From: Natronomonas aquatica
GTDB lineage: Archaea > Halobacteriota > Halobacteria > Halobacteriales > Haloarculaceae
Assembly (NCBI RefSeq): GCF_024449025.1
Contig: NZ_JAHLKM010000002.1
Location: forward strand, 1 to 64,000
DNA length: 64,000 bases
Reading direction: 5' to 3'
The notes under the pieces are model-generated. The model did no database searches. It was given only the letters and a program-made list of their open reading frames with translations, and was not told where the DNA came from. Positions within the stretch are counted from its first letter, which is position 1. Each line of letters opens with the position of its first letter. The position numbers and the translations under genes were made by a program. Shown here piece by piece: positions 1-64,000 of this stretch.

Positions 1-45
1 CTTGCAGGGCGTTGGTACTGCTGGACACAGTTTCCAAACCCTGCG

Positions 46-64
46 GCCTCCCTTGGGAGGCTTT
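46..64. terminator. Terminator-like hairpin with CUUG loop
   Basis: GCCTCC at 46-51 and GGAGGC at 56-61 form a perfect 6-bp stem closed by C-G around a CTTG loop, a known stable tetraloop. It is followed by TTT on the plus strand. This could be a transcription end for a gene left of the window. Archaeal termination depends mainly on the U-tract, which is short here, so the call is tentative. Confidence 0.35.
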
Positions 65-1078
65 CTATGACACGCTCTTCCTGTGGAACCAGAACTGAAC
101 AAGGAACGTGCGGTACCTGTACAGCCTGGTGTGGCGTGGGACTGTGAATACCTGAGATGCTTACAGCGTGTCAGAAACACCAGGCAGGGCAAGTCCCGCA
201 GTCTCGATAGCCGCAAAAGTAAGTGATTGCGGCTATGAACAGATGAGGGTCGAAACCAGTATCAGCCGGTGGATGACCGCTGTAGTGGCCTACTATGATG
301 GTAGCAAGTGAAGTGAAGCTGCTAGTACCCCCAGCAGCGTGGACTGTACTCCACACGCCAACCAACCAGCGCGGTCACCCCTACCGCGCATCTGTGGCTT
401 GGACAGAGTCAGCAACCGCTACACACTACACTGGGAACTTGGGATAGATCACTAGTCCCGAGCGATACTTCGACTCACAGGGGGTGCCGAATGTATTTCG
501 AAATAGTGACACAAGATCCAAAAGCCGGGAACCAATATGGCGCTTGAATAGGTCCCGCCAACCGGCGGCAAAAACATATATCACTCAGATTGAATATCGC
601 ACACCCATCTATTACCACACACACCTATGGAAAATCACGGGGGTAATAGAACTGTGCGAGAGACAAATAACAGATTTTAATATTTCCTTGTTGTTTCTAA
701 ATGCCTTAGAATCTCTAAGCTTTTTCTTGGTGTTTTTACCATCGATCTGATAGATCGGTGAATTCACAATAAATTCAATAAGGAAAGCATAAAACCGCCG
801 GATAGAAGCGGGGTAAAATCCTAAGAGATCGGCAGATGCTCGGTAGTTGTGGAGACGTGATTTGATCTATGCTATAGGGTCGTTATAAATTCAATATGAA
901 TTCACGGAAACCGCAAGCCAGCAAACGGTCCCGAGTTCATTAGAATAACAGTATAATTTCCCGAAAATTCAAAGACACGAGTAGAATTTCGTCGACATCC
1001 ACTATCGCACTGGATCGACCCGCAATAATAGTTAGTAAACTAACCTAACTGTGTATTGATAAGACGTAAGAATCACCC

Positions 1079-1197
1079 CGTTATAAATAGCATACGAAAA
1101 ACCAAAAACCACGAAACGGCAGAAATGGGGTCGATGTTGTAAACAGCATATGCAAAGTATGAAACCGCGGTACAACTCTGCTCGTTATAAATAGCAT
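1079..1197 (+). repeat. Direct repeat CGTTATAAATAGCAT
   Basis: The 15-mer CGTTATAAATAGCAT occurs at 1079-1093 and again at 1183-1197. Its first ten bases also occur at 881-890. The word contains a TATA-like core, so the copies may be promoter elements or remains of a duplicated A+T-rich segment. No coding sequence lies directly downstream of the copies. Confidence 0.5.
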
Positions 1198-1449
1198 CAG
1201 AATTGTATGAGAAGAAGTTGAGAAAAGATCAGATGTCTTTAGTATAATAAGATAGATAAATTTCCTTGCTATAGGGAAAGCAGCATCTCGGTACCTTATC
1301 AAGTATGACCGAGGTCTGATACTTTTCGTGTGTAGCACCGCTACGAACGCCTGCTGATAAGCTCCAATACTGAACGATGGCAGGATCCAAGTTTGACCGC
1401 GCGAATTTAGCTGATTACAGACGCAAACCCCACTTTACTAACGAAATAG

Positions 1450-1530
1450 GCAGTTTCCGTTGGAGCTGCACATCTTGATGAAGCCGCCGACAGACTCCGC
1501 GAGTGGGAGTATCGATTCCGCGAGGAGTAA
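1450..1530 (+). pseudogene. Decayed C-terminal end of a gene upstream of the HTH regulator
   Basis: The frame ending in TAA at 1528-1530 reads as a charged helix (core DEAADRLREWEYRFREE, then stop) typical of a haloarchaeal protein C-terminus, but an in-frame stop lies directly upstream and no start exists. Regulators like the next gene are often preceded by a small HTH gene of DUF7342 type, recalled rather than searched. I infer that this is the remnant of such a partner. It ends 47 bases before the next gene. Confidence 0.4.
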
Positions 1531-1577
1531 CTATCCAAGACAAACGCTTATGGTTTCGAGTTACGTAACTCTACACA

Positions 1578-2204
1578 ATGAGCTACGAGACAGAGCATGT
1601 GCGGAATGTAGGTGACGGCATACAGCCGATTACTGGCGTCCCGACGTTTACGGAGTTACTCACAAATTCGGCTCTCGCTGGGCTCTATACAGCGATTCGC
1701 CGCTCGCCAGGCATTACTGCGCCCGACCTCGTCGAGACGGCAGATGTCTCGAAAAAGACGGTCTACGAGTACCTACACAGATTAGAACAGGCGGGCCTCA
1801 TCAGTGAAATGGGAGATGAGACCAGTCCTAGTCCGTACGAAGCTGAGGACTTTGAGTTACAACTCACAATTAGAGGCGTCGAAGTGTCGATCACTCCTGA
1901 ACTCGTCGCAGTCGTGGCACACGCCGACGAATACCCGATCATCGCCCGGGTGCGCGACGACCACGGACTCGTGACCTTTGCCCTCGCTCACGATCTCATT
2001 AAATCCCATAGCGAGGGCGACATCACTATCCGGCAAATTGCTAGCCTCACCACCCTCTCACACGGAACTACATACGATCTTCTGGAAGCGCTCTATGCAA
2101 TCCACGACCTCGGTGATGATGACTCCAGTCCAACTACATACACGCCAGCTGACGTGGTGGACGAAGACGACGATCTACTGACGGAATTGACTGACCAGCA
2201 GTGA
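1578..2204 (+). CDS. Two-HTH transcriptional regulator, DUF7437-like
   Basis: This is a 208-aa acidic, cytoplasmic, probably DNA-binding protein. Residues about 35-80 form a winged helix-turn-helix (SPGITAPDLVETADVSKKTVYEYLHRLEQAGLI, split here as SPGITAPDLVETADVSKKTV and YEYLHRLEQAGLI) similar to TrmB/IclR-type N-termini. A second HTH-like segment lies near 148-180 (ITIRQIASLTTLSHGTTYDL), before an Asp-rich tail. The layout matches haloarchaeal DUF7437-type regulators. CTTATGG at about 1547 is a possible TATA-like box at leaderless distance from the ATG. Its usual small upstream partner appears decayed (1450-1530). Target genes are unknown. Confidence 0.75.
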   Translation: MSYETEHVRNVGDGIQPITGVPTFTELLTNSALAGLYTAIRRSPGITAPDLVETADVSKKTVYEYLHRLEQAGLISEMGDETSPSPYEAEDFELQLTIRGVEVSITPELVAVVAHADEYPIIARVRDDHGLVTFALAHDLIKSHSEGDITIRQIASLTTLSHGTTYDLLEALYAIHDLGDDDSSPTTYTPADVVDEDDDLLTELTDQQ

Positions 2205-2408
2205 ATGTACACGGCAAATATCGTGGATACGGTGATCAGTAGCGAACGCTGTACGCCATCACAACCGACACCTTACTGGTTCAATAAGCTATTAGCCGGT
2301 TATGACGCTACTGAAGCCAGCGATTACGCTACTCCCGATCCGGAACGAACGGCTGGATCAAGTGGAGCCATCCCTGACCTCAGCGTGACTGACATCCACA
2401 GTTGGTAG
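2205..2408 (+). CDS. Possible small ORF abutting the HTH gene
   Basis: This is a 67-aa frame whose ATG directly follows the TGA of the HTH regulator. Such an arrangement would allow translational coupling. The sequence is polar and Ser/Thr/Asp-rich, resembles no family I know, and shows no strong codon preference. It may be a real small accessory protein or a chance frame in a degraded region. Confidence 0.25.
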   Translation: MYTANIVDTVISSERCTPSQPTPYWFNKLLAGYDATEASDYATPDPERTAGSSGAIPDLSVTDIHSW

Positions 2409-2964
2409 GTCCCCGGACTAGTCACGTGGATGAACCGGGTCTCCGGGGCGGTTCGTAAACTCCCACGTATAGATACTAATACGTCCCAGTTAACGAATCT
2501 CTTCACCGTCATCTACCTCGGCGAATATTCGAACGCCTGGTAGTTACGGCAGCTTGTGTTCCTGGTATGACTCAGGGGCTGCGTGAACCTTAGGTTCCTT
2601 AGGCTCGCCAAGACCATCGTGTTACGGACGACCGCGAGGTAGTTGTAATGGGTGAGCGGACTCAGGATGTACAGCTGAACCAGGGGCCTGGTGTACACCT
2701 AACGGTGAGCGTTCCTATACAACACCACGCCAGCAAGGTCGTGCAGAAGTTCGATTGTGTTCTGAAGGAACGGGGTTCTAAGAGCCCTTACCAGACCCAG
2801 ATACCACGTATTACAGCCATCTACAGGGATTTAGTATAAAGCATAGGATGATTCTGGATAATATCTAATAGGAGTTAACACAATTGAGACGAAGTGTTCT
2901 CTGGATCGGAACTCACAGTACTCTACTACCAGAGCACCGCGGTAGATGAGGGCCTGAGCCACCC
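2409..2964. other. Gene-free stretch before the integrase
   Basis: I see no supported gene here. Short frames exist on both strands (for example 2513-2698 minus and 2648-2839 plus) but have no recognisable domain, promoter or codon bias. The region is probably decayed accessory DNA. Confidence 0.5.
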
Positions 2965-4392
2965 CTACTGAAGATGGAAGACAATCTCCCACGTTATCGG
3001 ATCGACACCGATACCAAGTAAACTGAAGTTGAGTCCGAGCAGGAGAACAAAGGCTACATAGCCTGCAAATCCTTTGGCCGTCCGAGTTCGGCCCAGGCCG
3101 TCATCGGGAATGTCGAAATAATCGTTTGCGAACCCAACACTATCTGTTAATAACGGCGCTTCTCCCTGTAGGAACGATTGATCACTACCTGCAGTCTGTG
3201 GGGATCCGTCATATCCTTCCAGATGTTTCCGTAGCTCGTTGCGGCGCTGCTTCCTAGCTTCCTCTTTTGTTCTGAGGTCGTAGTGCCGGTTCAGCACCTT
3301 GCGGGACACGTCAGCACGTTCACAGATCGTATCTTTCGGAACACCTTCCTTCAGCTGGTGGCAAATGCCACCGCGACGAACCGGATGTGGCGAGACGTTT
3401 GAGGGACACTGGCTGATAAGATTGTTGTCGTTCCTAGCTTCACACGTTTCAGGATCCATCTCGTGGGGACACTCTGTCCCGTGTCGGCAGGGCTGAGTGA
3501 TGCGATAGAGATCCCTGCGAAGCGTAGATTCTGACACTCTTCCGAACTTAGTGCTGAACAGAGGCTCACGTCCATAGTCGTCCTCTACAGCAATCCGTTT
3601 CGGATGGTTCGGGTCGCCAGTTCCGTCGATGTATGTGTTGAGTATCTCACAGACCCAATCCGGCAAATTAATTTTCCGCTCCCCGCCTTCGCCCTCTACT
3701 TCGCTCTCCCCGTTTTTCAGTGGCGTACCTTCCTCGGGCCTGTGTTCGAGTTCGATGTAGCCTTCCTCTCGATTGTAGTGGTCAAGATCCAGCGAACGTA
3801 CATCACCAAGGCGAGTGAGTACAGTCCACATTAGCACGAATTCAGCGAATTCACGAGTGACGTGCTCGAACTGTCCGTGGTACTCTAAGATCTGCTCGGC
3901 AGTCTCAGATTCAATACGCGTGTACGAGACAATATCGGATGGATCGAGATCAGGCATCTCAATTTTGTCGGCAAGTCCATCATCGACGATTTCGACTGAC
4001 TCGCACCATCGAATAAACACTCGAATATTTGCTAGCTGGCCGTGGAGAGCAGCCAGTCCAACGTTATCATCTCTTTTTCGCCACTCTTTGAACCCCTGTA
4101 GATCACGAGAAGACAACTTGCCGAGGTCGTCGTGATCGACGTATTTACAGTATTCCAAGAATCTCGTCAAGTCGTACGAGTAGTCTTTATACGTCGAGGT
4201 AGACCACCCGTCGACGTGGACCGTAAGGAAGTATTCAACTACGCTAACCGGGTGTTCGCTCGTGAGTTTGATATTCCCGTTTCCAACTATCGTCTCACCA
4301 TCGTTTACAGCATCTGGGAGTTCATCTATATGTCCAGCCAGTTTTTTCGGGACTTCCGGCAGATGTGCGGTGGATTCGTCGTCTGTACTCAT
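2965..4392 (-). CDS. Tyrosine recombinase/integrase with Cys cluster and hydrophobic tail
   Basis: This is a 475-aa phage-integrase-family enzyme for site-specific recombination. Residues about 45-135 match a SAM-like core-binding domain. The catalytic domain shows Arg194 (LTRLGDVRSLD), the HxxR box at His336-Arg339 (SPHPVRRGGICHQL) and nucleophile Tyr371 (LNRHYDLRT). A cysteine cluster (C302, C308, C317, C329) lies just before the HxxR box and may bind metal. Residues about 440-475 form one or two hydrophobic segments that could be membrane-associated. A 6-residue upstream extension would need TTG. The ATG at 4392, with TTTTAAA at 4424-4430 on the reverse strand, fits better. No matching attachment sites are visible nearby. 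Confidence 0.85.
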   Translation of the reverse strand: MSTDDESTAHLPEVPKKLAGHIDELPDAVNDGETIVGNGNIKLTSEHPVSVVEYFLTVHVDGWSTSTYKDYSYDLTRFLEYCKYVDHDDLGKLSSRDLQGFKEWRKRDDNVGLAALHGQLANIRVFIRWCESVEIVDDGLADKIEMPDLDPSDIVSYTRIESETAEQILEYHGQFEHVTREFAEFVLMWTVLTRLGDVRSLDLDHYNREEGYIELEHRPEEGTPLKNGESEVEGEGGERKINLPDWVCEILNTYIDGTGDPNHPKRIAVEDDYGREPLFSTKFGRVSESTLRRDLYRITQPCRHGTECPHEMDPETCEARNDNNLISQCPSNVSPHPVRRGGICHQLKEGVPKDTICERADVSRKVLNRHYDLRTKEEARKQRRNELRKHLEGYDGSPQTAGSDQSFLQGEAPLLTDSVGFANDYFDIPDDGLGRTRTAKGFAGYVAFVLLLGLNFSLLGIGVDPITWEIVFHLQ

Positions 4393-4719
4393 TGGTGATA
4401 ATACAATCAAATGAAACTCGCTGTTTTAAACCCTCGGCCTATACGAGACCCAACAGGACAGCTACAGGCCTGATGCCAAGTGTTGGCAGTAACGATGGAG
4501 TGTTGGGTACGATTATCTTATCAGAACTCAGTAGAACGGATGTATTAGTATCTAGTTACGATGTCTTTTGCAAGGTGTACGGCGCGAGTCTTGCACGATA
4601 ATCTGCTCGAAGAGCGGGCAAAGTGAATCGGTCGATACAGTCAGCATAAGCAGGTTCCTGAAATCCACGACGGGTCGGAAGTTAACACATATATCTGAAA
4701 CCATGTAGTTCTACGTAAT
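4393..4719. promoter_or_regulatory. Divergent intergenic region between integrase and TFS-like gene
   Basis: The minus-strand box GGTTTAAAAC at about 4424-4433 serves the integrase. The plus-strand box CACATATATC near 4686-4695 lies about 28 nt before the ATG at 4720, which suggests a leaderless TFS-like mRNA. The remaining sequence shows no gene. Confidence 0.5.
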
Positions 4720-5037
4720 ATGAACTTCTGTGACGAGTGTGGTTCGATGATGCACGCGGAAGGCGACACGTGGGTGTGTCGCTCCTGTGAGCACGAGGAG
4801 CCGCAGAACTCGCAAGCGGAAGCGGCGATGACGACCCAGGATGGACAGCGAAACGACGGGGCACCCGTCGTGGCCGACGCGACCCAGGGTGCCACCGAGA
4901 CGATGCAGGAGACCTGTCCAGCAAAGGACTGTGACAGCGACCGGGCCCACTACGAGATGATGCCGAAGCCGGGCGGCTCCTACGAAGTTCGGCTGTTCAC
5001 CTGCGTCGAGTGTGGCCACAAGTGGCGTGAGTCCTGA
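4720..5037 (+). CDS. TFS-like (TFIIS/RPB9-related) zinc-ribbon transcription factor
   Basis: This 105-aa protein has two zinc ribbons. The N-terminal one is C4-x2-C7/C20-x2-C23. The C-terminal one is C66-x4-C71/C95-x2-C98, ending in HKWRES. The size and arrangement match archaeal transcript-cleavage factor S, which acts on stalled RNA polymerase. The tip of the C-terminal ribbon, where cleavage-active TFS carries an acidic Asp-Glu pair, here reads MPKPGGSYEVR, so RNA cleavage activity is doubtful. The spacing C-x4-C is also wider than the usual C-x2-C. A TATA-like box lies about 28 nt upstream. Confidence 0.85.
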   Translation: MNFCDECGSMMHAEGDTWVCRSCEHEEPQNSQAEAAMTTQDGQRNDGAPVVADATQGATETMQETCPAKDCDSDRAHYEMMPKPGGSYEVRLFTCVECGHKWRES

Positions 5038-5285
5038 CTCCTCGGTAACCCCAACTGCTCAATTCCGCAGGCTTACTAAGCGGCTGGTTCAACGTTTCCA
5101 GCACGAACGAAAAGAAGCCGCCGTACTGCATCCACCCTCTGTTTTCAGCACGCCGTTTGTACCAGGAGTCATACCGTTCGTTTGATAGGTGCTGAATTCA
5201 GGGCGCGAATACAGCATCGAACCGTATTCTTCTGTCATAGGATTCGCAGGTGGCTCTATTTCCCTGGAGCGTGTAGGAAGAACTG

Positions 5286-5528
5286 ATGCCCGAAGAAGTG
5301 CTATTCAAGACCGAGGAAGAGCTTCCGAGAACCGAGATTGCTGAAGCGTTACGCGACGCTGCAGATGAGATCGAATCCGGGGATGTCACGTTACTGAGCG
5401 ACGTAGAAGAACAGCGCGTGGCTGTGCCGGAACGTCCTCGATTCGAAGTCGAACTCGAACGACTCACGGATTCAGAAACCGGAGACCAACGGTACGAACT
5501 CGAATACGAGATCAGGTGGATGAAATAG
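5286..5528 (+). CDS. Amphi-Trp domain protein
   Basis: This is an 80-aa acidic protein. It starts EEVLFKTEEELPRTEIAEAL and ends in alternating strand residues with Trp near the C-terminus (YELEYEIRWMK). That is the pattern of the short amphi-Trp family found in haloarchaea and some bacteria. The molecular role of the family is unknown. The gene stands alone between the TFS-like gene and tRNA-Ile. Confidence 0.75.
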   Translation: MPEEVLFKTEEELPRTEIAEALRDAADEIESGDVTLLSDVEEQRVAVPERPRFEVELERLTDSETGDQRYELEYEIRWMK

Positions 5529-5835
5529 CACCGTTGGTGTAGCTGTATCCACTCTCTATCTTGCTGCGCCATCTTGTAAAATATTAGCAGCTATACTAGT
5601 TCCCCGCTAAGTCTACAAGATAGTATATGACCACTGTTAACTGTTATCACAAATTTTATTTTGGCAGAACCGTTTCGGCTAATCAGAATCGCAGACAGAG
5701 GCGACCCCCGTACAGAAAGTGACTGAGATAACGAGCACGATTGGCATGTCTCGAATCTACCTAAATGCGGAAAATGCGGCGATCAGGTCCCGAGACCGCC
5801 GATCTGTCGCGCCTAAGAACCGTTCAGAAACTGAA
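5529..5835. other. Intergenic region downstream of tRNA-Ile
   Basis: There is no gene here. The stretch is A+T-rich from 5570 to 5660 and then of mixed composition. I looked for a copy of the tRNA-Ile 3' end, as expected for an integration site, and did not see one in the window. Confidence 0.5.
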
Positions 5836-5910
5836 TGGGCCAACTCGGATTTGAACCGAGGACCTCCCGGTTATCAGCCGAGCGCTCATACCTAGCTGAG
5901 CTATTGGCCC
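5836..5910 (-). tRNA. tRNA-Ile (GAT)
   Basis: On the reverse strand a full cloverleaf can be drawn. The acceptor stem GGGCCAA pairs with TTGGCCC, followed by discriminator A. The anticodon arm is CTCGG-CTGATAA-CCGGG with anticodon GAT, and the T-arm contains GGTTCAAATCC. No intron is present and CCA is not encoded. TTTAAAC near 5947, about 37-43 nt upstream of the 5' end, is a plausible TATA-like promoter. Confidence 0.95.
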
Positions 5911-5991
5911 GATGTTGGCGCGTCTTGTCGTAGCGCCGTGGGTCGTTTAAACGTTTCTTTTCGACGGCTCCCCGTCGATCGGTGCCACGGG

Positions 5992-6618
5992 TTAGCGGTC
6001 CTCCAGGTCGTCGTAGTCGGATCCGTTCTCGGGATCGTGGGTGTCCGAGGACGGGTCCCGGTCGTCTATGTCCTCGAACTCGTAGTCCTCCTCGCCCATC
6101 TCGACGGTGGTTTCGCCGGAATCCGAACCGTCCGGGCCGCGACCGCCGGGAAAGCCCGCTTCGAAGCCGCCCGAGTCCCCGCCGCCAGGGAATCCCCCGA
6201 CGTAGACGTTACCGGTCGCGAAGCCGCCGGTTTTGCCGTCGAGAAACGGTGTGACGACGTACCGTTTGACGACGATCCGGATCGGATACCGGGTCGGCGG
6301 GACGACGAGCAAGAGCCCGATCAGGTCAGTGATGAGCCCGGGGGTGAGCATCAACGCGCCGGCGACGAGCAACAGTGCCCCATCGAGGAGTTCGTCGGTC
6401 GGCGGCTCTCCCCGGCCGAGCTTTCGCTGTATCCTCCGGACCGTGTGTCTGCCTTCGGCCCGGACCAAGAGCAGTCCGAGCAGCGCGGTCACCACGACGA
6501 CCGCGACGGTCGCCGCCGGGCCGATCGTCACCGGCCCGAACCCGGTCGCCAGCACGACGAGCAACAGGACGTCCACGAGGGGAACGAGCAGCAAAACGCC
6601 GATGGCCCGCAGGTACAT
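5992..6618 (-). CDS. FxsA family membrane protein
   Basis: This is a 208-aa membrane protein. Hydrophobic segments at about 4-50 and 85-105 flank a short cytoplasmic helix (RIQRKLGRGEPPTDELLDG). The motif LLVAGALMLTPGLITDLIG is the hallmark of the FxsA family, named for overexpression that relieves phage exclusion in E. coli. The C-terminal third is Gly- and Asp/Glu-rich and probably disordered. It is transcribed away from gpmI, with which it shares an 85-bp divergent promoter region. Confidence 0.85.
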   Translation of the reverse strand: MYLRAIGVLLLVPLVDVLLLVVLATGFGPVTIGPAATVAVVVVTALLGLLLVRAEGRHTVRRIQRKLGRGEPPTDELLDGALLLVAGALMLTPGLITDLIGLLLVVPPTRYPIRIVVKRYVVTPFLDGKTGGFATGNVYVGGFPGGGDSGGFEAGFPGGRGPDGSDSGETTVEMGEEDYEFEDIDDRDPSSDTHDPENGSDYDDLEDR

Positions 6619-6703
6619 ACCCCCGGCTACCGGCGGATCCGGGAAAACCTTTCCGAGACTCGAAGCGATACGGCCTTAGGCGGTCGACCGCTTTCCCCAC
6701 CCA

Positions 6704-8227
6704 ATGAGAGCAGCGCTTGTGATCCTTGACGGGTGGGGCCTCGGTGACGGCGGTCCCGGCGACGCCGTCGCGGCCGCCGAGACGCCGACGTTCGATCGGC
6801 TCCGCGAGCGGGGAGCGTTCGGCACGCTTGAGACCCACGGTCGTCGGGTCGGCCTCCCGGATGGCCAGATGGGCAACAGCGAGGTCGGCCACCTCAACAT
6901 CGGCGCCGGCCGGGTGGTCAAACAGGACTCGACGCGGGTGACCGACGACATCGACGCGGGCGTCTTCGCCGACAACGAGGCGATCGGCGACGCCTTCGAG
7001 TACGCCCGCAAAAACGACGGACGGGTTCACTTCATGGGGCTGGTCAGCGACGGCGGGGTCCACTCCTATCAGGCTCACCTCCACGCACTCGTCGAACTCG
7101 CCGCCGACCGGGGCATCGATGCCGTCACCCATGCTTTCACCGACGGCCGCGATACAGCGCCGAAAAGCGGGTCGGAATTCCTCGCGGATCTGGAGGCGAC
7201 CGCCGAGACGAACGGAACCGGACGGGTCGCAACGGTTTGCGGTCGGTACTACGCGATGGACCGCGATGAGAACTGGGGCCGGACGAAACGGGCCTACGAC
7301 GCGATCGTCGACCGGACAGCGCCCCACGAGGCCGATTCGGCGGTCACGGCCGTCGAGACGGCCTACGAGCGCGGCGAGACCGACGAGTACGTCGAGCCAA
7401 CGCTCGTCGACGGTGGCGATGACGAGAGAGCTCTCTCGGACGGCGACGGGGTTGTCTTCTTCAATTTCCGCGCCGATAGGGCCCGCCAGCTCGTCCGAAT
7501 GCTCGCCGACATCGATCCCGAGTGGGGCTTCGAGACGACGCCACACGAGATCGAACTCGTCACGATGACCGAGTACGACGGAAGGTTCGATCTGCCGGTC
7601 GCCTATCCGCCCACAGAGCCCGAACGGACCCTCGGGGAAGCGGTCTCGGAGGCAGGACTCACACAGCTTCGGGCGGCCGAGTCTGAGAAGTACGCCCACG
7701 TGACGTACTTTTTGAACGGCGGCCGGGAAATCGAATTCCGAGGCGAGCGCCGCGAGATCGTCCAGAGCCCGGACGTCCCTACCTACGACGAACGGCCAGC
7801 GATGGCGGCGCCGGAACTGACCGACACCGCGATCGAAGCAATCGAGACCGACGACCCCGACGTGCTCGTGTTGAACTACGCCAACCCGGATATGGTCGGC
7901 CACACCGGTGACTTCGAGGCCGCCGTGGCGGCCGTCGAGGCCGTCAACGAACAGTTAGGACGGCTCGAACGGGCCGTCAGGGACGCCGGCGGTCACCTGC
8001 TGGTCACCGCCGATCACGGCAACGCCGACGACATGGGGACGCGCAAAAATCCCCACACTGCCCACACGACGAATCCGGTCCCGTTCATATACGTAGCACC
8101 GGACGGCACCGACGGCGGCCGAAACGTCCGTCCGGATGGGACGCTGGCCGACATCGCGCCGACGCTTTTGTCGCTCGTCGGCGTCGAGATCCCCGACGCC
8201 ATGACCGGCGACCGACTCCTCCGATGA
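6704..8227 (+). CDS. gpmI: 2,3-bisphosphoglycerate-independent phosphoglycerate mutase
   Basis: This 507-aa metalloenzyme interconverts 3- and 2-phosphoglycerate in glycolysis and gluconeogenesis. It belongs to the alkaline phosphatase superfamily and is full length for bacterial-type iPGM. The metal-binding Asp is in LDGWGLGDGG (about residue 9), the catalytic Ser59 in GNSEVGHLNIGAGR, and C-terminal metal ligands in NYANPDMVGHTG and TADHGNADD. A TATA-like box near 6671-6680 suggests a leaderless start. It overlaps the next gene by 4 bases. Confidence 0.97.
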   Translation: MRAALVILDGWGLGDGGPGDAVAAAETPTFDRLRERGAFGTLETHGRRVGLPDGQMGNSEVGHLNIGAGRVVKQDSTRVTDDIDAGVFADNEAIGDAFEYARKNDGRVHFMGLVSDGGVHSYQAHLHALVELAADRGIDAVTHAFTDGRDTAPKSGSEFLADLEATAETNGTGRVATVCGRYYAMDRDENWGRTKRAYDAIVDRTAPHEADSAVTAVETAYERGETDEYVEPTLVDGGDDERALSDGDGVVFFNFRADRARQLVRMLADIDPEWGFETTPHEIELVTMTEYDGRFDLPVAYPPTEPERTLGEAVSEAGLTQLRAAESEKYAHVTYFLNGGREIEFRGERREIVQSPDVPTYDERPAMAAPELTDTAIEAIETDDPDVLVLNYANPDMVGHTGDFEAAVAAVEAVNEQLGRLERAVRDAGGHLLVTADHGNADDMGTRKNPHTAHTTNPVPFIYVAPDGTDGGRNVRPDGTLADIAPTLLSLVGVEIPDAMTGDRLLR

Positions 8228-8805
8228 GTGAGTCAGTCATCGTCCCCGCCGAACGGGACGTTCGGGGGACGCTCGATTCTCCGGAAAGCGACCGGTGTGT
8301 CCTCGCGTGTCCGCCCCACCCGGGGATGGGCGGCGACCGGAGCGATTCCCGGATCCAAGCTGTCAGCGACGCGCTCGAGTGTGCCTGTCTCCGGTTCGAT
8401 TACGGCCCCTGGGACGAGGGATACGGCGAACTATCGGATACCCGCAACGCGTACGCGTGGGCCCGAAAGAACTACGACCGCGTCAGCCTGTTCGGTTACA
8501 GTTTCGGCGGCTGTCTCGCGTTGGTCGCTGCGGCCCGCGAATCGACCGCCGGTGTCACCCCCGAATCTGTCGTCGCCCTGTCGCCGGCGGCCGAACTCGC
8601 ACCCGAGATCGACGCCGTCGCCGCCATCGCGGACATCGACTGTCCGGTCGGCGTCGTCTACGGCGAGCGCGACACGACCGTCGACGCGGCGGCGGTCGCA
8701 GAGCGCGTCCGCGACCACGGCGGCGAAGTCGTCGTACTGAGTGCGGATCATCACTTCGTCGGCCAGACCGACAAGACAGCCCGCAAGGTCGTCTCGCTGC
8801 TTTGA
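8224..8805 (+). CDS. Alpha/beta hydrolase (dienelactone hydrolase-like)
   Basis: This 193-aa single-domain alpha/beta hydrolase has nucleophile Ser93 in GYSFGG, an acidic residue in YGERDTTVD and a His near the C-terminus in SADHHFVG, giving a complete triad. An HPGMGGD loop lies near residues 32-38. The substrate is unknown. Small relatives act on esters or are annotated as dienelactone hydrolase-like. The ATGA overlap with gpmI implies co-translation. Confidence 0.85.
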   Translation: MSESVIVPAERDVRGTLDSPESDRCVLACPPHPGMGGDRSDSRIQAVSDALECACLRFDYGPWDEGYGELSDTRNAYAWARKNYDRVSLFGYSFGGCLALVAAARESTAGVTPESVVALSPAAELAPEIDAVAAIADIDCPVGVVYGERDTTVDAAAVAERVRDHGGEVVVLSADHHFVGQTDKTARKVVSLL

Positions 8806-8808
8806 GAT

Positions 8809-8880
8809 TCAGCGTTCGATGAGCGAGTCGTAGGTCTTGTCAGGGTTCACAAACAAAATGTAGTGCGCAAATACAGCGGG
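8809..8880 (-). pseudogene. C-terminal fragment of a lost gene
   Basis: On the reverse strand a 23-codon frame with haloarchaeal-like composition (core FVNPDKTYDSLIER, then stop) ends at 8809. A stop codon at 8881-8883 interrupts it upstream and no start is present. I read it as the surviving tail of an otherwise deleted gene, bordering the lower-GC DUF4188 segment. The family is unknown to me. Confidence 0.3.
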
Positions 8881-8912
8881 TCACTGCGAAGAACCGCCCT
8901 CCGGAGCAAAAC

Positions 8913-9443
8913 TCAGGGATCCTTCTTTGCTGGTCCATCTACACTCTCAGGCATCGAATCGCCGTCTGTCCGACCGAGACGCCCAGCCGCGGTTTCCTGT
9001 TGTCCGGACGCGGGCATCCGGTCTGAGATAGCCCCGAGGCCGAAAGGAGGCATGTTGTTGTAGACGGCTTCGTACTCTCCGTCTCCGACGAGGAACGTTT
9101 CGTGCCAGATACCGACATCCCCGTCGGTTCCGGCTTCTTGATTGTACTCCTGCCAGGCTGGCAAGTGTTCTTGATCCGGGTCACGCGCGTACTCGTGTAA
9201 GTCTTCGAACGAGCGCCAGTACATGAACAGGATGTGGTTTCGGATGCCGAGATTCCGCTGGTAGCCAAGCAGCCCGCTGTCGGGGTCCTCTTCGAGTTCC
9301 CGCAACATTCGTGGCATCGCCACAAAAACTGGGGCCCACTTGTGTACTTTCCAGAGCTTGTTGATCCGCATCCCGATACGAAACACCACGAACTCACCCC
9401 CAATATCTGCGGTCACGCGTTCGTAAATGATGTCTCCGCTCAT
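8913..9443 (-). CDS. DUF4188 family protein
   Basis: This 176-aa protein matches the DUF4188 pattern: an N-terminal strand [12 protein letters not shown], then [19 protein letters not shown], and a central [19 protein letters not shown] segment. The family has a ferredoxin-like alpha+beta fold related to antibiotic monooxygenases and aldoxime dehydratases; no activity is established. Residues after about 140 are polar and probably disordered. Its ATG directly follows the TAG of the upstream membrane protein gene, so the two are probably co-translated. GC is visibly lower than in gpmI. Confidence 0.8.
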
Positions 9444-10211
9444 CTACAACCCTCCCGAATCCACTTGGGTGCGCTCACTGTGGCTGTCACGCTGTCTATA
9501 CCACACCACTACGCTGTACAGTAGTGCTGCGACGATAAAGAGGGTGAAGACAACCAACCAACCGAATGCGACCAACCCCAAGAGACGACTCTCGTAGGGC
9601 CCGATGACGTGCGATGGCGGTTCGTTCGGATACGGTCCGAAGTGTTGCTGGATGACTAATACCGACGTGGCGAGGAAGAACACCGCCCAGTATCGGACGC
9701 CAGCACGCTCTCGCCAGCCGAGATACAATCCGAGACCCAAGAACGGATACACCAGCAGACTGAACGTGAACGCATTGATATCGGGTATGACCGGCCACCC
9801 GACGTGATTGCCCCGAATGACGTGATCGATGTGGTGACCGGCACCGAACACGAACGAGAGGGCGACGAGGAAGAACAGTTTCTGTGGGAACGTGTCGCCA
9901 GTCAGGTCTAACTGGCGCAATCGGGTCCGGATGACGTGTCCCTTCCACATAAACAGCCCCGAGAGTGTCAAAAATGGGAACACAATCACCTGGAGGACCA
10001 GATCACTACCCTGGATCGACCTGAGTGGTGAGTAGAGAAACACTCCCAGGATCGTTGCGAGAACGAGATGGACTGCTCGCTGCACCGAGCGTGAGGGCCA
10101 CCATCGTCGCCGCTTGCGGTCTGTCATTCTCCCGGGATGTGTGACCTCGACTCCTGGCTTTTCCCCGTTGCCTGCTCGATCCGAGTCGGTTTGTTGTTCA
10201 TATCTGACCAC
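9444..10211 (-). CDS. Uncharacterised polytopic membrane protein with HHxDH motif
   Basis: This 255-aa protein has a basic, cytoplasmic N-terminus (about residues 1-45) and about six membrane segments. A histidine-rich stretch, GAGHHIDHVIRGNHVGWP, sits between the third and fourth segments and could bind metal or haem. I recognise no family. The start at 10211 is GTG. It is supported by TTTTATAAT on the reverse strand about 25 nt upstream (leaderless), but an ATG at 10127 is an alternative. It abuts the DUF4188 gene, so a joint function is likely. Confidence 0.7.
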   Translation of the reverse strand: MVRYEQQTDSDRAGNGEKPGVEVTHPGRMTDRKRRRWWPSRSVQRAVHLVLATILGVFLYSPLRSIQGSDLVLQVIVFPFLTLSGLFMWKGHVIRTRLRQLDLTGDTFPQKLFFLVALSFVFGAGHHIDHVIRGNHVGWPVIPDINAFTFSLLVYPFLGLGLYLGWRERAGVRYWAVFFLATSVLVIQQHFGPYPNEPPSHVIGPYESRLLGLVAFGWLVVFTLFIVAALLYSVVVWYRQRDSHSERTQVDSGGL

Positions 10212-10500
10212 TTACGGTTTTCGGAGGAAAGAATTATAAAACCAACTAATAAAAGAATATATATCAGACAAATGTTGTTAAAAACCTAATATAGACGGTG
10301 GGAAACTTACTTCAAAGAGATATGCTGATTATGCGCTGTGTTCCTTGCACTTTCTTTTCGAAGTCTCCCCGGTCGAACGTGTTTCGCCGCCCGCTTGCGT
10401 CGGCTCCCGTCAGGGATCGTTTAGATGACACGGTGTCCGAGAATAAAAGGCGATTCGTACCCTTCAAAAGATCTATTTAAATATTGTACGAACTACCCGT
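10212..10500. promoter_or_regulatory. A+T-rich divergent promoter region
   Basis: The minus-strand box GGTTTTATAATTC (about 10230-10242) faces the His-rich membrane protein. The plus-strand box TATTTAAATA at 10474-10483 lies about 23 nt before the ATG at 10501. Between them I see no convincing gene. The first 80 bases are markedly A+T-rich. Confidence 0.6.
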
Positions 10501-11499
10501 ATGGCCCTCCACGCTGTCGAAAACGTTGGAGACGCGTTTACGCTCACCCGGGAGTTTCTGACACCGATCGGCCCCCGACGCTGGCTCAAACTCGCCGTCG
10601 TCGCCTTCTTTATCGGGGGCGGTCTGGGCTTCCCGAGTGCGCAGTTCGACGTTCTCGGGAACCCAGAGCAGGTCCCCGCCGAGGGAATCCCGCCCAGCCT
10701 CCCCACAGAAACGGCGACGATCGTCGGTGCCGTCGTCGTTGCCGCCGTCGTGCTCGGGATCCTGGTTACCGTCGTCGGCGCGATCATGGAGTTCGTGTTC
10801 GTCGAATCCCTCCGAAACGGGACCGTCTCGATCCGTCAGTACTGGCACGAACGGTGGCGACAGGGGCTTCGACTGTTCGGCTTTCGGATCGCGATCGGGC
10901 TGCCCGTCCTCGCGATCGGACTCGGCTGGATGGCGGCGTTTTTCCTGCCGCTTTTTCGGGGATCCTCCGACCCGATCGTCCCGTTCGGCGCGTTCTTCCT
11001 CGGACTGCCGGTGTTTTTCTTCGTCGGACTCCTGTACGCGCTCGTCTCGTCGTTTACCACCGTCTTCGTGGTCCCGATCATGATCAAAAACGACTGCGGC
11101 GTGCTGGCCGGATGGCGGCCCCTCTGGGGGTCGATCAAGGCCGAGCCCAAACAGTATCTCGCCTACGCCGTTCTCGGGTTCGTACTGAACGTCGCGGCGG
11201 GGCTTTTGAGGTCGGTCGGCGTCGGGATCGGCGCGCTCATCTTTTTGATCCCGCTGGGACTGCTCGCGGCGCTCGCGTACCTCACCCTGTCGCTTTCCTC
11301 GACGCTCGGGATCGCCGTCCTCGCGGTTCTCGCAGTCGTCTTCGTGCTCGCGATGATACTCCTCTGGGCGCTCCTGCAGGTCCCCGTCGTGGCCTACCTC
11401 CGGTTTTACGCGCTTTCGGTGCTCGGCGATATCGAAGGCACGCTCGATCTCATCCCCGACCGCCGTTCGGATCCGGACTTCAACACTCGATATCAGTGA
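10501..11499 (+). CDS. Haloarchaeal multi-pass membrane protein (DUF7544-like)
   Basis: This is a 332-aa integral membrane protein with about six hydrophobic segments (around 28-45, 77-105, 130-155, 160-185, 220-250 and 270-310). It starts MALHAVENVGDAFTLTREFL, which resembles a conserved haloarchaeal membrane family of unknown function. No catalytic motif is visible. TATTTAAATA sits about 23 nt upstream. The gene is monocistronic and followed by an IS end remnant. Confidence 0.75.
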   Translation: MALHAVENVGDAFTLTREFLTPIGPRRWLKLAVVAFFIGGGLGFPSAQFDVLGNPEQVPAEGIPPSLPTETATIVGAVVVAAVVLGILVTVVGAIMEFVFVESLRNGTVSIRQYWHERWRQGLRLFGFRIAIGLPVLAIGLGWMAAFFLPLFRGSSDPIVPFGAFFLGLPVFFFVGLLYALVSSFTTVFVVPIMIKNDCGVLAGWRPLWGSIKAEPKQYLAYAVLGFVLNVAAGLLRSVGVGIGALIFLIPLGLLAALAYLTLSLSSTLGIAVLAVLAVVFVLAMILLWALLQVPVVAYLRFYALSVLGDIEGTLDLIPDRRSDPDFNTRYQ

Positions 11500-11640
11500 G
11501 TCGGGAGAAACGTCGGTATTCGTGATTGGGCGCTTGAAGCTCCCAATAGCGCGGATTTGGACCGAATGCACGAGAATCGTGACGAAATCGAACAGCGAGT
11601 ATTGCACCTATTCGGCGAGCTCAGCGACGGTCGCTGAATA

Positions 11641-11680
11641 CTGAAATCCCCCAACGGCCGAAGCCGTGGGCTTTCGCCTC
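11641..11680 (+). mobile_element. Remnant of an IS200/IS605-type element end
   Basis: The hairpin CCCAACGGC-cgaa-GCCGTGGG followed by CTTTCGCC closely resembles the subterminal hairpin near the right end of haloarchaeal IS200/IS605 (IS1341) elements, whose stem usually reads CCCACGGC. One bulged A is present. No transposase or TnpB gene remains within 1 kb. A short frame ending at 11639 (core DEIEQRVLHLFGELSDGR) may be associated debris. Confidence 0.5.
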
Positions 11681-11736
11681 AATCGCCTGTAAACGGTTAT
11701 GCGGAGTGAGGGAAATTACCGTCTCAGGACATGTAC

Positions 11737-12744
11737 TCAGGGCCGCTCGGTCATCTCTGAGAGTGTGACAATCTCGGCGATATTACCGCCGTATTCGGCT
11801 GTTCGACGGATGCTTTCGAGTACCCGCCCATACACATACACATCGTCGCTCTGACTGTCGTACAGTTCCTTATCCAGCGCGTCAAGCTCCTTGACAACGT
11901 CATTACGCCGCAGCATCGCCTCGCCAGCGTTGCCATCCAGTGCCGTTCGCACAACGCGACGAGCATCCGTCGCGAGCGTTTCGAATTCCCCACTGATCTT
12001 TACATCGGGTGGCTCAGTTTGTTTGTCAGCTATGACCGCAATACGCTCCGCGTGGTCTGCGATTCGTTCAAGCTGACGGGCCGTCCGGAACTGGGTGAAC
12101 GCTGTCTTTCGATTAGCTTTCAGTTGACTTACCTCACGAATATCGGTGAGTATGCGGTAGAACTGACGACTGACGAGCCCGAACAGTCGGTCAACTTCAT
12201 CATCGCGGGAGATAATATATTCCGGTTGTGGCTCTTCGTCGTCGTTAACGACGGCTTCGATAGCGTGTTCGTGCATCGACAGCGCAATCCGACGAATCTG
12301 TTCGATCGTCCCCTCTAATGAGATCTCATTGGAATCAAGCAGCGTCTTCGCGGTCAGCTCTTTTTCAGTCTCGGTGGCTATCTCGACCCCGACGAGATCG
12401 GTGAACGTCTGACTGGCAGCACGACGCTCCGATGCTGAAAAGTTCGTATCGGACTCAACGACGATCTCGTCGCTACCAGCGGCATAGGCGGCTCCGATCT
12501 GTCCGCTTAGATTTTCTTCGCCTACCGTTTCGACATTGATTCTCGAACGCCGGAACTCTCCATCTTTGTCCGGGTGGGCGATGATGAGTCGGTCGTTGAA
12601 TTGGTATATGTAAACCGATGATCCGGAACTGATCCCGTGGGTATCTGCCCACGTTTTCGGGATCGAAACAGTATACGTTGACCCGCCGGTGACCTGTACC
12701 TTCCGTTCTATCGGACCGCCCGTGTCTTTGGTCGATCGTTGCAT
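11737..12744 (-). CDS. PhoU-domain protein with N-terminal AbrB-like domain
   Basis: This 335-aa protein has a SpoVT-AbrB DNA-binding-like domain at residues about 10-55 (VTGGSTYTVSIPKTWADTHG). Residues about 120-330 carry PhoU-type three-helix bundles, including RQLERIADHAERIA, an E/DxxxD metal-binding pattern. It is the last gene of the pst operon, 2 bases after phoU. The domain pair suggests a regulator linking PhoU-type phosphate sensing to transcription. DNA binding is inferred from family only. Confidence 0.88.
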   Translation of the reverse strand: MQRSTKDTGGPIERKVQVTGGSTYTVSIPKTWADTHGISSGSSVYIYQFNDRLIIAHPDKDGEFRRSRINVETVGEENLSGQIGAAYAAGSDEIVVESDTNFSASERRAASQTFTDLVGVEIATETEKELTAKTLLDSNEISLEGTIEQIRRIALSMHEHAIEAVVNDDEEPQPEYIISRDDEVDRLFGLVSRQFYRILTDIREVSQLKANRKTAFTQFRTARQLERIADHAERIAVIADKQTEPPDVKISGEFETLATDARRVVRTALDGNAGEAMLRRNDVVKELDALDKELYDSQSDDVYVYGRVLESIRRTAEYGGNIAEIVTLSEMTERP

Positions 12745-12746
12745 TG

Positions 12747-13418
12747 TCAGTAAATCAACTCCGTGTCGTGGTCGGCTATGTAGACGGTTCGGGCGCAGAA
12801 GTTGACTGCATGATCAGCGACGCGTTCGAGGTCCCGAATCGTCAACAGCAACCGCGAGACGTCGTCCATCATCTCCTTGTCGGTGTCGCTGTACTCCGTT
12901 CGAAGCAGGTCTTCGATGACAACCCCGCTCGCGTCGCCACAGAGCCGATCGATCTTGTCGTCGCGATCTGCGATCTCACGGGCCGACTCGGCATCGTCGT
13001 GTCGGTAGGCATCCACCGCATCGCTTACCATCGCACCCGCCTCCGTTCCGATGTATACTACGTCGACTTCGGGGTATCGCTCTCGTTCGGCGTCGAGCGC
13101 GTAGCCGGCGAGATTCGTCGAGAGATCGCCGATCCGCTCTAAGTCGGTGATGATCTTGAACGACGAGGCAACGAACCGGAGATCGCCCGCGACGGGCTGT
13201 TGGAGCGCGAACAGGTCGATGCAGTCACTCTCCAGTTCGAGATACAACTCGTTGATCCTCTGATCGCCCTCGATGACCTCCCGGGCCAACGACTCGTCTT
13301 TCGATTCGAGGGACTTCAGTGCGATCTCGTATCGCTCTATAACGAGATCGCTCATCTCGAGGACGTCCGAACGGAGCGCGTCTAGTTGCTCCTGGTAGTC
13401 AGTTCGGGCCATTTTCAT
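12747..13418 (-). CDS. phoU: Phosphate signalling protein PhoU
   Basis: This 223-aa protein contains two repeated three-helix bundles with the PhoU signatures [15 protein letters not shown] (about 95-110) and [12 protein letters not shown] (about 195-206). In characterised systems PhoU dampens Pst transport and phosphate signalling. The annotated ATG overlaps the pstB stop by 4 bases; a downstream ATG (MARTDYQ) is 2 codons later. It is the fifth gene of the pst operon. Confidence 0.93.
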
Positions 13419-14377
13419 CCGAACCTGCCGGAGATGTAGTCCTCGACACGCTGGCTTTCGGGGTTCTCGAATATTTTATCCGTATCGTCGTACTCGACCA
13501 GATGACCGCCGGTAAGGAACACTGCCGTCTGATCGGAGATCCGGGCCGCCTGTTGCATGTTGTGAGTCACGATGACGACGGTGTACTCCTCGCTCAGATC
13601 GGTGATGAGATCCTCGATCTTCGAGGTGGCGATCGGATCCAGCGCCGAGGCCGGTTCGTCCATCAGTAGCACGTCCGGGTCGGTCGCCAGCGCCCGGGCG
13701 ATACAGAGCCGTTGCTGTTGCCCTCCGGAGAGCCCGAGAGCGTTGTCGCCGAGGCGATCCGAGACCTCGTCGTAGAGGGCGGCCCGTTTCAACGCCCGTT
13801 CGACGAGCTCTAGCTCCGCGTCGGATTCGCCCCGTCCGAGCAATCTGTCGATCAGACCAGTTCGGATATCCCCGTGCTTCCGTGGGCCGTAGGAGACGTT
13901 GTCCCGGATCGACTTCGGGAACGGGTTGGGCTGTTGGAACACCATGCCGACGCGCTTGCGAAGTTCGACGAGATCCACGCCGTCCTGATAGATCTCCACG
14001 CCGTCGACCTCGACCGATCCGTCGACTTCTGCGGCCCGGATCCGGTCGTTCATTCGGTTGATACACCGGAGAAACGTCGATTTCCCGCAGCCGGACGGGC
14101 CGATCAGGGCCGTGACGCTCTCGGAGGGGATATCGATCGAGATGTCCTTGAGCGCGTGGTCGTCGCCGTAGTGGACATCGAGGTTCTCGGCGGCGACATG
14201 TGTCTCGCCGGCGAACTGGTAGTCGGTCCACTCCTCGCGGAGTTCCTCCTCGGACTCACCGGTGGTGGTTGACGTTCCGGACATGCTCGCTGTCGCCGCC
14301 GTCCGCGTTGACGTCGGATCGTTTGTATCGGTCGATTCGGATTCGGTCGTTTCGGTCGTTGGAGATGGCTCGCTCAT
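13415..14377 (-). CDS. pstB: Phosphate ABC transporter ATP-binding protein PstB
   Basis: This is the 320-aa ATPase of the phosphate importer. Walker A is GPSGCGKST, the signature is LSGGQQQR, Walker B is VLLMDEP, and the H-loop is in [10 protein letters not shown]. An N-terminal extension of about 60 residues rich in Thr/Ser/Glu precedes the ABC domain, as common in haloarchaea. The ATG at 14377 overlaps the pstA stop (ATGA). An open frame continues upstream inside pstA on the same strand, but it is a shadow. Confidence 0.96.
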
Positions 14378-16014
14378 CGGTTCAGTTTCCTCCGGAAGTA
14401 ATACCGCGTCGTGATTCCGATCGCGTAGAACGACAGGACCACGGTCAGTAACACGAAAGCGTTCGCCCAGGCGAACTCCAGCGCCGTGAACGGCGCATCC
14501 TCGAACTGCGGTCCCCCTAAGCCCGCCGTGATGAGTGCGTATAGCTGGTACGGGAGCGCACTCGACGCCTGCAGCAGCGCCTCGTTCGTGACGAACGGCG
14601 GCGTGGCGATGAACTCGAAGCCGCCGATGACGTCCACCGTCTCGCCCCCGGCGGGCAGCGTTCCGCCGGCCATCGTCACCAGTATCGGGGCAGTCTCGCC
14701 GGCGATTCGGCCGACACCGAGAATTATCCCGGTGACCACCCCCGGAAGCGCTGCGGGGAGGACGACGCTCCGGATCGTTTGCCACTTGCTGACGCCGAGG
14801 GCGGCGCTCGCGTCCCTGTACTCGTCGGGGACGGCGAGCATCGCCTCTCTGCTGGTGATCAAGACCAACGGAAGCAGCATGAACCCGAGCGTCAACATCC
14901 CCGCAATCAGCGATTTCGAGCCACCGAACCGCGGAATGAGAAACGAGGCGCCGAAGAGTCCGAAGACGATGCTCGGCGTACTCCACAGTCCGTTGGTCGC
15001 GACCTCGACAACACTCGTGAACCGTCCTTCGTCGGCGTACTCCGCGAGGAAGACCGCCGCTCCGACGGCGATCGGGACCGCAAAGAGAACGGCGCCGACC
15101 ACCAGCCAGACTGTCCCGACGACCGCCGGAAGGATCCCGTCCACCCGCACGAAGACCGAGGCGCCGTTCATCAGGAAGGGCCACGATACCGGAAGCGAAA
15201 ACGAGAGCCCGAGGACGCTGACTTCGGGCCCGACGCCCGGACCGATCGCGACTTCGGTGAAAGCGGTCGGAGCGCCCTTGATTACCACGAAGCCGACCAA
15301 GCCGAACAACACTGCGATGATCCCGAGCGCGTTCAGATAGATGAGGACGTGTGCGCCGAGGTGCCGACCGCGTGCCCCGAACCCGGCGTAGGCCTTGGCC
15401 GACGCCCACCCGACGAGCAACGAACAGAACAGCACCGATCCCGGCACGATCACTGAGGGAAAGAACGTCACCGCGTTATCGGACGGGAATGACCCGGGCG
15501 AATACGACCAACCTGGTCCGAGAACGCCGGTAAGGAACACGCCTCCAGCGAGGATTGCCAACACGCCTGCGGGAACCGTCGAGCCGATGTCTTCCCGGGT
15601 GAAAGTCGTCACGGCGAACGCCCCGCCGCCGAGTAAGAGGGCCGGAAGGATCCAGCCGGCACCGCCGAGTCCGAGTATTCCCGCAGCAACGATACCGCCG
15701 ATACCGAACCAGAGCCCGCCGAAGACGACGCCCGCGACGAGACCGGCGCTACGGTCTGGCGTCGTCTCGATCAGCTCCAAGCTTGAAGAGACACCTAGCC
15801 CGATGACACCGATGCCGATCAACACGAGCAGGCCACCGAGCACCGACACGGTCGGTACACCAGCGATCGGATCGGTGAGGGTCACGAACTCGAACAGCGC
15901 CGTCATACCGAGCGCGAACAGCAGTGCCGAGAGGGCGATCGTCGCCCCGGCGACGAACTCGTAGCGATTGGTTCCTCCGTTGACGAGCGAATTTCGGCTG
16001 GTGATCGTACTCAT
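14374..16014 (-). CDS. pstA: Phosphate ABC transporter permease PstA, long form
   Basis: At 546 aa this is almost twice the usual bacterial PstA (about 280-300 aa). The N-terminal half holds six or more extra hydrophobic segments with little similarity I can name. The C-terminal half (about 290-546) is the permease, with the EAA-type loop [20 protein letters not shown]. Its ATG overlaps the pstC stop, so pstC, pstA and pstB are translationally coupled. The extended N-terminus is seen in other haloarchaeal PstA proteins and is of unknown function. Confidence 0.93.
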
Positions 16015-17120
16015 TCGTGGCCCCCGAGTTGGCGCTTCATGCGCCGTTCGATCAGTTGGGATCCGATACTGAGGAACATGACGGTAATAAAGAGGACCAC
16101 ACCGGCCGCAAAGAGCGCACTCAGCTGGTCCGCTGTGGCCTCACCGTACTGTGCCGCGATCGCCGATGTGAGCGTGTCGTACCCGTAAAAGACGTTGTAC
16201 AGCGGCTCCGGGAGCTGTGGGCTGTTCCGGAGCATGACTGTCGCCGCCATCGTTTCACCGATCGCGCGTCCGACGCCCAGTAGGACCGCCGCCGAAACCC
16301 CCGAGAACGCCGCCGGAAGCGTAATCGTCGTCATCGTCTGCCAGTCCGTCGTTCCGAGCGCGAGCGAGCCGTCCTTCATCGATTCCGGGACGCTGTTGAG
16401 CGCGTCCTCGGCAACGGAGACGACTGTCGGGAGAGCCATCAAACCGACCACGGCCCCGACGAACAGATAGGTACCCTGGCCGACGAGATCGAACTGTTCG
16501 CTCGCCCACGGGCTGATAATCGTGAAACCGATGAACCCATAAACGATTGACGGGATACCTGCGAGGATCTCGATCCCCGGTTTGACAACCTCCCGAACCG
16601 CTGCGGGGGCGATTTCGCTGACGAAGAGTGCCGAGGCCACACCGAGCGGCCCGGCCACGAGCGTGGCCACGAGAGTTACCATCACTGTACCGTGGATCAA
16701 CGGGACCAGTGAGTAGCGCTCGGCCGCCCGGGGTGCCCACTCGGTCTGGACGAACAGCCGCAGCCCCGGAACGCTGATTCCGAACACCTCCGCCCGCGCA
16801 ACATCGAATGCAGGCCAGGCTTCGACGAAAATGAACACGACGATCAACGCGAGAATGAGAATCATCGAAGCCGTCATCGCCATCGTCACCGCACGTGCCG
16901 TTAGCTCACGATGGCGGATCCAGCCGTAGGCGGCCGAGACCAGAAACACTAGCAGGGTGACCGAAGTCAGCGGGGACGCGGTGAAGAAGAGACCCAGCGA
17001 GCTCAGTATCGAAACGGTTCCGATAGTGAGCGCTACCAGCGCCGATGTGGGGGTCTCGTCGACGAATTTGCGGGCGTCTACTATCCAGTCAGTGGCGCGA
17101 CTCCGGGGGATCAGATTCAT
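16011..17120 (-). CDS. pstC: Phosphate ABC transporter permease PstC
   Basis: This 369-aa permease has two or three extra N-terminal membrane segments (about 28-105) before the PstC core. The EAA loop SLALGTTDWQTMTTITLPAA lies near residue 250 and GVGRAIGETMAATVM follows. It pairs with PstA to form the transmembrane channel of the Pst importer. The gap to pstS is about 90 bases without a recognisable gene. Confidence 0.95.
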   Translation of the reverse strand: MNLIPRSRATDWIVDARKFVDETPTSALVALTIGTVSILSSLGLFFTASPLTSVTLLVFLVSAAYGWIRHRELTARAVTMAMTASMILILALIVVFIFVEAWPAFDVARAEVFGISVPGLRLFVQTEWAPRAAERYSLVPLIHGTVMVTLVATLVAGPLGVASALFVSEIAPAAVREVVKPGIEILAGIPSIVYGFIGFTIISPWASEQFDLVGQGTYLFVGAVVGLMALPTVVSVAEDALNSVPESMKDGSLALGTTDWQTMTTITLPAAFSGVSAAVLLGVGRAIGETMAATVMLRNSPQLPEPLYNVFYGYDTLTSAIAAQYGEATADQLSALFAAGVVLFITVMFLSIGSQLIERRMKRQLGGHE

Positions 17121-17209
17121 TCGTTCTCTCTGGGTATCAGTCCGTATCTGGTGTGTCTAAACGGGGTCATAGAGCGTAGTGTCGATCGCCGGGGCTACGG
17201 CGACCGTGT

Positions 17210-18400
17210 TCAGGCGGAGTCCGGCAGTTTGCCTCGCTCGGCCTCGATGTCGCTCGTCGGCAGCGGGATGTACTCGACGCCCTCGACGAACACCTGCTGT
17301 CCGAAGTCGGTCAGGAACATGTTGAGGAACGCGGCCTCCCGCATGTCGGTTCCGTCCGGCGTTTCGTCGTTGATCCGCGTGTACATGTGAAGATCGCGGT
17401 TCAGCGGGTAGTCGCTGTCGAAGATCGTGTTCTCGGCGTCCTTGTCGGGCTCATAGAGCGTTCCGTCGAAGTCGATAGCGACCGGCGCGATCCCCTCGCC
17501 CTGGAACGCCAGCGCCATGTATCCGATCGCGCCGTCGTTCTGCTGCATTAAGGTCTTGACCTGCTGGTTCTGTCCCTTTCGGGTATCGACTTCCATCGAC
17601 GCCTCGGCATCGCCGAGCATATTGAGTCGGAACGACGTGTCCGTCCCGGAGCCCTCGGCGCGGCCGATGACGTAGATCTCCTGGTCGGGACCGCCGACCT
17701 CGCTCCAGTTGTTGATCTCGCCCTGATAGATGCCGCGGACTTCCTCGCCGGTGAGCTGGGTGACTCCGCCGTCGTAGACGTCCTGGCTGACGAACACGGG
17801 CTGTCCGTCCCGGCCGACAACGTGGTCAACGTAGTTCGCGTCGCGCTCTTCGTCGCTGATGCCCAGTTCGGCGGTGATCGGCCCCGACGAGTTGCCGATG
17901 TCGACCAGACCGTCACGGACGGCCTTACAGCCGGTCCCCGAGTGGCTGAGACCTACGGTTACGGTAAAGGGTGCGCTCGATCGCTCGCCGGTCGGTTCGA
18001 AGCCGAACTGGCTGGCGAAGTAATCCGCGAGGTTCATGTCTGTCTCGATCTCACCCCAGCCGGGAACGGACGTCTCGTCGTTGGAGCCCCAGTACTCGCC
18101 GTCGCTCGCCGGCGGGTTCCCGTTCCAGTACGATGCGCCGGTGTTCGAGATCGGGTATACCGTCGAAGAGCCCTCGGCTGTAAGCGCTTCCGTCCCACCA
18201 CCGTCGTTCCCGTCGCCGTTGCCGTCGGTACTCGCAGTGTTGCTCGTGTCGCTCGCTCCGTCACCGTTGCCACCGTCCCCGTTACCGTTCCCCGTGTCGC
18301 TGCTGCTGGAACAGCCGGCGATGCCGGCAGCCCCGGCAGCCCCGGTGGTGATAATGAACTTTCGCCGTGATACACCCGACCGCTTTGATTGCTCCGACAT
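17210..18400 (-). CDS. pstS: Phosphate-binding lipoprotein PstS
   Basis: This 396-aa substrate-binding protein has a Tat signal (SRRKFIITTGAAGAAGIAGC) whose Cys is a lipobox anchor for attachment to the outer face of the membrane. A Gly/Asn/Asp-rich linker follows. The PBP fold includes phosphate-contact motifs AEGSSTVYPI and GRAEGSGTDTSFR. The ATG at 18400 is preferred over a GTG one codon upstream. A reverse-strand TATTATAAA box at 18434-18442 lies about 38 nt before it. It is the first gene of the operon. Confidence 0.95.
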   Translation of the reverse strand: MSEQSKRSGVSRRKFIITTGAAGAAGIAGCSSSSDTGNGNGDGGNGDGASDTSNTASTDGNGDGNDGGGTEALTAEGSSTVYPISNTGASYWNGNPPASDGEYWGSNDETSVPGWGEIETDMNLADYFASQFGFEPTGERSSAPFTVTVGLSHSGTGCKAVRDGLVDIGNSSGPITAELGISDEERDANYVDHVVGRDGQPVFVSQDVYDGGVTQLTGEEVRGIYQGEINNWSEVGGPDQEIYVIGRAEGSGTDTSFRLNMLGDAEASMEVDTRKGQNQQVKTLMQQNDGAIGYMALAFQGEGIAPVAIDFDGTLYEPDKDAENTIFDSDYPLNRDLHMYTRINDETPDGTDMREAAFLNMFLTDFGQQVFVEGVEYIPLPTSDIEAERGKLPDSA

Positions 18401-18595
18401 CACCGGAATCGACCGAGGATCAGGTAAAGATCCTTTATAATAGGGGTACGAGAGGGGATGTATCGGTATATTCGATACCCGACCGGAACGTAGGACTACG
18501 TTCGCAAAAGTGTGTTATATACCGCTATATTGAGGTACTGTGTTCTATCAGTTTCGTGACGAAAGCTATAACCTCGCGTTCAAGTAATCCCGCGC
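18401..18595. promoter_or_regulatory. Divergent pstS/coiled-coil promoter region with palindromes
   Basis: The minus-strand TATA-like box TATTATAAA (18434-18442) serves pstS. Two inverted repeats lie between the genes: GTATCG-gtatatt-CGATAC at 18460-18478, and the perfect repeat GAACGTAG-ga-CTACGTTC at 18486-18503. On the plus side GTTATATACC near 18513-18522 is a TATA-like candidate for the gene at 18596. The palindromes sit upstream of the pstS box, where a phosphate-responsive activator could bind. Confidence 0.55.
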
Positions 18596-19549
18596 ATGGG
18601 CCAGGAGAACGACGCGAGCGAGTTCATGGGCCGTTCGGTAACGGCGATAGCCGAGCAGGTTGTCGCGGGTGAAGATCGTGACCACGAGGCGGTGCGGAAG
18701 GCACTCGCCGAAATCAGCGAGGAAGGAACCGTCACGCGGAGGGGCATCGACGAATCACTGGCCGACCTCTCGAAGGTAGTCGCTACCCCCGAAACACGCG
18801 TCGAGGTCGCCCAGACGGCGCTGGCGGATGCTCGCGAAGCCGCTGAGCCCGTCAGGGACACCGACGTAGTTCGCTCGCGGCTGAACGAATTCGAGTCGGA
18901 GATTTCGGCGCTCGAGGAGCGTGTCGACGCCCTCGGATCGCGGCTCACATCGCTGGTCGAGCGCACTCAGAGCCCCGACGATATCTACACGATCGGCAGA
19001 GCTATCCGAGAGATACGTTCCGGCGCTACCGATGCCCAGAGAGACGCCGATGCGATTGCCGTCGAAATTGAGTCGTTCGAGCGCAAACTACGGAATCCAG
19101 ACAGGTGGGCCGACGAGCTACGGGAGGATATCGATGCCATCGAGGATGTGATCGAAGAAACGCTGGAAGTCACTACTACCGTGTCCGATGTCGAAGACGA
19201 TGGGGACGGGAAAACCGATTTGGCTCTTGCGTGGGCCGATACCGCACTCCAAAATCGGATGCAGAAACTGCTTATTGAAGACGTGCAGGCTGAACTCGAT
19301 GTCCTCCAGCAGATAGCCTCCCATCGCAAGATAGACGATCACTGCGACGGGATCGAGCAACGTCTTGAGGAATTAGAGACGCTACGTACTGATATCAGCC
19401 ACCGGGTGGATGAAGTCGCCGAACCCTCGTGGGGCCGGAAACACAGTGGGGTGATCGATTCATTCATTCAGACACTAGAGGAATTCGAACCTCCTGTCAA
19501 CTGGGCGGAGCTACAGAACGAGCTAGAGCGCCATCGTGAACGATTGTAG
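18596..19549 (+). CDS. Coiled-coil protein ('halo transducer'-like)
   Basis: This 317-aa, highly charged protein is predicted to be mostly alpha-helical, with heptad-like segments around 95-130, 150-200 and 220-300. It has no membrane segment and no HAMP or receiver motif that I can see. Similar haloarchaeal proteins carry the name 'halo transducer protein', which is not evidence of a chemotaxis role. Divergence from pstS across a palindrome-rich promoter suggests phosphate-linked control. Confidence 0.75.
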   Translation: MGQENDASEFMGRSVTAIAEQVVAGEDRDHEAVRKALAEISEEGTVTRRGIDESLADLSKVVATPETRVEVAQTALADAREAAEPVRDTDVVRSRLNEFESEISALEERVDALGSRLTSLVERTQSPDDIYTIGRAIREIRSGATDAQRDADAIAVEIESFERKLRNPDRWADELREDIDAIEDVIEETLEVTTTVSDVEDDGDGKTDLALAWADTALQNRMQKLLIEDVQAELDVLQQIASHRKIDDHCDGIEQRLEELETLRTDISHRVDEVAEPSWGRKHSGVIDSFIQTLEEFEPPVNWAELQNELERHRERL

Positions 19550-19672
19550 ACACCGAGGCGTCCGGATTATGGTATTGAATCGTTTATTGGCTAAAAAATA
19601 TATAGCCCTATATCGATGCTGAAGAGCGAAATTAAATGTACATCTATAGAATAGACACTCTGTCTCAATCTG

Positions 19673-20002
19673 TTAGAACTGATAACGTCGGTCGTCGTTT
19701 GTATCTGGTTGCGGGAATCCCTGTTGTTGGTTGAAACTATCCATCGTCATGTCCATAAGATACTCGTCGTAGGTCACGTCGTAGCCGCTCCGGAGGTGGA
19801 AATCGAGGTTTCCGGTCTCGACGGCGGTCTGAAACAGCATGTGTACCGCCCGCCGGACGAGTTCGTCGGTCCCGTCGGGGTCATAGGCGCTTTCCAGCAT
19901 CGCGAGTTCGTTTCGAGTCTCGCTGTCTAGATCGACGGTCAGTTCGTCGCCGAGATCGGCGTAGCGTTCCTCGATGTCCGCCGAGAGATTGTCTAGTCCC
20001 AT
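19673..20002 (-). CDS. Conserved haloarchaeal hypothetical protein
   Basis: This is a 109-aa acidic soluble protein of unknown family. A central predicted helical segment (DGTDELVRRAVHMLFQTAVE) precedes a short strand-rich part, and the C-terminus is polar. The gene is divergent from mutY with an 82-bp gap. Its codon usage resembles the neighbouring core genes, which supports a real gene. Confidence 0.65.
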   Translation of the reverse strand: MGLDNLSADIEERYADLGDELTVDLDSETRNELAMLESAYDPDGTDELVRRAVHMLFQTAVETGNLDFHLRSGYDVTYDEYLMDMTMDSFNQQQGFPQPDTNDDRRYQF

Positions 20003-20084
20003 GTCCCCTCTCGCCGGCGCCGGCGGAAGTCGGTTTCGCTCCCGGGACCGTCACACACAAACGCCGGCCGACGGAAAGGGTGGT

Positions 20085-21002
20085 ATGGGCGAGGAGACGC
20101 CGGCGCTCCCTGCTGACCTCGGTCCCGTTCGCTCGGCGCTCATCGAGTGGTACGAGAGGAGCCACCGGGAGTACCCCTGGCGACGGACCGAGGATCCCTA
20201 CGAGATACTCGTCTCGGAGGTAATGAGCCAACAGACCCAGCTCGGTCGGGTCGTCGACGCCTGGCGTGGCTTCCTCGAGCGGTGGCCGACCGTCGAGGCG
20301 CTCGCGGCCGCCGATCGGGCCGACGTGGTCGGATTCTGGAGCGATCACTCGCTCGGGTACAACAACCGCGCGAAGTACCTCCACGAGGCGGCGGGGCAGG
20401 TCTGTACCGAACACGACGGCGAGTTCCCCGAAACGCCCGAAGACCTCGAGGAACTGATGGGCGTGGGCCCCTACACCGCAAACGCCGTCGCCTCCTTCGC
20501 GTTCAACGACGGGAACGCGGTCGTCGACACGAACGTCAAGCGGGTCCTCTACCGCGCGTTTGACGTTCCAGACGACGATACGGCGTTCGGGCGGGCCGCC
20601 GAGGAGCTTTTGCCCGACGGCCGGTCCCGTGTCTGGAACAACGCCATCATGGAGCTGGGCGGTGTCGCCTGCGAGAAGACGCCCGGATGTGACCGGGAGG
20701 GCTGTCCGTGGCGCGAGTGGTGTCACGCGTACCAGACCGGCGATTTCACCGCGCCCGACGTGCCGACACAGCCCGCGTTCGAGGGCTCGCGTCGACAGAT
20801 GCGCGGCCGTGTGGTCTCGACGCTGCGGGAGTACGACGAACTCCCACTGGACGGCCTCGGACCGCGTGTCCGCGTCGATTACGCGCCCGACGGCGAGTAC
20901 GGCCGCGAATGGCTCCGGGGATTACTCGAGGATCTCGCCGACGACGGGTTGGTCGAGGTCGACAGCGCCGACGGAACAGTCGTCGTTCGGCTCCGCAGGT
21001 AA
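20085..21002 (+). CDS. mutY: A/G-specific adenine DNA glycosylase MutY
   Basis: This 305-aa enzyme removes adenine mispaired with 8-oxoguanine. The helix-hairpin-helix motif is MGVGPYTANAVASF, followed by the catalytic Asp in VVDTNVKRVLYR, and the catalytic Glu is in ILVSEVMSQQTQ. A four-cysteine Fe-S cluster motif follows, ACEKTPGCDREGCPWREWC, with spacing C-x5-C-x4-C-x5-C instead of C-x6-C-x2-C-x5-C. The C-terminal region is shorter than in E. coli MutY. The start MGEETPALP at 20085 is chosen because the upstream frame is non-coding in character. Confidence 0.93.
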   Translation: MGEETPALPADLGPVRSALIEWYERSHREYPWRRTEDPYEILVSEVMSQQTQLGRVVDAWRGFLERWPTVEALAAADRADVVGFWSDHSLGYNNRAKYLHEAAGQVCTEHDGEFPETPEDLEELMGVGPYTANAVASFAFNDGNAVVDTNVKRVLYRAFDVPDDDTAFGRAAEELLPDGRSRVWNNAIMELGGVACEKTPGCDREGCPWREWCHAYQTGDFTAPDVPTQPAFEGSRRQMRGRVVSTLREYDELPLDGLGPRVRVDYAPDGEYGREWLRGLLEDLADDGLVEVDSADGTVVVRLRR

Positions 21003-21230
21003 CGGAACGACCCCGGATGGGTGTCCCGGAATTCGATTGCCTCGAACGAATCTTATATTGACCGACGGGAACATGTCCTCGCAGATGACACAGCGGACAC
21101 TGCCAACGAAACGACCGGATACGCTCGAACGAATCCCATCCCTTAGATCTCCTGGCGGTATCCGTCGCCATATGACCTGCGGGGAAACCGGACGCATCCG
21201 ACCGGACGATCTCCGGGCGAGGGCTGGATA

Positions 21231-22391
21231 ATGTCGACGCCGACCGACACCGACGGAGAGACCGCGCTCACGACGTACTGGCACGATCGAATGTTGGACC
21301 ACGAGCCGCCGACCGGAGCGTACAAGTTCCCCTCGTCGCCGATCGTGGCCGAAGACGAGCCCCACCCGGACCGACGCGAACGCGTCGAGAACATCCGGGC
21401 CATGCTCGAGTACTGTTTTCCGGACGAAAACCGGTACGTCGAGCCCCCGGAGGCCGATCACACGGAGATCGAACGCGTACACGACCCGGAGTACGTCGGG
21501 TGGCTAGAGACGTTCTGTGCGGACGGCGGGGGGCGCATAGAGGATACGGCGACCGGCTGTAACGGGGCCACAGCCGATGCCGCCCGGTACGCTGCTGGGG
21601 CGGCCATCGCCGCGGCCGAAGCGGCCCTCGACGGTTCGAAAACGGTCCCGTACGCGCTCTGTCGACCGAGCGGTCATCACGCCCAGCCGTCCTGTGCCGA
21701 TGGGTTCTGTTTTTATAATAACGCCGCCATCGCAGCGGAGGCAGCGGTCGCCGAAGGCGTCGATCGGACGGCGATCATCGACTGGGACGTCCACCACGGA
21801 AACGGTACCCAGGCGGCGTTCTACGACCGTGATGACGTCCTCTTCGTGAGCGCCCACAACGATCACGGGTCGTGGCACGACGAGTACCATCCCCAGGAAG
21901 GATCGCTCGACGAGGCGGGACGGGACGAAGGCGAGGGCTACAACGTAAACGTCCCGCTTCCACCGGGCACCGGAGACCGGGGCTACGACCGTCTCTTCGA
22001 GCGGATCGTCGATCCGATCGTGTCGGCGTACGACCCGGATCTCATCCTCGTGAGCTCCGGACAGGACGCGGGACCCGCGGATCCGAACGCGCGAAACCTC
22101 GTCACGAGAGACGGGTTCCGCAACCTCGGCGCCCGTCTCCGCACCCTCGCCGAAAAGACGGCGGATGGACAGTTCGCGCTGATTCAGGAGGGCGGATACC
22201 AGACATCGCACCTCTCGTTTGCGACGCTGGGCGTCTTCGAGGGCGTCCTCGACCGCCGTATCGATCTGGATCATTACGGGTACGACGACCCGTTCGGGCG
22301 GTTCGACGAACCGACAGCGCTGGTGGACGAGTGGCTCGAGGAGGCCGTCGAGTATCACGGCCAATACTGGGACTGGGACTCGGTTACCTGA
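21231..22391 (+). CDS. Histone deacetylase family zinc amidohydrolase
   Basis: This 386-aa protein has the arginase/deacetylase fold of class II HDACs, acetylpolyamine amidohydrolases and AcuC. The catalytic pair is His149-His150 (PSGHHA). The zinc ligands are Asp186, His188 (DWDVHHGNGTQ) and Asp279 (SSGQDAGPADP). The transition-state Tyr323 is in EGGYQ. All key residues are present, so it should be active. The substrate may be acetyl-lysine on proteins or an acetylated small molecule. Confidence 0.92.
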   Translation: MSTPTDTDGETALTTYWHDRMLDHEPPTGAYKFPSSPIVAEDEPHPDRRERVENIRAMLEYCFPDENRYVEPPEADHTEIERVHDPEYVGWLETFCADGGGRIEDTATGCNGATADAARYAAGAAIAAAEAALDGSKTVPYALCRPSGHHAQPSCADGFCFYNNAAIAAEAAVAEGVDRTAIIDWDVHHGNGTQAAFYDRDDVLFVSAHNDHGSWHDEYHPQEGSLDEAGRDEGEGYNVNVPLPPGTGDRGYDRLFERIVDPIVSAYDPDLILVSSGQDAGPADPNARNLVTRDGFRNLGARLRTLAEKTADGQFALIQEGGYQTSHLSFATLGVFEGVLDRRIDLDHYGYDDPFGRFDEPTALVDEWLEEAVEYHGQYWDWDSVT

Positions 22392-22482
22392 GCTGTTTCG
22401 GCGTGTCCCGTCGTTTCCGCCGTTTCGGGACATCCGATCAGACATCCACCACGGTTTTTATTCTTGCCGCCAATCGGAACGT

Positions 22483-23064
22483 ATGAGCGAACTACGGATC
22501 GCGGCCGTCGTCGGGAGCCTTCGGGCGGAAAGCTACACCCGTCCGGCGTGCCGACACGCGCTTTCGGCCGCCGCCGAGTTCGAGAGCGTCGAAACTGATC
22601 TCGTCGATCTCCGGTCGCTTTCGCTGCCGGTCTACGACGCCGACGCCGACGACGCGGGCGACGCCGAGGTGCTCAGAAACCGTATCCGGCGGGCCGATTC
22701 GGTCATCCTCGGCAGCCCGGTCTATCACGGCTCGTACTCCTCGGCGCTGAAGAACGCCCTAGATTACTGTGGGTTCGACGAACTCGAAGCGACGACTGTC
22801 GGGCTTTTGTGTGTCGCCGGCGGATCGTTCCCGACGACGACGCTGGATCACCTCCGATCGGTCGGGCGGGCGCTCAACGCGTGGGTGCTTCCCCACCAGG
22901 TCGCGATCCCGCGGGCCCGAAACTGCTTTTCGGACGGCGAGATCACCGACGGGGACGTCCGCGAACGCGTCGAGATCCTCGGCCGGCGGGCGGTGGAGTA
23001 CGCGACGATCGAACCGGACCCCCGGACCATCGAATCGACCCAGAACGTCGGCGCCGACGGCTGA
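22483..23064 (+). CDS. NADPH-dependent FMN reductase family protein
   Basis: This 193-aa flavodoxin-like protein has the N-terminal phosphate-binding loop VVGSLRAESYTR, then SPVYHGSYSSALKNALDY, the flavin and dimer-contact signature of NADPH-dependent FMN and azo reductases. Length and motifs match the family. The physiological electron acceptor is unknown. The ATG at 22483 is preceded by an A/T-rich box near 22455, which fits a leaderless mRNA. An upstream extension in the same frame overlaps the deacetylase gene and is rejected. Confidence 0.9.
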   Translation: MSELRIAAVVGSLRAESYTRPACRHALSAAAEFESVETDLVDLRSLSLPVYDADADDAGDAEVLRNRIRRADSVILGSPVYHGSYSSALKNALDYCGFDELEATTVGLLCVAGGSFPTTTLDHLRSVGRALNAWVLPHQVAIPRARNCFSDGEITDGDVRERVEILGRRAVEYATIEPDPRTIESTQNVGADG

Positions 23065-23109
23065 CGGAATCCGACAACCGTTTTAAGCCGCGACTGTTGG
23101 AGTCCGATA

Positions 23110-25203
23110 ATGGGCAACTGTATCATCTGCGGCACGTCGACCGATGGGCCGATCTGTGACGTCCATCAGGAAGACGTCGTCTTCGAGTTCGAAGGGAACC
23201 AACCGTCACAGCTGACGCCGGGGCGGTTTTATATCGGGACCGTCGACGGATACGCCGACTTCGGCGTGTTCGTCAACATCGGTAACGTAACCGGGCTCCT
23301 CCACCGGAGCAAACTGGACCGACGCCTCGAGAGCCTCGAGTGGGAGGTCGGCGACGAGATCTGCGTCCAGGTCAACAACGTCCGTGACAACGGCGACATC
23401 GATCTCGACTGGTCGATCCGGCAATCGCCCGAGGATTTCCGTGGCATGCTGGTCCAGACGCCCGAGGGCGACCGGCTGCTCGACAGCGCCGGGACGGACA
23501 CGGAAGACGAGCCGACGGAGACAGAATCGAAAGCGGAGACGGAGGCCGAGACCGAGACCGAATCCAGCGAACCGACCGAACAGACGGCGGGCGCCGACGA
23601 ACAGACCGGCGGGAACCCGAGCGACGCCGACCTCGCGGAGACGGCGGCCGACACGCCCGAAGCCGCGACCGGCGAGGATCGGACCGAGGAGGGAGACGGC
23701 GACGAACCCGCACCCGACATCGACCGAACCGAGATCGAATCGCTGGGCGATCACGTCGGCGAGACGGTCCGACTCGAAGGGACGGTCGCCTCGGTCCGAC
23801 AGACGTCCGGACCGACAGTGTTCGAGCTCAGAGACGAGACCGGCGTCGTCGACTGTGCGGCGTTCGTCGAGGCCGGCGTCCGGGCGTATCCGGACATCGA
23901 AGCCGACGACGTCGTTCGGCTGGACGGCGAGGCTCGACTCCGCCGCGACGAGATCCAGATCGAAACCGAATCGCTCGTGGCGCTGGAAGGCGAGGCGCGT
24001 TCGGCCGTCGAATCGCGGATGGAAGAGGCCCTCGACGACCGGGCCAACCCCGAGACCGTCGAACCTCTCGCCGACGATACGGCCATCGACGCGGTAACCG
24101 ACGACATCGGGGCCGTCGCGACCGAGATCAGGCGGGCCGTCATCGAATCTCGGCCGATCGTGGTCCGCCACGACGCGACGACCGACGGCTACGTCGCCGG
24201 CGCCGCCATCGAGCGTGCTGTCCTCCCGCTGGTCGAGGCCGAACACGCCGCCGCCGACGCGGTCTATCACTACTTCGACCGCCGGCCGCTCGAAGACGGC
24301 GTCTACGACATGAACGACGCCACGAAAGACGTCACCCGGATGCTCGGCGACCGGGACCGTCACGACGAGAAACTGCCGCTTTTCGTCTTCGCGGCCGCCG
24401 GATCGACGGCGGCATCCCTCGACGGTCTCGAGTTGCTCGACATCTACGACGCGCCCCGGATCGTCCTCGACGGCCGGCCGGCCGACGACGCGATCGAAGG
24501 AGAGATCGACTCGCTCGTAACCGTCGAGGACCGGACGGCGACGACGGTCGCGGCGGCCGTGGCTGCGGCGGTCAACGACGACGCCCGCGGTGACGTGACG
24601 CATCTGCCGGCGGTCAGCTACTGGGCGGAGACGCCCGACGTCTACGCCGACCTCGCCGCCGAGGCGGGGATCGACGACGAGGCGGCAACGCGGCTCCGAG
24701 AGGCGATCGCCCTGGAGGCGTTCTATCAGTCCTACGAGGACAAACGCCAGCTCGTCATCGACCTTCTCTTCGAAAAGCGGACGGGACTGGCCGAACAGGT
24801 CTCCGAGCAGTTCGAAACGAAACTCGAGGCCGAACTCGACACCGCGCGACCGAACCTCGAAGAGCGGACTGTCGAGGGCACTCCCCTGACTGTCCTCGAT
24901 ACCGAGGCGTACACACACAAGTACGACTTCCCGCCGACCAGGCTGTTGCTCGACGTACTCGCCCGACAGCTCGATTCGACGGTCGTAGTCGGGTTCGGAA
25001 CGGACGAGCTCCACATCCGTTCGACGGCCGAACTCGACCTCGGTGCGATCGTCGAGTCGGTCTCGACGGCGGTTCCGAACGCCGGCGTTTCCGATCCCGG
25101 CGCCCGCCAGCCGAAACTCGAGTTCCTCGCAGGCGAACGCGACGCCGTCATCGAGGCGGTCGTCGATGCCGTCGCCGAGGCGACCGTCGCGCCTTCGGCC
25201 TGA
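23110..25203 (+). CDS. S1/OB-fold protein with degenerate DHH (RecJ-like) domain
   Basis: This 697-aa protein has a short zinc-ribbon-like start (C4, C7, C16, H19), then an S1 RNA-binding domain (about 35-100) and a very acidic linker (about 125-205). An OB-fold nucleic-acid domain (about 210-295) and a RecJ/DHH-like region (about 315 onward) follow. The first DHH-family motif is recognisable (VRHDATTDGYVAGAAI). The place where DHH itself is expected reads IVLDGRPADD, so nuclease activity is doubtful. TTTTAAG at 23081-23087 supports a leaderless ATG at 23110. Confidence 0.85.
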   Translation: MGNCIICGTSTDGPICDVHQEDVVFEFEGNQPSQLTPGRFYIGTVDGYADFGVFVNIGNVTGLLHRSKLDRRLESLEWEVGDEICVQVNNVRDNGDIDLDWSIRQSPEDFRGMLVQTPEGDRLLDSAGTDTEDEPTETESKAETEAETETESSEPTEQTAGADEQTGGNPSDADLAETAADTPEAATGEDRTEEGDGDEPAPDIDRTEIESLGDHVGETVRLEGTVASVRQTSGPTVFELRDETGVVDCAAFVEAGVRAYPDIEADDVVRLDGEARLRRDEIQIETESLVALEGEARSAVESRMEEALDDRANPETVEPLADDTAIDAVTDDIGAVATEIRRAVIESRPIVVRHDATTDGYVAGAAIERAVLPLVEAEHAAADAVYHYFDRRPLEDGVYDMNDATKDVTRMLGDRDRHDEKLPLFVFAAAGSTAASLDGLELLDIYDAPRIVLDGRPADDAIEGEIDSLVTVEDRTATTVAAAVAAAVNDDARGDVTHLPAVSYWAETPDVYADLAAEAGIDDEAATRLREAIALEAFYQSYEDKRQLVIDLLFEKRTGLAEQVSEQFETKLEAELDTARPNLEERTVEGTPLTVLDTEAYTHKYDFPPTRLLLDVLARQLDSTVVVGFGTDELHIRSTAELDLGAIVESVSTAVPNAGVSDPGARQPKLEFLAGERDAVIEAVVDAVAEATVAPSA

Positions 25204-25269
25204 GACGGATCCGGGCTCCGGACCGCTATCCCTTTCCCGACGCGTCCCCTTGTGCCGATAGCGAACGAC

Positions 25270-26931
25270 ATGAGTACCGACACCGACCCGGCCGACTCGG
25301 AGGCGTTCGAGCGCGTCTGTGAGTCGCTCGTCGCCTCGATCCTCGATGGTGAGATCGACCGCGAAGATCTCGAGTCCGCCAAGATGGACGCCTGTCGGGA
25401 GCACGCCTCGCCGAAGGTCCCGAAGAACACCGAACTGCTGGATTACGCACCCGACGAGCGCCGCGAGGAACTGGAATCGGTGCTGCAGCGCAAGCCCGTC
25501 CGGACGGCCTCGGGCGTCTCCCCGGTGGCGATCATGACCTCGCCGCATATGTGTCCACACGGCAAGTGTCTGTACTGTCCGGGCGGGCCGGCTTCGGAGT
25601 TTTCCTCCTCACAGAGCTACACCGGCCACGAACCCGCCGCCGCCCGCGGGGTGCAGAACGACTACGACCCCTACGGACAGGTGACGCTGCGGCTCCACCA
25701 GCTCCGGGAGATCGGCCACCCGGTGGAGAAGGTCGAACTCATCCTGATGGGGGGAACGATGACCGCACGGAGCCACGACTACCAGGAGTGGTTCCTCAAG
25801 CGCGCACTGGAGGCCATGAACGACTACGATCTCGACGCTCCGCCCCAACCGAGCGAGACAGACTCGTTCAAGCCCGATCCCGAGGAGACCGAGTTCCGGT
25901 ACCTCGAGGACGTCATCGCGGAAAACGAGACGGCGGAGATACGGAACATCGGGACGACCTTCGAGACCAAACCCGACTGGTGTGATCCCGAACAGATCGA
26001 CCGAATGTTACGGCTGGGCGGGACGAAAGTCGAGGTCGGCGTCCAGACGACCTACGAGCGCATCAACCGCGAGATGCACCGCGGCCACGGGATCCAGGCC
26101 TCACTGGACGCCAACCGACGGCTCCGGGACGCCGGGTTCAAGATCGGCTTTCATATGATGCCCGGCCAGCCGGGGATGTCAAAGGAGATGTGCCTGCAGG
26201 ACTTCCGGGAGCTGTTCGAGTGCGCCGACTGGCGGCCCGATTATCTGAAAATATACCCGACGCTCGTCGTCCGCGATACCGTCACCTACGACATGTGGCG
26301 TCGCGACGAGTACGACCCCCTCACCAACGAGGAGGCCGCCGACCTCGTCGCCGAGATCAAATCGATGATCCCGCGGTACACCCGCCTCCAGCGCGTCCAG
26401 CGCGACATCCCGGCTGATTTCATCGACGCCGGCGTCTGGAAGTCGAACCTGCGACAGCTCGCCAGAAAACGGATGGACGAACACGGCTGGACGTGTGAGT
26501 GTATCCGCTGTCGGGAGGTCGGCATGAACGACGAGGAGCCGGGGGAGGTCGAACTCGACATCGAGACCTACGAAGCCGCCGGTGGAACGGAACACTTCAT
26601 CTCAATCGAGGACTTCCGGAAGGACCTGCTGGTGGGCTTCTGTCGGCTCCGGTTTCCCCACGACCCGACCCGGACGGAACTGGACGACGCAGCCCTCGTC
26701 CGGGAACTTCACGTCTACGGGGGCGAAATCGGTGTCGGCGACGAGGCGGGCGAGGACGATCACCAACACCGCGGCTACGGCCGACAGTTACTCGGGGAGG
26801 CCGAAGCGCTGGCCGCCGAGGCGGGCTACGGGAAGCTCGCGGTCATTTCGGGGATCGGCGCCCGTCAGTACTACCGCGAGAAACTCGGCTACTACCAGAA
26901 CGGGCCGTACGTCTCCAAGCGGCTCCGGTAG
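25270..26931 (+). CDS. elp3: Elp3-type tRNA uridine(34) acetyltransferase/radical SAM enzyme
   Basis: This 553-aa enzyme has a radical-SAM domain with Fe-S cysteines C95, C100 and C103 (CPHGKCLYC) and a C-terminal GNAT acetyl-CoA domain (about 470-553, with HRGYGRQLLGEAE). Elp3 installs the cm5U-type modification precursor on tRNA wobble uridine. In archaea it works without the other Elongator subunits. The start MSTDTDP at 25270 is preferred over an upstream start 18 bases earlier. It abuts the following MBL gene with no spacer. Confidence 0.96.
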   Translation: MSTDTDPADSEAFERVCESLVASILDGEIDREDLESAKMDACREHASPKVPKNTELLDYAPDERREELESVLQRKPVRTASGVSPVAIMTSPHMCPHGKCLYCPGGPASEFSSSQSYTGHEPAAARGVQNDYDPYGQVTLRLHQLREIGHPVEKVELILMGGTMTARSHDYQEWFLKRALEAMNDYDLDAPPQPSETDSFKPDPEETEFRYLEDVIAENETAEIRNIGTTFETKPDWCDPEQIDRMLRLGGTKVEVGVQTTYERINREMHRGHGIQASLDANRRLRDAGFKIGFHMMPGQPGMSKEMCLQDFRELFECADWRPDYLKIYPTLVVRDTVTYDMWRRDEYDPLTNEEAADLVAEIKSMIPRYTRLQRVQRDIPADFIDAGVWKSNLRQLARKRMDEHGWTCECIRCREVGMNDEEPGEVELDIETYEAAGGTEHFISIEDFRKDLLVGFCRLRFPHDPTRTELDDAALVRELHVYGGEIGVGDEAGEDDHQHRGYGRQLLGEAEALAAEAGYGKLAVISGIGARQYYREKLGYYQNGPYVSKRLR

Positions 26932-27618
26932 ATGGCGCGCGAACTCGTCGACGGCGTCTGGCTTCTGGAGGTGGCATGGCCGGAGCCGATCGGCGCGAAC
27001 GCGTATCTCGTCGACGACGGCGACGTCACGCTCGTCGACGCCGGCTTGCCGTTCCCGCGGCGGTCGCTTTCGGGAGAGATCGAACGGACCGGCCACGCGC
27101 TTTCGGATATCGATCGCGTGCTGTTGACACACTACGACGTCGATCACGTCGGCGGTCTGGCTCGCGTCGACCTCGACGTCCCGGTGTATCTCGGCGCCCC
27201 CGACTGTCAGCTCGTCAGACGCTCGTGGTCGCCACCGTGGAGACACCACAAGGGGGCGTTCCACCGTCTCGTCCGCCGGCTGTATTCGCTGTCCGGTACC
27301 GATCTCAGGCCGGTCTCCGACGGCGAGTGGATCGGTGGGTTCCGGGCGCTTCATACCCCCGGGCACAACCCCGGACATACTGTGTTTCTCCATTCGGATT
27401 CGGGGACCGCGTTGCTCGGCGATCTCGTCTGGCGGACCGATACGGGGTTCGTCCCGCCGCCGTGGCTCGACTCCTACGATACGACCCGGACGACCGAGAG
27501 CATCGGCCGGATCGCCGACCGACGCTTCGAGACCGCCTGTCCAGGCCACGGGCGACCGTACGCGAGCGGCGGCGCCGAGGCGTTGCGGGAACTCGCCGCA
27601 GAGTCGGTCGCCGAGTGA
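26932..27618 (+). CDS. MBL-fold metallo-hydrolase
   Basis: This 228-aa metallo-beta-lactamase-fold protein starts directly after the elp3 stop. The metal motif reads THYDVDHVGG, that is HxDxDH, where most relatives have HxHxDH. Further metal-site residues lie in LHTPGHNPGHTVF, LLGDLVW and CPGHGRPY. The substrate is unknown; relatives include glyoxalase II-like hydrolases. Position in a compact plus-strand run with elp3 and ybaK-like genes suggests co-transcription. Confidence 0.88.
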   Translation: MARELVDGVWLLEVAWPEPIGANAYLVDDGDVTLVDAGLPFPRRSLSGEIERTGHALSDIDRVLLTHYDVDHVGGLARVDLDVPVYLGAPDCQLVRRSWSPPWRHHKGAFHRLVRRLYSLSGTDLRPVSDGEWIGGFRALHTPGHNPGHTVFLHSDSGTALLGDLVWRTDTGFVPPPWLDSYDTTRTTESIGRIADRRFETACPGHGRPYASGGAEALRELAAESVAE

Positions 27619-27656
27619 CCGTGAGTTTCAAGCGAGGCGCCGCCGGACCTCTCCCC

Positions 27657-28142
27657 ATGCACCCCCGCGCCGAGGAGTTCAAAGAACGCGTCGAGGAGCG
27701 ATACGGGTTCGAGGTCGCTGTCCACGAGTTCCCGGAGGGAACCAAAACCGCCGCCGACGCCGCCGAGGCGGTCGGCTGTTCGGTCGAACAGATCGCGAGC
27801 GGGATCGTCCTCTCGGCTGGAGGCGATCTCGTCATCTCCGTGACCAGCGGCGCCAACCGCGTCAGCGAGGCGAAGATCGCGGCGCGGGTCGGCGTCGATC
27901 CGGCGACTGTTTCGATGGCCGACGCCGACGAGATCAAGACGACGCTCGGGTGGTCGATCGGGGGCGTCCCGCCGTTCTGTCACCGGACGGCGGTGCCGGT
28001 ATTCCTCGACGAGACGCTGACGGAGTTCGATGAGGTGTGGGCCGCCGCCGGGACGCCGGAGGCGGTCTTCCCGATCGATCCCGAAAGCATCGCCGGGTTC
28101 TCCGATGCGACCGTAACCGACGTCGTCGAAACCGGCGCATGA
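27657..28142 (+). CDS. YbaK/ProX-family aminoacyl-tRNA deacylase
   Basis: This 161-aa single-domain protein of the YbaK/EbsC family hydrolyses misacylated tRNAs, typically Cys-tRNA-Pro. The N-terminal region VAVHEFPEGTKTAADAAEAV, the central KIAARVG segment and the loop GWSIGGVPPFCH correspond to conserved positions of the family. The ATG at 27657 is favoured; an in-frame GTG lies 36 bases upstream. It overlaps the next gene by 4 bases. Confidence 0.9.
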   Translation: MHPRAEEFKERVEERYGFEVAVHEFPEGTKTAADAAEAVGCSVEQIASGIVLSAGGDLVISVTSGANRVSEAKIAARVGVDPATVSMADADEIKTTLGWSIGGVPPFCHRTAVPVFLDETLTEFDEVWAAAGTPEAVFPIDPESIAGFSDATVTDVVETGA

Positions 28143-29152
28143 CGACGCCGGGGGATACCCGAACCGTGCGCGTCCTCTCGGGCGGCGACGTGGCGGCGTG
28201 TCTGGATCTCGAAACGCTGCTGTCGGCCGTCGCCGACGCACTCCGGGCCCAGGGACGCGGCGAGATCGAACGCCCCGACCGCCCCCACTTCCCGATCGGT
28301 GAAGGCGCCGTTCCGCCGGAGAGTAGCGATCCGCGCCCCGATCCGTCCGGAACCGGGCTCGTCATGCCGGCGTACGTTCACGGCTCGCCGTACTTTACCA
28401 CAAAAACCGCCAGCGTCGTCGGGGACAACCCCTCCCGCGGGCTGTCGACGGTCAACGCCGCCATCGCGTTGACCGATTCCCGGACGGGACTTCCGGTCGC
28501 ATACCTAGCGGGCAACCGGATCACCAACGCCCGGACTGGCTGTATCGGCGGCCTCGCGGCCAGGGAACTGGCGATCGACGGACCGCTCCGTATCGGCGTG
28601 ATCGGGGCCGGAACACAGGCCAGATGGCAGGTCCGGGCGATCTCGGCGGCGAGCGGGATCGGATCGGTCCGGGTGTACGCCCCGAGCGACTCCCGGGAGG
28701 CGTGTGCCGCCGACCTCCGGGCGAGAGGGATCGATTGTGAGGCGGTCGGTTCACCCGCTGCTGCGGTCCGTGACGCCTCGGTGGTCGTCACCGCGACGAC
28801 GGCGACCGAACCCGTCATCGACGGGGACGACCTCGCGCCCGGAACGCTCGTCGTGGCGGTCGGCGCCTACACCCCCGAAACGCGAGAACTCGACGATCGG
28901 ACCGTCGATCGGGCGGCCGAACTGTTCGCCGACGTCCCCGAGGAGGCCGCCGAAACCGGCGACTTCCCGAACCACGGTTCGGACGCGCTGACGCCGTTCT
29001 CGGCGGTCCTCGAGGGGAACGCTGGACGGGGCCACCCCGACGACGTGCTGGTCGTGGCCTCCGTCGGGACCGCAGTACTGGACGCCGCCGCGTCGGAACT
29101 GGTCTACGAGACGGCCGTCGACGACGGCGTCGGGACGGAGACGACGCTGTAG
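28139..29152 (+). CDS. Ornithine cyclodeaminase/mu-crystallin family protein
   Basis: This 337-aa NAD(P)-dependent enzyme has a substrate-entry domain (FTTKTASVVGDNP, with the conserved catalytic Lys) and a Rossmann domain starting at LRIGVIGAGTQARWQ. Family members include ornithine cyclodeaminase, alanine dehydrogenase and ketimine reductases, which sequence alone cannot separate. The ATGA overlap with the YbaK-like gene indicates translational coupling. No amino-acid pathway genes are adjacent. Confidence 0.88.
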   Translation: MTTPGDTRTVRVLSGGDVAACLDLETLLSAVADALRAQGRGEIERPDRPHFPIGEGAVPPESSDPRPDPSGTGLVMPAYVHGSPYFTTKTASVVGDNPSRGLSTVNAAIALTDSRTGLPVAYLAGNRITNARTGCIGGLAARELAIDGPLRIGVIGAGTQARWQVRAISAASGIGSVRVYAPSDSREACAADLRARGIDCEAVGSPAAAVRDASVVVTATTATEPVIDGDDLAPGTLVVAVGAYTPETRELDDRTVDRAAELFADVPEEAAETGDFPNHGSDALTPFSAVLEGNAGRGHPDDVLVVASVGTAVLDAAASELVYETAVDDGVGTETTL

Positions 29153-29263
29153 TCCGCCGGTTCCGATCCCGTCGGTTGGCAGTCGACGCAATATGTCCGG
29201 TTCGTTGTTAGTATCAAACCGACCAGTGTCCCGTTTTTATTATTGTAATATACTTCGAATGCC

Positions 29264-29299
29264 AAGGTTATTAAACTTCTATAGATATTTGTTAATACG
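29264..29299 (+). promoter_or_regulatory. Promoter of the zinc-uptake operon
   Basis: TTATTAAAC at 29268-29276 lies about 28 nt before the znuA ATG, as expected for a leaderless transcript. The segment from GTTATTAA (29267-29274) to TTTGTTAATAC (29288-29298) forms an imperfect inverted repeat around the start site and could be a metal-responsive operator. Confidence 0.45.
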
Positions 29300-30295
29300 A
29301 TGGAGCTAACCAGACGGCGGGCGTTGCTCGCGGCCGCAACCGCGGGCGGTATCGGGGCGACGGCGGGCTGTCTCGAGGGCTCGGGCGGCAGCGGAGACGC
29401 CGGGGCGTCCGAGACGTCCGCGCAGTCGTCGTTTTTCGTCTTCGGCGATATCGCAGACCACGTCGCCGGCGACGCGGCGGCGTCGGAACTCCTCGTCCCG
29501 GTCGGACAGCACGGACACGGCTGGGAGCCCGGGCCGAGGGTCCGTGAGGACATCGGAGATGCGGACCTGTTCGTCCACGGGATGGAGGGATTCCAGCCGT
29601 GGGTCGACAACATTCGGGGCGACCTCTTGGCCGACGGGGCCGACGTCGCGACGGTCGACGCCAGCGCCGATGTGTCCTTGCTCGAAGCCGGCGACCACAG
29701 ACAGGAGGAGGACGACCACGACGGGGAGGACCACGAGGAAGGGGACGACCACGACAGCGGGGCGATGGATCCCCACTTCTGGATGGACCCGATTCGGACA
29801 CGGGAGGCGGTCGGGACGATCAGCCAGGGTTTCGCCGACGTCGATCCGGCCAACGCCGACACCTACATCGAGAACGCCGAGAGCTTCGGCGCTCAACTCG
29901 AGGACCTCCACGAGCGGATCGACTCGCTGGTGGCCGAGGCGTCCAGCGACGTCTTGCTCGTCGCCGGACACGACTCCTTCAGCTACTTCGTGGACCGGTA
30001 CGGCGTCACCGTCGAATCGCTCACCAACGTCTCTCCCGACGACAGGCCGACGTCGCGCGATATCGAGCGCGCCCGGGAAGTCGTCGAGACGCACGGTATC
30101 GAGTATCTCTGTGCGGATCCCCTCGAATCCCAGCAGGCTGCCGAGCAACTGGCCGAAGAGACCAACGTCGAGGGCGTGTTGCCGCTGACGGCCATGCCCG
30201 GGTTGACCGACGAGTGGGACGCCGACGGCTGGGGATACGTCGGGATAATGGAAAACGTGAATATACCCACGCTGGAACAGGCCCTAGACGCATAA
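29300..30295 (+). CDS. znuA: Zinc/manganese ABC transporter substrate-binding lipoprotein
   Basis: This 331-aa cluster A-I binding protein has a Tat signal (TRRRALLAAATAGG) and a lipobox ending at Cys24 (TAGC). A His/Asp-rich loop (about 135-155) followed by MDPHFWMDP is typical of zinc-binding ZnuA. Further metal-ligand His are expected in GQHGHGW and VAGHDSFSYF. It acts on the outer membrane face. First gene of a three-gene ABC operon; it overlaps the ATPase gene by 1 base. Mn2+ cannot be excluded. Confidence 0.92.
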   Translation: MELTRRRALLAAATAGGIGATAGCLEGSGGSGDAGASETSAQSSFFVFGDIADHVAGDAAASELLVPVGQHGHGWEPGPRVREDIGDADLFVHGMEGFQPWVDNIRGDLLADGADVATVDASADVSLLEAGDHRQEEDDHDGEDHEEGDDHDSGAMDPHFWMDPIRTREAVGTISQGFADVDPANADTYIENAESFGAQLEDLHERIDSLVAEASSDVLLVAGHDSFSYFVDRYGVTVESLTNVSPDDRPTSRDIERAREVVETHGIEYLCADPLESQQAAEQLAEETNVEGVLPLTAMPGLTDEWDADGWGYVGIMENVNIPTLEQALDA

Positions 30296-31032
30296 TGGCT
30301 GCTATAGAAGTCCGGGACGTCACCTTCGGGTACGGCGAGCAGCCGGTCGTGGAGTCGGTCTCGCTCGACGTTGCCGAAGGGGAGTTTCTCGGGCTCGTCG
30401 GCCCGAACGGGTCCGGGAAGACGACGCTTTTGAAGCTCATCATCGGGCTCGAAGCGCCCGACAGCGGTACGGTCAGGCTGTTCGATGAACCCGCAGTCGA
30501 GTTCGACGACGGCGAGCGGATCGGCTACGTCCCACAGGACGTCGCCGCCACGGAAGACGAAATGCCGATCACCGTCGAGGAGGCCGTCCGAATGGGTCGG
30601 TATCCCCACCGATGGGTCGGACGGTTCACCGACGACGACCGACGGTCGGTGCGGGAGGCGATAGAGCGGGTCGGGATCGAGGACCTCGCGGACCGACGCG
30701 TCGGACGCCTCTCGGGCGGGCAGCGCCAGCGTGTGTTCATCGCGCGTGCGCTCGCCAGCGAGGCGGACCTGCTGGCGCTCGATGAACCGACTGTCGGCGT
30801 CGACGCCGAGTCCAGGGAGGCGTTCTATCGGCTGTTGCACGAGCTGAACGACGAGGGGATCACGATCGTCCTCATCGAACACGACATCGGCGTCGTGACG
30901 ACCCACGCTTCCGAGATCGCCTGTCTCAACCGAAGGCTGTACTTCCACGGCGACCCCGAGGAGTTCGTCGAGACCGACGCGTTGGCCGACGCCTACGGCG
31001 GCTCCCAGCGGGTCATCCACCACGACCACTAA
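30295..31032 (+). CDS. znuC: Zinc/manganese ABC transporter ATP-binding protein
   Basis: This 245-aa ATPase has Walker A GPNGSGKTT, signature LSGGQRQR, Walker B LLALDEP and the H-loop in VLIEHDIGVV. It ends in a His-rich tail (VIHHDH), common in metal-transport ATPases. The ATG shares one base with the znuA stop (TAATG). It energises uptake of the metal captured by ZnuA through the permease encoded next. Confidence 0.93.
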   Translation: MAAIEVRDVTFGYGEQPVVESVSLDVAEGEFLGLVGPNGSGKTTLLKLIIGLEAPDSGTVRLFDEPAVEFDDGERIGYVPQDVAATEDEMPITVEEAVRMGRYPHRWVGRFTDDDRRSVREAIERVGIEDLADRRVGRLSGGQRQRVFIARALASEADLLALDEPTVGVDAESREAFYRLLHELNDEGITIVLIEHDIGVVTTHASEIACLNRRLYFHGDPEEFVETDALADAYGGSQRVIHHDH

Positions 31033-31041
31033 CTGATAACG

Positions 31042-32076
31042 ATGTACCAACCGATACGTTCCGCAGGAAACGCCTCGATCGCCCTCCAGAGTGCGACGAG
31101 CCGGCTCCTCGATGCAGTGCTCGACGGGCTCTGGGGGACCGCGCTGGATGCTCTCGCCCGCGTGACCGGAATCGAGATGCTCGGCTCCCCGTTCATGCAG
31201 CGCGCCTACCTCGCGGCCGTCTGTGTCGCGATCGTCGGCCCCCTCGTCGGGGTGTTCCTCGTCCACCGCGAGATGGCGATGATCGGCGACACGCTCGCAC
31301 ACTCGGCGTTCGCCGGCGTCGCCGCGGGGCTGTTCGCGAACTCGATTCTGGCGGTTTCTGTTCCCCCGATCTTCACCGCACTCGTCGTCGCCGCGGTCGC
31401 CGCGTTGCTCGTCCAGACGCTCGTCGACTACGCGGGCGCGTACCGTGACACCTCCCTCGCGATCGTGTTGACCGGCTCTTTCGCCGTCGGGAGCGTCCTG
31501 ATCACGGCGACTGACGGCGGGATCGCCGTCGGTATCAATGCCTACCTGTTCGGGTCGTTGGCGACAGTCTCACGGACGAACGCCGGCTCGCTCGTGGCCA
31601 CGACCGCCGTCGTCGTCGTCGTCGTCGCGGCGGCCTACCGGCCGCTCGTGTACGTCACGTTCGACGAGATCGGTGCCCGGGCGGCCGGGCTCGACGTCGC
31701 GCGCTACAACCGGCTGCTCGCGGTGCTGACCGCGGTCGTCGTCGTGGGCGCGATGCAGATCATGGGCGTGATCCTCGTCGCCGCCATGCTCGTGATCCCC
31801 GTCGCCGCCTCGACGTCGGTGACAGGGTTCAAGCGGTCGGTGGCGGCTGCGGTCGCGGTCGGGCAGTTCGCGACCGTCGCGGGCGTGACGGTCTCGTATT
31901 GGTACGACGTCGCCGCGGGAGGGACGATCGTACTCGTCGCGATCGCGTCGTATCTCGCCGTCGGGGCGCGAAACCGGCTCCGGATCCGCCTCAATCGGGG
32001 GGGGACCCGGACGGAAAGCGACGCGGAGACGCGGGCGGCCGTCGCCCGGGACGGCGGAAACGGCGAGAACGGGTGA
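31042..32076 (+). CDS. znuB: Zinc/manganese ABC transporter permease
   Basis: This 344-aa ABC-3 family permease has about eight membrane segments. The hallmarks are VHREMAMIGDTLAHSAFAG near residues 71-90 and MQIMGVILVAAMLVIPVA near residues 234-255. An amphipathic N-terminal extension of about 50 residues and a polar tail are present. It begins 9 bases after znuC and completes the metal importer. Confidence 0.93.
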   Translation: MYQPIRSAGNASIALQSATSRLLDAVLDGLWGTALDALARVTGIEMLGSPFMQRAYLAAVCVAIVGPLVGVFLVHREMAMIGDTLAHSAFAGVAAGLFANSILAVSVPPIFTALVVAAVAALLVQTLVDYAGAYRDTSLAIVLTGSFAVGSVLITATDGGIAVGINAYLFGSLATVSRTNAGSLVATTAVVVVVVAAAYRPLVYVTFDEIGARAAGLDVARYNRLLAVLTAVVVVGAMQIMGVILVAAMLVIPVAASTSVTGFKRSVAAAVAVGQFATVAGVTVSYWYDVAAGGTIVLVAIASYLAVGARNRLRIRLNRGGTRTESDAETRAAVARDGGNGENG

Positions 32077-32188
32077 CAGCCGGACGACAGCGACGGACGA
32101 TCGGATCGCCTTCCCGGGTCGGGTCGTCGCCCCGATGCGTCGCGTCGATCGACGGCTATATTTTTCGGCGAACCGCAGTCTTGACCGA

Positions 32189-34282
32189 ATGGTACGGGTA
32201 GACGGCGTGTTCGATGCCGAGCGCGTCGCCGTCGTCGGCGCGACCGAACGGGAGGGATCCGTCGGCCGCGCGATCACGCGGAACCTGCTCGAGGACTTCG
32301 CCGGCGAGATCGTTCCGGTGAACCCCAACATCGACCGGGTATTCGATCGCCCGTGTCGGGACAGCCTCGCGGGAACGGACGCCGATCTCGCAGTGGTCGT
32401 CGTTCCACCCGAGGCCGCCCTCGAAGCCGTCGAGACGGCCGGAGAGGAAGGGATCGAGAGCCTCGTCGTCGTCACCGCCGGGTTCGGCGAAACGGGTAGC
32501 GAGGGGGCCAGACGCGAAGCGAAACTCGAAGAGCTAGCAGCCGAGTACGACCTCGGTATCGTCGGGCCGAACTCTCTCGGCGTCATCTCGACGCCCTCCG
32601 GGCTGAACGCGACGTTCGCCCCCGACAACGCCCGTCCGGGAACGATGTCGTTTATGAGTCAATCGGGCGCGCTCGTCACCGCGATCCTCGAGTGGGCTGC
32701 CGACCGCGGGATCGGGTTCAAAGACATCGTCTCGCTTGGTAACAAGGCGGTCCTCGACGAGGCCGACTTCGTCGAGACGTGGGGCGGGGACCCGGATACC
32801 GACGTCGTATTGGGCTATCTCGAATCGATCGAGGACGGCCGGCGCTTCATCGAGGCGGCACGGGACGTGACCGAAGGGACGCCGGTCGTCGTCCTCAAGT
32901 CCGGCCGGACCGACGCCGGGGCGAAGGCCGCCTCCTCACATACCGGCGCGATCGCCGGCAGCGAGGCGGCCTACGAGGCCGGCCTGCGGAAGGCGGGCGC
33001 GATCCGGGTCGACTCGACGGAGGCGCTTTTCGATACCGGCGCGATGCTCGCCGGCGGCTCCGTTCCCTCCGCCGACGGCGTCGCCGTCGTGACGAACGCC
33101 GGCGGGCCGGGCGTGATCGCCACCGACGCGATCGGCGACTCGAACGCCGAGTTGGCGTCGCTGGCCGAAGAGACGCGGGAACGGCTCGCAGACGCCCTGC
33201 CGGCGACGGCGAACGTCCACAACCCTGTCGACGTCATCGGCGACGCGCCCGCCGGGCGGTTCCACGACGCGCTCGAGGTGGTCCTCTCGGATCCGGCCGT
33301 CGGGAGCGCGGTCGTCATCGCGTGTCCCTCCGCCGTACTCTCGTTCGATCGGCTCGCGGAGACGCTCGCAGCGTTCCGCCGCCGGGAGTCGATCCCGCTC
33401 GCGGCCTGTCTGATGGGCGGCGCCGCCGTCGAGGGAGCCGCCGAAACGCTCGCGGAGACCGATACGCCGACGTACTTCGATCCGACCCGGGCCGTCCGCG
33501 GGATCGACGCGCTGTACCGATACCGGGAGGTCCGCGACCGCAAAGAGCGATCGCCGACGCAGTTCGATGTCGATACCGACACTGCCCGTTCGATCCTCGG
33601 ACGGGTCGAACGGCGGTCGGACAACAGGCTCGGCATCGAGGCGATGGAACTGCTCGATGCCTACGGGATCCCGACGGTCGACGGCGAGATCGTCGATTCG
33701 CCGGACGCGGCACTGGCGGCGGCCGAACGGCTCGGCGGCGACGTCGTCATGAAGATCGTCTCGCCGGACATCCTTCACAAGACCGACATCGGGGGCGTCG
33801 AGGTCGGCGTCGACCCGGCGGACGTCGAGGGCACCTACGAGTCGATCGTCACCCGGGCGAGGAACTACCAGCCGGACGCACGGATCTACGGCGTTCAGAT
33901 ACAGGATCGGATCGATCTCGAGGAGGGCGTCGAGACGATCGTCGGGACGAACCGCGATCCGCAGTTCGGCCCGGTCGTGTTGTTCGGCCTCGGCGGCGTC
34001 TTCGTCGAGGTCTTCGAGGACACGACGGTCCGGATCGCGCCCGTCTCCGAGCCCGAGGCCGCCGCCATGATCGACGAGATCGAGTCGGCGCCGCTTTTGC
34101 GGGGGGCACGCGGCCGCCCGCCGGTCCGCGAGGACGCCATCGTCGAGACGATCGGACGGATCTCACAGCTCGTCACCGACTTCCCAGCCATCGTCGAACT
34201 GGATATCAACCCTCTCGTGGCGACTCCCGACGGCGTCGCCGCGGTCGATCTCCGTCTCACCGTCGACCCCGAAAAACTATGA
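32189..34282 (+). CDS. acd: ADP-forming acetate/acyl-CoA ligase, fused alpha-beta
   Basis: This 697-aa fused enzyme makes ATP from acyl-CoA, ADP and phosphate. Order: CoA-binding Rossmann domain (about 7-135, VAVVGATEREGSVGRAI), ligase domain with the phosphohistidine segment SSHTGAIAGSEAAY (about 250-265), then an ATP-grasp beta part (about 470-697, MKIVSPDILHKTDIGGV). This is the usual fused haloarchaeal arrangement, used for energy conservation from acetyl-CoA or other acyl-CoAs. The start at 32189 is chosen over an upstream M because homology begins there. It overlaps the next gene by 4 bases. Confidence 0.93.
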   Translation: MVRVDGVFDAERVAVVGATEREGSVGRAITRNLLEDFAGEIVPVNPNIDRVFDRPCRDSLAGTDADLAVVVVPPEAALEAVETAGEEGIESLVVVTAGFGETGSEGARREAKLEELAAEYDLGIVGPNSLGVISTPSGLNATFAPDNARPGTMSFMSQSGALVTAILEWAADRGIGFKDIVSLGNKAVLDEADFVETWGGDPDTDVVLGYLESIEDGRRFIEAARDVTEGTPVVVLKSGRTDAGAKAASSHTGAIAGSEAAYEAGLRKAGAIRVDSTEALFDTGAMLAGGSVPSADGVAVVTNAGGPGVIATDAIGDSNAELASLAEETRERLADALPATANVHNPVDVIGDAPAGRFHDALEVVLSDPAVGSAVVIACPSAVLSFDRLAETLAAFRRRESIPLAACLMGGAAVEGAAETLAETDTPTYFDPTRAVRGIDALYRYREVRDRKERSPTQFDVDTDTARSILGRVERRSDNRLGIEAMELLDAYGIPTVDGEIVDSPDAALAAAERLGGDVVMKIVSPDILHKTDIGGVEVGVDPADVEGTYESIVTRARNYQPDARIYGVQIQDRIDLEEGVETIVGTNRDPQFGPVVLFGLGGVFVEVFEDTTVRIAPVSEPEAAAMIDEIESAPLLRGARGRPPVREDAIVETIGRISQLVTDFPAIVELDINPLVATPDGVAAVDLRLTVDPEKL

Positions 34283-35355
34283 CCGTACTCGTCACTTCAC
34301 TCGAAGAGAGCACAGGCAAGACCGCGGTCGCACTGGCGCTTGCGATCACGGGGCGCGACCGCGGCGAACGCGTCGGCTACATGAAACCGAAAGGGACCAG
34401 ACTGCAGTCGGCAGTCGGCAAGACCCTCGATGAGGACCCCCAACTCGCACGCGAACTGCTCGATCTCGACGCCGAGATGCACGAGATGGAGCCGATCGTC
34501 TATTCGCCCACCTTCGTACACGAGGCGATCCGGGGCCGCGAGGACCCCGATGCGCTCCGCGAGCAGGTGCTGACGCAGTTCGAGTCGCTCGCCGCGGAGG
34601 TAGACCGGATGATACTCGAGGGGAGCGGCTCGCTGACGACCGGCGGGATCGTCGGGCTGACCGACGGCGACATCGCCGAGCTGTTCGATGCGACCGTCGT
34701 TCTCGTCGCACCCTTCTCCGAACCGGGCGACGTCGACGACCTTCTGGCAGCCACGGAGCTGCTCGGGGACCGGCTCGGCGGCGTCCTGTTCAACGGGGTT
34801 CCCGACGCCGCCTTCGATACGCTCGCGAGCGACGTCGTCCCGTTTCTGGAGGGTTGCGGAATCCGTGTCTACGGGACGATCCCACACGACGAAGCGCTGG
34901 CCGGCGTCACGGTCGCGGAACTGGCCGACGAACTCGGCGCGGAGCTGCTGACGGCCGACGCCCCGACCGACGCCCGCGTCCGTCGATCCGTCGTCGGATC
35001 GATGTCGGCCAACGAGGCCCACGGACGGCTCCGGCAGGTCCGCGAGGCGGTACTCGTGACCGGCGGCGACCGTCCCGACATACAGACCGCCGCCCTCGAG
35101 GCGGGCGGCGTCGAGTGTCTCGTTTTGACCGGCGGAATCAGCCCGCCGGACGCCGTCGTTGGGCGGGCGGAATCGGCCGGCGTGCCGATCATCTCGGTTC
35201 GAACCGATACCCGGACGACCATCGATCGGATCGAGGACGTGATCCGGGGCGGCCGAACGCGCGATGCCGACACCGTCGCGAGAATGGGTGAGCTTTTGGC
35301 CGACTACGCCGACGTCGACGCGATGTTGCCACCCGGAGAGCCCGGACAGGAGTAA
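34279..35355 (+). CDS. Phosphotransacetylase-family DRTGG domain protein
   Basis: This 358-aa protein has an N-terminal P-loop domain like dethiobiotin synthetase or CobB (LVTSLEESTGKTAVALALA) and a C-terminal DRTGG domain (about 210-320). This pair forms the N-terminal half of some bacterial phosphotransacetylases, but the catalytic PTA domain is absent. It overlaps the ADP-forming acyl-CoA ligase gene by 4 bases, so a regulatory role in acetyl-CoA metabolism is likely. The biochemical activity is not known. Confidence 0.85.
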   Translation: MTVLVTSLEESTGKTAVALALAITGRDRGERVGYMKPKGTRLQSAVGKTLDEDPQLARELLDLDAEMHEMEPIVYSPTFVHEAIRGREDPDALREQVLTQFESLAAEVDRMILEGSGSLTTGGIVGLTDGDIAELFDATVVLVAPFSEPGDVDDLLAATELLGDRLGGVLFNGVPDAAFDTLASDVVPFLEGCGIRVYGTIPHDEALAGVTVAELADELGAELLTADAPTDARVRRSVVGSMSANEAHGRLRQVREAVLVTGGDRPDIQTAALEAGGVECLVLTGGISPPDAVVGRAESAGVPIISVRTDTRTTIDRIEDVIRGGRTRDADTVARMGELLADYADVDAMLPPGEPGQE

Positions 35356-35369
35356 CCCGGGAATCGAAT

Positions 35370-35759
35370 TCAGGCGGCTGACTCTACTTTCTCTACGATC
35401 GTCGCCTTGTCCTGGAACCCCACCATCCGCTCTTCGACCTCGCCGTCGGCGAAGAGATACAGCGTCGGCACGCCCTGGATCCGGTAGTCGGTCGCCAGAT
35501 CCTGGTGGGCGTCGATGTCGACTTTCAGGACGGTCGCGTCGGTTTCGGCGGCGGTCTCGGCGACGGTCGGCGCAAGCATCTTGCACGGCCCACACCAGTC
35601 AGCGTAGAAATCGACGAGAACGACCGGATGCCCCTCGAGAAGCTCATCGAGGTGTTCGCCGCTTTCGACGTCTACCGGTTCGTCCGTCGATTCGGCACCT
35701 ACGGCCAGTTTCTCGCGTTTCCGTTCACGAATCTCATCGATGTCTTCTGCGTCGTTCAT
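35370..35759 (-). CDS. Thioredoxin
   Basis: This 129-aa thioredoxin has the redox motif WCGPC and the cis-Pro segment GVPTLYLFADG. An acidic, charged N-terminal extension of about 35 residues precedes the fold. The start MNDAEDIDE at 35759 is preferred over a more distant M that would add a Cys-containing leader with no similarity. The gene is convergent with the DRTGG gene, with a 14-base gap. Confidence 0.93.
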   Translation of the reverse strand: MNDAEDIDEIRERKREKLAVGAESTDEPVDVESGEHLDELLEGHPVVLVDFYADWCGPCKMLAPTVAETAAETDATVLKVDIDAHQDLATDYRIQGVPTLYLFADGEVEERMVGFQDKATIVEKVESAA

Positions 35760-35799
35760 ACTGGCAGATTCACAAAGGGCTGAATTAATTCCACCGGCT

Positions 35800-35816
35800 G
35801 TGTATCGTTCGTACAC
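35800..35816. promoter_or_regulatory. Inverted repeat upstream of thioredoxin gene
   Basis: GTGTA-tcgttcg-TACAC forms a 17-base inverted repeat about 40 nt upstream of the thioredoxin start. It lies in the 199-bp divergent region shared with trpB and could be an operator. I see no second copy. Confidence 0.35.
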
Positions 35817-35958
35817 TCACGATCGATAGACGCGAGCGTGGGGATGTCCCGTCGATCGCGTGTCGTTCCGACGCTGCCTGTCGCTCGTTCGCTTTTGTCG
35901 TGTGGGGCTCCCGTAATCGGTACCATGATTTAGCCCGTTCCCGTAGAGGTGGATAGAC

Positions 35959-37128
35959 ATGACCACTGACGGTGACTTCGAGGGATTCGGCGGGCGACAC
36001 GTTCCGGGACCGCTGGAGGCACCGCTCGAAGAACTGGCCGAGACGTTCGATTCGGAGATCGATTCCGAGGCGTTCCGCGCGGAGTTCGATCGACTGCTCG
36101 AACACTTCGGGGGCCGTCCGACCCCTGTCTTTCGCGCCGAGACGCTGAGCGAGCGATACGACGCGAACATCTACTTCAAACACGAGGACCTGCTGCACGG
36201 CGGGGCGCACAAACTGAACAACACCCTCGGACAGGGTCTGCTGGCCAAGCGAGCCGGGAAGGACCGGCTCATCGCCGAGACGGGGGCGGGACAACACGGC
36301 ACCGCGACGGCGATGGTCGGTGCGCTGCTCGATATGCCCGTGACGGTGTATATGGGCACGAAGGACATCGACCGACAGGAGATGAACGTCTTTCGGATGC
36401 GACTCATGGGCGCCGAGGTCGAGCCGGTGACCCGCGGCAATCAGGGACTGGCCGAGGCGGTTGACGCCGCCTTGGAGGACTACGCCGAAACGTTCGAGGA
36501 GACGCACTACCTTGTCGGGAGTGCGGTCGGCCCCGACCCCTACCCCCGGATGGTCCGTGAATTCCAGTCGGTCATCGGACGGGAGGCCCGCGAGCAGATC
36601 CTCGAACTCCACGGGGAGTTCCCGGACGCCTGTGTCGCCTGCGTCGGGGGCGGGTCGAACGCGATCGGGCTCTTCAGCGGCTTCATCGACGACGAGGACG
36701 TCTCGCTCTATGGGGCCGAACCGGCCGGGAAGGGGCTCGAGTCGGGCGAACACTCCGCGCCGCTTTCGGCAACGGAACACGAGGAGCCACAGGTCTTCCA
36801 GGGGATGAAGACGAAGGTTATCGACGAGGAAACGACGAATCACTCGGTCAGCGCCGGCCTCGATTACCCCGCTGTCGGACCCGAACACGCCGCGTTGCAG
36901 TCGCTCGGGCGCGCCGAGTACCACGGAATCACCGACGAGGAAGCGCTCGCTGCCTTCCGCGAGCTGAGCGAAGCCGAGGGGATCATTCCCGCCCTGGAGC
37001 CGAGTCACGCGATCGCCCTGGCGATCAAACTCGCCGAGGAGGACCGCCACGGGACGATCCTCGTCAACCTCTGTGGCCGCGGGGACAAAGACATGCAGAC
37101 CGCCGCCGAGAAGTTCGACCTCGCGTGA
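35959..37128 (+). CDS. trpB: Tryptophan synthase beta chain
   Basis: This 389-aa PLP enzyme condenses indole and serine. The Schiff-base Lys is in GGAHKLNNTLGQ, the phosphate-binding loop is VGGGSNAIG, and ETGAGQHGTATAMVG carries the catalytic Glu and indole site. Length and start FGGRHVPGPL match the TrpB1 type. No trpA, trpC or other tryptophan gene is nearby, so it is isolated from its usual partners. A role outside the operon, or a dispersed pathway, are both possible. Confidence 0.93.
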   Translation: MTTDGDFEGFGGRHVPGPLEAPLEELAETFDSEIDSEAFRAEFDRLLEHFGGRPTPVFRAETLSERYDANIYFKHEDLLHGGAHKLNNTLGQGLLAKRAGKDRLIAETGAGQHGTATAMVGALLDMPVTVYMGTKDIDRQEMNVFRMRLMGAEVEPVTRGNQGLAEAVDAALEDYAETFEETHYLVGSAVGPDPYPRMVREFQSVIGREAREQILELHGEFPDACVACVGGGSNAIGLFSGFIDDEDVSLYGAEPAGKGLESGEHSAPLSATEHEEPQVFQGMKTKVIDEETTNHSVSAGLDYPAVGPEHAALQSLGRAEYHGITDEEALAAFRELSEAEGIIPALEPSHAIALAIKLAEEDRHGTILVNLCGRGDKDMQTAAEKFDLA

Positions 37129-37178
37129 CCGGACGGATAGGCGACAACAGTTAAGGGGAATCCACCCGACTCGCCGCC

Positions 37179-37469
37179 ATGGAAACGGAGTCCGTACCGC
37201 AGGAGATCACGTCACTCGTCGGACGGGAAGTGTACTCGAACAACGGCGTCTTCGTCGGCGAGATCGAAGACATCCGCCTCGATCTACAGAAGGAACTGGT
37301 CACCGGGCTCGCGCTCGGCGACGTGAACAACGAGCTGTTCGACGTCCGGGTTTCGGACTCGGAGGGGGTCATCGTCCCGTATCGCTGGGTCCGGGCCGTC
37401 GGGGATATCGTCCTCATCAACGACATCGTCGAACGGCTCCAGGATCCGGATGACGAGGAGAACGTCTAG
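37179..37469 (+). CDS. PRC-barrel domain protein
   Basis: This 96-aa single PRC-barrel protein has the core segments LVGREVYSNNGVFVGEIEDI and VIVPYRWVRAVGDIVLI. Archaeal stand-alone PRC-barrel proteins are thought to bind RNA or other proteins, and recently some were linked to cell division, but the role here is unassigned. Its stop codon overlaps the stop of the convergent DHH gene. Confidence 0.88.
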   Translation: METESVPQEITSLVGREVYSNNGVFVGEIEDIRLDLQKELVTGLALGDVNNELFDVRVSDSEGVIVPYRWVRAVGDIVLINDIVERLQDPDDEENV

Positions 37470-38890
37470 CTACTGTTCGAACTCTCGCCGCCGCTCTCGA
37501 CGCCCATCGCCTCGAAGAGCTTCGACCGGACCGCCTGTTCGGTGAGCTCTAACAGCGTGTCCCTGTTGTCGCCGGTGATCTCGAGCCCGGTGAAGATCCC
37601 GAGCGGGATCTCCGCTGATGCGTCCGTCGAGTGCCCCCGGACGTCGCCGATCTCCTCGAAGGCGTCCTGCAGGACGTTGCCGATATTGATCCGGATGTCC
37701 TTCGAGCGGGCCGCGAGATAGATCGTGTCGTCGGCGATCGCAAAGACCGCCGAGGTCGTGATCCCCTCGAGGTTCAGCAGGTGCTGGGCGGCCTGCGAGA
37801 GGGCGTCCCGATCCCGGATGAACCCGGCGTTGGACACCAGATGTGAGCCCTTTACCTCACGACTCCGGATCGCCTCCGCGAGCACGTCGAGCGTTTCGGG
37901 GCTCATCGACGGCGATTCGACCTGTTCGAGCGTGTCGTGGTTCGCGAAGGGATACAGGTACGCCGCCGCGGTCAGATCCGCCGGCGTCGTGTCCCGCTTG
38001 AAATCGAGGGTCTCCGCACGGATCCCATACAGGAGTGCGGTCGCGACCTCCTCCGAAAGGCTGAGATCGAGCTCCTGGAGATACTTCGTGAGGATCGTCG
38101 ACGTCGAGGAGACGTTCGACCGGACGTCGGAGAACGCCGCGTCGTACTCGACCTCCGGCTCGAAGTGATCGATGAGGATGTCGACGTCGCCCTCGACGAC
38201 CGGGTCGGTCGCCTTCGCACAGTCGACCAACGCGAGCGTATCGTACTCCTCCAGGTCGGTGTTCGAGAGCGGCACCAGCTCGATGCCGAGCAGGTTGACG
38301 AACGCGCGGTTCTCCTGGTGGCCGATCTCGCCCTCATAGAGGATATCCGCCTCGACGTCGCGTGCCTCGGCGATCGCCTGTAGCGCGACCGCCGAGGCGA
38401 TCGAGTCCGGACCCGGCGAACGGTGGGCCAGGATCGCGAGCGAGTCACCGCCGTCGATGATCTCGGCCATCTGGGTGGTCTTGTACTCGAGTTCCCCCTG
38501 TTCGAGCGCCCGGAGCGCCGAGTCTGCGATGACCTTCGAGGGGTTGATGACGACGTCCGCCCCCGATTCCTTGAGTTCCTCGGCGGTGACGGGATCGGAG
38601 GCACGAACAATAATGAACCGCTCGCCGCTCCGCCTTTCGAGGTTCTCGACGGCCGCCTGGTTCGCCTCGATGTCCGACGAAAGGATGAGAACGACGTCCC
38701 GGTCGGCGATGGCCTCCGCGGCGGCATCCTCGCGGATGTCCGCCGTACGGGCGTCGAGATCCTGATCCCGCAGGGCCTCGACGCGCCCCTCGTCCCGGTC
38801 GAGGATGAGTACGTCCTTGCCTTCCTCGACGAGTCCCTCCGCGACGGCGTGGCCGACGCTCCCGCAACCGAGGATCGCGTACGTCGACAT
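37466..38890 (-). CDS. RCK_N-DHH-DHHA1 phosphoesterase
   Basis: This 474-aa protein has an N-terminal nucleotide-binding RCK/TrkA-N domain (YAILGCGSVGHAVAEGL), a DHH domain (ILAHRSPGPDSIASAVAL, then ALVDCAKA) and a DHHA1 domain near the C-terminus. The signature DHH reads IDHF here, lacking the second His. DHH-DHHA1 proteins include cyclic di-AMP and nanoRNA phosphodiesterases. The RCK_N part may sense NAD(H) or nucleotides. The start MSTYAILGCG at 38890 is chosen from several nearby ATGs because the Rossmann strand begins there. Confidence 0.88.
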   Translation of the reverse strand: MSTYAILGCGSVGHAVAEGLVEEGKDVLILDRDEGRVEALRDQDLDARTADIREDAAAEAIADRDVVLILSSDIEANQAAVENLERRSGERFIIVRASDPVTAEELKESGADVVINPSKVIADSALRALEQGELEYKTTQMAEIIDGGDSLAILAHRSPGPDSIASAVALQAIAEARDVEADILYEGEIGHQENRAFVNLLGIELVPLSNTDLEEYDTLALVDCAKATDPVVEGDVDILIDHFEPEVEYDAAFSDVRSNVSSTSTILTKYLQELDLSLSEEVATALLYGIRAETLDFKRDTTPADLTAAAYLYPFANHDTLEQVESPSMSPETLDVLAEAIRSREVKGSHLVSNAGFIRDRDALSQAAQHLLNLEGITTSAVFAIADDTIYLAARSKDIRINIGNVLQDAFEEIGDVRGHSTDASAEIPLGIFTGLEITGDNRDTLLELTEQAVRSKLFEAMGVESGGESSNSS

Positions 38891-39039
38891 CGAAGCCATC
38901 GAGATGGCGGTGCTCATATAGCGGCGACGAGGAGCGGCGAACACTTAATATGCCCGTACCCGCCGAGTCGTGCCACTGTCGGACGATCCGCCCGACGAAC
39001 GCAACCTATTTGAACCGACCGCCGATACGTGGGAACGCG

Positions 39040-39113
39040 GGGCCGATAGCTCAGTCAGGGAGAGCATCTGGCTCTTAACCAGACGGTCGGGGGTTCAAAT
39101 CCCCCTCGGCCCG
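39040..39113 (+). tRNA. tRNA-Lys (CTT)
   Basis: This is a complete 74-nt cloverleaf. The acceptor GGGCCGA pairs with TCGGCCC followed by discriminator G. The anticodon arm is TCTGG-CTCTTAA-CCAGA with anticodon CTT, and the T-arm is GGGGG-TTCAAAT-CCCCC. There is no intron. CCTATTTGAA near 39003-39012 is a plausible promoter element. A second copy of the 3' end lies downstream at 39205. Confidence 0.96.
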
Positions 39114-39204
39114 TACAGTAAAACCGTGAGCGTAGCGAGCAGGTGAACGAACCGGCAGAGCGGGATTCGAACCACACGAAACGAGCAGGGCGGAGTCTCG
39201 TATC

Positions 39205-39227
39205 GGGTTTAAATCCCCCTCGGCCTG
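39205..39227 (+). repeat. Duplicated 3' end of tRNA-Lys (integration scar)
   Basis: The 23 bases at 39205-39227 match the last 23 bases of tRNA-Lys (39091-39113) at 21 positions and include the T-loop and acceptor strand. Such duplications arise when an integrase inserts an element at a tRNA 3' end. Only about 90 bases remain between the copies, so the element has been lost or reduced. A T-tract follows the repeat. Confidence 0.75.
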
Positions 39228-39299
39228 TTTTTCACGAGCGGTCGCGAGTCGCGTAGATACGGGTACAGCGACGGGATCGTCCGTCGAGGAACGCCCGCG

Positions 39300-39515
39300 T
39301 CATTCCTTTGGGTTCGGATCGCCCGATTGCCGCTGTGTCACGACATCGACGGCCAACAGGACGGCGTACAGCAAACAGAACCCGAACAGAAAGATGAGGA
39401 CGACGAGGTGTGGATCGACGTAGATGGGGTCGGCGAGCCAGCCTGCCATCCCGCCGGGGGAAAACGCGAACGCGCCAGTGCCGACGATGACCGCCGGCCG
39501 GTGTCGGGAGATCAT
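39300..39515 (-). CDS. Small two-segment membrane protein
   Basis: This 71-aa protein has two hydrophobic segments (about 6-28 and 36-59) and a short charged tail ending RQSGDPNPKE. I know no family. A reverse-strand CTTATAAGC box near 39562 lies about 45 nt upstream. The gene lies between the tRNA-Lys scar and a DUF47 gene. Confidence 0.55.
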   Translation of the reverse strand: MISRHRPAVIVGTGAFAFSPGGMAGWLADPIYVDPHLVVLIFLFGFCLLYAVLLAVDVVTQRQSGDPNPKE

Positions 39516-39678
39516 CCGATCTGGCCCTGAACGGGAATTCTTTCTGCCGATACATGAACGCTTATAAGAACCGCATATACCATTCCGTATCGCTCGTGAA
39601 CGATATGTAGATGAACTGCTCGAACGGCGGTAGCACTTCAGCGGGCTGAACCGACGTCTCGCCTGGTCTACTCCGGCG

Positions 39679-40401
39679 TTACCCGAGTTCCGGCGCCGGG
39701 TAGACGTCGAGATCGAGCCACTCCTCGGTACCCGAGAGGAGATGCATCCGGTCCGTCACGTCCTCGATCGCATCGAGAACGTCGTCCAAAAGTACCGCGA
39801 GCTGCCGGTAGACGACGCCTGTGCCGTCGGAATCGCCGTCGAAAGCCGCCGACAGCACGTCCCCTCGGATCGCGTCGGCCTCGCTTTCGCGTGTTCGGAT
39901 CCGCGTTACCTGTTCGGTGATCGAGACGGCGCCGTCCGGGCGACACAGCGCGCGAACGAACGTCGATACGGCGGTTTCCAGTTCGTCGACGGCGGCCACG
40001 GCGTGTTCAGCCATCCGGTAGAGGCCGTCGAGACACGGCTCGCGTCGTCGCGGTTCGATCGCCGCCAACTCCGTCGCGAACTGCTCTGTGGCGTTGGCGA
40101 CCGAATCGAGGGTACCGTACAGCTCGAGCAGCCGGTCGGTGTGGAAATAGATCCAGGTCAGCCGGATACCGGCCGTTTCGGGATCGACATCCGTGACGAA
40201 CCCGCCGAGTTCCCGAACCGTCCTGTCGCAGTCGCTTTCGAGGCGCCGCGTTCGCTCGACGATCGGGCCGTAGTCACCCCCCTCCCGGTACCGGTCGACG
40301 AGCGTTGGGAGCGTCCCGACGCAAACGGTGAGATCCTCGAGGTACCGGTCGGTAAGCGATTCGAGCTGTCGGCCGAACGCCGCCGGGCTATCGGCATCCA
40401 T
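39679..40401 (-). CDS. DUF47/PhoU-like protein
   Basis: This 240-aa helical protein is related to the DUF47 (PhoU-like) family. Conserved-looking segments are FGRQLESLTDRYLEDL near the start and LAVLLDDVLDAIEDVTDRMH near the end, with acidic residues spaced as in metal-binding PhoU bundles. DUF47 proteins often accompany low-affinity phosphate permeases (PiT), but none is adjacent here. The TATATA box and palindrome TACCGTACGGTA (40450-40461) lie about 50 nt upstream. Confidence 0.75.
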   Translation of the reverse strand: MDADSPAAFGRQLESLTDRYLEDLTVCVGTLPTLVDRYREGGDYGPIVERTRRLESDCDRTVRELGGFVTDVDPETAGIRLTWIYFHTDRLLELYGTLDSVANATEQFATELAAIEPRRREPCLDGLYRMAEHAVAAVDELETAVSTFVRALCRPDGAVSITEQVTRIRTRESEADAIRGDVLSAAFDGDSDGTGVVYRQLAVLLDDVLDAIEDVTDRMHLLSGTEEWLDLDVYPAPELG

Positions 40402-40575
40402 ACCCGATGTATCGACGGTCGGGGAAAGTCGCTTGCTATGAGATCTATATACCGTACGGTACCGGTCCGGAGCCGACAGTTTCGGGGGCTACTCACCGAA
40501 GAGAGGAACGACCCGAGCGCTAAGCGTCACGGGAAAAACGTACTCGAGTACTCGACCGATACAGTCAGTGAACCG

Positions 40576-41466
40576 CTATAGCTTGCCGGCCTTCTGCAGC
40601 TTCATGAGGTCCTCGGTATCGAGGGTCTCGCCTTCCTTGAACTGCTGGTAGATCTCCTCGGCTTCTTCCTTTGCGGCCTCGCGTTCCTCGGCGCGGCCTT
40701 CCTCGCGTTCCTCCTCTTCCTCTTTGTCGAGCTCGCGGAGCCGTTTCTGGACGCGGACGAAGTCCTCGTGGTGGCGGTCGGCGGCCTCCTGGGCCTCGAC
40801 GAACTTGTCGTGCCACTCGTCGGCCTCGTCGCGGATGTCGTCGGCCTCGCGGTAGGCCTCGATCATCTTGTTGTGGTGCTCTTGGGCCTTGTCGGCCAGT
40901 TCGGTCACCTTCTGGTGGTGTTTCGAGGCCTCGGCGCGGACCTCCTGGGCCTCCTCTTTGAGTTCCTCGAGTTCGCCGCCCTGATCGAGTTTCTCCTTCC
41001 GGTCGGAGAGCTTCTCGCGTTTCTCCTCGATCTTCTCGATGAGTTCGCGCTCGTCCTCCGTCGAGAGAACCTCGGTCTGCTGTTTGAATTCCAGGTCCTC
41101 GATCTCCTCTTCGAGCTTGTCGACACTTTTGCCCTCGTTCAGCTCGAGGTCGTCTTTCAGTTCGTCGACCTGATCGAAGAGTTCGTTGGCCTTCGCGTTG
41201 AGTTCGTTGCGTTTCTCTTTGTGTTCCTGGACCTGTTCGTTGAGTTCGTCGCGCTTCTCGCGGTGCTCTTGGGCCTCGTCGACTTTCTCGCGGGTCTTCG
41301 CGTTGAACTCATCTCGCTTGGAGGCGCGCTCGGAGGCCATCTGGTTCAGCTCGTTCCGTCGGTCACGGAGCTGACCGGCCTTCTTGATAAGCTGGCCCTT
41401 GGATTTGTTCTCGAGGTCGTCTTCTGTCAGTTCTACGTTGTCGGATTCGCTAATTGACTCTGCCAT
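40576..41466 (-). CDS. Archaeal coiled-coil protein (COG1340-type)
   Basis: This 296-aa protein is almost entirely charged helix (Glu/Lys/Arg/Gln) with continuous heptads from about residue 20 to 270, as in the archaeal COG1340 family of predicted coiled-coil proteins. There is no membrane segment or catalytic motif. The function is unknown; a structural or ribosome-associated role is conceivable. The antisense frame over the gene looks hydrophobic only as a consequence of its codon pattern. Confidence 0.88.
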   Translation of the reverse strand: MAESISESDNVELTEDDLENKSKGQLIKKAGQLRDRRNELNQMASERASKRDEFNAKTREKVDEAQEHREKRDELNEQVQEHKEKRNELNAKANELFDQVDELKDDLELNEGKSVDKLEEEIEDLEFKQQTEVLSTEDERELIEKIEEKREKLSDRKEKLDQGGELEELKEEAQEVRAEASKHHQKVTELADKAQEHHNKMIEAYREADDIRDEADEWHDKFVEAQEAADRHHEDFVRVQKRLRELDKEEEEEREEGRAEEREAAKEEAEEIYQQFKEGETLDTEDLMKLQKAGKL

Positions 41467-41796
41467 GGTTACTCACGTTGCTCCATTACCGCTCCGGCCG
41501 CGGACAGCAACCGCTGCTGAACCGTCGGTCGCCGTATAAGGAAGGTTCCCTGTCATTCTGGTCGGCTGACGATGCTGCCGAACGCCGGACGCGTTCTGGT
41601 AACCAAACATATATTGCGTCGGTATTTAAAGCTTGTGGGGCGCATAACCCGTGGAAACACCCCTCACAGCCCGGCAGAAGCTACGTTAAGTGTTCACACA
41701 CTATGTTCGGGAACATATAAACGACCACGTCACGAACCGGCCACACCCCCGGTACGTTCCGGATCGCTGAAGTGCGCCGTCGGCCTCGAACCGATA
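41467..41796. promoter_or_regulatory. Divergent intergenic region with palindrome
   Basis: There is no gene here. TATATT near 41610 and TATTTAAAG near 41622 are candidate boxes for the minus-strand coiled-coil gene or for upstream starts. The perfect inverted repeat TATGTTC-gg-GAACATA at 41702-41717 overlaps a second box (ACATATAAAC) that could drive the DUF371 gene, leaving a leader of about 55 nt. This overlap is typical of repressor-controlled archaeal promoters. Confidence 0.5.
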
Positions 41797-42210
41797 ATGA
41801 GACAGCGCGTACAGGCGATCGGCCACCAAAACGTCACCGCCGAACACACGAGTACGTTCGAGTTCACGAGCGACGACTGGTTGACGCCGGCCGGCGACTG
41901 CATCCTCGGAATCGAGGCCGCGCCCGTCCCGGCGGCGTTCGAGGATCGCTTCGTCGAGGCCTGCCGATCCGAGACGGCGACGATAACCGCCACGCTACGC
42001 GTCGAGGGCCACGAACAGATCATCGAGGGTCGTGGGAGTCCGGCGTTGACTTTCGAGAGCGACCGTAGCATGGTCGGGCGGACAAGCGAGTACGTCGACG
42101 ATCGGACGGTGATGATCGGCGCCGACACCGCAGCGGCCGACATCGATCGCGCCCTCGTCGACGCGCTCGCCGACGGGGCGACACTGGAATGTCTCTTCGA
42201 GGTCGAGTGA
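41797..42210 (+). CDS. DUF371 family protein
   Basis: This 137-aa protein begins QAIGHQNVTAEHTSTFEFT and contains DDWLTPAGDCILGIEA and RGSPALTFESDRSMVGRTSE, the pattern of the archaeal DUF371 family. It is probably a small beta-rich cytoplasmic protein. The function is unknown. An in-frame extension to 41572 is not used because similarity starts at the ATG at 41797. Confidence 0.85.
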   Translation: MRQRVQAIGHQNVTAEHTSTFEFTSDDWLTPAGDCILGIEAAPVPAAFEDRFVEACRSETATITATLRVEGHEQIIEGRGSPALTFESDRSMVGRTSEYVDDRTVMIGADTAAADIDRALVDALADGATLECLFEVE

Positions 42211-42267
42211 GGACACCGGCGTTTTCCGGAAGACAGCGTTTTTCTCCCGGCGACCGTAGGCGGGGAC

Positions 42268-43083
42268 ATGGACGACGAGCCAGCCGAGAACATTTCCGGT
42301 GGCGACTCGGGCGGCGGCGCGTTCGCCGCGTTCGAGCCGAACGAGGCGGAGACGAAATCGGAGGCGGTCGTCGATCGCCTCGGCGAACTGTACTGGCAGA
42401 AAGCGTACGGCGGTCGGGATGGCCTCGAATGTCTCGTCCGGACGATCCTCAGCCAGAACACTTCCGACAAGGCAAGCCAGCCCGCCCACGACGCCCTGAT
42501 GGAACGGTACGGCTCCGGGGACGACCTGGCGGCGTCGCTTGCCGCCGCCGAACAGTCCGAACTCGCGGAGACGATCTCCTCGGCCGGACTGTACAACCAG
42601 AAATCCGAACGGATCATCCGGATCGCCGAGGATATCGTCGAGACGTACGGCGGCGCCGACGGGTTCGACCGGTTTGTCAGGGAGGAACCACCCGAAGACG
42701 TCCGGGAGACGCTTCTCGAGATGGGCGGCGTCGGCCCCAAAACCGCCGACTGTGTCCTTCTCTTCGCCGGCGGGCGCGGCAGCGTCTTTCCCGTCGATAC
42801 GCACGTCCACCGGATCGCCCGACGGCTGGGGATCGCCCCCGCTGACGGCGACCACGAGGGGGTCAGGCAAGCGCTGGAGGCCGCCGTCCCCGGCGAGAAG
42901 TGTGGGTTCGGCCACACCGCGATGATCCAGTTCGGCCGGGAGTACTGCTCGGCCCGGGAACCGGCGTGTCTGGACGATCCCGACGCCTGTCCGATAGCGG
43001 ATCTCTGCGATCAGGTCGGCGTCTATCCCGAGACCGGCGAGGTGATCGACCCCGCCGACGCGCCCGAGTCGAACGGCAAGTAA
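42268..43083 (+). CDS. nth: Endonuclease III (DNA glycosylase/AP lyase)
   Basis: This 271-aa base-excision repair enzyme acts on oxidised pyrimidines. The helix-hairpin-helix is MGGVGPKTADCVLLF with the catalytic Lys, followed by the catalytic Asp in PVDTHVHRIARR. An Fe-S motif follows, CSAREPACLDDPDACPIADLC, with C-x6-C-x6-C-x5-C; the middle spacing is wider than the usual C-x6-C-x2-C. The N-terminal 30 residues are a Gly/Ser/Asp-rich extension. Confidence 0.93.
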   Translation: MDDEPAENISGGDSGGGAFAAFEPNEAETKSEAVVDRLGELYWQKAYGGRDGLECLVRTILSQNTSDKASQPAHDALMERYGSGDDLAASLAAAEQSELAETISSAGLYNQKSERIIRIAEDIVETYGGADGFDRFVREEPPEDVRETLLEMGGVGPKTADCVLLFAGGRGSVFPVDTHVHRIARRLGIAPADGDHEGVRQALEAAVPGEKCGFGHTAMIQFGREYCSAREPACLDDPDACPIADLCDQVGVYPETGEVIDPADAPESNGK

Positions 43084-43125
43084 CACGCAGTCGCCCGTGA
43101 ATCCGAGCAGGGCCTCGGCGGACGC

Positions 43126-43473
43126 TCACCCGGCGCCGGTCGTCGAACGGTCGGGACCGCTCCGATAGACCGCCGAGAGGATCACCGCCGCGATACCGAA
43201 ATCCAGACCGTGTCCGAGCAGGTGATGGACGGGCATCGGGACGATCCCGAGGACGGTCCCCATTCCGAGGATCGAACGGACGAAGAGCGCGCCGACGGCG
43301 ACGGCGATAAGCGCGTATCGCCGGCTCCGGCGGCGCCGGTAGGCGACGACGCTCAGGCCAAAGAGGATCCCGGTACCGAGTCCCGCGAGCGAAAGCACCG
43401 CCAGGATCACCACCGACGCGGGATAGCTGACCCACTCGCCGCCGAGCCGAGCCAGGAAGGCGAAAAACACCAT
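43126..43473 (-). CDS. Small haloarchaeal membrane protein
   Basis: This 115-aa protein has about four hydrophobic segments (about 4-12, 17-40, 52-70 and 85-100) separated by a basic loop (YRRRRSRRYA). A His pair (PVHHLLGHG) lies in the last third. The family is uncertain, probably one of the uncharacterised haloarchaeal membrane DUFs. The start MVFFAFLARLGG at 43473 is preferred to an upstream M that overlaps the divergent gene's promoter. Confidence 0.65.
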   Translation of the reverse strand: MVFFAFLARLGGEWVSYPASVVILAVLSLAGLGTGILFGLSVVAYRRRRSRRYALIAVAVGALFVRSILGMGTVLGIVPMPVHHLLGHGLDFGIAAVILSAVYRSGPDRSTTGAG

Positions 43474-43567
43474 ACTCGGAATTGGAGGCGAGCCGATAAT
43501 GGTGTTACGGGATCCGAACACCCCCATCGCCGGGGACCTTTTGTATCCCGCAGACCGGAATCAACGT

Positions 43568-45067
43568 ATGCTGACGAAGGACCTGCTCCGCGTCTCGCGA
43601 GCCGGCGGCGGCTACCGCCCCCGGTTTACCGATCCCGACGACGAGGCGATCGCGGCGCGGGTTCTCGGCGTCTATCAGGGCCACGTCGGACGGACCCGCT
43701 CGGAGCTGGAGGCGGCACTCGAAGAGGTAGAGCGCGAGGCCGCGGATTTCAAGCTCGTTCGGGGGTTCGCGAAGCTGCTCGAACGGGAGGCGACCTTCGA
43801 GACGCGGGCCCCGATCGAGCCCCGGCGCGCCCGGACGGCCGCCTTCGAGGCCGCCGAACCCGACGGCGTCGTCACGGCGACCGAGCGGGAAGCCGCCCTC
43901 GAAACCGCCGCGGATCGGCTCGGCCGGTCGCCCGAGGCCGTCGAGTCGTCGCTGTTCGCCGACCTAGAGCGGGCGGCCGTCCTGGCCGGGATCGACACCG
44001 ACTACGATCCCCCCTCGCTCCGACGACAGTACGACCTCTCGTTGGCCCAGACGGCACTCTTCGACGCCGTCGAGGTCCGGATCCGCTCGTCGGATCCGAA
44101 GGCGCTCGTTTCGACAGTCAAACGGCTCCGGCTGCTCTATGAGATCCACCGGACCGACGGCGGGCGAGAGGTGATCGTCACCGGCCCGGACGCCCTTTTC
44201 AAACGCTCGCGCCGGTACGGGACCCGCTTCGCCCGGCTCCTTCGTACCGTCGCGAAAGCCGACGAGTGGCACCTCGAGGCGACGATCGACGACCGCGGAA
44301 CCGAACGACGGCTGGTCCTCGAGGACGGTGACGTCTCCGTCCCCGGGATCGAGCCGGTTGCCGAGCCGACTTTCGACAGCGGCGTCGAATCGGATTTTTA
44401 TTCCCGCTTTTCGGCGCTGGATCTCGACTGGCGGCTCCTCAGGGAGCCCGAACCGCTCGAGGCCGGCGAGTACGTCGTCGTTCCGGACTTCGCGTTCGAG
44501 TGGGCCTACGGGGAGTTCCGGGTCTTCTTCGAGATCATGGGTTTTTGGACGCCCGAGTACGTCGAAAAGAAGCTCTCGCGGTTCGCCGACCTGGAGGACG
44601 TCGCCTTTCTGGTCGCCTACGACGAGAGCCTCGGCGTCGGCGAGGCGATCGAGGCGACGGGACAGCGGGCGATCCCCTACACCGGAACGGTCCGGCTGAA
44701 GAGCGTCCGGGACGCGCTCCGGCCCTACGAAGAGCGGCTCCGAAAGGAAAGCGCCGACGCGATCCCGGAGCCGCTTTCTCCCGAGGGAGGCGTCGTGACC
44801 GTCGATGGGCTGGCCGAACGCCACGGCGTTCCCGAGTCGGCGATCGAGGCGGCGACGCTGCCCGACCACGAACAGGTCGGCCGAACGTTCCTCCGGCCGG
44901 GCGTGCTCTCGGAGGTCGAGACACGGCTCGAACCCGGAATGACGCTTTCGGCCGTCGAAGACGTTCTGGACGGACACGGGATCGACGAGACGAGCGCCGT
45001 CCTCTCGCGGCTCGGATACCGCATCGAGTGGGACGGGCTGAGCGGCGGGACCTTGCGGGAGACGTGA
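43568..45067 (+). CDS. DUF790 family predicted nuclease
   Basis: This 499-aa protein starts MLTKDLLRVSRAGGGYRP, the characteristic opening of the archaeal DUF790 family, predicted to contain a RecB-like nuclease fold. The region VVPDFAFEWAYGEFRVFFEIMG, about residues 305-325, has the D-x(n)-E-x-K-like arrangement (with FWTPEYVEKK following). A C-terminal HTH-like part is present. Family members are often next to an XPB/Rad25 helicase gene; none is adjacent here. CTTTTGTATC near 43537 supports a leaderless ATG. Confidence 0.85.
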   Translation: MLTKDLLRVSRAGGGYRPRFTDPDDEAIAARVLGVYQGHVGRTRSELEAALEEVEREAADFKLVRGFAKLLEREATFETRAPIEPRRARTAAFEAAEPDGVVTATEREAALETAADRLGRSPEAVESSLFADLERAAVLAGIDTDYDPPSLRRQYDLSLAQTALFDAVEVRIRSSDPKALVSTVKRLRLLYEIHRTDGGREVIVTGPDALFKRSRRYGTRFARLLRTVAKADEWHLEATIDDRGTERRLVLEDGDVSVPGIEPVAEPTFDSGVESDFYSRFSALDLDWRLLREPEPLEAGEYVVVPDFAFEWAYGEFRVFFEIMGFWTPEYVEKKLSRFADLEDVAFLVAYDESLGVGEAIEATGQRAIPYTGTVRLKSVRDALRPYEERLRKESADAIPEPLSPEGGVVTVDGLAERHGVPESAIEAATLPDHEQVGRTFLRPGVLSEVETRLEPGMTLSAVEDVLDGHGIDETSAVLSRLGYRIEWDGLSGGTLRET

Positions 45068-45142
45068 GCGGCGCGACCGGCGGTATCCTCGTAGCCCCTG
45101 CCCCGGCGGCCGGGAACGACCGCCCTCTCGCCCTCGCGTTCG

Positions 45143-45688
45143 TTACTCCTGACGGGGATCGAACTCCCGCTGTCGGCCCTTCGGCATCCGGGATCTGAGT
45201 TCGCCGTACAGATACAGGCCGACGCCGATCGGCTCGACCGCGCCGGCGATCCCGTGGGCGGCGATGAGATACCCCCAGTCCCCGTCCCACGCCGGGTCGG
45301 TGTCCGCCCCGCGCAGGAACGCCCTCGCTTCGGCCTCCTCGAGGACGAGTACGTTCCGGTCGGCCTCGCGACCGAACCGCTGGACGGCGTCGGTCGTCGG
45401 CTTCCAGTGTTCCTGTCTAGTCCGCAGGAACGTCATGCCGAGTCCCTCGACTGCAGCCGGCGATTCGATCTCGTCGGCGAACGCCCAGATCTTGCCGGCG
45501 CCCTTCTCCCAGAACGTGTATCCCTCGAACGTTTCGAGATCGAGGCCGAACCGCTCGACCCACCACTCGATCACCTCCCTTCGCGTCGCCCGTCCCTCGA
45601 CGGTCCGATCATCGGGGGTCGCCGGAAGCCGATCGAACCGCGATCCGTCGTTTCTTTCGGGCTGCGCGCCGCGGTTTCCGTCGGTCAT
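45143..45688 (-). CDS. Small partner protein of RNA methyltransferase (DUF7122-like)
   Basis: This is a 181-aa soluble protein whose ATG overlaps the stop of the RNA methyltransferase gene by 4 bases. The segments EVIEWWVERFGLDLETFEGY and YTFWEKGAGKIWAF, and the C-terminal AAHGIAGAVEPIGVGLYLYG, resemble the C-terminal domain found fused in bacterial RsmF-type m5C methyltransferases. I infer a detached RNA-binding or PUA-like module for the upstream enzyme. Confidence 0.7.
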   Translation of the reverse strand: MTDGNRGAQPERNDGSRFDRLPATPDDRTVEGRATRREVIEWWVERFGLDLETFEGYTFWEKGAGKIWAFADEIESPAAVEGLGMTFLRTRQEHWKPTTDAVQRFGREADRNVLVLEEAEARAFLRGADTDPAWDGDWGYLIAAHGIAGAVEPIGVGLYLYGELRSRMPKGRQREFDPRQE

Positions 45689-46596
45689 CCGGCCACCTCC
45701 AGTTTCGCACAGAAGAACCCGCCGGTGTCGTTGTGGTGGGGGTAGATCCGCTTTGCCCGCCGCATCGAGTCCTCGAAGGTCTCGCCGTTCCACTCGGTGA
45801 TCCCCGGGACGGACTCCAGCGGCAACTCGAACTCGACGAGCCGACAGTCGTACTCCTCGAGTGCGTGCTGGAGGACGGCCTCGTTCTCCTCGGGGGCGAA
45901 CGTACACGTCGAGTAGACGACGGTTCCGCCGGGGCGGGTCACCTCGATCGATCGGGCGAGGATTCCCCGCTGGACGCCGGCGATGCCCTCGACGTGATCG
46001 AGCGACCACGACTCGACGGCTTCGGGGTTCTTCCGGACGGTCCCCTCACACGAACAGGGGACGTCGACGAGCGTTCGATCGAACCGTTCGCCGGAAAACG
46101 GCTTCAACGAGAAGTTCCGTGCGTCCGCCCTGGTTACGACGAGGTTGCTCACGCCACAGCGCTCGGCGTTCGAGCGGAGCGCCGACAGCCGCCCGAGGTT
46201 GTTGTCGTTGCCGACCAGCAGCCCCCGATCCTCCATGCGCGCCGCCAGCTGCGTCGTCTTGCTGCCCGGCGCGGCACAGCAGTCGAGCACCCGTTCGCCG
46301 GGTTGTGGATCGAGCGCCAGCGCCGGCACGGCCGAGACCTCCTCCTGGCCGTAGATCCACCCGTGGACGAACGGCCAGGAGTTGCCTGGCGATTCCCCCT
46401 CGCCCAGCCGGAAGAGCCCCTCGTGCCAGCCGACGGGCTCGAACTCGACGCCCGCCGCCTCGAAAGCCCGCCGGACGCGCTCTGGCGTCGCCTTTATTCC
46501 GTTGACCCTGACGACCGACGGCAGCGGGCGCTCACAGGCCGCGTGAAACGCCGCCGGATCGTCGGCGAGCGGGTCGTATCTCGAGAGCGGATCCAT
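45685..46596 (-). CDS. RsmB/NOP2-family RNA (cytosine-5)-methyltransferase
   Basis: This 303-aa SAM-dependent RNA m5C methyltransferase has SAM-binding motif LDCCAAPGSKTTQLAARM. It has the two catalytic cysteines of the family, in LVDVPCSCEGTVRKNP and VYSTCTFAPEENEAVL. An N-terminal substrate domain includes VVRVNGIKATPERVRR. Substrate (rRNA or tRNA) is not deducible. The start MDPLSRYDPL at 46596 is preferred to an upstream M 25 codons earlier. Coupled to the small protein above. Confidence 0.92.
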   Translation of the reverse strand: MDPLSRYDPLADDPAAFHAACERPLPSVVRVNGIKATPERVRRAFEAAGVEFEPVGWHEGLFRLGEGESPGNSWPFVHGWIYGQEEVSAVPALALDPQPGERVLDCCAAPGSKTTQLAARMEDRGLLVGNDNNLGRLSALRSNAERCGVSNLVVTRADARNFSLKPFSGERFDRTLVDVPCSCEGTVRKNPEAVESWSLDHVEGIAGVQRGILARSIEVTRPGGTVVYSTCTFAPEENEAVLQHALEEYDCRLVEFELPLESVPGITEWNGETFEDSMRRAKRIYPHHNDTGGFFCAKLEVAG

Positions 46597-46702
46597 GGTG
46601 CCCCTCGATCGGCCGACGGTTTGTCGGTATCGGTCCACGACCGGGAAGCTGCGGTCTCGTTGACAGCCCACGCTTATTACCGGCGGGGGCGTTCATCCGG
46701 TC

Positions 46703-47443
46703 ATGGCGCGCATCCAGATCCACACCGATCACCTCGAATTCGACGACCCGGTGCTGATCGAGGGGCTTCCCGGGGCCGGGCTCGTCGGCAAGATCGCCGC
46801 CGATCACCTCATCGAGACACTCGGGATGACGTACTACGGGTCGCTGCACTGCGAGGGGCTCCCGCAGGTCGCCGTCTACGAGGGCGAGTCCTCTGTGGTT
46901 CGACCGCCGGTTCGGCTCTACGCCGACGAGGCGGCCGAGCTCCTCGCGCTTCAGAGCGACGTTCCCGTCTCGCCGACGCAGGCCAGCGAGTTCGCCGACT
47001 GTGTCACCGGGTGGGTCGATTCGAACGACGTCCTCCCGCTCTATCTGAGTGGCCTCGGCGAGGAGAAAGACGGCGCCCCGGAGCTGTACGGGATCGCGAC
47101 CGGATCGGCCGAGCCGGTCCTCGAAGAGGCCGGGATCGTCCCACCCCGCGGCGGCGGAATGGTTACCGGCCCGACCGGCGCGCTGTTGCACCGGGCGACC
47201 GAGACCGGGCTCGATTCGGTCGGGCTCATCGTCCAGACGAACCCGCAGTTCCCCGACCCCGAGGCCGCACGCACGATCCTCGAACACGGCGTCGGTCCGA
47301 TCGCCGATGTCGAGGTCGATACGGGTCGGCTGATCGAGCGGGCCGACGAGATACAGAACGCGCGCGAACAGCTCGCCGAACGGCTCCAGGAGGTGGGCCG
47401 CGACGAGAGCACGGAGGCCCAGCCGATCCGTGGCTTCCAGTAG
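46703..47443 (+). CDS. PAC2-family proteasome assembly chaperone-like protein
   Basis: This 246-aa protein has the PAC2 opening VLIEGLPGAGLVGKIAADHL and the central LYGIATGSAEPVL and PRGGGMVTGPTGALLHRA segments. Archaeal relatives (PbaA/PbaB-like) are structurally related to eukaryotic proteasome assembly chaperones, but their function is not settled. A C-terminal helix (about 215-240) is polar. It is divergent from the methyltransferase gene. The psmA gene lies 6 kb away in the same direction. Confidence 0.9.
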   Translation: MARIQIHTDHLEFDDPVLIEGLPGAGLVGKIAADHLIETLGMTYYGSLHCEGLPQVAVYEGESSVVRPPVRLYADEAAELLALQSDVPVSPTQASEFADCVTGWVDSNDVLPLYLSGLGEEKDGAPELYGIATGSAEPVLEEAGIVPPRGGGMVTGPTGALLHRATETGLDSVGLIVQTNPQFPDPEAARTILEHGVGPIADVEVDTGRLIERADEIQNAREQLAERLQEVGRDESTEAQPIRGFQ

Positions 47444-47473
47444 CGGTGGCGGAATCGCGCTTCCGTGACGAAG

Positions 47474-47482
47474 TTTATATAT
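47474..47482 (+). promoter_or_regulatory. Strong TATA box of the TFB-like gene
   Basis: TTTATATAT lies 30-38 bases upstream of the ATG at 47512. It is one of the closest matches to an archaeal TATA box among the core genes in this window and predicts a very short leader. Confidence 0.55.
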
Positions 47483-47511
47483 CCGGCAGTCCGATCCGGA
47501 GACGACCAGAG

Positions 47512-47820
47512 ATGTACCGCGCCCGCGATCAGGTCGAAAACGAGGAGTGGCTCGCCGCCATCGACGACGCCGCCGAACGGCTCGACCTCGACGGGGACGC
47601 CAAATCCCGGGCGATCGACCTGTTTCTCTCGACGGTCCCCACAGAGGAGCGATCCAAGCGGGCGACGGTCGCCGCCAGCCTCTATGCCGGGGCGCTCATC
47701 GCCGGGGACCGCCGGTCCCAGTCGGACGTCGCCGACGCCGTCGGTGTCTCGCGGCTGACCGTCCAGAAACGCTGGAAGGGCCTCCTCGAGGAGTTCGGGC
47801 TCGAACCGCCGCAGTGGTAG
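47512..47820 (+). CDS. Single-cyclin-fold TFB-like protein
   Basis: This 102-aa protein corresponds to one cyclin-like repeat of transcription factor B (VAASLYAGALIAGDRRSQSD followed by the HTH VADAVGVSRLTVQKRWK). It lacks the N-terminal zinc ribbon and the second repeat that TFB needs to recruit RNA polymerase. It might bind DNA or TBP and act as a regulator or competitor of TFB. Similar short proteins occur in haloarchaea; no function is established. Confidence 0.85.
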   Translation: MYRARDQVENEEWLAAIDDAAERLDLDGDAKSRAIDLFLSTVPTEERSKRATVAASLYAGALIAGDRRSQSDVADAVGVSRLTVQKRWKGLLEEFGLEPPQW

Positions 47821-47912
47821 CTGTCGGTGGCCGCCTGATCTTCCGGACGGCGACGATCGCCCGGAAGGCCAATGGAAAAGGCTTATGCGCGTTTTGACAG
47901 TGTATCAGGACA

Positions 47913-50768
47913 ATGAGCCAGCGGTTCGACGAGTTCGAGGAGCGACTCTCGGAATACGAGTCGCAGATCGATACGGTATATCGGCTGTATCACATCCCCG
48001 TTCTGGCAGCCCTCATGCTGTTCATGTTCTGGATACGGGTCCGAAACTACACCGATAACATCGGCCAGAACGGCGAACCGCTCTACCGCGGGAACGATCC
48101 CTACTACCACCTCCGGTCGACGAACTTCGTCATCGAGAACTACCCGTTCACGATGCCGTTCGATCCCTGGACCGGGTTCGCGGCCGGGCATCGAACCGGC
48201 CAGTTCGGAACGATCTACGATCAGTTCGTCGCGACGGTCGCGCTCGTCGTCGGACTCGGCTCCCCCTCCCAGGAGACCGTCGTTATGACGACACTTTTCG
48301 TCGCGCCGGTGCTCGCTACTCTGAGTGCGATCCCGATGTACTACATCGGCAAGCGTCTCGGGGGGCGTTTCGGCGGCATCATCGGCGTGGTCGTGCTCGC
48401 GATCACGCCGGGGCAGTTCCTCACCCGGAGCGTCGCCGGATTCTACGATCACCACGTCGCCGAAGTGTTTCTCACCCTCCTCGTTTTGGCGGCCGGGATG
48501 AAGTTCCTCGCCGTCGCCCAGCGTGAGGGCGCAATCTACGAGTTCATCCGGACCCGGGAGTTCGGATTGCTCCGCGAACCGGTGAAATGGGGACTCGTCC
48601 TCGGCGTCCTGTTTACCCTCGCCGTCCTCAACTGGCCGCCGGCGGTCTTCCTCTTCGGCGTCTTCGGCGCGTTCCTCTTTTTCATCCTCTCTTTGGAGTT
48701 CGTCCGCGGCCACAGCCCGGACCACATCGCGATTCCCTCCGTCGTCGCGATGGTGACGGCGGCCGTGTTGGTCGTGCCGTTCCTGCAGGATTTCAGTTTA
48801 AACCCGACTGATTACTCGATCGCGCACGTTCTCCTCCCGCTTGCAGTCGCCGCCGGTGCGGCCTTCATGGCCGGCGTCGCCCGGCTATGGGAGCGGCGCG
48901 AACTCAGCCGGACGGCGTACCCGCTCGGGATCCTCGGTGCCGGGCTGGTCGGGGTCGGTATCCTTGCGGTCGCCGCACCCGATGTACCGGACTTCTTCAT
49001 CTCGCAGTTCCTGCGCGTCGCCGGGCTCGGGACGACCGACACCGCGGCGACGATCGGCGAGGCCCAATCGCCTAGCGACCCGATCGGGCTCTTCTATAAC
49101 AGCTACGGGCTCGGGTTCTACACCGCCCTGATCGGCTGGGCGCTCGTCCTCTATCGCGTCGTCGCACGAAAACGCCCACGGGCAGATTTCCTTTTGATCG
49201 CCGTCTTCGGGGCGTTCATGCTCCTGTTTACGCTGACCCAGACCCGGTTCGAACACTATCTGGTCGTCGCGGTCGCGGCCGGAAACGCCTACATCGTCGG
49301 GTGGATCTACCAGTTCGTCGACCTGGAGGACGTCCGGGAGGACATCCGGAACGTCAAGCCGTATCAGGTGTTGATCGTCATCGCGATCCTGTTTGTCATC
49401 GCCGGCCCGACCGTCATCGCCGGCTCGACGGCGGCGACGGCGGACCGGGCCACCCAGCCCGGCGAGATGCAGTACTGGGGCGACAGCCTCGATTGGCTCT
49501 CCGAGGAGACGCCTGAACTCGGGGCCTACGGCACCGGCGACGATCCGAGCCTCGAGTACTACGGGCTCTACGAGAACCGGGAGGATTACGAGTACGGCGA
49601 CGGGGAGTACGGCGTGATCGCGTGGTGGGACTACGGCCACTACATCACGACACGGGGCGAACGCGTCCCGGTCGCCAACCCGTTCCAGCAGAACGCAGGG
49701 ATCGCGGCCGACTTCCTGCTCGCCGGCAACGAGACCGCCGCGATAGACGGACTAGAGGAGGACGCCGGCGAGGGCGAGGGCGTCCGGTACGCCATGATCG
49801 ACTACCAGCTCGGCGTCGCCGGAACGACCAAGTACAACGCCCCCGCGGCGTTCGATTCCCGAGGGATCGACCGACAACAGGTCGACTTCGGCAACGGCGC
49901 ACAGATCAGCACGATACCCGATATCGGGATCCTCCTGATCAATCAGGAGGGCGGATTGAGAACGACGCTTCAACCACAGCGCGCCTACGAGAGCATGCGC
50001 GTCCGGCTGTACCAACACCACGGCTCCGCGATCGAACCCTCGACGAACGTCCTCCGGTTCGGCGAAAGCAACCTCGAGGAGGGCTGGGCGATCCAGCCGG
50101 AGGGCGGCGACATGATCGAACAGTATAACTCCTCGGAAGCCGCCGCCGAGGCGGCCGCGGACGATCCCAACGCCATGCACGGCGGTCTGAGAGCCCCCGC
50201 CGAGCGAGTCGAGGCGCTCGAGCACTTCCGGATGGTCCACGCCAGCGAGCAGACGGCGACCGATCTGGGCGGCCGGGCGCCCTCCGCGAGCCAATCGTGG
50301 GTCAAGACCTTCGAGCGCGTCGACGGCGCGACCGTCGAGGGGACCGGCCCGGCGAACACTGAGGTCCAGGCGTCCGTCGAGATGGAGATCCCAACGACCG
50401 GCGAAACGTTCGTCTACGCCCAGTACGCCGAGACTGACGCCGAGGGGAACTTCGAGATGACGCTCCCGTACTCGACGACGGGCTACGACGAGTTCGGCCC
50501 CGAGGAGGGGTACACGAACCCGAGTGTCAGGTCTAACGGTAGCTACCAGTTCATCGCCCCCGACGCTGGCGCGATCGGGCAGGCGAACGTCTCCGAGGCA
50601 CAGGTCATCGGCGAGGACGACAGCCCCGTGACGGTCGAGTTAGCGTCCCTCGAGAGCCAGCTGATCGGCGACGACGTGGACGACTCCGGCGAGTCCGACG
50701 TGACCGACGGTGACGACACGTCGGGCGCCGAAACGGCCGAAAACAGCCGGGTCGTGCCCGCGTCCTGA
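47913..50768 (+). CDS. aglB: Dolichyl-phosphooligosaccharide-protein glycotransferase AglB
   Basis: This 951-aa STT3-type oligosaccharyltransferase attaches lipid-linked glycans to Asn in S-layer and other proteins outside the cell. About 13 membrane segments span residues 30-510, with RGNDPYYHLRST in the first external loop (metal site). The C-terminal soluble domain carries the acceptor motif WWDYGH at about residues 571-576. A long acidic tail is typical of halophiles. CTTATGC near 47880 suggests a leaderless start. The last base of the stop is the first base of the next ATG. Confidence 0.96.
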   Translation: MSQRFDEFEERLSEYESQIDTVYRLYHIPVLAALMLFMFWIRVRNYTDNIGQNGEPLYRGNDPYYHLRSTNFVIENYPFTMPFDPWTGFAAGHRTGQFGTIYDQFVATVALVVGLGSPSQETVVMTTLFVAPVLATLSAIPMYYIGKRLGGRFGGIIGVVVLAITPGQFLTRSVAGFYDHHVAEVFLTLLVLAAGMKFLAVAQREGAIYEFIRTREFGLLREPVKWGLVLGVLFTLAVLNWPPAVFLFGVFGAFLFFILSLEFVRGHSPDHIAIPSVVAMVTAAVLVVPFLQDFSLNPTDYSIAHVLLPLAVAAGAAFMAGVARLWERRELSRTAYPLGILGAGLVGVGILAVAAPDVPDFFISQFLRVAGLGTTDTAATIGEAQSPSDPIGLFYNSYGLGFYTALIGWALVLYRVVARKRPRADFLLIAVFGAFMLLFTLTQTRFEHYLVVAVAAGNAYIVGWIYQFVDLEDVREDIRNVKPYQVLIVIAILFVIAGPTVIAGSTAATADRATQPGEMQYWGDSLDWLSEETPELGAYGTGDDPSLEYYGLYENREDYEYGDGEYGVIAWWDYGHYITTRGERVPVANPFQQNAGIAADFLLAGNETAAIDGLEEDAGEGEGVRYAMIDYQLGVAGTTKYNAPAAFDSRGIDRQQVDFGNGAQISTIPDIGILLINQEGGLRTTLQPQRAYESMRVRLYQHHGSAIEPSTNVLRFGESNLEEGWAIQPEGGDMIEQYNSSEAAAEAAADDPNAMHGGLRAPAERVEALEHFRMVHASEQTATDLGGRAPSASQSWVKTFERVDGATVEGTGPANTEVQASVEMEIPTTGETFVYAQYAETDAEGNFEMTLPYSTTGYDEFGPEEGYTNPSVRSNGSYQFIAPDAGAIGQANVSEAQVIGEDDSPVTVELASLESQLIGDDVDDSGESDVTDGDDTSGAETAENSRVVPAS

Positions 50769-51712
50769 TGAGCCGGGCCGCCGGGATCCGCGCGTGGCTC
50801 GTCGTGTATCTCAAGGGCGTCTGTATGGGTACTGCCGACACGGTCCCCGGCGTCTCCGGCGGGACGATCGCGCTCGTGGTAGGCGTCTACGAGCGGCTGA
50901 TAACGGCGCTGACGGGACTCCGAACGGACACGCTGTGGCAGCTCCGTGCCCTCCACACGGCCGAAGGTCGGAGACGGGCGGCGACGGCGCTCGTTCGGGC
51001 CGACGTTCCGTTTCTTCTCGTCCTCGGCGCTGGCGTCCTGTCGGCCGCCGCGACGGTCGCGACCGGAATGCACGCCGCCGTTACCCGGTATCCCGCGCCG
51101 ACTTACGCGTTTTTCTTCGGTCTCATCGCCGCCTCGGCGGTCGTGCTGTTTCGCCACGTGACCCTCCGGACGCCGCCGCGGCTCCTCGTCGGCGGGATCG
51201 GCCTGGTGGTCGCGTTCCTCCTCACGGATCCGTCACTGTCCGGGACGCGCACCTCGACGCTTCCGGTGCTGTTTCTCGCCGGCACGGTCGCGATCTCGGC
51301 GATGGTGCTGCCCGGCGTCTCCGGGGCCTTTCTCCTGCTCGTCTTGGGCCAATACGAGTACGTCAGTTCGATCCCCCGGTCGATCGTCGAGGGGGCGATC
51401 GCAGCGCTCGGCGGGAACCCGGAACCGCTTTTCGGGGCGCTCGTTCCCCTCATCGTCTTCCTGGCCGGCGCGCTCGTGGGGCTGTTCTCGGTGGCCCACG
51501 CCGTCCGGGCAGCGCTGGCTCGATACCGACAGGGAACGCTCGTCTTTCTGGTCAGCCTCATGGTCGGCGCGCTGCGGCTTCCGATCACCGAAATAAGCGG
51601 TAGCGTGCCCACCCTCTCTCCGTCCGCCGCCGCGCTCGTCGTCGTCCCCGCGGTCGTCGGTGCGGTTGCCGTCCTCCTTTTGGACCGGTACACCGACGAC
51701 CTCGAGTATTGA
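50768..51712 (+). CDS. DUF368 membrane protein, probable polyprenyl-phosphate transporter
   Basis: This 314-aa polytopic protein has the DUF368 signature YLKGVCMGTADTVPGVSGGT (about 14-33) and a second copy-like motif, MVLPGVSGAFLLLVLGQYEY, near residue 180. Bacterial DUF368 proteins (PopT) have been linked to recycling of undecaprenyl phosphate across the membrane. Here the ATG overlaps the aglB stop (TGATG). I infer that this protein returns dolichyl phosphate to the cytoplasmic side after AglB releases it. Confidence 0.9.
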   Translation: MSRAAGIRAWLVVYLKGVCMGTADTVPGVSGGTIALVVGVYERLITALTGLRTDTLWQLRALHTAEGRRRAATALVRADVPFLLVLGAGVLSAAATVATGMHAAVTRYPAPTYAFFFGLIAASAVVLFRHVTLRTPPRLLVGGIGLVVAFLLTDPSLSGTRTSTLPVLFLAGTVAISAMVLPGVSGAFLLLVLGQYEYVSSIPRSIVEGAIAALGGNPEPLFGALVPLIVFLAGALVGLFSVAHAVRAALARYRQGTLVFLVSLMVGALRLPITEISGSVPTLSPSAAALVVVPAVVGAVAVLLLDRYTDDLEY

Positions 51713-51731
51713 TCACCTTCGAGCCCTGAAG

Positions 51732-52328
51732 ATGAAGACGCATATGGCCAGGCCGACGCTTCGGACGCTCGCGCTTTTCGCCGCCGTCTTCGCGGTACAG
51801 ACGCTCGGCGGGGTCGTCGGGATCGGGACGGGGCTTTTCGCGCTGGCGCTCCCGCTCGGGGATCGACCCTGGACGATCGTCACGAGCGTCTACGCCCACG
51901 GGGGATTCACACACCTGCTCGCCAACGCCGTCGCGCTCGCCGTCGTCGGCCCGCTCGTCGCCCGCGTGACGACCCCGATCCGGTTTCACGCCTTCTTCCT
52001 CGGTACCGGCGCGATCGCCGCCATCGCACAGATCTTCCTCACCGTCCCGCTCGGTCCGACTGCCGTCCTCGGCGCCAGCGGAGCGATATTCGCGCTTCTC
52101 GGCTACACGCTGGTGGGGAACCGTGCCTCCGAGGCGGTGCTTGCGTGGCTTCCGATCGGACGTCGGGGCCGGCTGACGCTTTTCGCCGTCGTCGCCGCGG
52201 TTTTGACGCTCGCGACGGCTGCGCCGGGCGTCGCGCTGGTTGCTCACTTCGTCGGCTTCTCGCTCGGCGCCGTGGCCGGTCGGGGCCGGATCCTGCATAC
52301 GTCGCGCGAGGCGACGCCACGCCAGTGA
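51732..52328 (+). CDS. Rhomboid family intramembrane serine protease
   Basis: This 198-aa rhomboid has about six membrane segments. The catalytic Ser116 is in GASGAIFALLG and the catalytic His172 is in LVAHFVGFSLG. The conserved loop HGGFTHLLANAVAL is present near residue 56. It starts 20 bases after the DUF368 gene. The start MKTHMARPTL at 51732 avoids overlap; an internal ATG at 51744 is also possible. In haloarchaea rhomboids have been linked to S-layer glycoprotein maturation, so its place after aglB is suggestive. Confidence 0.9.
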   Translation: MKTHMARPTLRTLALFAAVFAVQTLGGVVGIGTGLFALALPLGDRPWTIVTSVYAHGGFTHLLANAVALAVVGPLVARVTTPIRFHAFFLGTGAIAAIAQIFLTVPLGPTAVLGASGAIFALLGYTLVGNRASEAVLAWLPIGRRGRLTLFAVVAAVLTLATAAPGVALVAHFVGFSLGAVAGRGRILHTSREATPRQ

Positions 52329-52387
52329 GACGGGAGCCGGAGAGGCGAGACACAACACCAAAGGTCGGCGGGAGCGGACCCCCGGAC

Positions 52388-53095
52388 ATGTACGAGGGCG
52401 TCCATGCATACCCCGACGGCCGGGCGACCGCCGCCAGGCTCGCGAAGACCGCGGCGGCGTTCGGTTACGATGGGGTCGTGATCCGGAACCACGGCGACGC
52501 CCAGACCGAGTACGATCCGGGCCGGATCGGGGAACGTTACGGGATCGACGTGGTCCGGGGTATCGAGATCCGTTCGGACGATCCGGGACAGGCGAGCGGC
52601 CTCGTCGGGAACTACCGTTCGAAGCGGACGATCGTCTGTGTCCACGGTGGGTCGCTGAACCGGTTTGCGGTCGAACAGCCCGCGGTGGACGTACTCGCCC
52701 ACCCGATGGACGGCGGGGACATCAACCACGTGCTGGCGAAGACGGCCGCCGAGAACGGCGTCCACCTGGAGTTCAATCTCGCTCGCGTCCTCCGGGCGGA
52801 GGGGGGCGAACGGGTCGGGGCGATCAAGGGGCTCCGAAAGCTCCGGGAACTCGTCGAAAAATACGACGCGCCGTACGTCGTCTCCGCCGACGCGCGTTCA
52901 CATTTACAGCTACGGGCGCCCCGGGAACTGGTAGCCGTCGGCGAGACGGTCGGGTTCGAGCGTGAGGCGATCGCGAGCGGTCTGGCCGCGTGGGGCGAAC
53001 TGGCCGACCGCAACCGGACGCGGCGTTCGGATGCGGTAATCGAACCCGGCGTCCGGGTCGAACCCCGCGACGGCGACGGAGAGGGCGGCCGATGA
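52388..53095 (+). CDS. rnp3: RNase P protein component 3 (Rpp30)
   Basis: This 235-aa protein has the PHP-like TIM-barrel pattern of archaeal Rpp30: MYEGVHAYPDG at the start, VVRGIEIRSDDP near residue 58, VDVLAHPMDGGDINHVLAK near 100 and YVVSADARSHLQLRAPRE near 160. It assists the RNase P RNA in tRNA 5' maturation. It is followed by the Pop5/Rpp14 gene, psmA and SBDS, an order common in archaea. Confidence 0.95.
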   Translation: MYEGVHAYPDGRATAARLAKTAAAFGYDGVVIRNHGDAQTEYDPGRIGERYGIDVVRGIEIRSDDPGQASGLVGNYRSKRTIVCVHGGSLNRFAVEQPAVDVLAHPMDGGDINHVLAKTAAENGVHLEFNLARVLRAEGGERVGAIKGLRKLRELVEKYDAPYVVSADARSHLQLRAPRELVAVGETVGFEREAIASGLAAWGELADRNRTRRSDAVIEPGVRVEPRDGDGEGGR

Positions 53096-53156
53096 GAGGC
53101 GGCCATCCGCAACCGGTGCCGCCGGAGCTATGCGTCTGGGGGCCGATTTCGAAGGT

Positions 53157-53642
53157 GTGAAGCATCTCCCGAAGCACCTCCGGCCCCGGTGGCGGTACCT
53201 CGCCGTCGGGATCGAGGCCTGGCCCGACGCCGACGTCGACCGGCGGGCGTTCCAGCGGGCGCTCTGGTTCGCCGCGGGGAACCTCCTCGGCGATGTCGGC
53301 AGTGCCGCGCTCGATTCGAGCCTGCTCCACTTCCGTTTCGACGACAGTGAGGGCGACGCCGTCGTCCGCGTCCGTCGGGACGCCGTCGAACAGTGTCGGG
53401 CCGCCCTGGCGGCGATCGACGAGGTCGACGGCCAGCCGGTCGGCCTCCGGATCCGCGGAACGAGCGGGACCGTCCGGGCCTGTGAAGAAAAGTATATACG
53501 CCGTCCGCCGGAACGATCTAAAGAGAGAACCGTCGCGTTCGCGGACACCGAGCGACCCGCAGTCGTCCGGGGCGACCGGATTGACGTCGTCGACTCGGAT
53601 GGCCGCGTCGGCGCGACAGCACTCGATATTCGCGACAACTAA
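53157..53642 (+). CDS. rnp2: RNase P protein component 2 (Pop5/Rpp14)
   Basis: This is a 161-aa protein if the GTG at 53157 is used, giving the typical family start KHLPKHLRPRWRYLAVGIE. The ATG at 53130 would add nine residues without similarity. The Pop5 fold includes FQRALWFAAGNLLGDVGSA and LRIRGTSGTVRACEEKYI. It partners with Rpp30 on RNase P RNA. The C-terminal 40 residues are an acidic extension. psmA starts 3 bases after its stop. Confidence 0.92.
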   Translation: MKHLPKHLRPRWRYLAVGIEAWPDADVDRRAFQRALWFAAGNLLGDVGSAALDSSLLHFRFDDSEGDAVVRVRRDAVEQCRAALAAIDEVDGQPVGLRIRGTSGTVRACEEKYIRRPPERSKERTVAFADTERPAVVRGDRIDVVDSDGRVGATALDIRDN

Positions 53643-53645
53643 ACA

Positions 53646-54416
53646 ATGCAGGGACAATCGCAGCAGCAGGCGTACGACCGGGGGATCACCATCTTCTCTC
53701 CGGACGGCCGTCTGTACCAGGTCGAGTACGCGCGCGAGGCGGTCAAACGAGGCACGGCGTCCATCGGTATCCGGACCGAAGAAGGGGTCGTGCTGGTCGT
53801 GGACAAACGCATCCGGAGCCCGCTGATGGAGCGGACCAGCGTCGAGAAGATCCACAAGGCCGACGACCACATCGGCATCGCCAGCGCGGGCCACGTCGCC
53901 GACGCCCGCCAACTCATCGACTTCGCGCGGCGGCAAGCACAGGTCAACCAGCTCCGGTACGAAGAGCCGATCGGCGTCGAGACGCTGACGAAGGCCGTCA
54001 CCGACCACATCCAGCAGTACACGCAGGTCGGCGGCGCCCGTCCGTTCGGCGTCGCGCTCATCATCGGCGGCATCGAGAACGGCGAGCCTCGCCTCTATGA
54101 GACGGACCCCTCGGGAACGCCCTACGAGTGGCAGGCGCTCGCGGTCGGCGCCGACCGTGGGGACATCGAGGACTACCTCGAGGAGCACTACCGGGACGAT
54201 CTCGCCCTCAACGAGGGCGTCGACCTCGCTTTGGAGGCGCTGGCGTCCGTCAACGACGGCGAACTCACGCCGGAGGGGATCGGCCTGGCGACCGTCTCGG
54301 TCGGCGACGACGGGTTCGGACAGCTCTCGGACGACGAGATCGAGGACCATCTCGAAGCCGCCGGACTCCTCGCCGACGAGTCCGACGACGATCCCGACGC
54401 CGACGACGGGGAGTAA
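53646..54416 (+). CDS. psmA: Proteasome subunit alpha
   Basis: This 256-aa alpha-type 20S subunit has the N-terminal gate and H0 helix signature AYDRGITIFSPDGRLYQVEY and a C-terminal acidic tail. It lacks the catalytic N-terminal Thr, as expected for alpha subunits. The segment KIHKADDHIGIASAGHVADA is conserved. Alpha rings gate substrate entry into the 20S core. The beta subunit is not in the window. Confidence 0.97.
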   Translation: MQGQSQQQAYDRGITIFSPDGRLYQVEYAREAVKRGTASIGIRTEEGVVLVVDKRIRSPLMERTSVEKIHKADDHIGIASAGHVADARQLIDFARRQAQVNQLRYEEPIGVETLTKAVTDHIQQYTQVGGARPFGVALIIGGIENGEPRLYETDPSGTPYEWQALAVGADRGDIEDYLEEHYRDDLALNEGVDLALEALASVNDGELTPEGIGLATVSVGDDGFGQLSDDEIEDHLEAAGLLADESDDDPDADDGE

Positions 54417-54491
54417 CGACTCCGATCCCGCCCTTCGGGGCTCGTCTTCGTTTGGCAATACCTTTTATCAGCCGCGCGTCTACCGGCACAT

Positions 54492-55217
54492 ATGATATCC
54501 CTTGACGAGGCAGTGACGGCCCGACTCGAGTCCCACGGTCAGCGCTTCGAGGTGCTCGTCGATCCCGACGCCGCCCTCGGGATCAGACGCGGGGAGTTCG
54601 ACGGCGACCTGGAGGACGTCATCGCCGCCGAGGACGTCTTCGAGGACGCCTCCTCCGGCGATCGACCCCCGGAAAACGCCTTGGAGGAGGTCTTCGAGAC
54701 GACCGAACCACTCGAGATCATCCCCGAGGTTATCAAGCGTGGCGAGATCCAGATCACGGCCGAACAGCGCCGCGAGATGCAGGATCGAAAGCACAACCAG
54801 CTCGTAAACGAGATCGCACGGAACGCGGTCAACCCCCAGATGGACGACGCGCCGCACCCACCGGAACGGATCGAGCGTGCCTTAGACGAGGCCGGGTTCA
54901 CGATCGATCCGATGGAGCCCGTCGGAAACCAGATCGACGACGCGCTGGACGCGCTCCGGCCGGTGATCCCGATCCGATTCGACGAGGTCGTCATCGCCGC
55001 CCAGATCCCCGCCGACTACGCCGGCAGCGCCCAGGCGCAGATCAGACAGTTCGGCGACCTCGAACGCGAGGAGTGGCAACCAGACGGCTCGTGGGTCGGC
55101 GTGCTCCGGTTCCCGGCCGGCCTCCAGAACGACTTTTACGATCTCGTCAACGAGCTGACCAGCGGCGAGGCGGAGACACGGATCATCAAGGACGAAGACG
55201 ACCTCGAAACACGGTAG
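54492..55217 (+). CDS. sdo1: Ribosome maturation protein SBDS (Sdo1)
   Basis: This 241-aa protein has the three SBDS domains. FYSH domain (about 1-85) includes VTARLESHGQRFEVLVDPD. The middle domain includes ITAEQRREMQDRKHNQLVNE and NAVNPQMDDAPHPPERIERA. The ferredoxin-like third domain starts near 165. It promotes 50S subunit maturation by release of aIF6. CTTTTATC near 54462 is a promoter candidate, so it may be transcribed separately from psmA. Confidence 0.96.
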   Translation: MISLDEAVTARLESHGQRFEVLVDPDAALGIRRGEFDGDLEDVIAAEDVFEDASSGDRPPENALEEVFETTEPLEIIPEVIKRGEIQITAEQRREMQDRKHNQLVNEIARNAVNPQMDDAPHPPERIERALDEAGFTIDPMEPVGNQIDDALDALRPVIPIRFDEVVIAAQIPADYAGSAQAQIRQFGDLEREEWQPDGSWVGVLRFPAGLQNDFYDLVNELTSGEAETRIIKDEDDLETR

Positions 55218-55248
55218 GTACGGCATGACTTGGCACGATTGCCCGGTG

Positions 55249-55257
55249 CTTAAATAC
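55249..55257 (+). promoter_or_regulatory. TATA box fixing the GTG start of hflX
   Basis: CTTAAATAC is centred about 27 nt before the GTG at 55281. This is the spacing of a leaderless haloarchaeal promoter and supports GTG as the true start. Confidence 0.55.
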
Positions 55258-55280
55258 CGTGACGACGTACCCGACGGTAA

Positions 55281-56588
55281 GTGACGGGAACTAATGGTCG
55301 AGCCGTCGTCGCGAAACGTATCGACGACGGCCACCCGGACACCGAGGAGATACGCGATCTCGCCCGGGCGGCGGGCTACACCGTCGTCGGCGAGGTCACC
55401 CAGACGCGCACGGAGGATCCGGCGCTGTGTCTCGGCGAGGGGAAGGTCGGGGAGTTGGCCGAACTCGTCGCCGCTGAAGGGGCGACGATAGTCGTCTTCG
55501 ACAACCGGCTCGGGCCGTACCAGACGTACAACCTCGGTAACGAACTCCCCGAGGGGGTTGAAGTTCTCGATCGGTTCAAGCTAATCCTGGATATCTTCGG
55601 CCAGCGCGCCCAGACGAAGAAGGCCCAGTTACAGGTCGAGTTGGCCGAGCTCAGGTACGAACTGCCGCGCGCGGAGGCGAAAGCCTCCCTCGCAAAGCGC
55701 GACGAGCGCCCGGGATTCATGGGACTCGGCGAGTACGACGAGTCCCGCGAACGGGACATCAAAGCGCGGATCAGCCGGATCAAAGACGAGCTAGAGCGGA
55801 TCGAGGAGACCGAAGCCCACCGGCGAAAACAGCGCCGCGAGTCGGGGTTCGATCTGGTGGCACTGGCCGGCTACACGAACGCCGGCAAGTCGACGCTGCT
55901 CCGGCGGCTGGCCGAAGAGCTCGATATCGACGAAAACGAGGGGTTACACCCGGACCTCGATGCGACCGCCGAATCGGAAAACCGGCTTTTCACCACGCTC
56001 GGGACGACGACCCGACGCGCGGAGTTCGACCGCCGGGACATCCTCGTGACCGACACCGTCGGGTTCATCTCCGATCTGCCCCACTGGCTGGTCGAGTCGT
56101 TCCGCTCGACGCTCTCGGAGGTCTACCGCGCCGATCTGGTGTTGCTCGTCGTCGACGTCTCGGATCCGATCGAGGAGATCCGCGAAAAGCTCGTGACGTG
56201 TCACGACACCCTCTATGAGCGAAACGAGGCGCCGATCGTGACCGTCCTCAACAAGTCGGATCTGGTCGACGCCGAGGAACTGGAGCGCAAACACGAGGCG
56301 CTTTCGGCGCTCGCGCCGACGCCGGTCGTCGTGAGCGCAAAGACCGGCGAGAACGTCGCTGAACTCCGCGAGCGGATCGACGAGGAGCTCCCCGACTGGC
56401 GGCGCGAACGGCTCGTCGTCCCGATGACCGACGACACGATGAGTCTCGTCTCGTGGGTCCACGACCACGCCCACGTCGAGGACGTCGACTACGGCAACGA
56501 GGTAACCATCGACTTCGAGGCCCGGCCGGCGATCGTCGAGAAAGCCCGCGCCAAGGCGGGAGAACTGTCCCCGGCGCCCGCCGAGTAG
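55281..56588 (+). CDS. hflX: GTPase HflX
   Basis: This 435-aa HflX-type GTPase has a glycine-rich N-terminal HflX domain (PALCLGEGKVGELAELV) and a coiled linker (LQVELAELRYELPRAEA). The G domain has GYTNAGKSTLL (G1), a G3 motif DTVGF, and NKSD (G4). A C-terminal domain follows. HflX binds ribosomes and can split stalled or stressed 70S particles in bacteria. GTG start at 55281, leaderless. It is convergent with moaC across 7 bases. Confidence 0.94.
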   Translation: MTGTNGRAVVAKRIDDGHPDTEEIRDLARAAGYTVVGEVTQTRTEDPALCLGEGKVGELAELVAAEGATIVVFDNRLGPYQTYNLGNELPEGVEVLDRFKLILDIFGQRAQTKKAQLQVELAELRYELPRAEAKASLAKRDERPGFMGLGEYDESRERDIKARISRIKDELERIEETEAHRRKQRRESGFDLVALAGYTNAGKSTLLRRLAEELDIDENEGLHPDLDATAESENRLFTTLGTTTRRAEFDRRDILVTDTVGFISDLPHWLVESFRSTLSEVYRADLVLLVVDVSDPIEEIREKLVTCHDTLYERNEAPIVTVLNKSDLVDAEELERKHEALSALAPTPVVVSAKTGENVAELRERIDEELPDWRRERLVVPMTDDTMSLVSWVHDHAHVEDVDYGNEVTIDFEARPAIVEKARAKAGELSPAPAE

Positions 56589-56595
56589 CGCCCGA

Positions 56596-57078
56596 CTATA
56601 AATCCCGCTTTTCCTTCGAGACGACCTCGATACCGCCGATCCGCGTGTCCGGGTACTCCCCCTGTTCGTTTTTTTCGGCCGCCTTCACCATGTCCCAGAC
56701 GACACCGAGCCCTGTCGTGACACCCTCGATCGCCTCCATCTCACAGCCGGTTTTGCCGGTCGTCTCGACGGCGACAGCGAGATCGATGCCGTCCTCGTCG
56801 ACCGAGAAGTCGGTTTCGACGTTGGTGATCGGGATCTGGTGACACATCGGGATCGTCTCCCAGGTGTGTTTGACCGCCTGGATCGCGCCGACGCGGGCCA
56901 CCGCGAGGACGTCGCCTTTCCCGACGGCGTCGGCTTCGATCGCCTCGATCGTCGAAGGCTGGAGGTCGATCCGTCCGCGCGCGACGGCCCGGCGCGCGCT
57001 GTCGGGCTTTTTACCAACGTCGACCATCTGTGCGTCGCCGTCGTCCGTGACGTGCGTGAGATCGGATCCGTCGCTCAT
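56596..57078 (-). CDS. moaC: Cyclic pyranopterin monophosphate synthase MoaC
   Basis: This 160-aa MoaC makes cyclic pyranopterin monophosphate in molybdenum cofactor biosynthesis. The segment TIPMCHQIPITNVETDFSVD includes the conserved His, GKTGCEMEAIEGVTTGLGVV is the hallmark, and the conserved Lys follows in DMVKAAEKN. It forms hexamers in characterised species. The MoaA partner is not in the window. Confidence 0.95.
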   Translation of the reverse strand: MSDGSDLTHVTDDGDAQMVDVGKKPDSARRAVARGRIDLQPSTIEAIEADAVGKGDVLAVARVGAIQAVKHTWETIPMCHQIPITNVETDFSVDEDGIDLAVAVETTGKTGCEMEAIEGVTTGLGVVWDMVKAAEKNEQGEYPDTRIGGIEVVSKEKRDL

Positions 57079-57133
57079 ACTACTCTGTTCGTCGCCCGCA
57101 AAAAGAACCCATCGGGGGCCGGGGGCCGTCCGA

Positions 57134-58576
57134 TCAGCGATCCGTCTCGTCCGGCCACAGCGCCCGGGGGAGCGTTTCCAAGAGATCTGTCGCGACCAGC
57201 CCGTATCCGTTCGATTCGACGACCAGATCGCCCGCCCGCCCGTTGGCGTACGCGCCGAGTGCGGCCGCCGGAGCGGGATCGAGCACGCAGGCCATCGCCC
57301 CGGTCGAGCCGGCGAGGACGTCGCCGGTCCCGCCGACGGTCATGCCGGGGTTTCCGGTCCGATTGAGCCGGGTCCGTTCACCGTCCGAGACGATGTCGCA
57401 TGCGCCCTTTACGAGCAGTGTCACGCCCAACTCGGCGGCAAAGGCCGAAACCAGTTGGGCCCGCTCGTCGGGGTCCGATGCGGTTTCACCCCCCATCGCC
57501 TCCAGTTCACCCTGGTGGGGCGTACAGACGAGCGTCGCCTCGGTTTCGAGCGCCGGGACCACCTGCAGGGCGTCGGCGTCGACGACCGCAGTCCGCTCGA
57601 ACGCCGAAAGGAACGACGCGGCCGCCTCCAGTGTCCCCTCGGCGTCGCCGAGCCCCGGACCGACGACGACACAGTCCATCCCGACCGCCAGTTCCGTGAG
57701 CCGGGGTACGTGCGAGGGGGCCAGTCGGTCGCCGGGCAGGGCTTCGACGATGAGGTTCTCGCTGTATCCCTGTACCTCGCCGGCGATCGATTCGGGGCAG
57801 GCGACGTACGCCAGATCGGCTCCGGCACGGAGTGCCGCCTGTGCGGAAAGCGCCGGCGCGCCGGTGTAGGGACCGCCGCCGATTACGAGCACTTCGCCGA
57901 AATCGCCTTTGTGGGCGGTCGGGTCCCGGGAGAGCCGGAGGAGGTCGCCACGCTCGACGACCCGTTCTGCGGCCGCCGGGATGCCGATATCGGCGACGGT
58001 CACGTCGGCGGCGACGTGCTCGAGGCCGGGCTTTCGGTCGTGGAAGGTGACGACGTGGCCGGCCTCGACCGCCGTGCCGTCGGCCTCGCCGGTATCGGCG
58101 TCGACGCCCGAGGGAACGTCGACGGCGACGACCGTCGCGGCGGCCGCGTTTATTTCCTTCGCTGCGGTCGCTTCGGGCTCCCGCAGCGCTCCCGTCACGC
58201 CGGTCCCGAGAATCGCGTCGACGACGACGTCCGGATCGCCGAGATCGAACGCGGCCGAATCCCGGACTTCCCGGGTGTCGATCCCGGCCGCCTCGAGTGC
58301 CGTCCAGTTCTCGCCGGCGATCGCCGTCGCGATCGTCTCCGCACGGCCCAGCAGGTGGACGGTCACGTCGTATTCGGAGAGAAAGCGGGCGGCGACGAAC
58401 GCATCCCCGCCGTTGTTACCCCGGCCACAGACCAGCGCGACCGACGCGTCCGGATCCGCGACGTCCCTGACGACGCTCGCGACGGCGTTTCCCGACGATT
58501 CCATCAGCTGTTTCCGGGGGACGCCCAGAGCCTCGGCGTTCTCGTCGACGACGGCCATCTCCGTGCTCGAGATCAT
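57134..58576 (-). CDS. nnr: Bifunctional NAD(P)H-hydrate epimerase/dehydratase
   Basis: This 480-aa fusion repairs hydrated NAD(P)H. The epimerase domain (about 1-215) has VCGRGNNGGDAFVAARFL and VAVDVPSGVDADTG. The ADP/ATP-dependent dehydratase domain (about 225-480) has VLVIGGGPYTGAPALSAQAA, VVVGPGLGDAEG and the ribokinase-like GGTGDVLAGSTGA. All main motifs are present. The start MISSTEMAVV at 58576 is chosen. It follows the acylphosphatase gene on the same strand. Confidence 0.95.
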   Translation of the reverse strand: MISSTEMAVVDENAEALGVPRKQLMESSGNAVASVVRDVADPDASVALVCGRGNNGGDAFVAARFLSEYDVTVHLLGRAETIATAIAGENWTALEAAGIDTREVRDSAAFDLGDPDVVVDAILGTGVTGALREPEATAAKEINAAAATVVAVDVPSGVDADTGEADGTAVEAGHVVTFHDRKPGLEHVAADVTVADIGIPAAAERVVERGDLLRLSRDPTAHKGDFGEVLVIGGGPYTGAPALSAQAALRAGADLAYVACPESIAGEVQGYSENLIVEALPGDRLAPSHVPRLTELAVGMDCVVVGPGLGDAEGTLEAAASFLSAFERTAVVDADALQVVPALETEATLVCTPHQGELEAMGGETASDPDERAQLVSAFAAELGVTLLVKGACDIVSDGERTRLNRTGNPGMTVGGTGDVLAGSTGAMACVLDPAPAAALGAYANGRAGDLVVESNGYGLVATDLLETLPRALWPDETDR

Positions 58577-58622
58577 GCCGTCGCCTTCTCGCCGGGAGCC
58601 ACTAACCTTTCCGCCAGCGATC

Positions 58623-58901
58623 TCACCGGCGGATACCGAACCCCTCGATCCCGGTCGGCTCGTCGTACTCGACCTCGACGTCCTCGACGCGCGCCCTCGG
58701 GCTCCCGGTGTGACACCACTCGACCATCGCCTCGACGGCGTCCGGATCGCCCTCGAAGACGGCCCCGACACGGCCGTCCGCTAAGTTTTTTACCCAGCCG
58801 TCGACGCCCTCCTCGCGGGCCCGCTCGCGGGTCGTCGCCCGGTAGTAGACGCCCTGCACGCGGCCGGAGACGAACACGTGTGCGCGAATCGCCTCGTTCA
58901 T
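58623..58901 (-). CDS. acyP: Acylphosphatase
   Basis: This 92-aa ferredoxin-like enzyme hydrolyses acyl phosphates. The catalytic Arg is in HVFVSGRVQGVYYR and the catalytic Asn in VDGWVKNLADGRVGAVFEG, both conserved. The length is standard. The ATG at 58901 excludes longer antisense frames. Substrates in vivo may be carbamoyl or acetyl phosphate. Confidence 0.94.
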   Translation of the reverse strand: MNEAIRAHVFVSGRVQGVYYRATTRERAREEGVDGWVKNLADGRVGAVFEGDPDAVEAMVEWCHTGSPRARVEDVEVEYDEPTGIEGFGIRR

Positions 58902-58993
58902 GGTGAGATCTTGTAACGCCGGGGTAAAATCGGCTCGGGTCGGGTCGGGTCGATCCGGGGCGGTACGGATCGGTCCCAGTCGGCCTGGAATCG

Positions 58994-59905
58994 TCACTCC
59001 CCGTCGGTTCGGAGGTGATGGAAGACGTAAGTCTGGGCGTAGCCAGCGTACTGGCCGCCGAACTGCCCTCTGATTGCCCGCGATGTCTCGGCGTAATTCC
59101 CCCGCTCGCAGTCGGGGTAGTGTTCTTCGATCGCGGTTCGGATCCAGGTGTCGAGCGGAACGGCCTCGAGGTAGCCGAGCGAAAACAAAAGTACGCAGTC
59201 GGCCACCTTCTCGCCGACGCCGACGAACCGGGTCAGCGACTCGCGGGCTGCCTCGTACTCGAGCCCTGCGGCGTCCTCCGGGTGGGCCTCCCCGCCCGCG
59301 ACCATACCCGCAGTCCGCTCGACGTAGGGGGCGCGATAGCCCAAGGAGAGATCCCGAAGTTCCGGTTCGCTCGCCGCCGCAAGCTGTCTCGGCGTCGGGA
59401 ACGCGGCGTACTCGGCCCCGTCGAACCGGACGGTGTCGCCGTACGTCTCCGCCAGCGCCGTTACCATACCGTGGATCCGGCCGACACGCATCTGTGCCGA
59501 GCAGATGAACGAGACAAGACAGCCGAAGGGCGGGTCGCGGACGAGCCGCATTCCGCGGTGGGCCTCGTAGGCCCGACTGACGAGCGGGTCCTCGGGCGTG
59601 GCGTCGATGATCGCCTCGAGGTCGTCCTCGAGGCGGAGCAACTCCGCGAGCCGGTCGTAGGCGTTCGGCGTCGAGGACGCCCACTCGAGTCGGCCGTCGC
59701 GTTGTCTGGCCCGAATTACCTCGGGCTCGTTCGTCTCCGTCTCCGTCGCCGGAAGCACGGTATAGTACCACGGCGAGCCGTCCGTCGCGTTCTCGTACAT
59801 CCGGTCGTCGGCCCGCCGCCACAGGTACGACTGGCCGCTTTCGAGCGTTTCCGCCAGATCGAACCCGCCGTCGAACGCCGCAGTCGGGCGGCTTCCGGTC
59901 TCCAT
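58994..59905 (-). CDS. ogg: OGG1-type 8-oxoguanine DNA glycosylase/AP lyase
   Basis: This 303-aa glycosylase has an N-terminal beta domain with GGFDLAETLESGQSYLWRR, then the helical domain. The helix-hairpin-helix FVGVGEKVADCVLLFSLG carries the catalytic Lys, and the catalytic Asp is in AVPLDTWIRTA. No Fe-S cluster is present, as expected for OGG1. It removes 8-oxoguanine, complementing MutY and Nth encoded elsewhere in the window. The start METGSRP at 59905 is chosen. Confidence 0.92.
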   Translation of the reverse strand: METGSRPTAAFDGGFDLAETLESGQSYLWRRADDRMYENATDGSPWYYTVLPATETETNEPEVIRARQRDGRLEWASSTPNAYDRLAELLRLEDDLEAIIDATPEDPLVSRAYEAHRGMRLVRDPPFGCLVSFICSAQMRVGRIHGMVTALAETYGDTVRFDGAEYAAFPTPRQLAAASEPELRDLSLGYRAPYVERTAGMVAGGEAHPEDAAGLEYEAARESLTRFVGVGEKVADCVLLFSLGYLEAVPLDTWIRTAIEEHYPDCERGNYAETSRAIRGQFGGQYAGYAQTYVFHHLRTDGE

Positions 59906-60029
59906 ACCGTCAGTGTGGTTTCGGGGGGTTTCGGCCTTTCGAGTCGGCCCGAACGAGAAGAGAGCAAGGCGGGGTGGGAAGACGCCCGGAGGGCGAACCT
60001 TCTTATCGTAGGACACGCAATAGCATGCC

Positions 60030-60521
60030 ATGGATTGCCGAGTTGTCGTGGAAGCCGCGGTTCCGGTGTACGACGTCGAGACGACCGACGAGGCGGTTCG
60101 TATCGCGATCTCGAAGACCGGCGAAATGCTGAACCCCGATCTCAACTACGTCGAGATCAGCATGGGGAGCCGGACCTGTTCGGACTGTGGTGCGGAACAC
60201 GATCCGGCGTTCATCGCCGCCGACGAGGGACTCGTCGCCCTCGAACTCGAGATGACGGTTTTCAACGTCGAACGCGACGAACACGCCGCCCGCATCGCGC
60301 GCAAGGAGATCGGCCAGCGACTCCAGAACATCCCTCTGGAAGTGCTCGAGATCGAACAGCTCGAAACCGACGACAGCGAGGCCGAAACCAAAGAAGAGAC
60401 CGAAGCGGAGCCGGAGCCGGCCGAGTCGGGGGAGGCCGACGAGTCGTCGATGGCCGAGGAACCGCCGACCGACGACGACGGCGAGGTACTTCCGGAGTTC
60501 GAGGAACTCCTCGACGAGTAG
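60030..60521 (+). CDS. DUF555 (UPF0212) family protein
   Basis: This 163-aa protein has the UPF0212 pattern: N-terminal VYDVETTDEAVRIAISKTGE, a zinc-type pair CSDCG near residue 50, and LEMTVFNVERDEHAARIARK. The last 55 residues are extremely acidic and disordered, a halophilic extension. The function is unknown. CTTATCG near 60001 suggests a leaderless start. Confidence 0.88.
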   Translation: MDCRVVVEAAVPVYDVETTDEAVRIAISKTGEMLNPDLNYVEISMGSRTCSDCGAEHDPAFIAADEGLVALELEMTVFNVERDEHAARIARKEIGQRLQNIPLEVLEIEQLETDDSEAETKEETEAEPEPAESGEADESSMAEEPPTDDDGEVLPEFEELLDE

Positions 60522-60600
60522 CGCCGACGACCGGGGGGTCGAAAAACCGAGGCGCCGCTGGGGAAAGGTGAGGGCGTCGTAGGAACTGTACTCCGGAGAT

Positions 60601-60837
60601 TCAGTCGGCAGTCGCCGAGACGGCGGTCTCGGTTTCCTGCTCCATTCCTTCGGTGATTCCGTCGGCCAAGGCGAACACGGCGGCCTTGTGGTCCGTTTTT
60701 GATTTGTGGATCGATGTCGGCCGGACGCCGAGTTCGGAGTATTTCTGGTGTTCTACTTCACAGTCGGCCATCTGCTCGTAGTGGTTGCATACCTCTGCAA
60801 GCAGGCCGTGGAGATGAATAAGCTCCTGCTTTTTCAT
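60601..60837 (-). CDS. UPF0058 family protein
   Basis: This 78-aa protein starts MKKQELIHLHGLLAEVCNHY, the family hallmark, and contains YSELGVRPTSIHKSKTDH. The family is helical, archaeal, of unknown function. An additional upstream ATG two codons earlier is possible (60843). Standing alone between UPF0212 and the NAD kinase gene. Confidence 0.88.
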   Translation of the reverse strand: MKKQELIHLHGLLAEVCNHYEQMADCEVEHQKYSELGVRPTSIHKSKTDHKAAVFALADGITEGMEQETETAVSATAD

Positions 60838-60936
60838 GGTCATATTCGGCTAACGACTCAGGGCATATAGTAGTATCCTGAGACAAGTTAACACGTTTCC
60901 CCCGTATAGACGCTCTGAGGTCGGTTTTCCCCCGGA

Positions 60937-62007
60937 TCAGACGAGCTTCAACAACCGCCGCTCGAACTTGCCGGTCCGGACCCGCTTCCACCCCCGGAGC
61001 GTTTCGTCGAGTTCACGGTCGCCCGTGTCGACCCGCAACACCCCGATATCGTCGAGTTTCCCCTTCGAGGCGACGATCTCTATTTCCGAACGGTGGATCA
61101 CTGGAGGGGAGATCTGGTCGTTGCCGCGGCCGAAGACGAACCCCTGGCCGCCGATGGGGGAGACGACGATCACGTTCCGCTCTCCGAGCGCGTCGAGGAT
61201 CGCCGACTCGGCGGCGTCACGGACGAGCACATCGCCGTCGTGATAGACGTCGACGCCGAGCGGCGAGCCCTCGAATCCCAGTTCGGTCTTGACCGCGTGG
61301 ACCGTCGATCCCGGACCGAGCACGTAGACCGCGTCGTCGGCCTCGATATCGGCCGCGACCGCGGCGGCGAGCGCCTCGACGGTCCCGCCGCCGGTCTGTT
61401 TCGAGGACTGGAGTTTCTCGTCGACCGGGACCGAGACGATCGCCTTCAGTTCCGTACTGACGTCGCCGCCCCGGTAGGCGTCCTCGTCGATGTCGTTGAT
61501 CTCGCGGCGTTCGGTCCCCTCGAACGTCGCCGCGATCTGCCCGGCGTCCCGCGGCGTGACGGCGAAGACCGACGAGTACACCTTCACACCGGCCGGAACC
61601 CCGAGGATCGGCGTCTCACCGTCACACTCCTGTAGCGCCTCGGCGACGTCGACGGCTGTCCCGTCGCCGCCGACAAACAGGATCAGATCGACGTCCGCCT
61701 CGAGGAATTGCCGTACTGCCTCGCGAGTGTCGTCTGCGTCGGTTCCCTCGCCGTCCGGATACCCGACGACGACGGGCGAGAAGCCGACCTCGATCGCCGC
61801 CGTTTCGCCCATCTCCCCGCCGTAGGTGTACAGTTCGATCCCCTCGGCCCGCTTTCGGAGGCCCTCGAGCGCTTCTCTGGCCCGGGCGGGCGAGCGCGGT
61901 TCGGCACCGCGACGGCGGGCCTCTTCGAGTTTGCCGTCGGTCCCCTTCAGCCCGACCCGCCCGCCCATCCCGGCGATAGGGTTTATCACCAGCCCGATGC
62001 GTCGCAT
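60937..62007 (-). CDS. ATP-NAD kinase family protein
   Basis: This 356-aa protein belongs to the COG3199 branch of ATP-NAD kinases. The diacylglycerol/NAD-kinase nucleotide motif is VGGDGTAVDVAEAL near residue 108. Other conserved segments are MRRIGLVINPIAGMGGRVGL at the start and VVSPIGGQGFVFGRGNDQIS near the end. It probably phosphorylates NAD or a related nucleotide; the exact substrate is not certain. The start at 62007 is preferred because the family motif begins there. Confidence 0.9.
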   Translation of the reverse strand: MRRIGLVINPIAGMGGRVGLKGTDGKLEEARRRGAEPRSPARAREALEGLRKRAEGIELYTYGGEMGETAAIEVGFSPVVVGYPDGEGTDADDTREAVRQFLEADVDLILFVGGDGTAVDVAEALQECDGETPILGVPAGVKVYSSVFAVTPRDAGQIAATFEGTERREINDIDEDAYRGGDVSTELKAIVSVPVDEKLQSSKQTGGGTVEALAAAVAADIEADDAVYVLGPGSTVHAVKTELGFEGSPLGVDVYHDGDVLVRDAAESAILDALGERNVIVVSPIGGQGFVFGRGNDQISPPVIHRSEIEIVASKGKLDDIGVLRVDTGDRELDETLRGWKRVRTGKFERRLLKLV

Positions 62008-62119
62008 ACCGGGGTTCGGTGACCGCCGGGCAAAAGCCGACCGGTGTTTGCCCCCGACGGCGGGGTCGATCCCCGTCAAAATGAAATCCGTTAAGAGGGA
62101 CCCCCAAGTACGGTCGTGT

Positions 62120-62239
62120 ATGAACTTCATCCTACAAGCCTACGAGGACAGTCCGATGCTGATCGACGCGTCGGGCTGGGTCGTCCTGCTCGCGAGCCTC
62201 GTTATCACCGTCGGCTGGCTCCTGTATCTCTACCGGTAG
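62120..62239 (+). CDS. 39-aa single-span membrane protein
   Basis: This short protein begins MNFILQAYEDSPMLIDASGW and is followed by one hydrophobic segment of about 16 residues, ending WLLYLYR. Its last base directly precedes the stop codon of the convergent CinA-type gene. The composition is that of a real membrane peptide, and I recall similar short proteins in haloarchaea. The role is unknown. Confidence 0.6.
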   Translation: MNFILQAYEDSPMLIDASGWVVLLASLVITVGWLLYLYR

Positions 62240-62926
62240 CTACGCCACGTCGCTGCGTTCACGGAGCCACGACAGCGCCGCCCCGACCTCGGCTTCGTCG
62301 GTCCCCTGGATCTTGACACGGACGTTCTCGCCCGGATAGCTGCCGACCTTCACGTCGAAGCGTTCCTGGATTTCCCGAAACCGATCGATCAGCGCGCTTT
62401 CGGGCTCGTCGACGACGACGAACTCAGCGTGTCGTTTCTCGCCGTCGAACTCCGGGGCGACCGATTCGAACATCGCCTTCATCTCCTCGGGGACCCCCGG
62501 AAAGACGTAGACGTTCTCGACGACACAGCCGGGGGCGACGCCGACCGTGTTGTGCAGCGGTCGCGAGCCATCGGGTAACTCGGCCGTCCCGTCGGTGAGA
62601 CCGTCCCGAGAGTATCCCCCCTCTTCGGTGAGCCACTCGAGGACGGCCTCGTCGGTTTCGAGCGACCGGCCGACGGCGGCCGCGACGCCCGCAAGCGTCT
62701 TGTCGTCGTGCGTCGGACCGACCCCGCCGGTGACGATGGCGGCGTCGTACTCGGCGGCGTACTCGTTTGTCACCCGGGCGATGTCCGCGACCCGGTCGGG
62801 GACGACGGTGATACGTTCGACGTCGACCCCGCGTTCGTCGAGTTTCTCGCCGAGCCACGTAGCGTTCGTGTTGACGGTGTCCCCGGTCAACAGTTCGTCA
62901 CCGACGGAGACCAAAGCGACGTTCAT
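62240..62926 (-). CDS. CinA-type molybdopterin-binding domain protein
   Basis: This 228-aa protein is a CinA N-terminal (COG1058) domain: MNVALVSVGDELLTGDTVNT at the start and AAIVTGGVGPTHDDKTLAGV near residue 64. The C-terminal nicotinamide-nucleotide amidase domain of CinA is absent. COG1058 domains have ADP-ribose pyrophosphatase activity in some bacteria; the archaeal role is uncertain. Confidence 0.9.
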   Translation of the reverse strand: MNVALVSVGDELLTGDTVNTNATWLGEKLDERGVDVERITVVPDRVADIARVTNEYAAEYDAAIVTGGVGPTHDDKTLAGVAAAVGRSLETDEAVLEWLTEEGGYSRDGLTDGTAELPDGSRPLHNTVGVAPGCVVENVYVFPGVPEEMKAMFESVAPEFDGEKRHAEFVVVDEPESALIDRFREIQERFDVKVGSYPGENVRVKIQGTDEAEVGAALSWLRERSDVA

Positions 62927-63001
62927 GCGGTCGATACGGTCGGGAGCCGAATAAATACGTGGCAAACGGCGCCTTCGGGGTATCCGTTCGACGTCTCGAC
63001 G

Positions 63002-63823
63002 CTATCGCATCCCAGGCGGCGGCCCGTCATTATCGTCCTCGTACTCGATGTCGAATCCCTCCGATTCGCGGCGCTTCTCGGCGCGTTTGATCTGCCGGTA
63101 GTAGTAGACCGACCCGACGAGCCCGACGAGGCCGGCGACGGCCGCGAGCCCGCCGAACAGCCACAGGTCACGATCGAGATACCAGCGCACGACGACAACC
63201 GACGTCTCGACGGAATCCCACTGCAGGTGGACCCGATCGTCGACCGTCCGGCGGTCTTCGTTGGACGGGCGGACTCGCGAGAGGATCGGTATCGCGGCGT
63301 CGGTATCCGGCGGCAGGGCGACCTCGTAGCTCCCGTTGACCGGTGTATAGACCGTGAGCTGCTTGCCCTGCTTGGGTGCGGTGAACGCCAACTGTCCCTC
63401 CTCGGCCGGGAGTTCGACGATCGTCCGACGCCGCGTGTTGTCGACCGAAAGCGAGTCCGTCGGCTCCCGGGAGCCGTCCTCGTGGATCCGGACGACCTCG
63501 CCGTCGGCGTATCTGATGATCGTTCCGTTGGTATGTTTGAACTGCACGGCCGAGATCTCCAGCGGCCGTTCGACGGTAAGGGCGTTTGTCCGCCATAGCT
63601 GTATCGTCCCGCTGTCGCCGGTCACCTTCGCGGAGACGTTATAGACCGCAGTGTAGTTGTTCCGGTTGATCGTCACGTAGGCGTCGGCGTCGGTGTCGTA
63701 CTCGTAGTCGGCGTCCGCCGAGAGTGCCTCCGGGTCGTCGACGTCAGCACCGAAGATTCCCGTACAGCCGGCCAGCCCGAAAGCAGCGACGAGCGCGACG
63801 GCAGCGAGCAGGCGACGGTCCAT
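63002..63823 (-). CDS. DUF5803 family membrane lipoprotein
   Basis: This 273-aa protein has an N-terminal signal with lipobox ending at Cys20 (FGLAGC), an extracellular beta-rich domain (about 30-210) and a single membrane span (about 223-243), followed by a charged cytoplasmic tail. The layout matches the haloarchaeal DUF5803 family. The function is unknown. Its start lies 2 bases after the stop of the DUF2110-like gene. Confidence 0.82.
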   Translation of the reverse strand: MDRRLLAAVALVAAFGLAGCTGIFGADVDDPEALSADADYEYDTDADAYVTINRNNYTAVYNVSAKVTGDSGTIQLWRTNALTVERPLEISAVQFKHTNGTIIRYADGEVVRIHEDGSREPTDSLSVDNTRRRTIVELPAEEGQLAFTAPKQGKQLTVYTPVNGSYEVALPPDTDAAIPILSRVRPSNEDRRTVDDRVHLQWDSVETSVVVVRWYLDRDLWLFGGLAAVAGLVGLVGSVYYYRQIKRAEKRRESEGFDIEYEDDNDGPPPGMR

Positions 63824-63825
63824 GA

Positions 63826-64000
63826 TCAGGGAACGACAGCGAGCAGTTCGGCCTCAAGATGCGGTCCGATGTCGGCGAGCAGGCCGGGCGCGTCCGTCCC
63901 CTCCCGACAGACGATGCTCCCCTCGAGCAGCCCCAGCCGCTCGACTGTGACGATATCGTCGGCGTGGCCCGACCGGTTGACTGTCGCCCGCAGTTGGGCC
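63826..64000 (-). CDS. DUF2110-like protein, C-terminal part (runs off window)
   Basis: The open frame continues to the window edge and ends at 63826. The visible 57 residues (for example SGHADDIVTVERLGLLEGS near the start) match my recollection of the C-terminus of haloarchaeal DUF2110 proteins, which are commonly next to DUF5803 and the TFE gene. The start lies beyond 64000. Confidence 0.65.
   Translation of the reverse strand, partial: AQLRATVNRSGHADDIVTVERLGLLEGSIVCREGTDAPGLLADIGPHLEAELLAVVP

Follow-up and report, generated by a model that had tools for sequence, protein, structure and literature searches.

The window, a 64,000-nucleotide stretch of Natronomonas aquatica DNA, carries the oligosaccharyltransferase gene aglB followed directly by a DUF368 gene, whose product belongs to a family described in Pfam as 'Undecaprenyl phosphate translocase-like' (PF04018). 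The AglB protein scored 809.5 bits against NCBIfam TIGR04154 (cut-off 450), which places it with the long haloarchaeal type. The DUF368 protein, encoded by a single-copy gene in this genome, scored 200 bits against PF04018 (cut-off 26), covering profile positions 1-227 of 246. The profile matches, TIGR04154 and the WWDYG motif for aglB, and PF04018 for its neighbour, bear out the identities that the initial annotation had given to the two genes. The surrounding genes are housekeeping genes (RsmB/F methyltransferase, PAC2, RNase P p30, Pop5, proteasome alpha and SBDS), and none of the identified neighbours of aglB in the window is a glycosyltransferase; DUF368 is kept there nonetheless. Further downstream are two putative genes, long open reading frames without a Pfam match (56864-58903, 680 aa, and 59015-60568, 518 aa).

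Table 1. Features of the aglB-DUF368 locus, in window coordinates.
Feature	Position	Strand	Evidence
aglB, oligosaccharyltransferase (TIGR04154 type), 951 aa	47913-50768	+	PF02516, PF22627, PF18079; TIGR04154
AglB catalytic WWDYG motif, residues 571-575	49623-49637	+	translation and position
TGATG junction: aglB stop TGA (50766-50768) and DUF368 ATG (50768-50770)	50766-50770	+	sequence; base 50768 common to both
DUF368 (PF04018), polyprenyl-phosphate translocase homologue, 314 aa	50768-51712	+	PF04018, E 5e-59
First family motif PGVSGGT, residues 27-33	50846-50866	+	conservation; model: break between helices 7-25 and 31-38
Second family motif LPGVSGA, residues 181-187	51308-51328	+	conservation; model: break between helices 165-180 and 186-192
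Rhomboid-family gene	51744-52328	+	PF01694; start from rough gene call

Membership of the window protein in PF04018 is indicated by the profile cut-off, by invariant residues and by a multi-helix membrane fold in the structural model. Residues P27, G28, S30, G31, G32 and T33 of the first motif and P182, G183, S185 and G186 of the second are invariant in 72 sequences, in haloarchaeal and other members alike. The AlphaFold2 model is confident (pLDDT 91.5) and all-helical, with both motifs at helix breaks; neither a sequence nor a fold search found a solved structure resembling the protein. It scored 80.6 and 167 bits against the NCBIfam equivalogs NF052563 and NF052564 (PopT or VIBCH), below their cut-off of 400 bits; ten further, mostly archaeal, DUF368 members also stayed under the cut-offs of these models. 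Two residues, R254 (53/53) and T257 (52/53), are near-fixed in the haloarchaeal clade and variable elsewhere (residues 254-257, window positions 51527-51538), and these are possible lineage-specific lipid contacts of haloarchaeal DUF368.

The one-base overlap between the aglB stop codon and the DUF368 start codon, which had been put forward as a sign of translational coupling, is present as described. In a rough codon-usage gene call, about 12 of the 39 same-strand neighbour pairs in the window potentially overlap by 1 or 4 bases; such overlaps are thus ordinary here, and TGATG by itself carries little weight. Among 66 homologous aglB-DUF368 junctions it is also a minority form, with the -1 overlap found in 7 and a -4 overlap in 6, and the overlap was accordingly rejected as evidence for a link. 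A possible DUF368 start lies at -4 to +10 from the aglB stop in 45 of these junctions, and 17 have a gap of more than 60. Such tight spacing is somewhat commoner at aglB-DUF368 than across the window pairs (45/66 versus 16/39, Fisher p 0.008), in a rough comparison in which the 66 loci are related to one another. What the DNA itself gives is a tight junction, from which translational coupling may be inferred; the same arrangement might serve to balance the amounts of AglB and DUF368 protein. Where the two genes abut, they are likely co-transcribed.

In order to assess linkage across Halobacteria, the best 150 matches of each search were combined with individual searches of most remaining genomes, and the gene places were then joined; a purpose-built AglB profile added two genomes with adjacent genes and one with the genes nearby. 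An earlier figure of 79/95, taken from genomes among the best 150 matches for both genes, was biased upward and was dropped in favour of the full survey. PF04018 was found in 239 and STT3 in 235 of 242 genomes. DUF368 lies directly 3' of aglB on the same strand in 155 of the 230 genomes with both genes placed, and within 10 kb in 8 more, for a total of 163/230 linked genomes; by family the counts are 23/47, 13/13, 27/60, 76/83, 5/6, 6/6, 7/7, 5/5, 1/2 and 0/1. The initial annotation had made its proposal depend on conserved linkage in other haloarchaea, and the linkage looked for in a haloarchaeal N-glycosylation module was found in 52/73 genera and 9/10 families, yet 67 of the 230 genomes are unlinked, including nearly all Halobellus and many members of two families. 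In several genomes of one genus the genes are about 5 kb apart, and in one of these a UDP-glucose dehydrogenase and a nucleotidyltransferase lie between them. The direct adjacency in 155/230 genomes far exceeds chance. No published report of an aglB-DUF368 link was found in the open-licence literature.

Each of the remaining neighbours in the window (rhomboid, Pop5, PsmA, TFB-like and DUF790) recurs in no more than 1-6 of the 66 loci with the link, and the pair is therefore not explained by general synteny. Since those 66 loci were picked for aglB-DUF368 adjacency, the survey figure of 155/230 genomes is the proper comparison where aglB itself is concerned. The commonest other conserved neighbour across the linked loci is a GT2 glycosyltransferase (35/66). 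The rhomboid gene, which possibly shares a transcript with DUF368, was considered as a third member of the module and rejected, as the gene is present in 4/66 linked loci and is conserved in Natronomonas and close kin only. Deletion of rho2 in H. volcanii is mentioned in PMC11985538 (citing Parente 2014) as truncating an S-layer N-glycan.

A tree of 128 DUF368 domains placed all Halobacteria together with 99% SH-aLRT, along with two sequences from actinobacterial MAGs. Linked members occur throughout the halobacterial clade. The distribution of the linked state takes 9 changes on the tree, of which strong branches force at least 6, versus 42.6 in shuffles; the root was not inferred by the method, and calling these changes losses is our interpretation. 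The simplest reading of the tree is that the link would be ancestral in Halobacteria and was lost several times. The largest unlinked sub-clade (20 rows) comprises three genera of one family and many genomes of another, and at four loci inspected there DUF368 has mainly unrelated neighbours and a single GT2 glycosyltransferase. Two genomes in this sub-clade (G132, with copies at L129 and L130, and G130) each have two diverged copies of DUF368. The nearest relative of the window DUF368, in Natronomonas LUM.42 (L002:9000-10945), lies after the tail of the TFB-like gene without aglB between them, in syntenic flanks, and aglB is on another contig (L095); this genome shows a fresh loss of the link. 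The two Actinomycetota MAG sequences inside the halobacterial clade (L014:10001-10915 and L017:10001-10915) reflect either gene transfer or misbinning; the first lies beside genes for a trypsin-PDZ protease and for an ABC ATPase.

Outside Halobacteria, DUF368 was found in 28/165 other genomes of the phylum, all 28 of which have STT3. For the 20 DUF368 genes inspected outside Halobacteria, no AglB was found closer than about 6.5 kb, and the nearest STT3 was 14-20 kb away, in four of the 28 genomes. A spacing of 14-15 kb in one non-halobacterial family was rejected as linkage, the region being a block of mixed genes and the spacing general synteny. The adjacency is a halobacterial trait. DUF368 was absent from control archaea that have AglB, and is thus not generally required for AglB.

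The pool of dolichyl phosphate that N-glycosylation draws on is small, and the carrier has to be returned to the inner face of the membrane after each use. Taken together, we consider it likely that aglB and DUF368 constitute an ancient module of two genes in Halobacteria in which DUF368 returns dolichyl phosphate for the lipid cycle of AglB. In both Hfx. volcanii and Hbt. salinarum, according to sections of PMC3871713 and PMC11980604, dolichyl phosphate is the lipid on which the glycan is assembled and from which AglB transfers it. AglB would transfer the glycan from this carrier to Asn outside the membrane and, since the haloarchaeal donors are mono-phosphates, the outer leaflet would be left with dolichyl phosphate itself. 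DUF368, a membrane protein of about 310 residues with two PG(V/I)SG motifs, would then move it to the inner leaflet, where it could serve the next round of glycan assembly, in parallel with the handling of undecaprenyl phosphate by PopT and VCA0040. Dolichyl phosphate is the type of substrate moved by the DUF368 family and no phosphatase is needed, and its return is therefore the best explanation of the pair. We infer dolichyl phosphate as the substrate, an inward direction, and likewise the energy source.

Several published results bear on this proposal. Bacterial undecaprenyl phosphate is returned by DUF368 and DedA proteins, and DUF368 is enriched in Halobacteria (PMC9876793); a Pseudomonas DUF368 protein replaces a DedA flippase (PMC12893004). 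The initial annotation knew of no described archaeal counterpart, and this was wrong, as an H. volcanii DUF368 makes up, at least in part, for the missing undecaprenyl phosphate translocase of a V. cholerae mutant (PMC9876793). The sections of PMC3871713 and PMC11980604 that describe the haloarchaeal pathway name outward flippases (AglR, Agl15 and Agl29) and no protein for the inward carrier step. That DUF368 is a dedicated returner working with AglB, possibly in a complex, so that release and retrieval form one unit and archaeal N-glycosylation gains its first named protein for the inward carrier step, is a more tentative proposal that we hold to be rather less than an even prospect. Haloarchaea offer a simple system for the return step: their carrier is a mono-phosphate, they have a single main oligosaccharyltransferase and lack peptidoglycan, they are well suited to genetics, and one candidate gene adjoins aglB. 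If DUF368 does return dolichyl phosphate, the bacterial undecaprenyl phosphate translocase family extends to protein glycosylation, and the return step becomes directly testable.

The near-universal presence of DUF368 in Halobacteria (239/242), even in the 67 unlinked genomes, is also what would be expected if the protein returned dolichyl phosphate for every pathway that depends on it, including AglB, mannose transfer by AglS and other surface glycans, with the aglB link reflecting co-expression and no dedicated partnership. AglB would then be the largest user of dolichyl phosphate, which would account for the position of DUF368 behind aglB. In H. volcanii the carrier also serves mannose transfer and an AglB-independent low-salt glycan, according to part of PMC3871713. 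This reading widens the best explanation and is compatible with it, and we regard it as evenly balanced between true and false; by itself it leaves unexplained why aglB is the long-kept partner while other neighbours were scrambled.

Return of dolichyl phosphate for AglB was also weighed against two readings that depart further from it. DUF368 could perform some other lipid function in the envelope at high salt and adjoin aglB by descent of a chromosome block, with no functional tie, a reading consistent with an adjacency confined to one class and lost several times with both genes retained, and with the relocation of aglB in Natronomonas LUM.42. We consider this unlikely, as the pair alone is conserved across 9 families and the remainder of the block is not. 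Less probable still, and in our opinion very unlikely, is that DUF368 flips the charged carrier (the lipid-linked glycan) outward and so delivers it to AglB. The gene does adjoin that of AglB, for which the flipped donor is the substrate, and the directionality of such transporters has been named an open topic (PMC9876793), but AglR, Agl15 and Agl29 are already tied to the outward step in sections of PMC3871713 and PMC11980604, and loss of bacterial DUF368 or DedA proteins leaves uncharged undecaprenyl phosphate outside (PMC12826051).

Compared with known systems, the window DUF368 matches, along almost its entire length, the Pfam family of VCA0040 of V. cholerae and PopT of S. aureus, and it has the PG(V/I)SG motifs in common with them. 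Those proteins act on undecaprenyl phosphate and serve peptidoglycan, whereas the window protein is proposed to act on dolichyl phosphate in protein N-glycosylation, and its gene lies behind that of an oligosaccharyltransferase. To our knowledge, AglR, Agl15 and Agl29 are not DUF368 proteins. They belong to the same dolichyl phosphate cycle as proposed for DUF368, but in sections of PMC3871713 and PMC11980604 they are proposed to move the charged lipid outward. The DedA undecaprenyl phosphate flippases (UptA, YghB and PA4029) have the same proposed activity as DUF368 but belong to another Pfam family, PF09335; unlike DUF368, no DedA gene is directly adjacent to aglB among the matches listed. 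DedA was found in 97/97 haloarchaea searched, at 1-6 copies per genome, which makes redundancy with DUF368 likely, and DedA proteins could substitute for it in haloarchaea.

BacA/UppP (PF02673) is, like DUF368, a membrane protein of lipid-carrier recycling, and by eye the two have a short PGxS motif in common, but BacA/UppP is a phosphatase of the pyrophosphate. DUF368-BacA fusions have been reported (PMC9876793). Remote homology between the two families, as suggested by the PGxS motif and weak Foldseek rows, was rejected, with an hhalign probability of 0.5% and a fold match that was not significant. The genome that carries the window also has a BacA/UppP homologue (G000:C57:103948-104694), and the distribution of PF02673 in Halobacteria is patchy.
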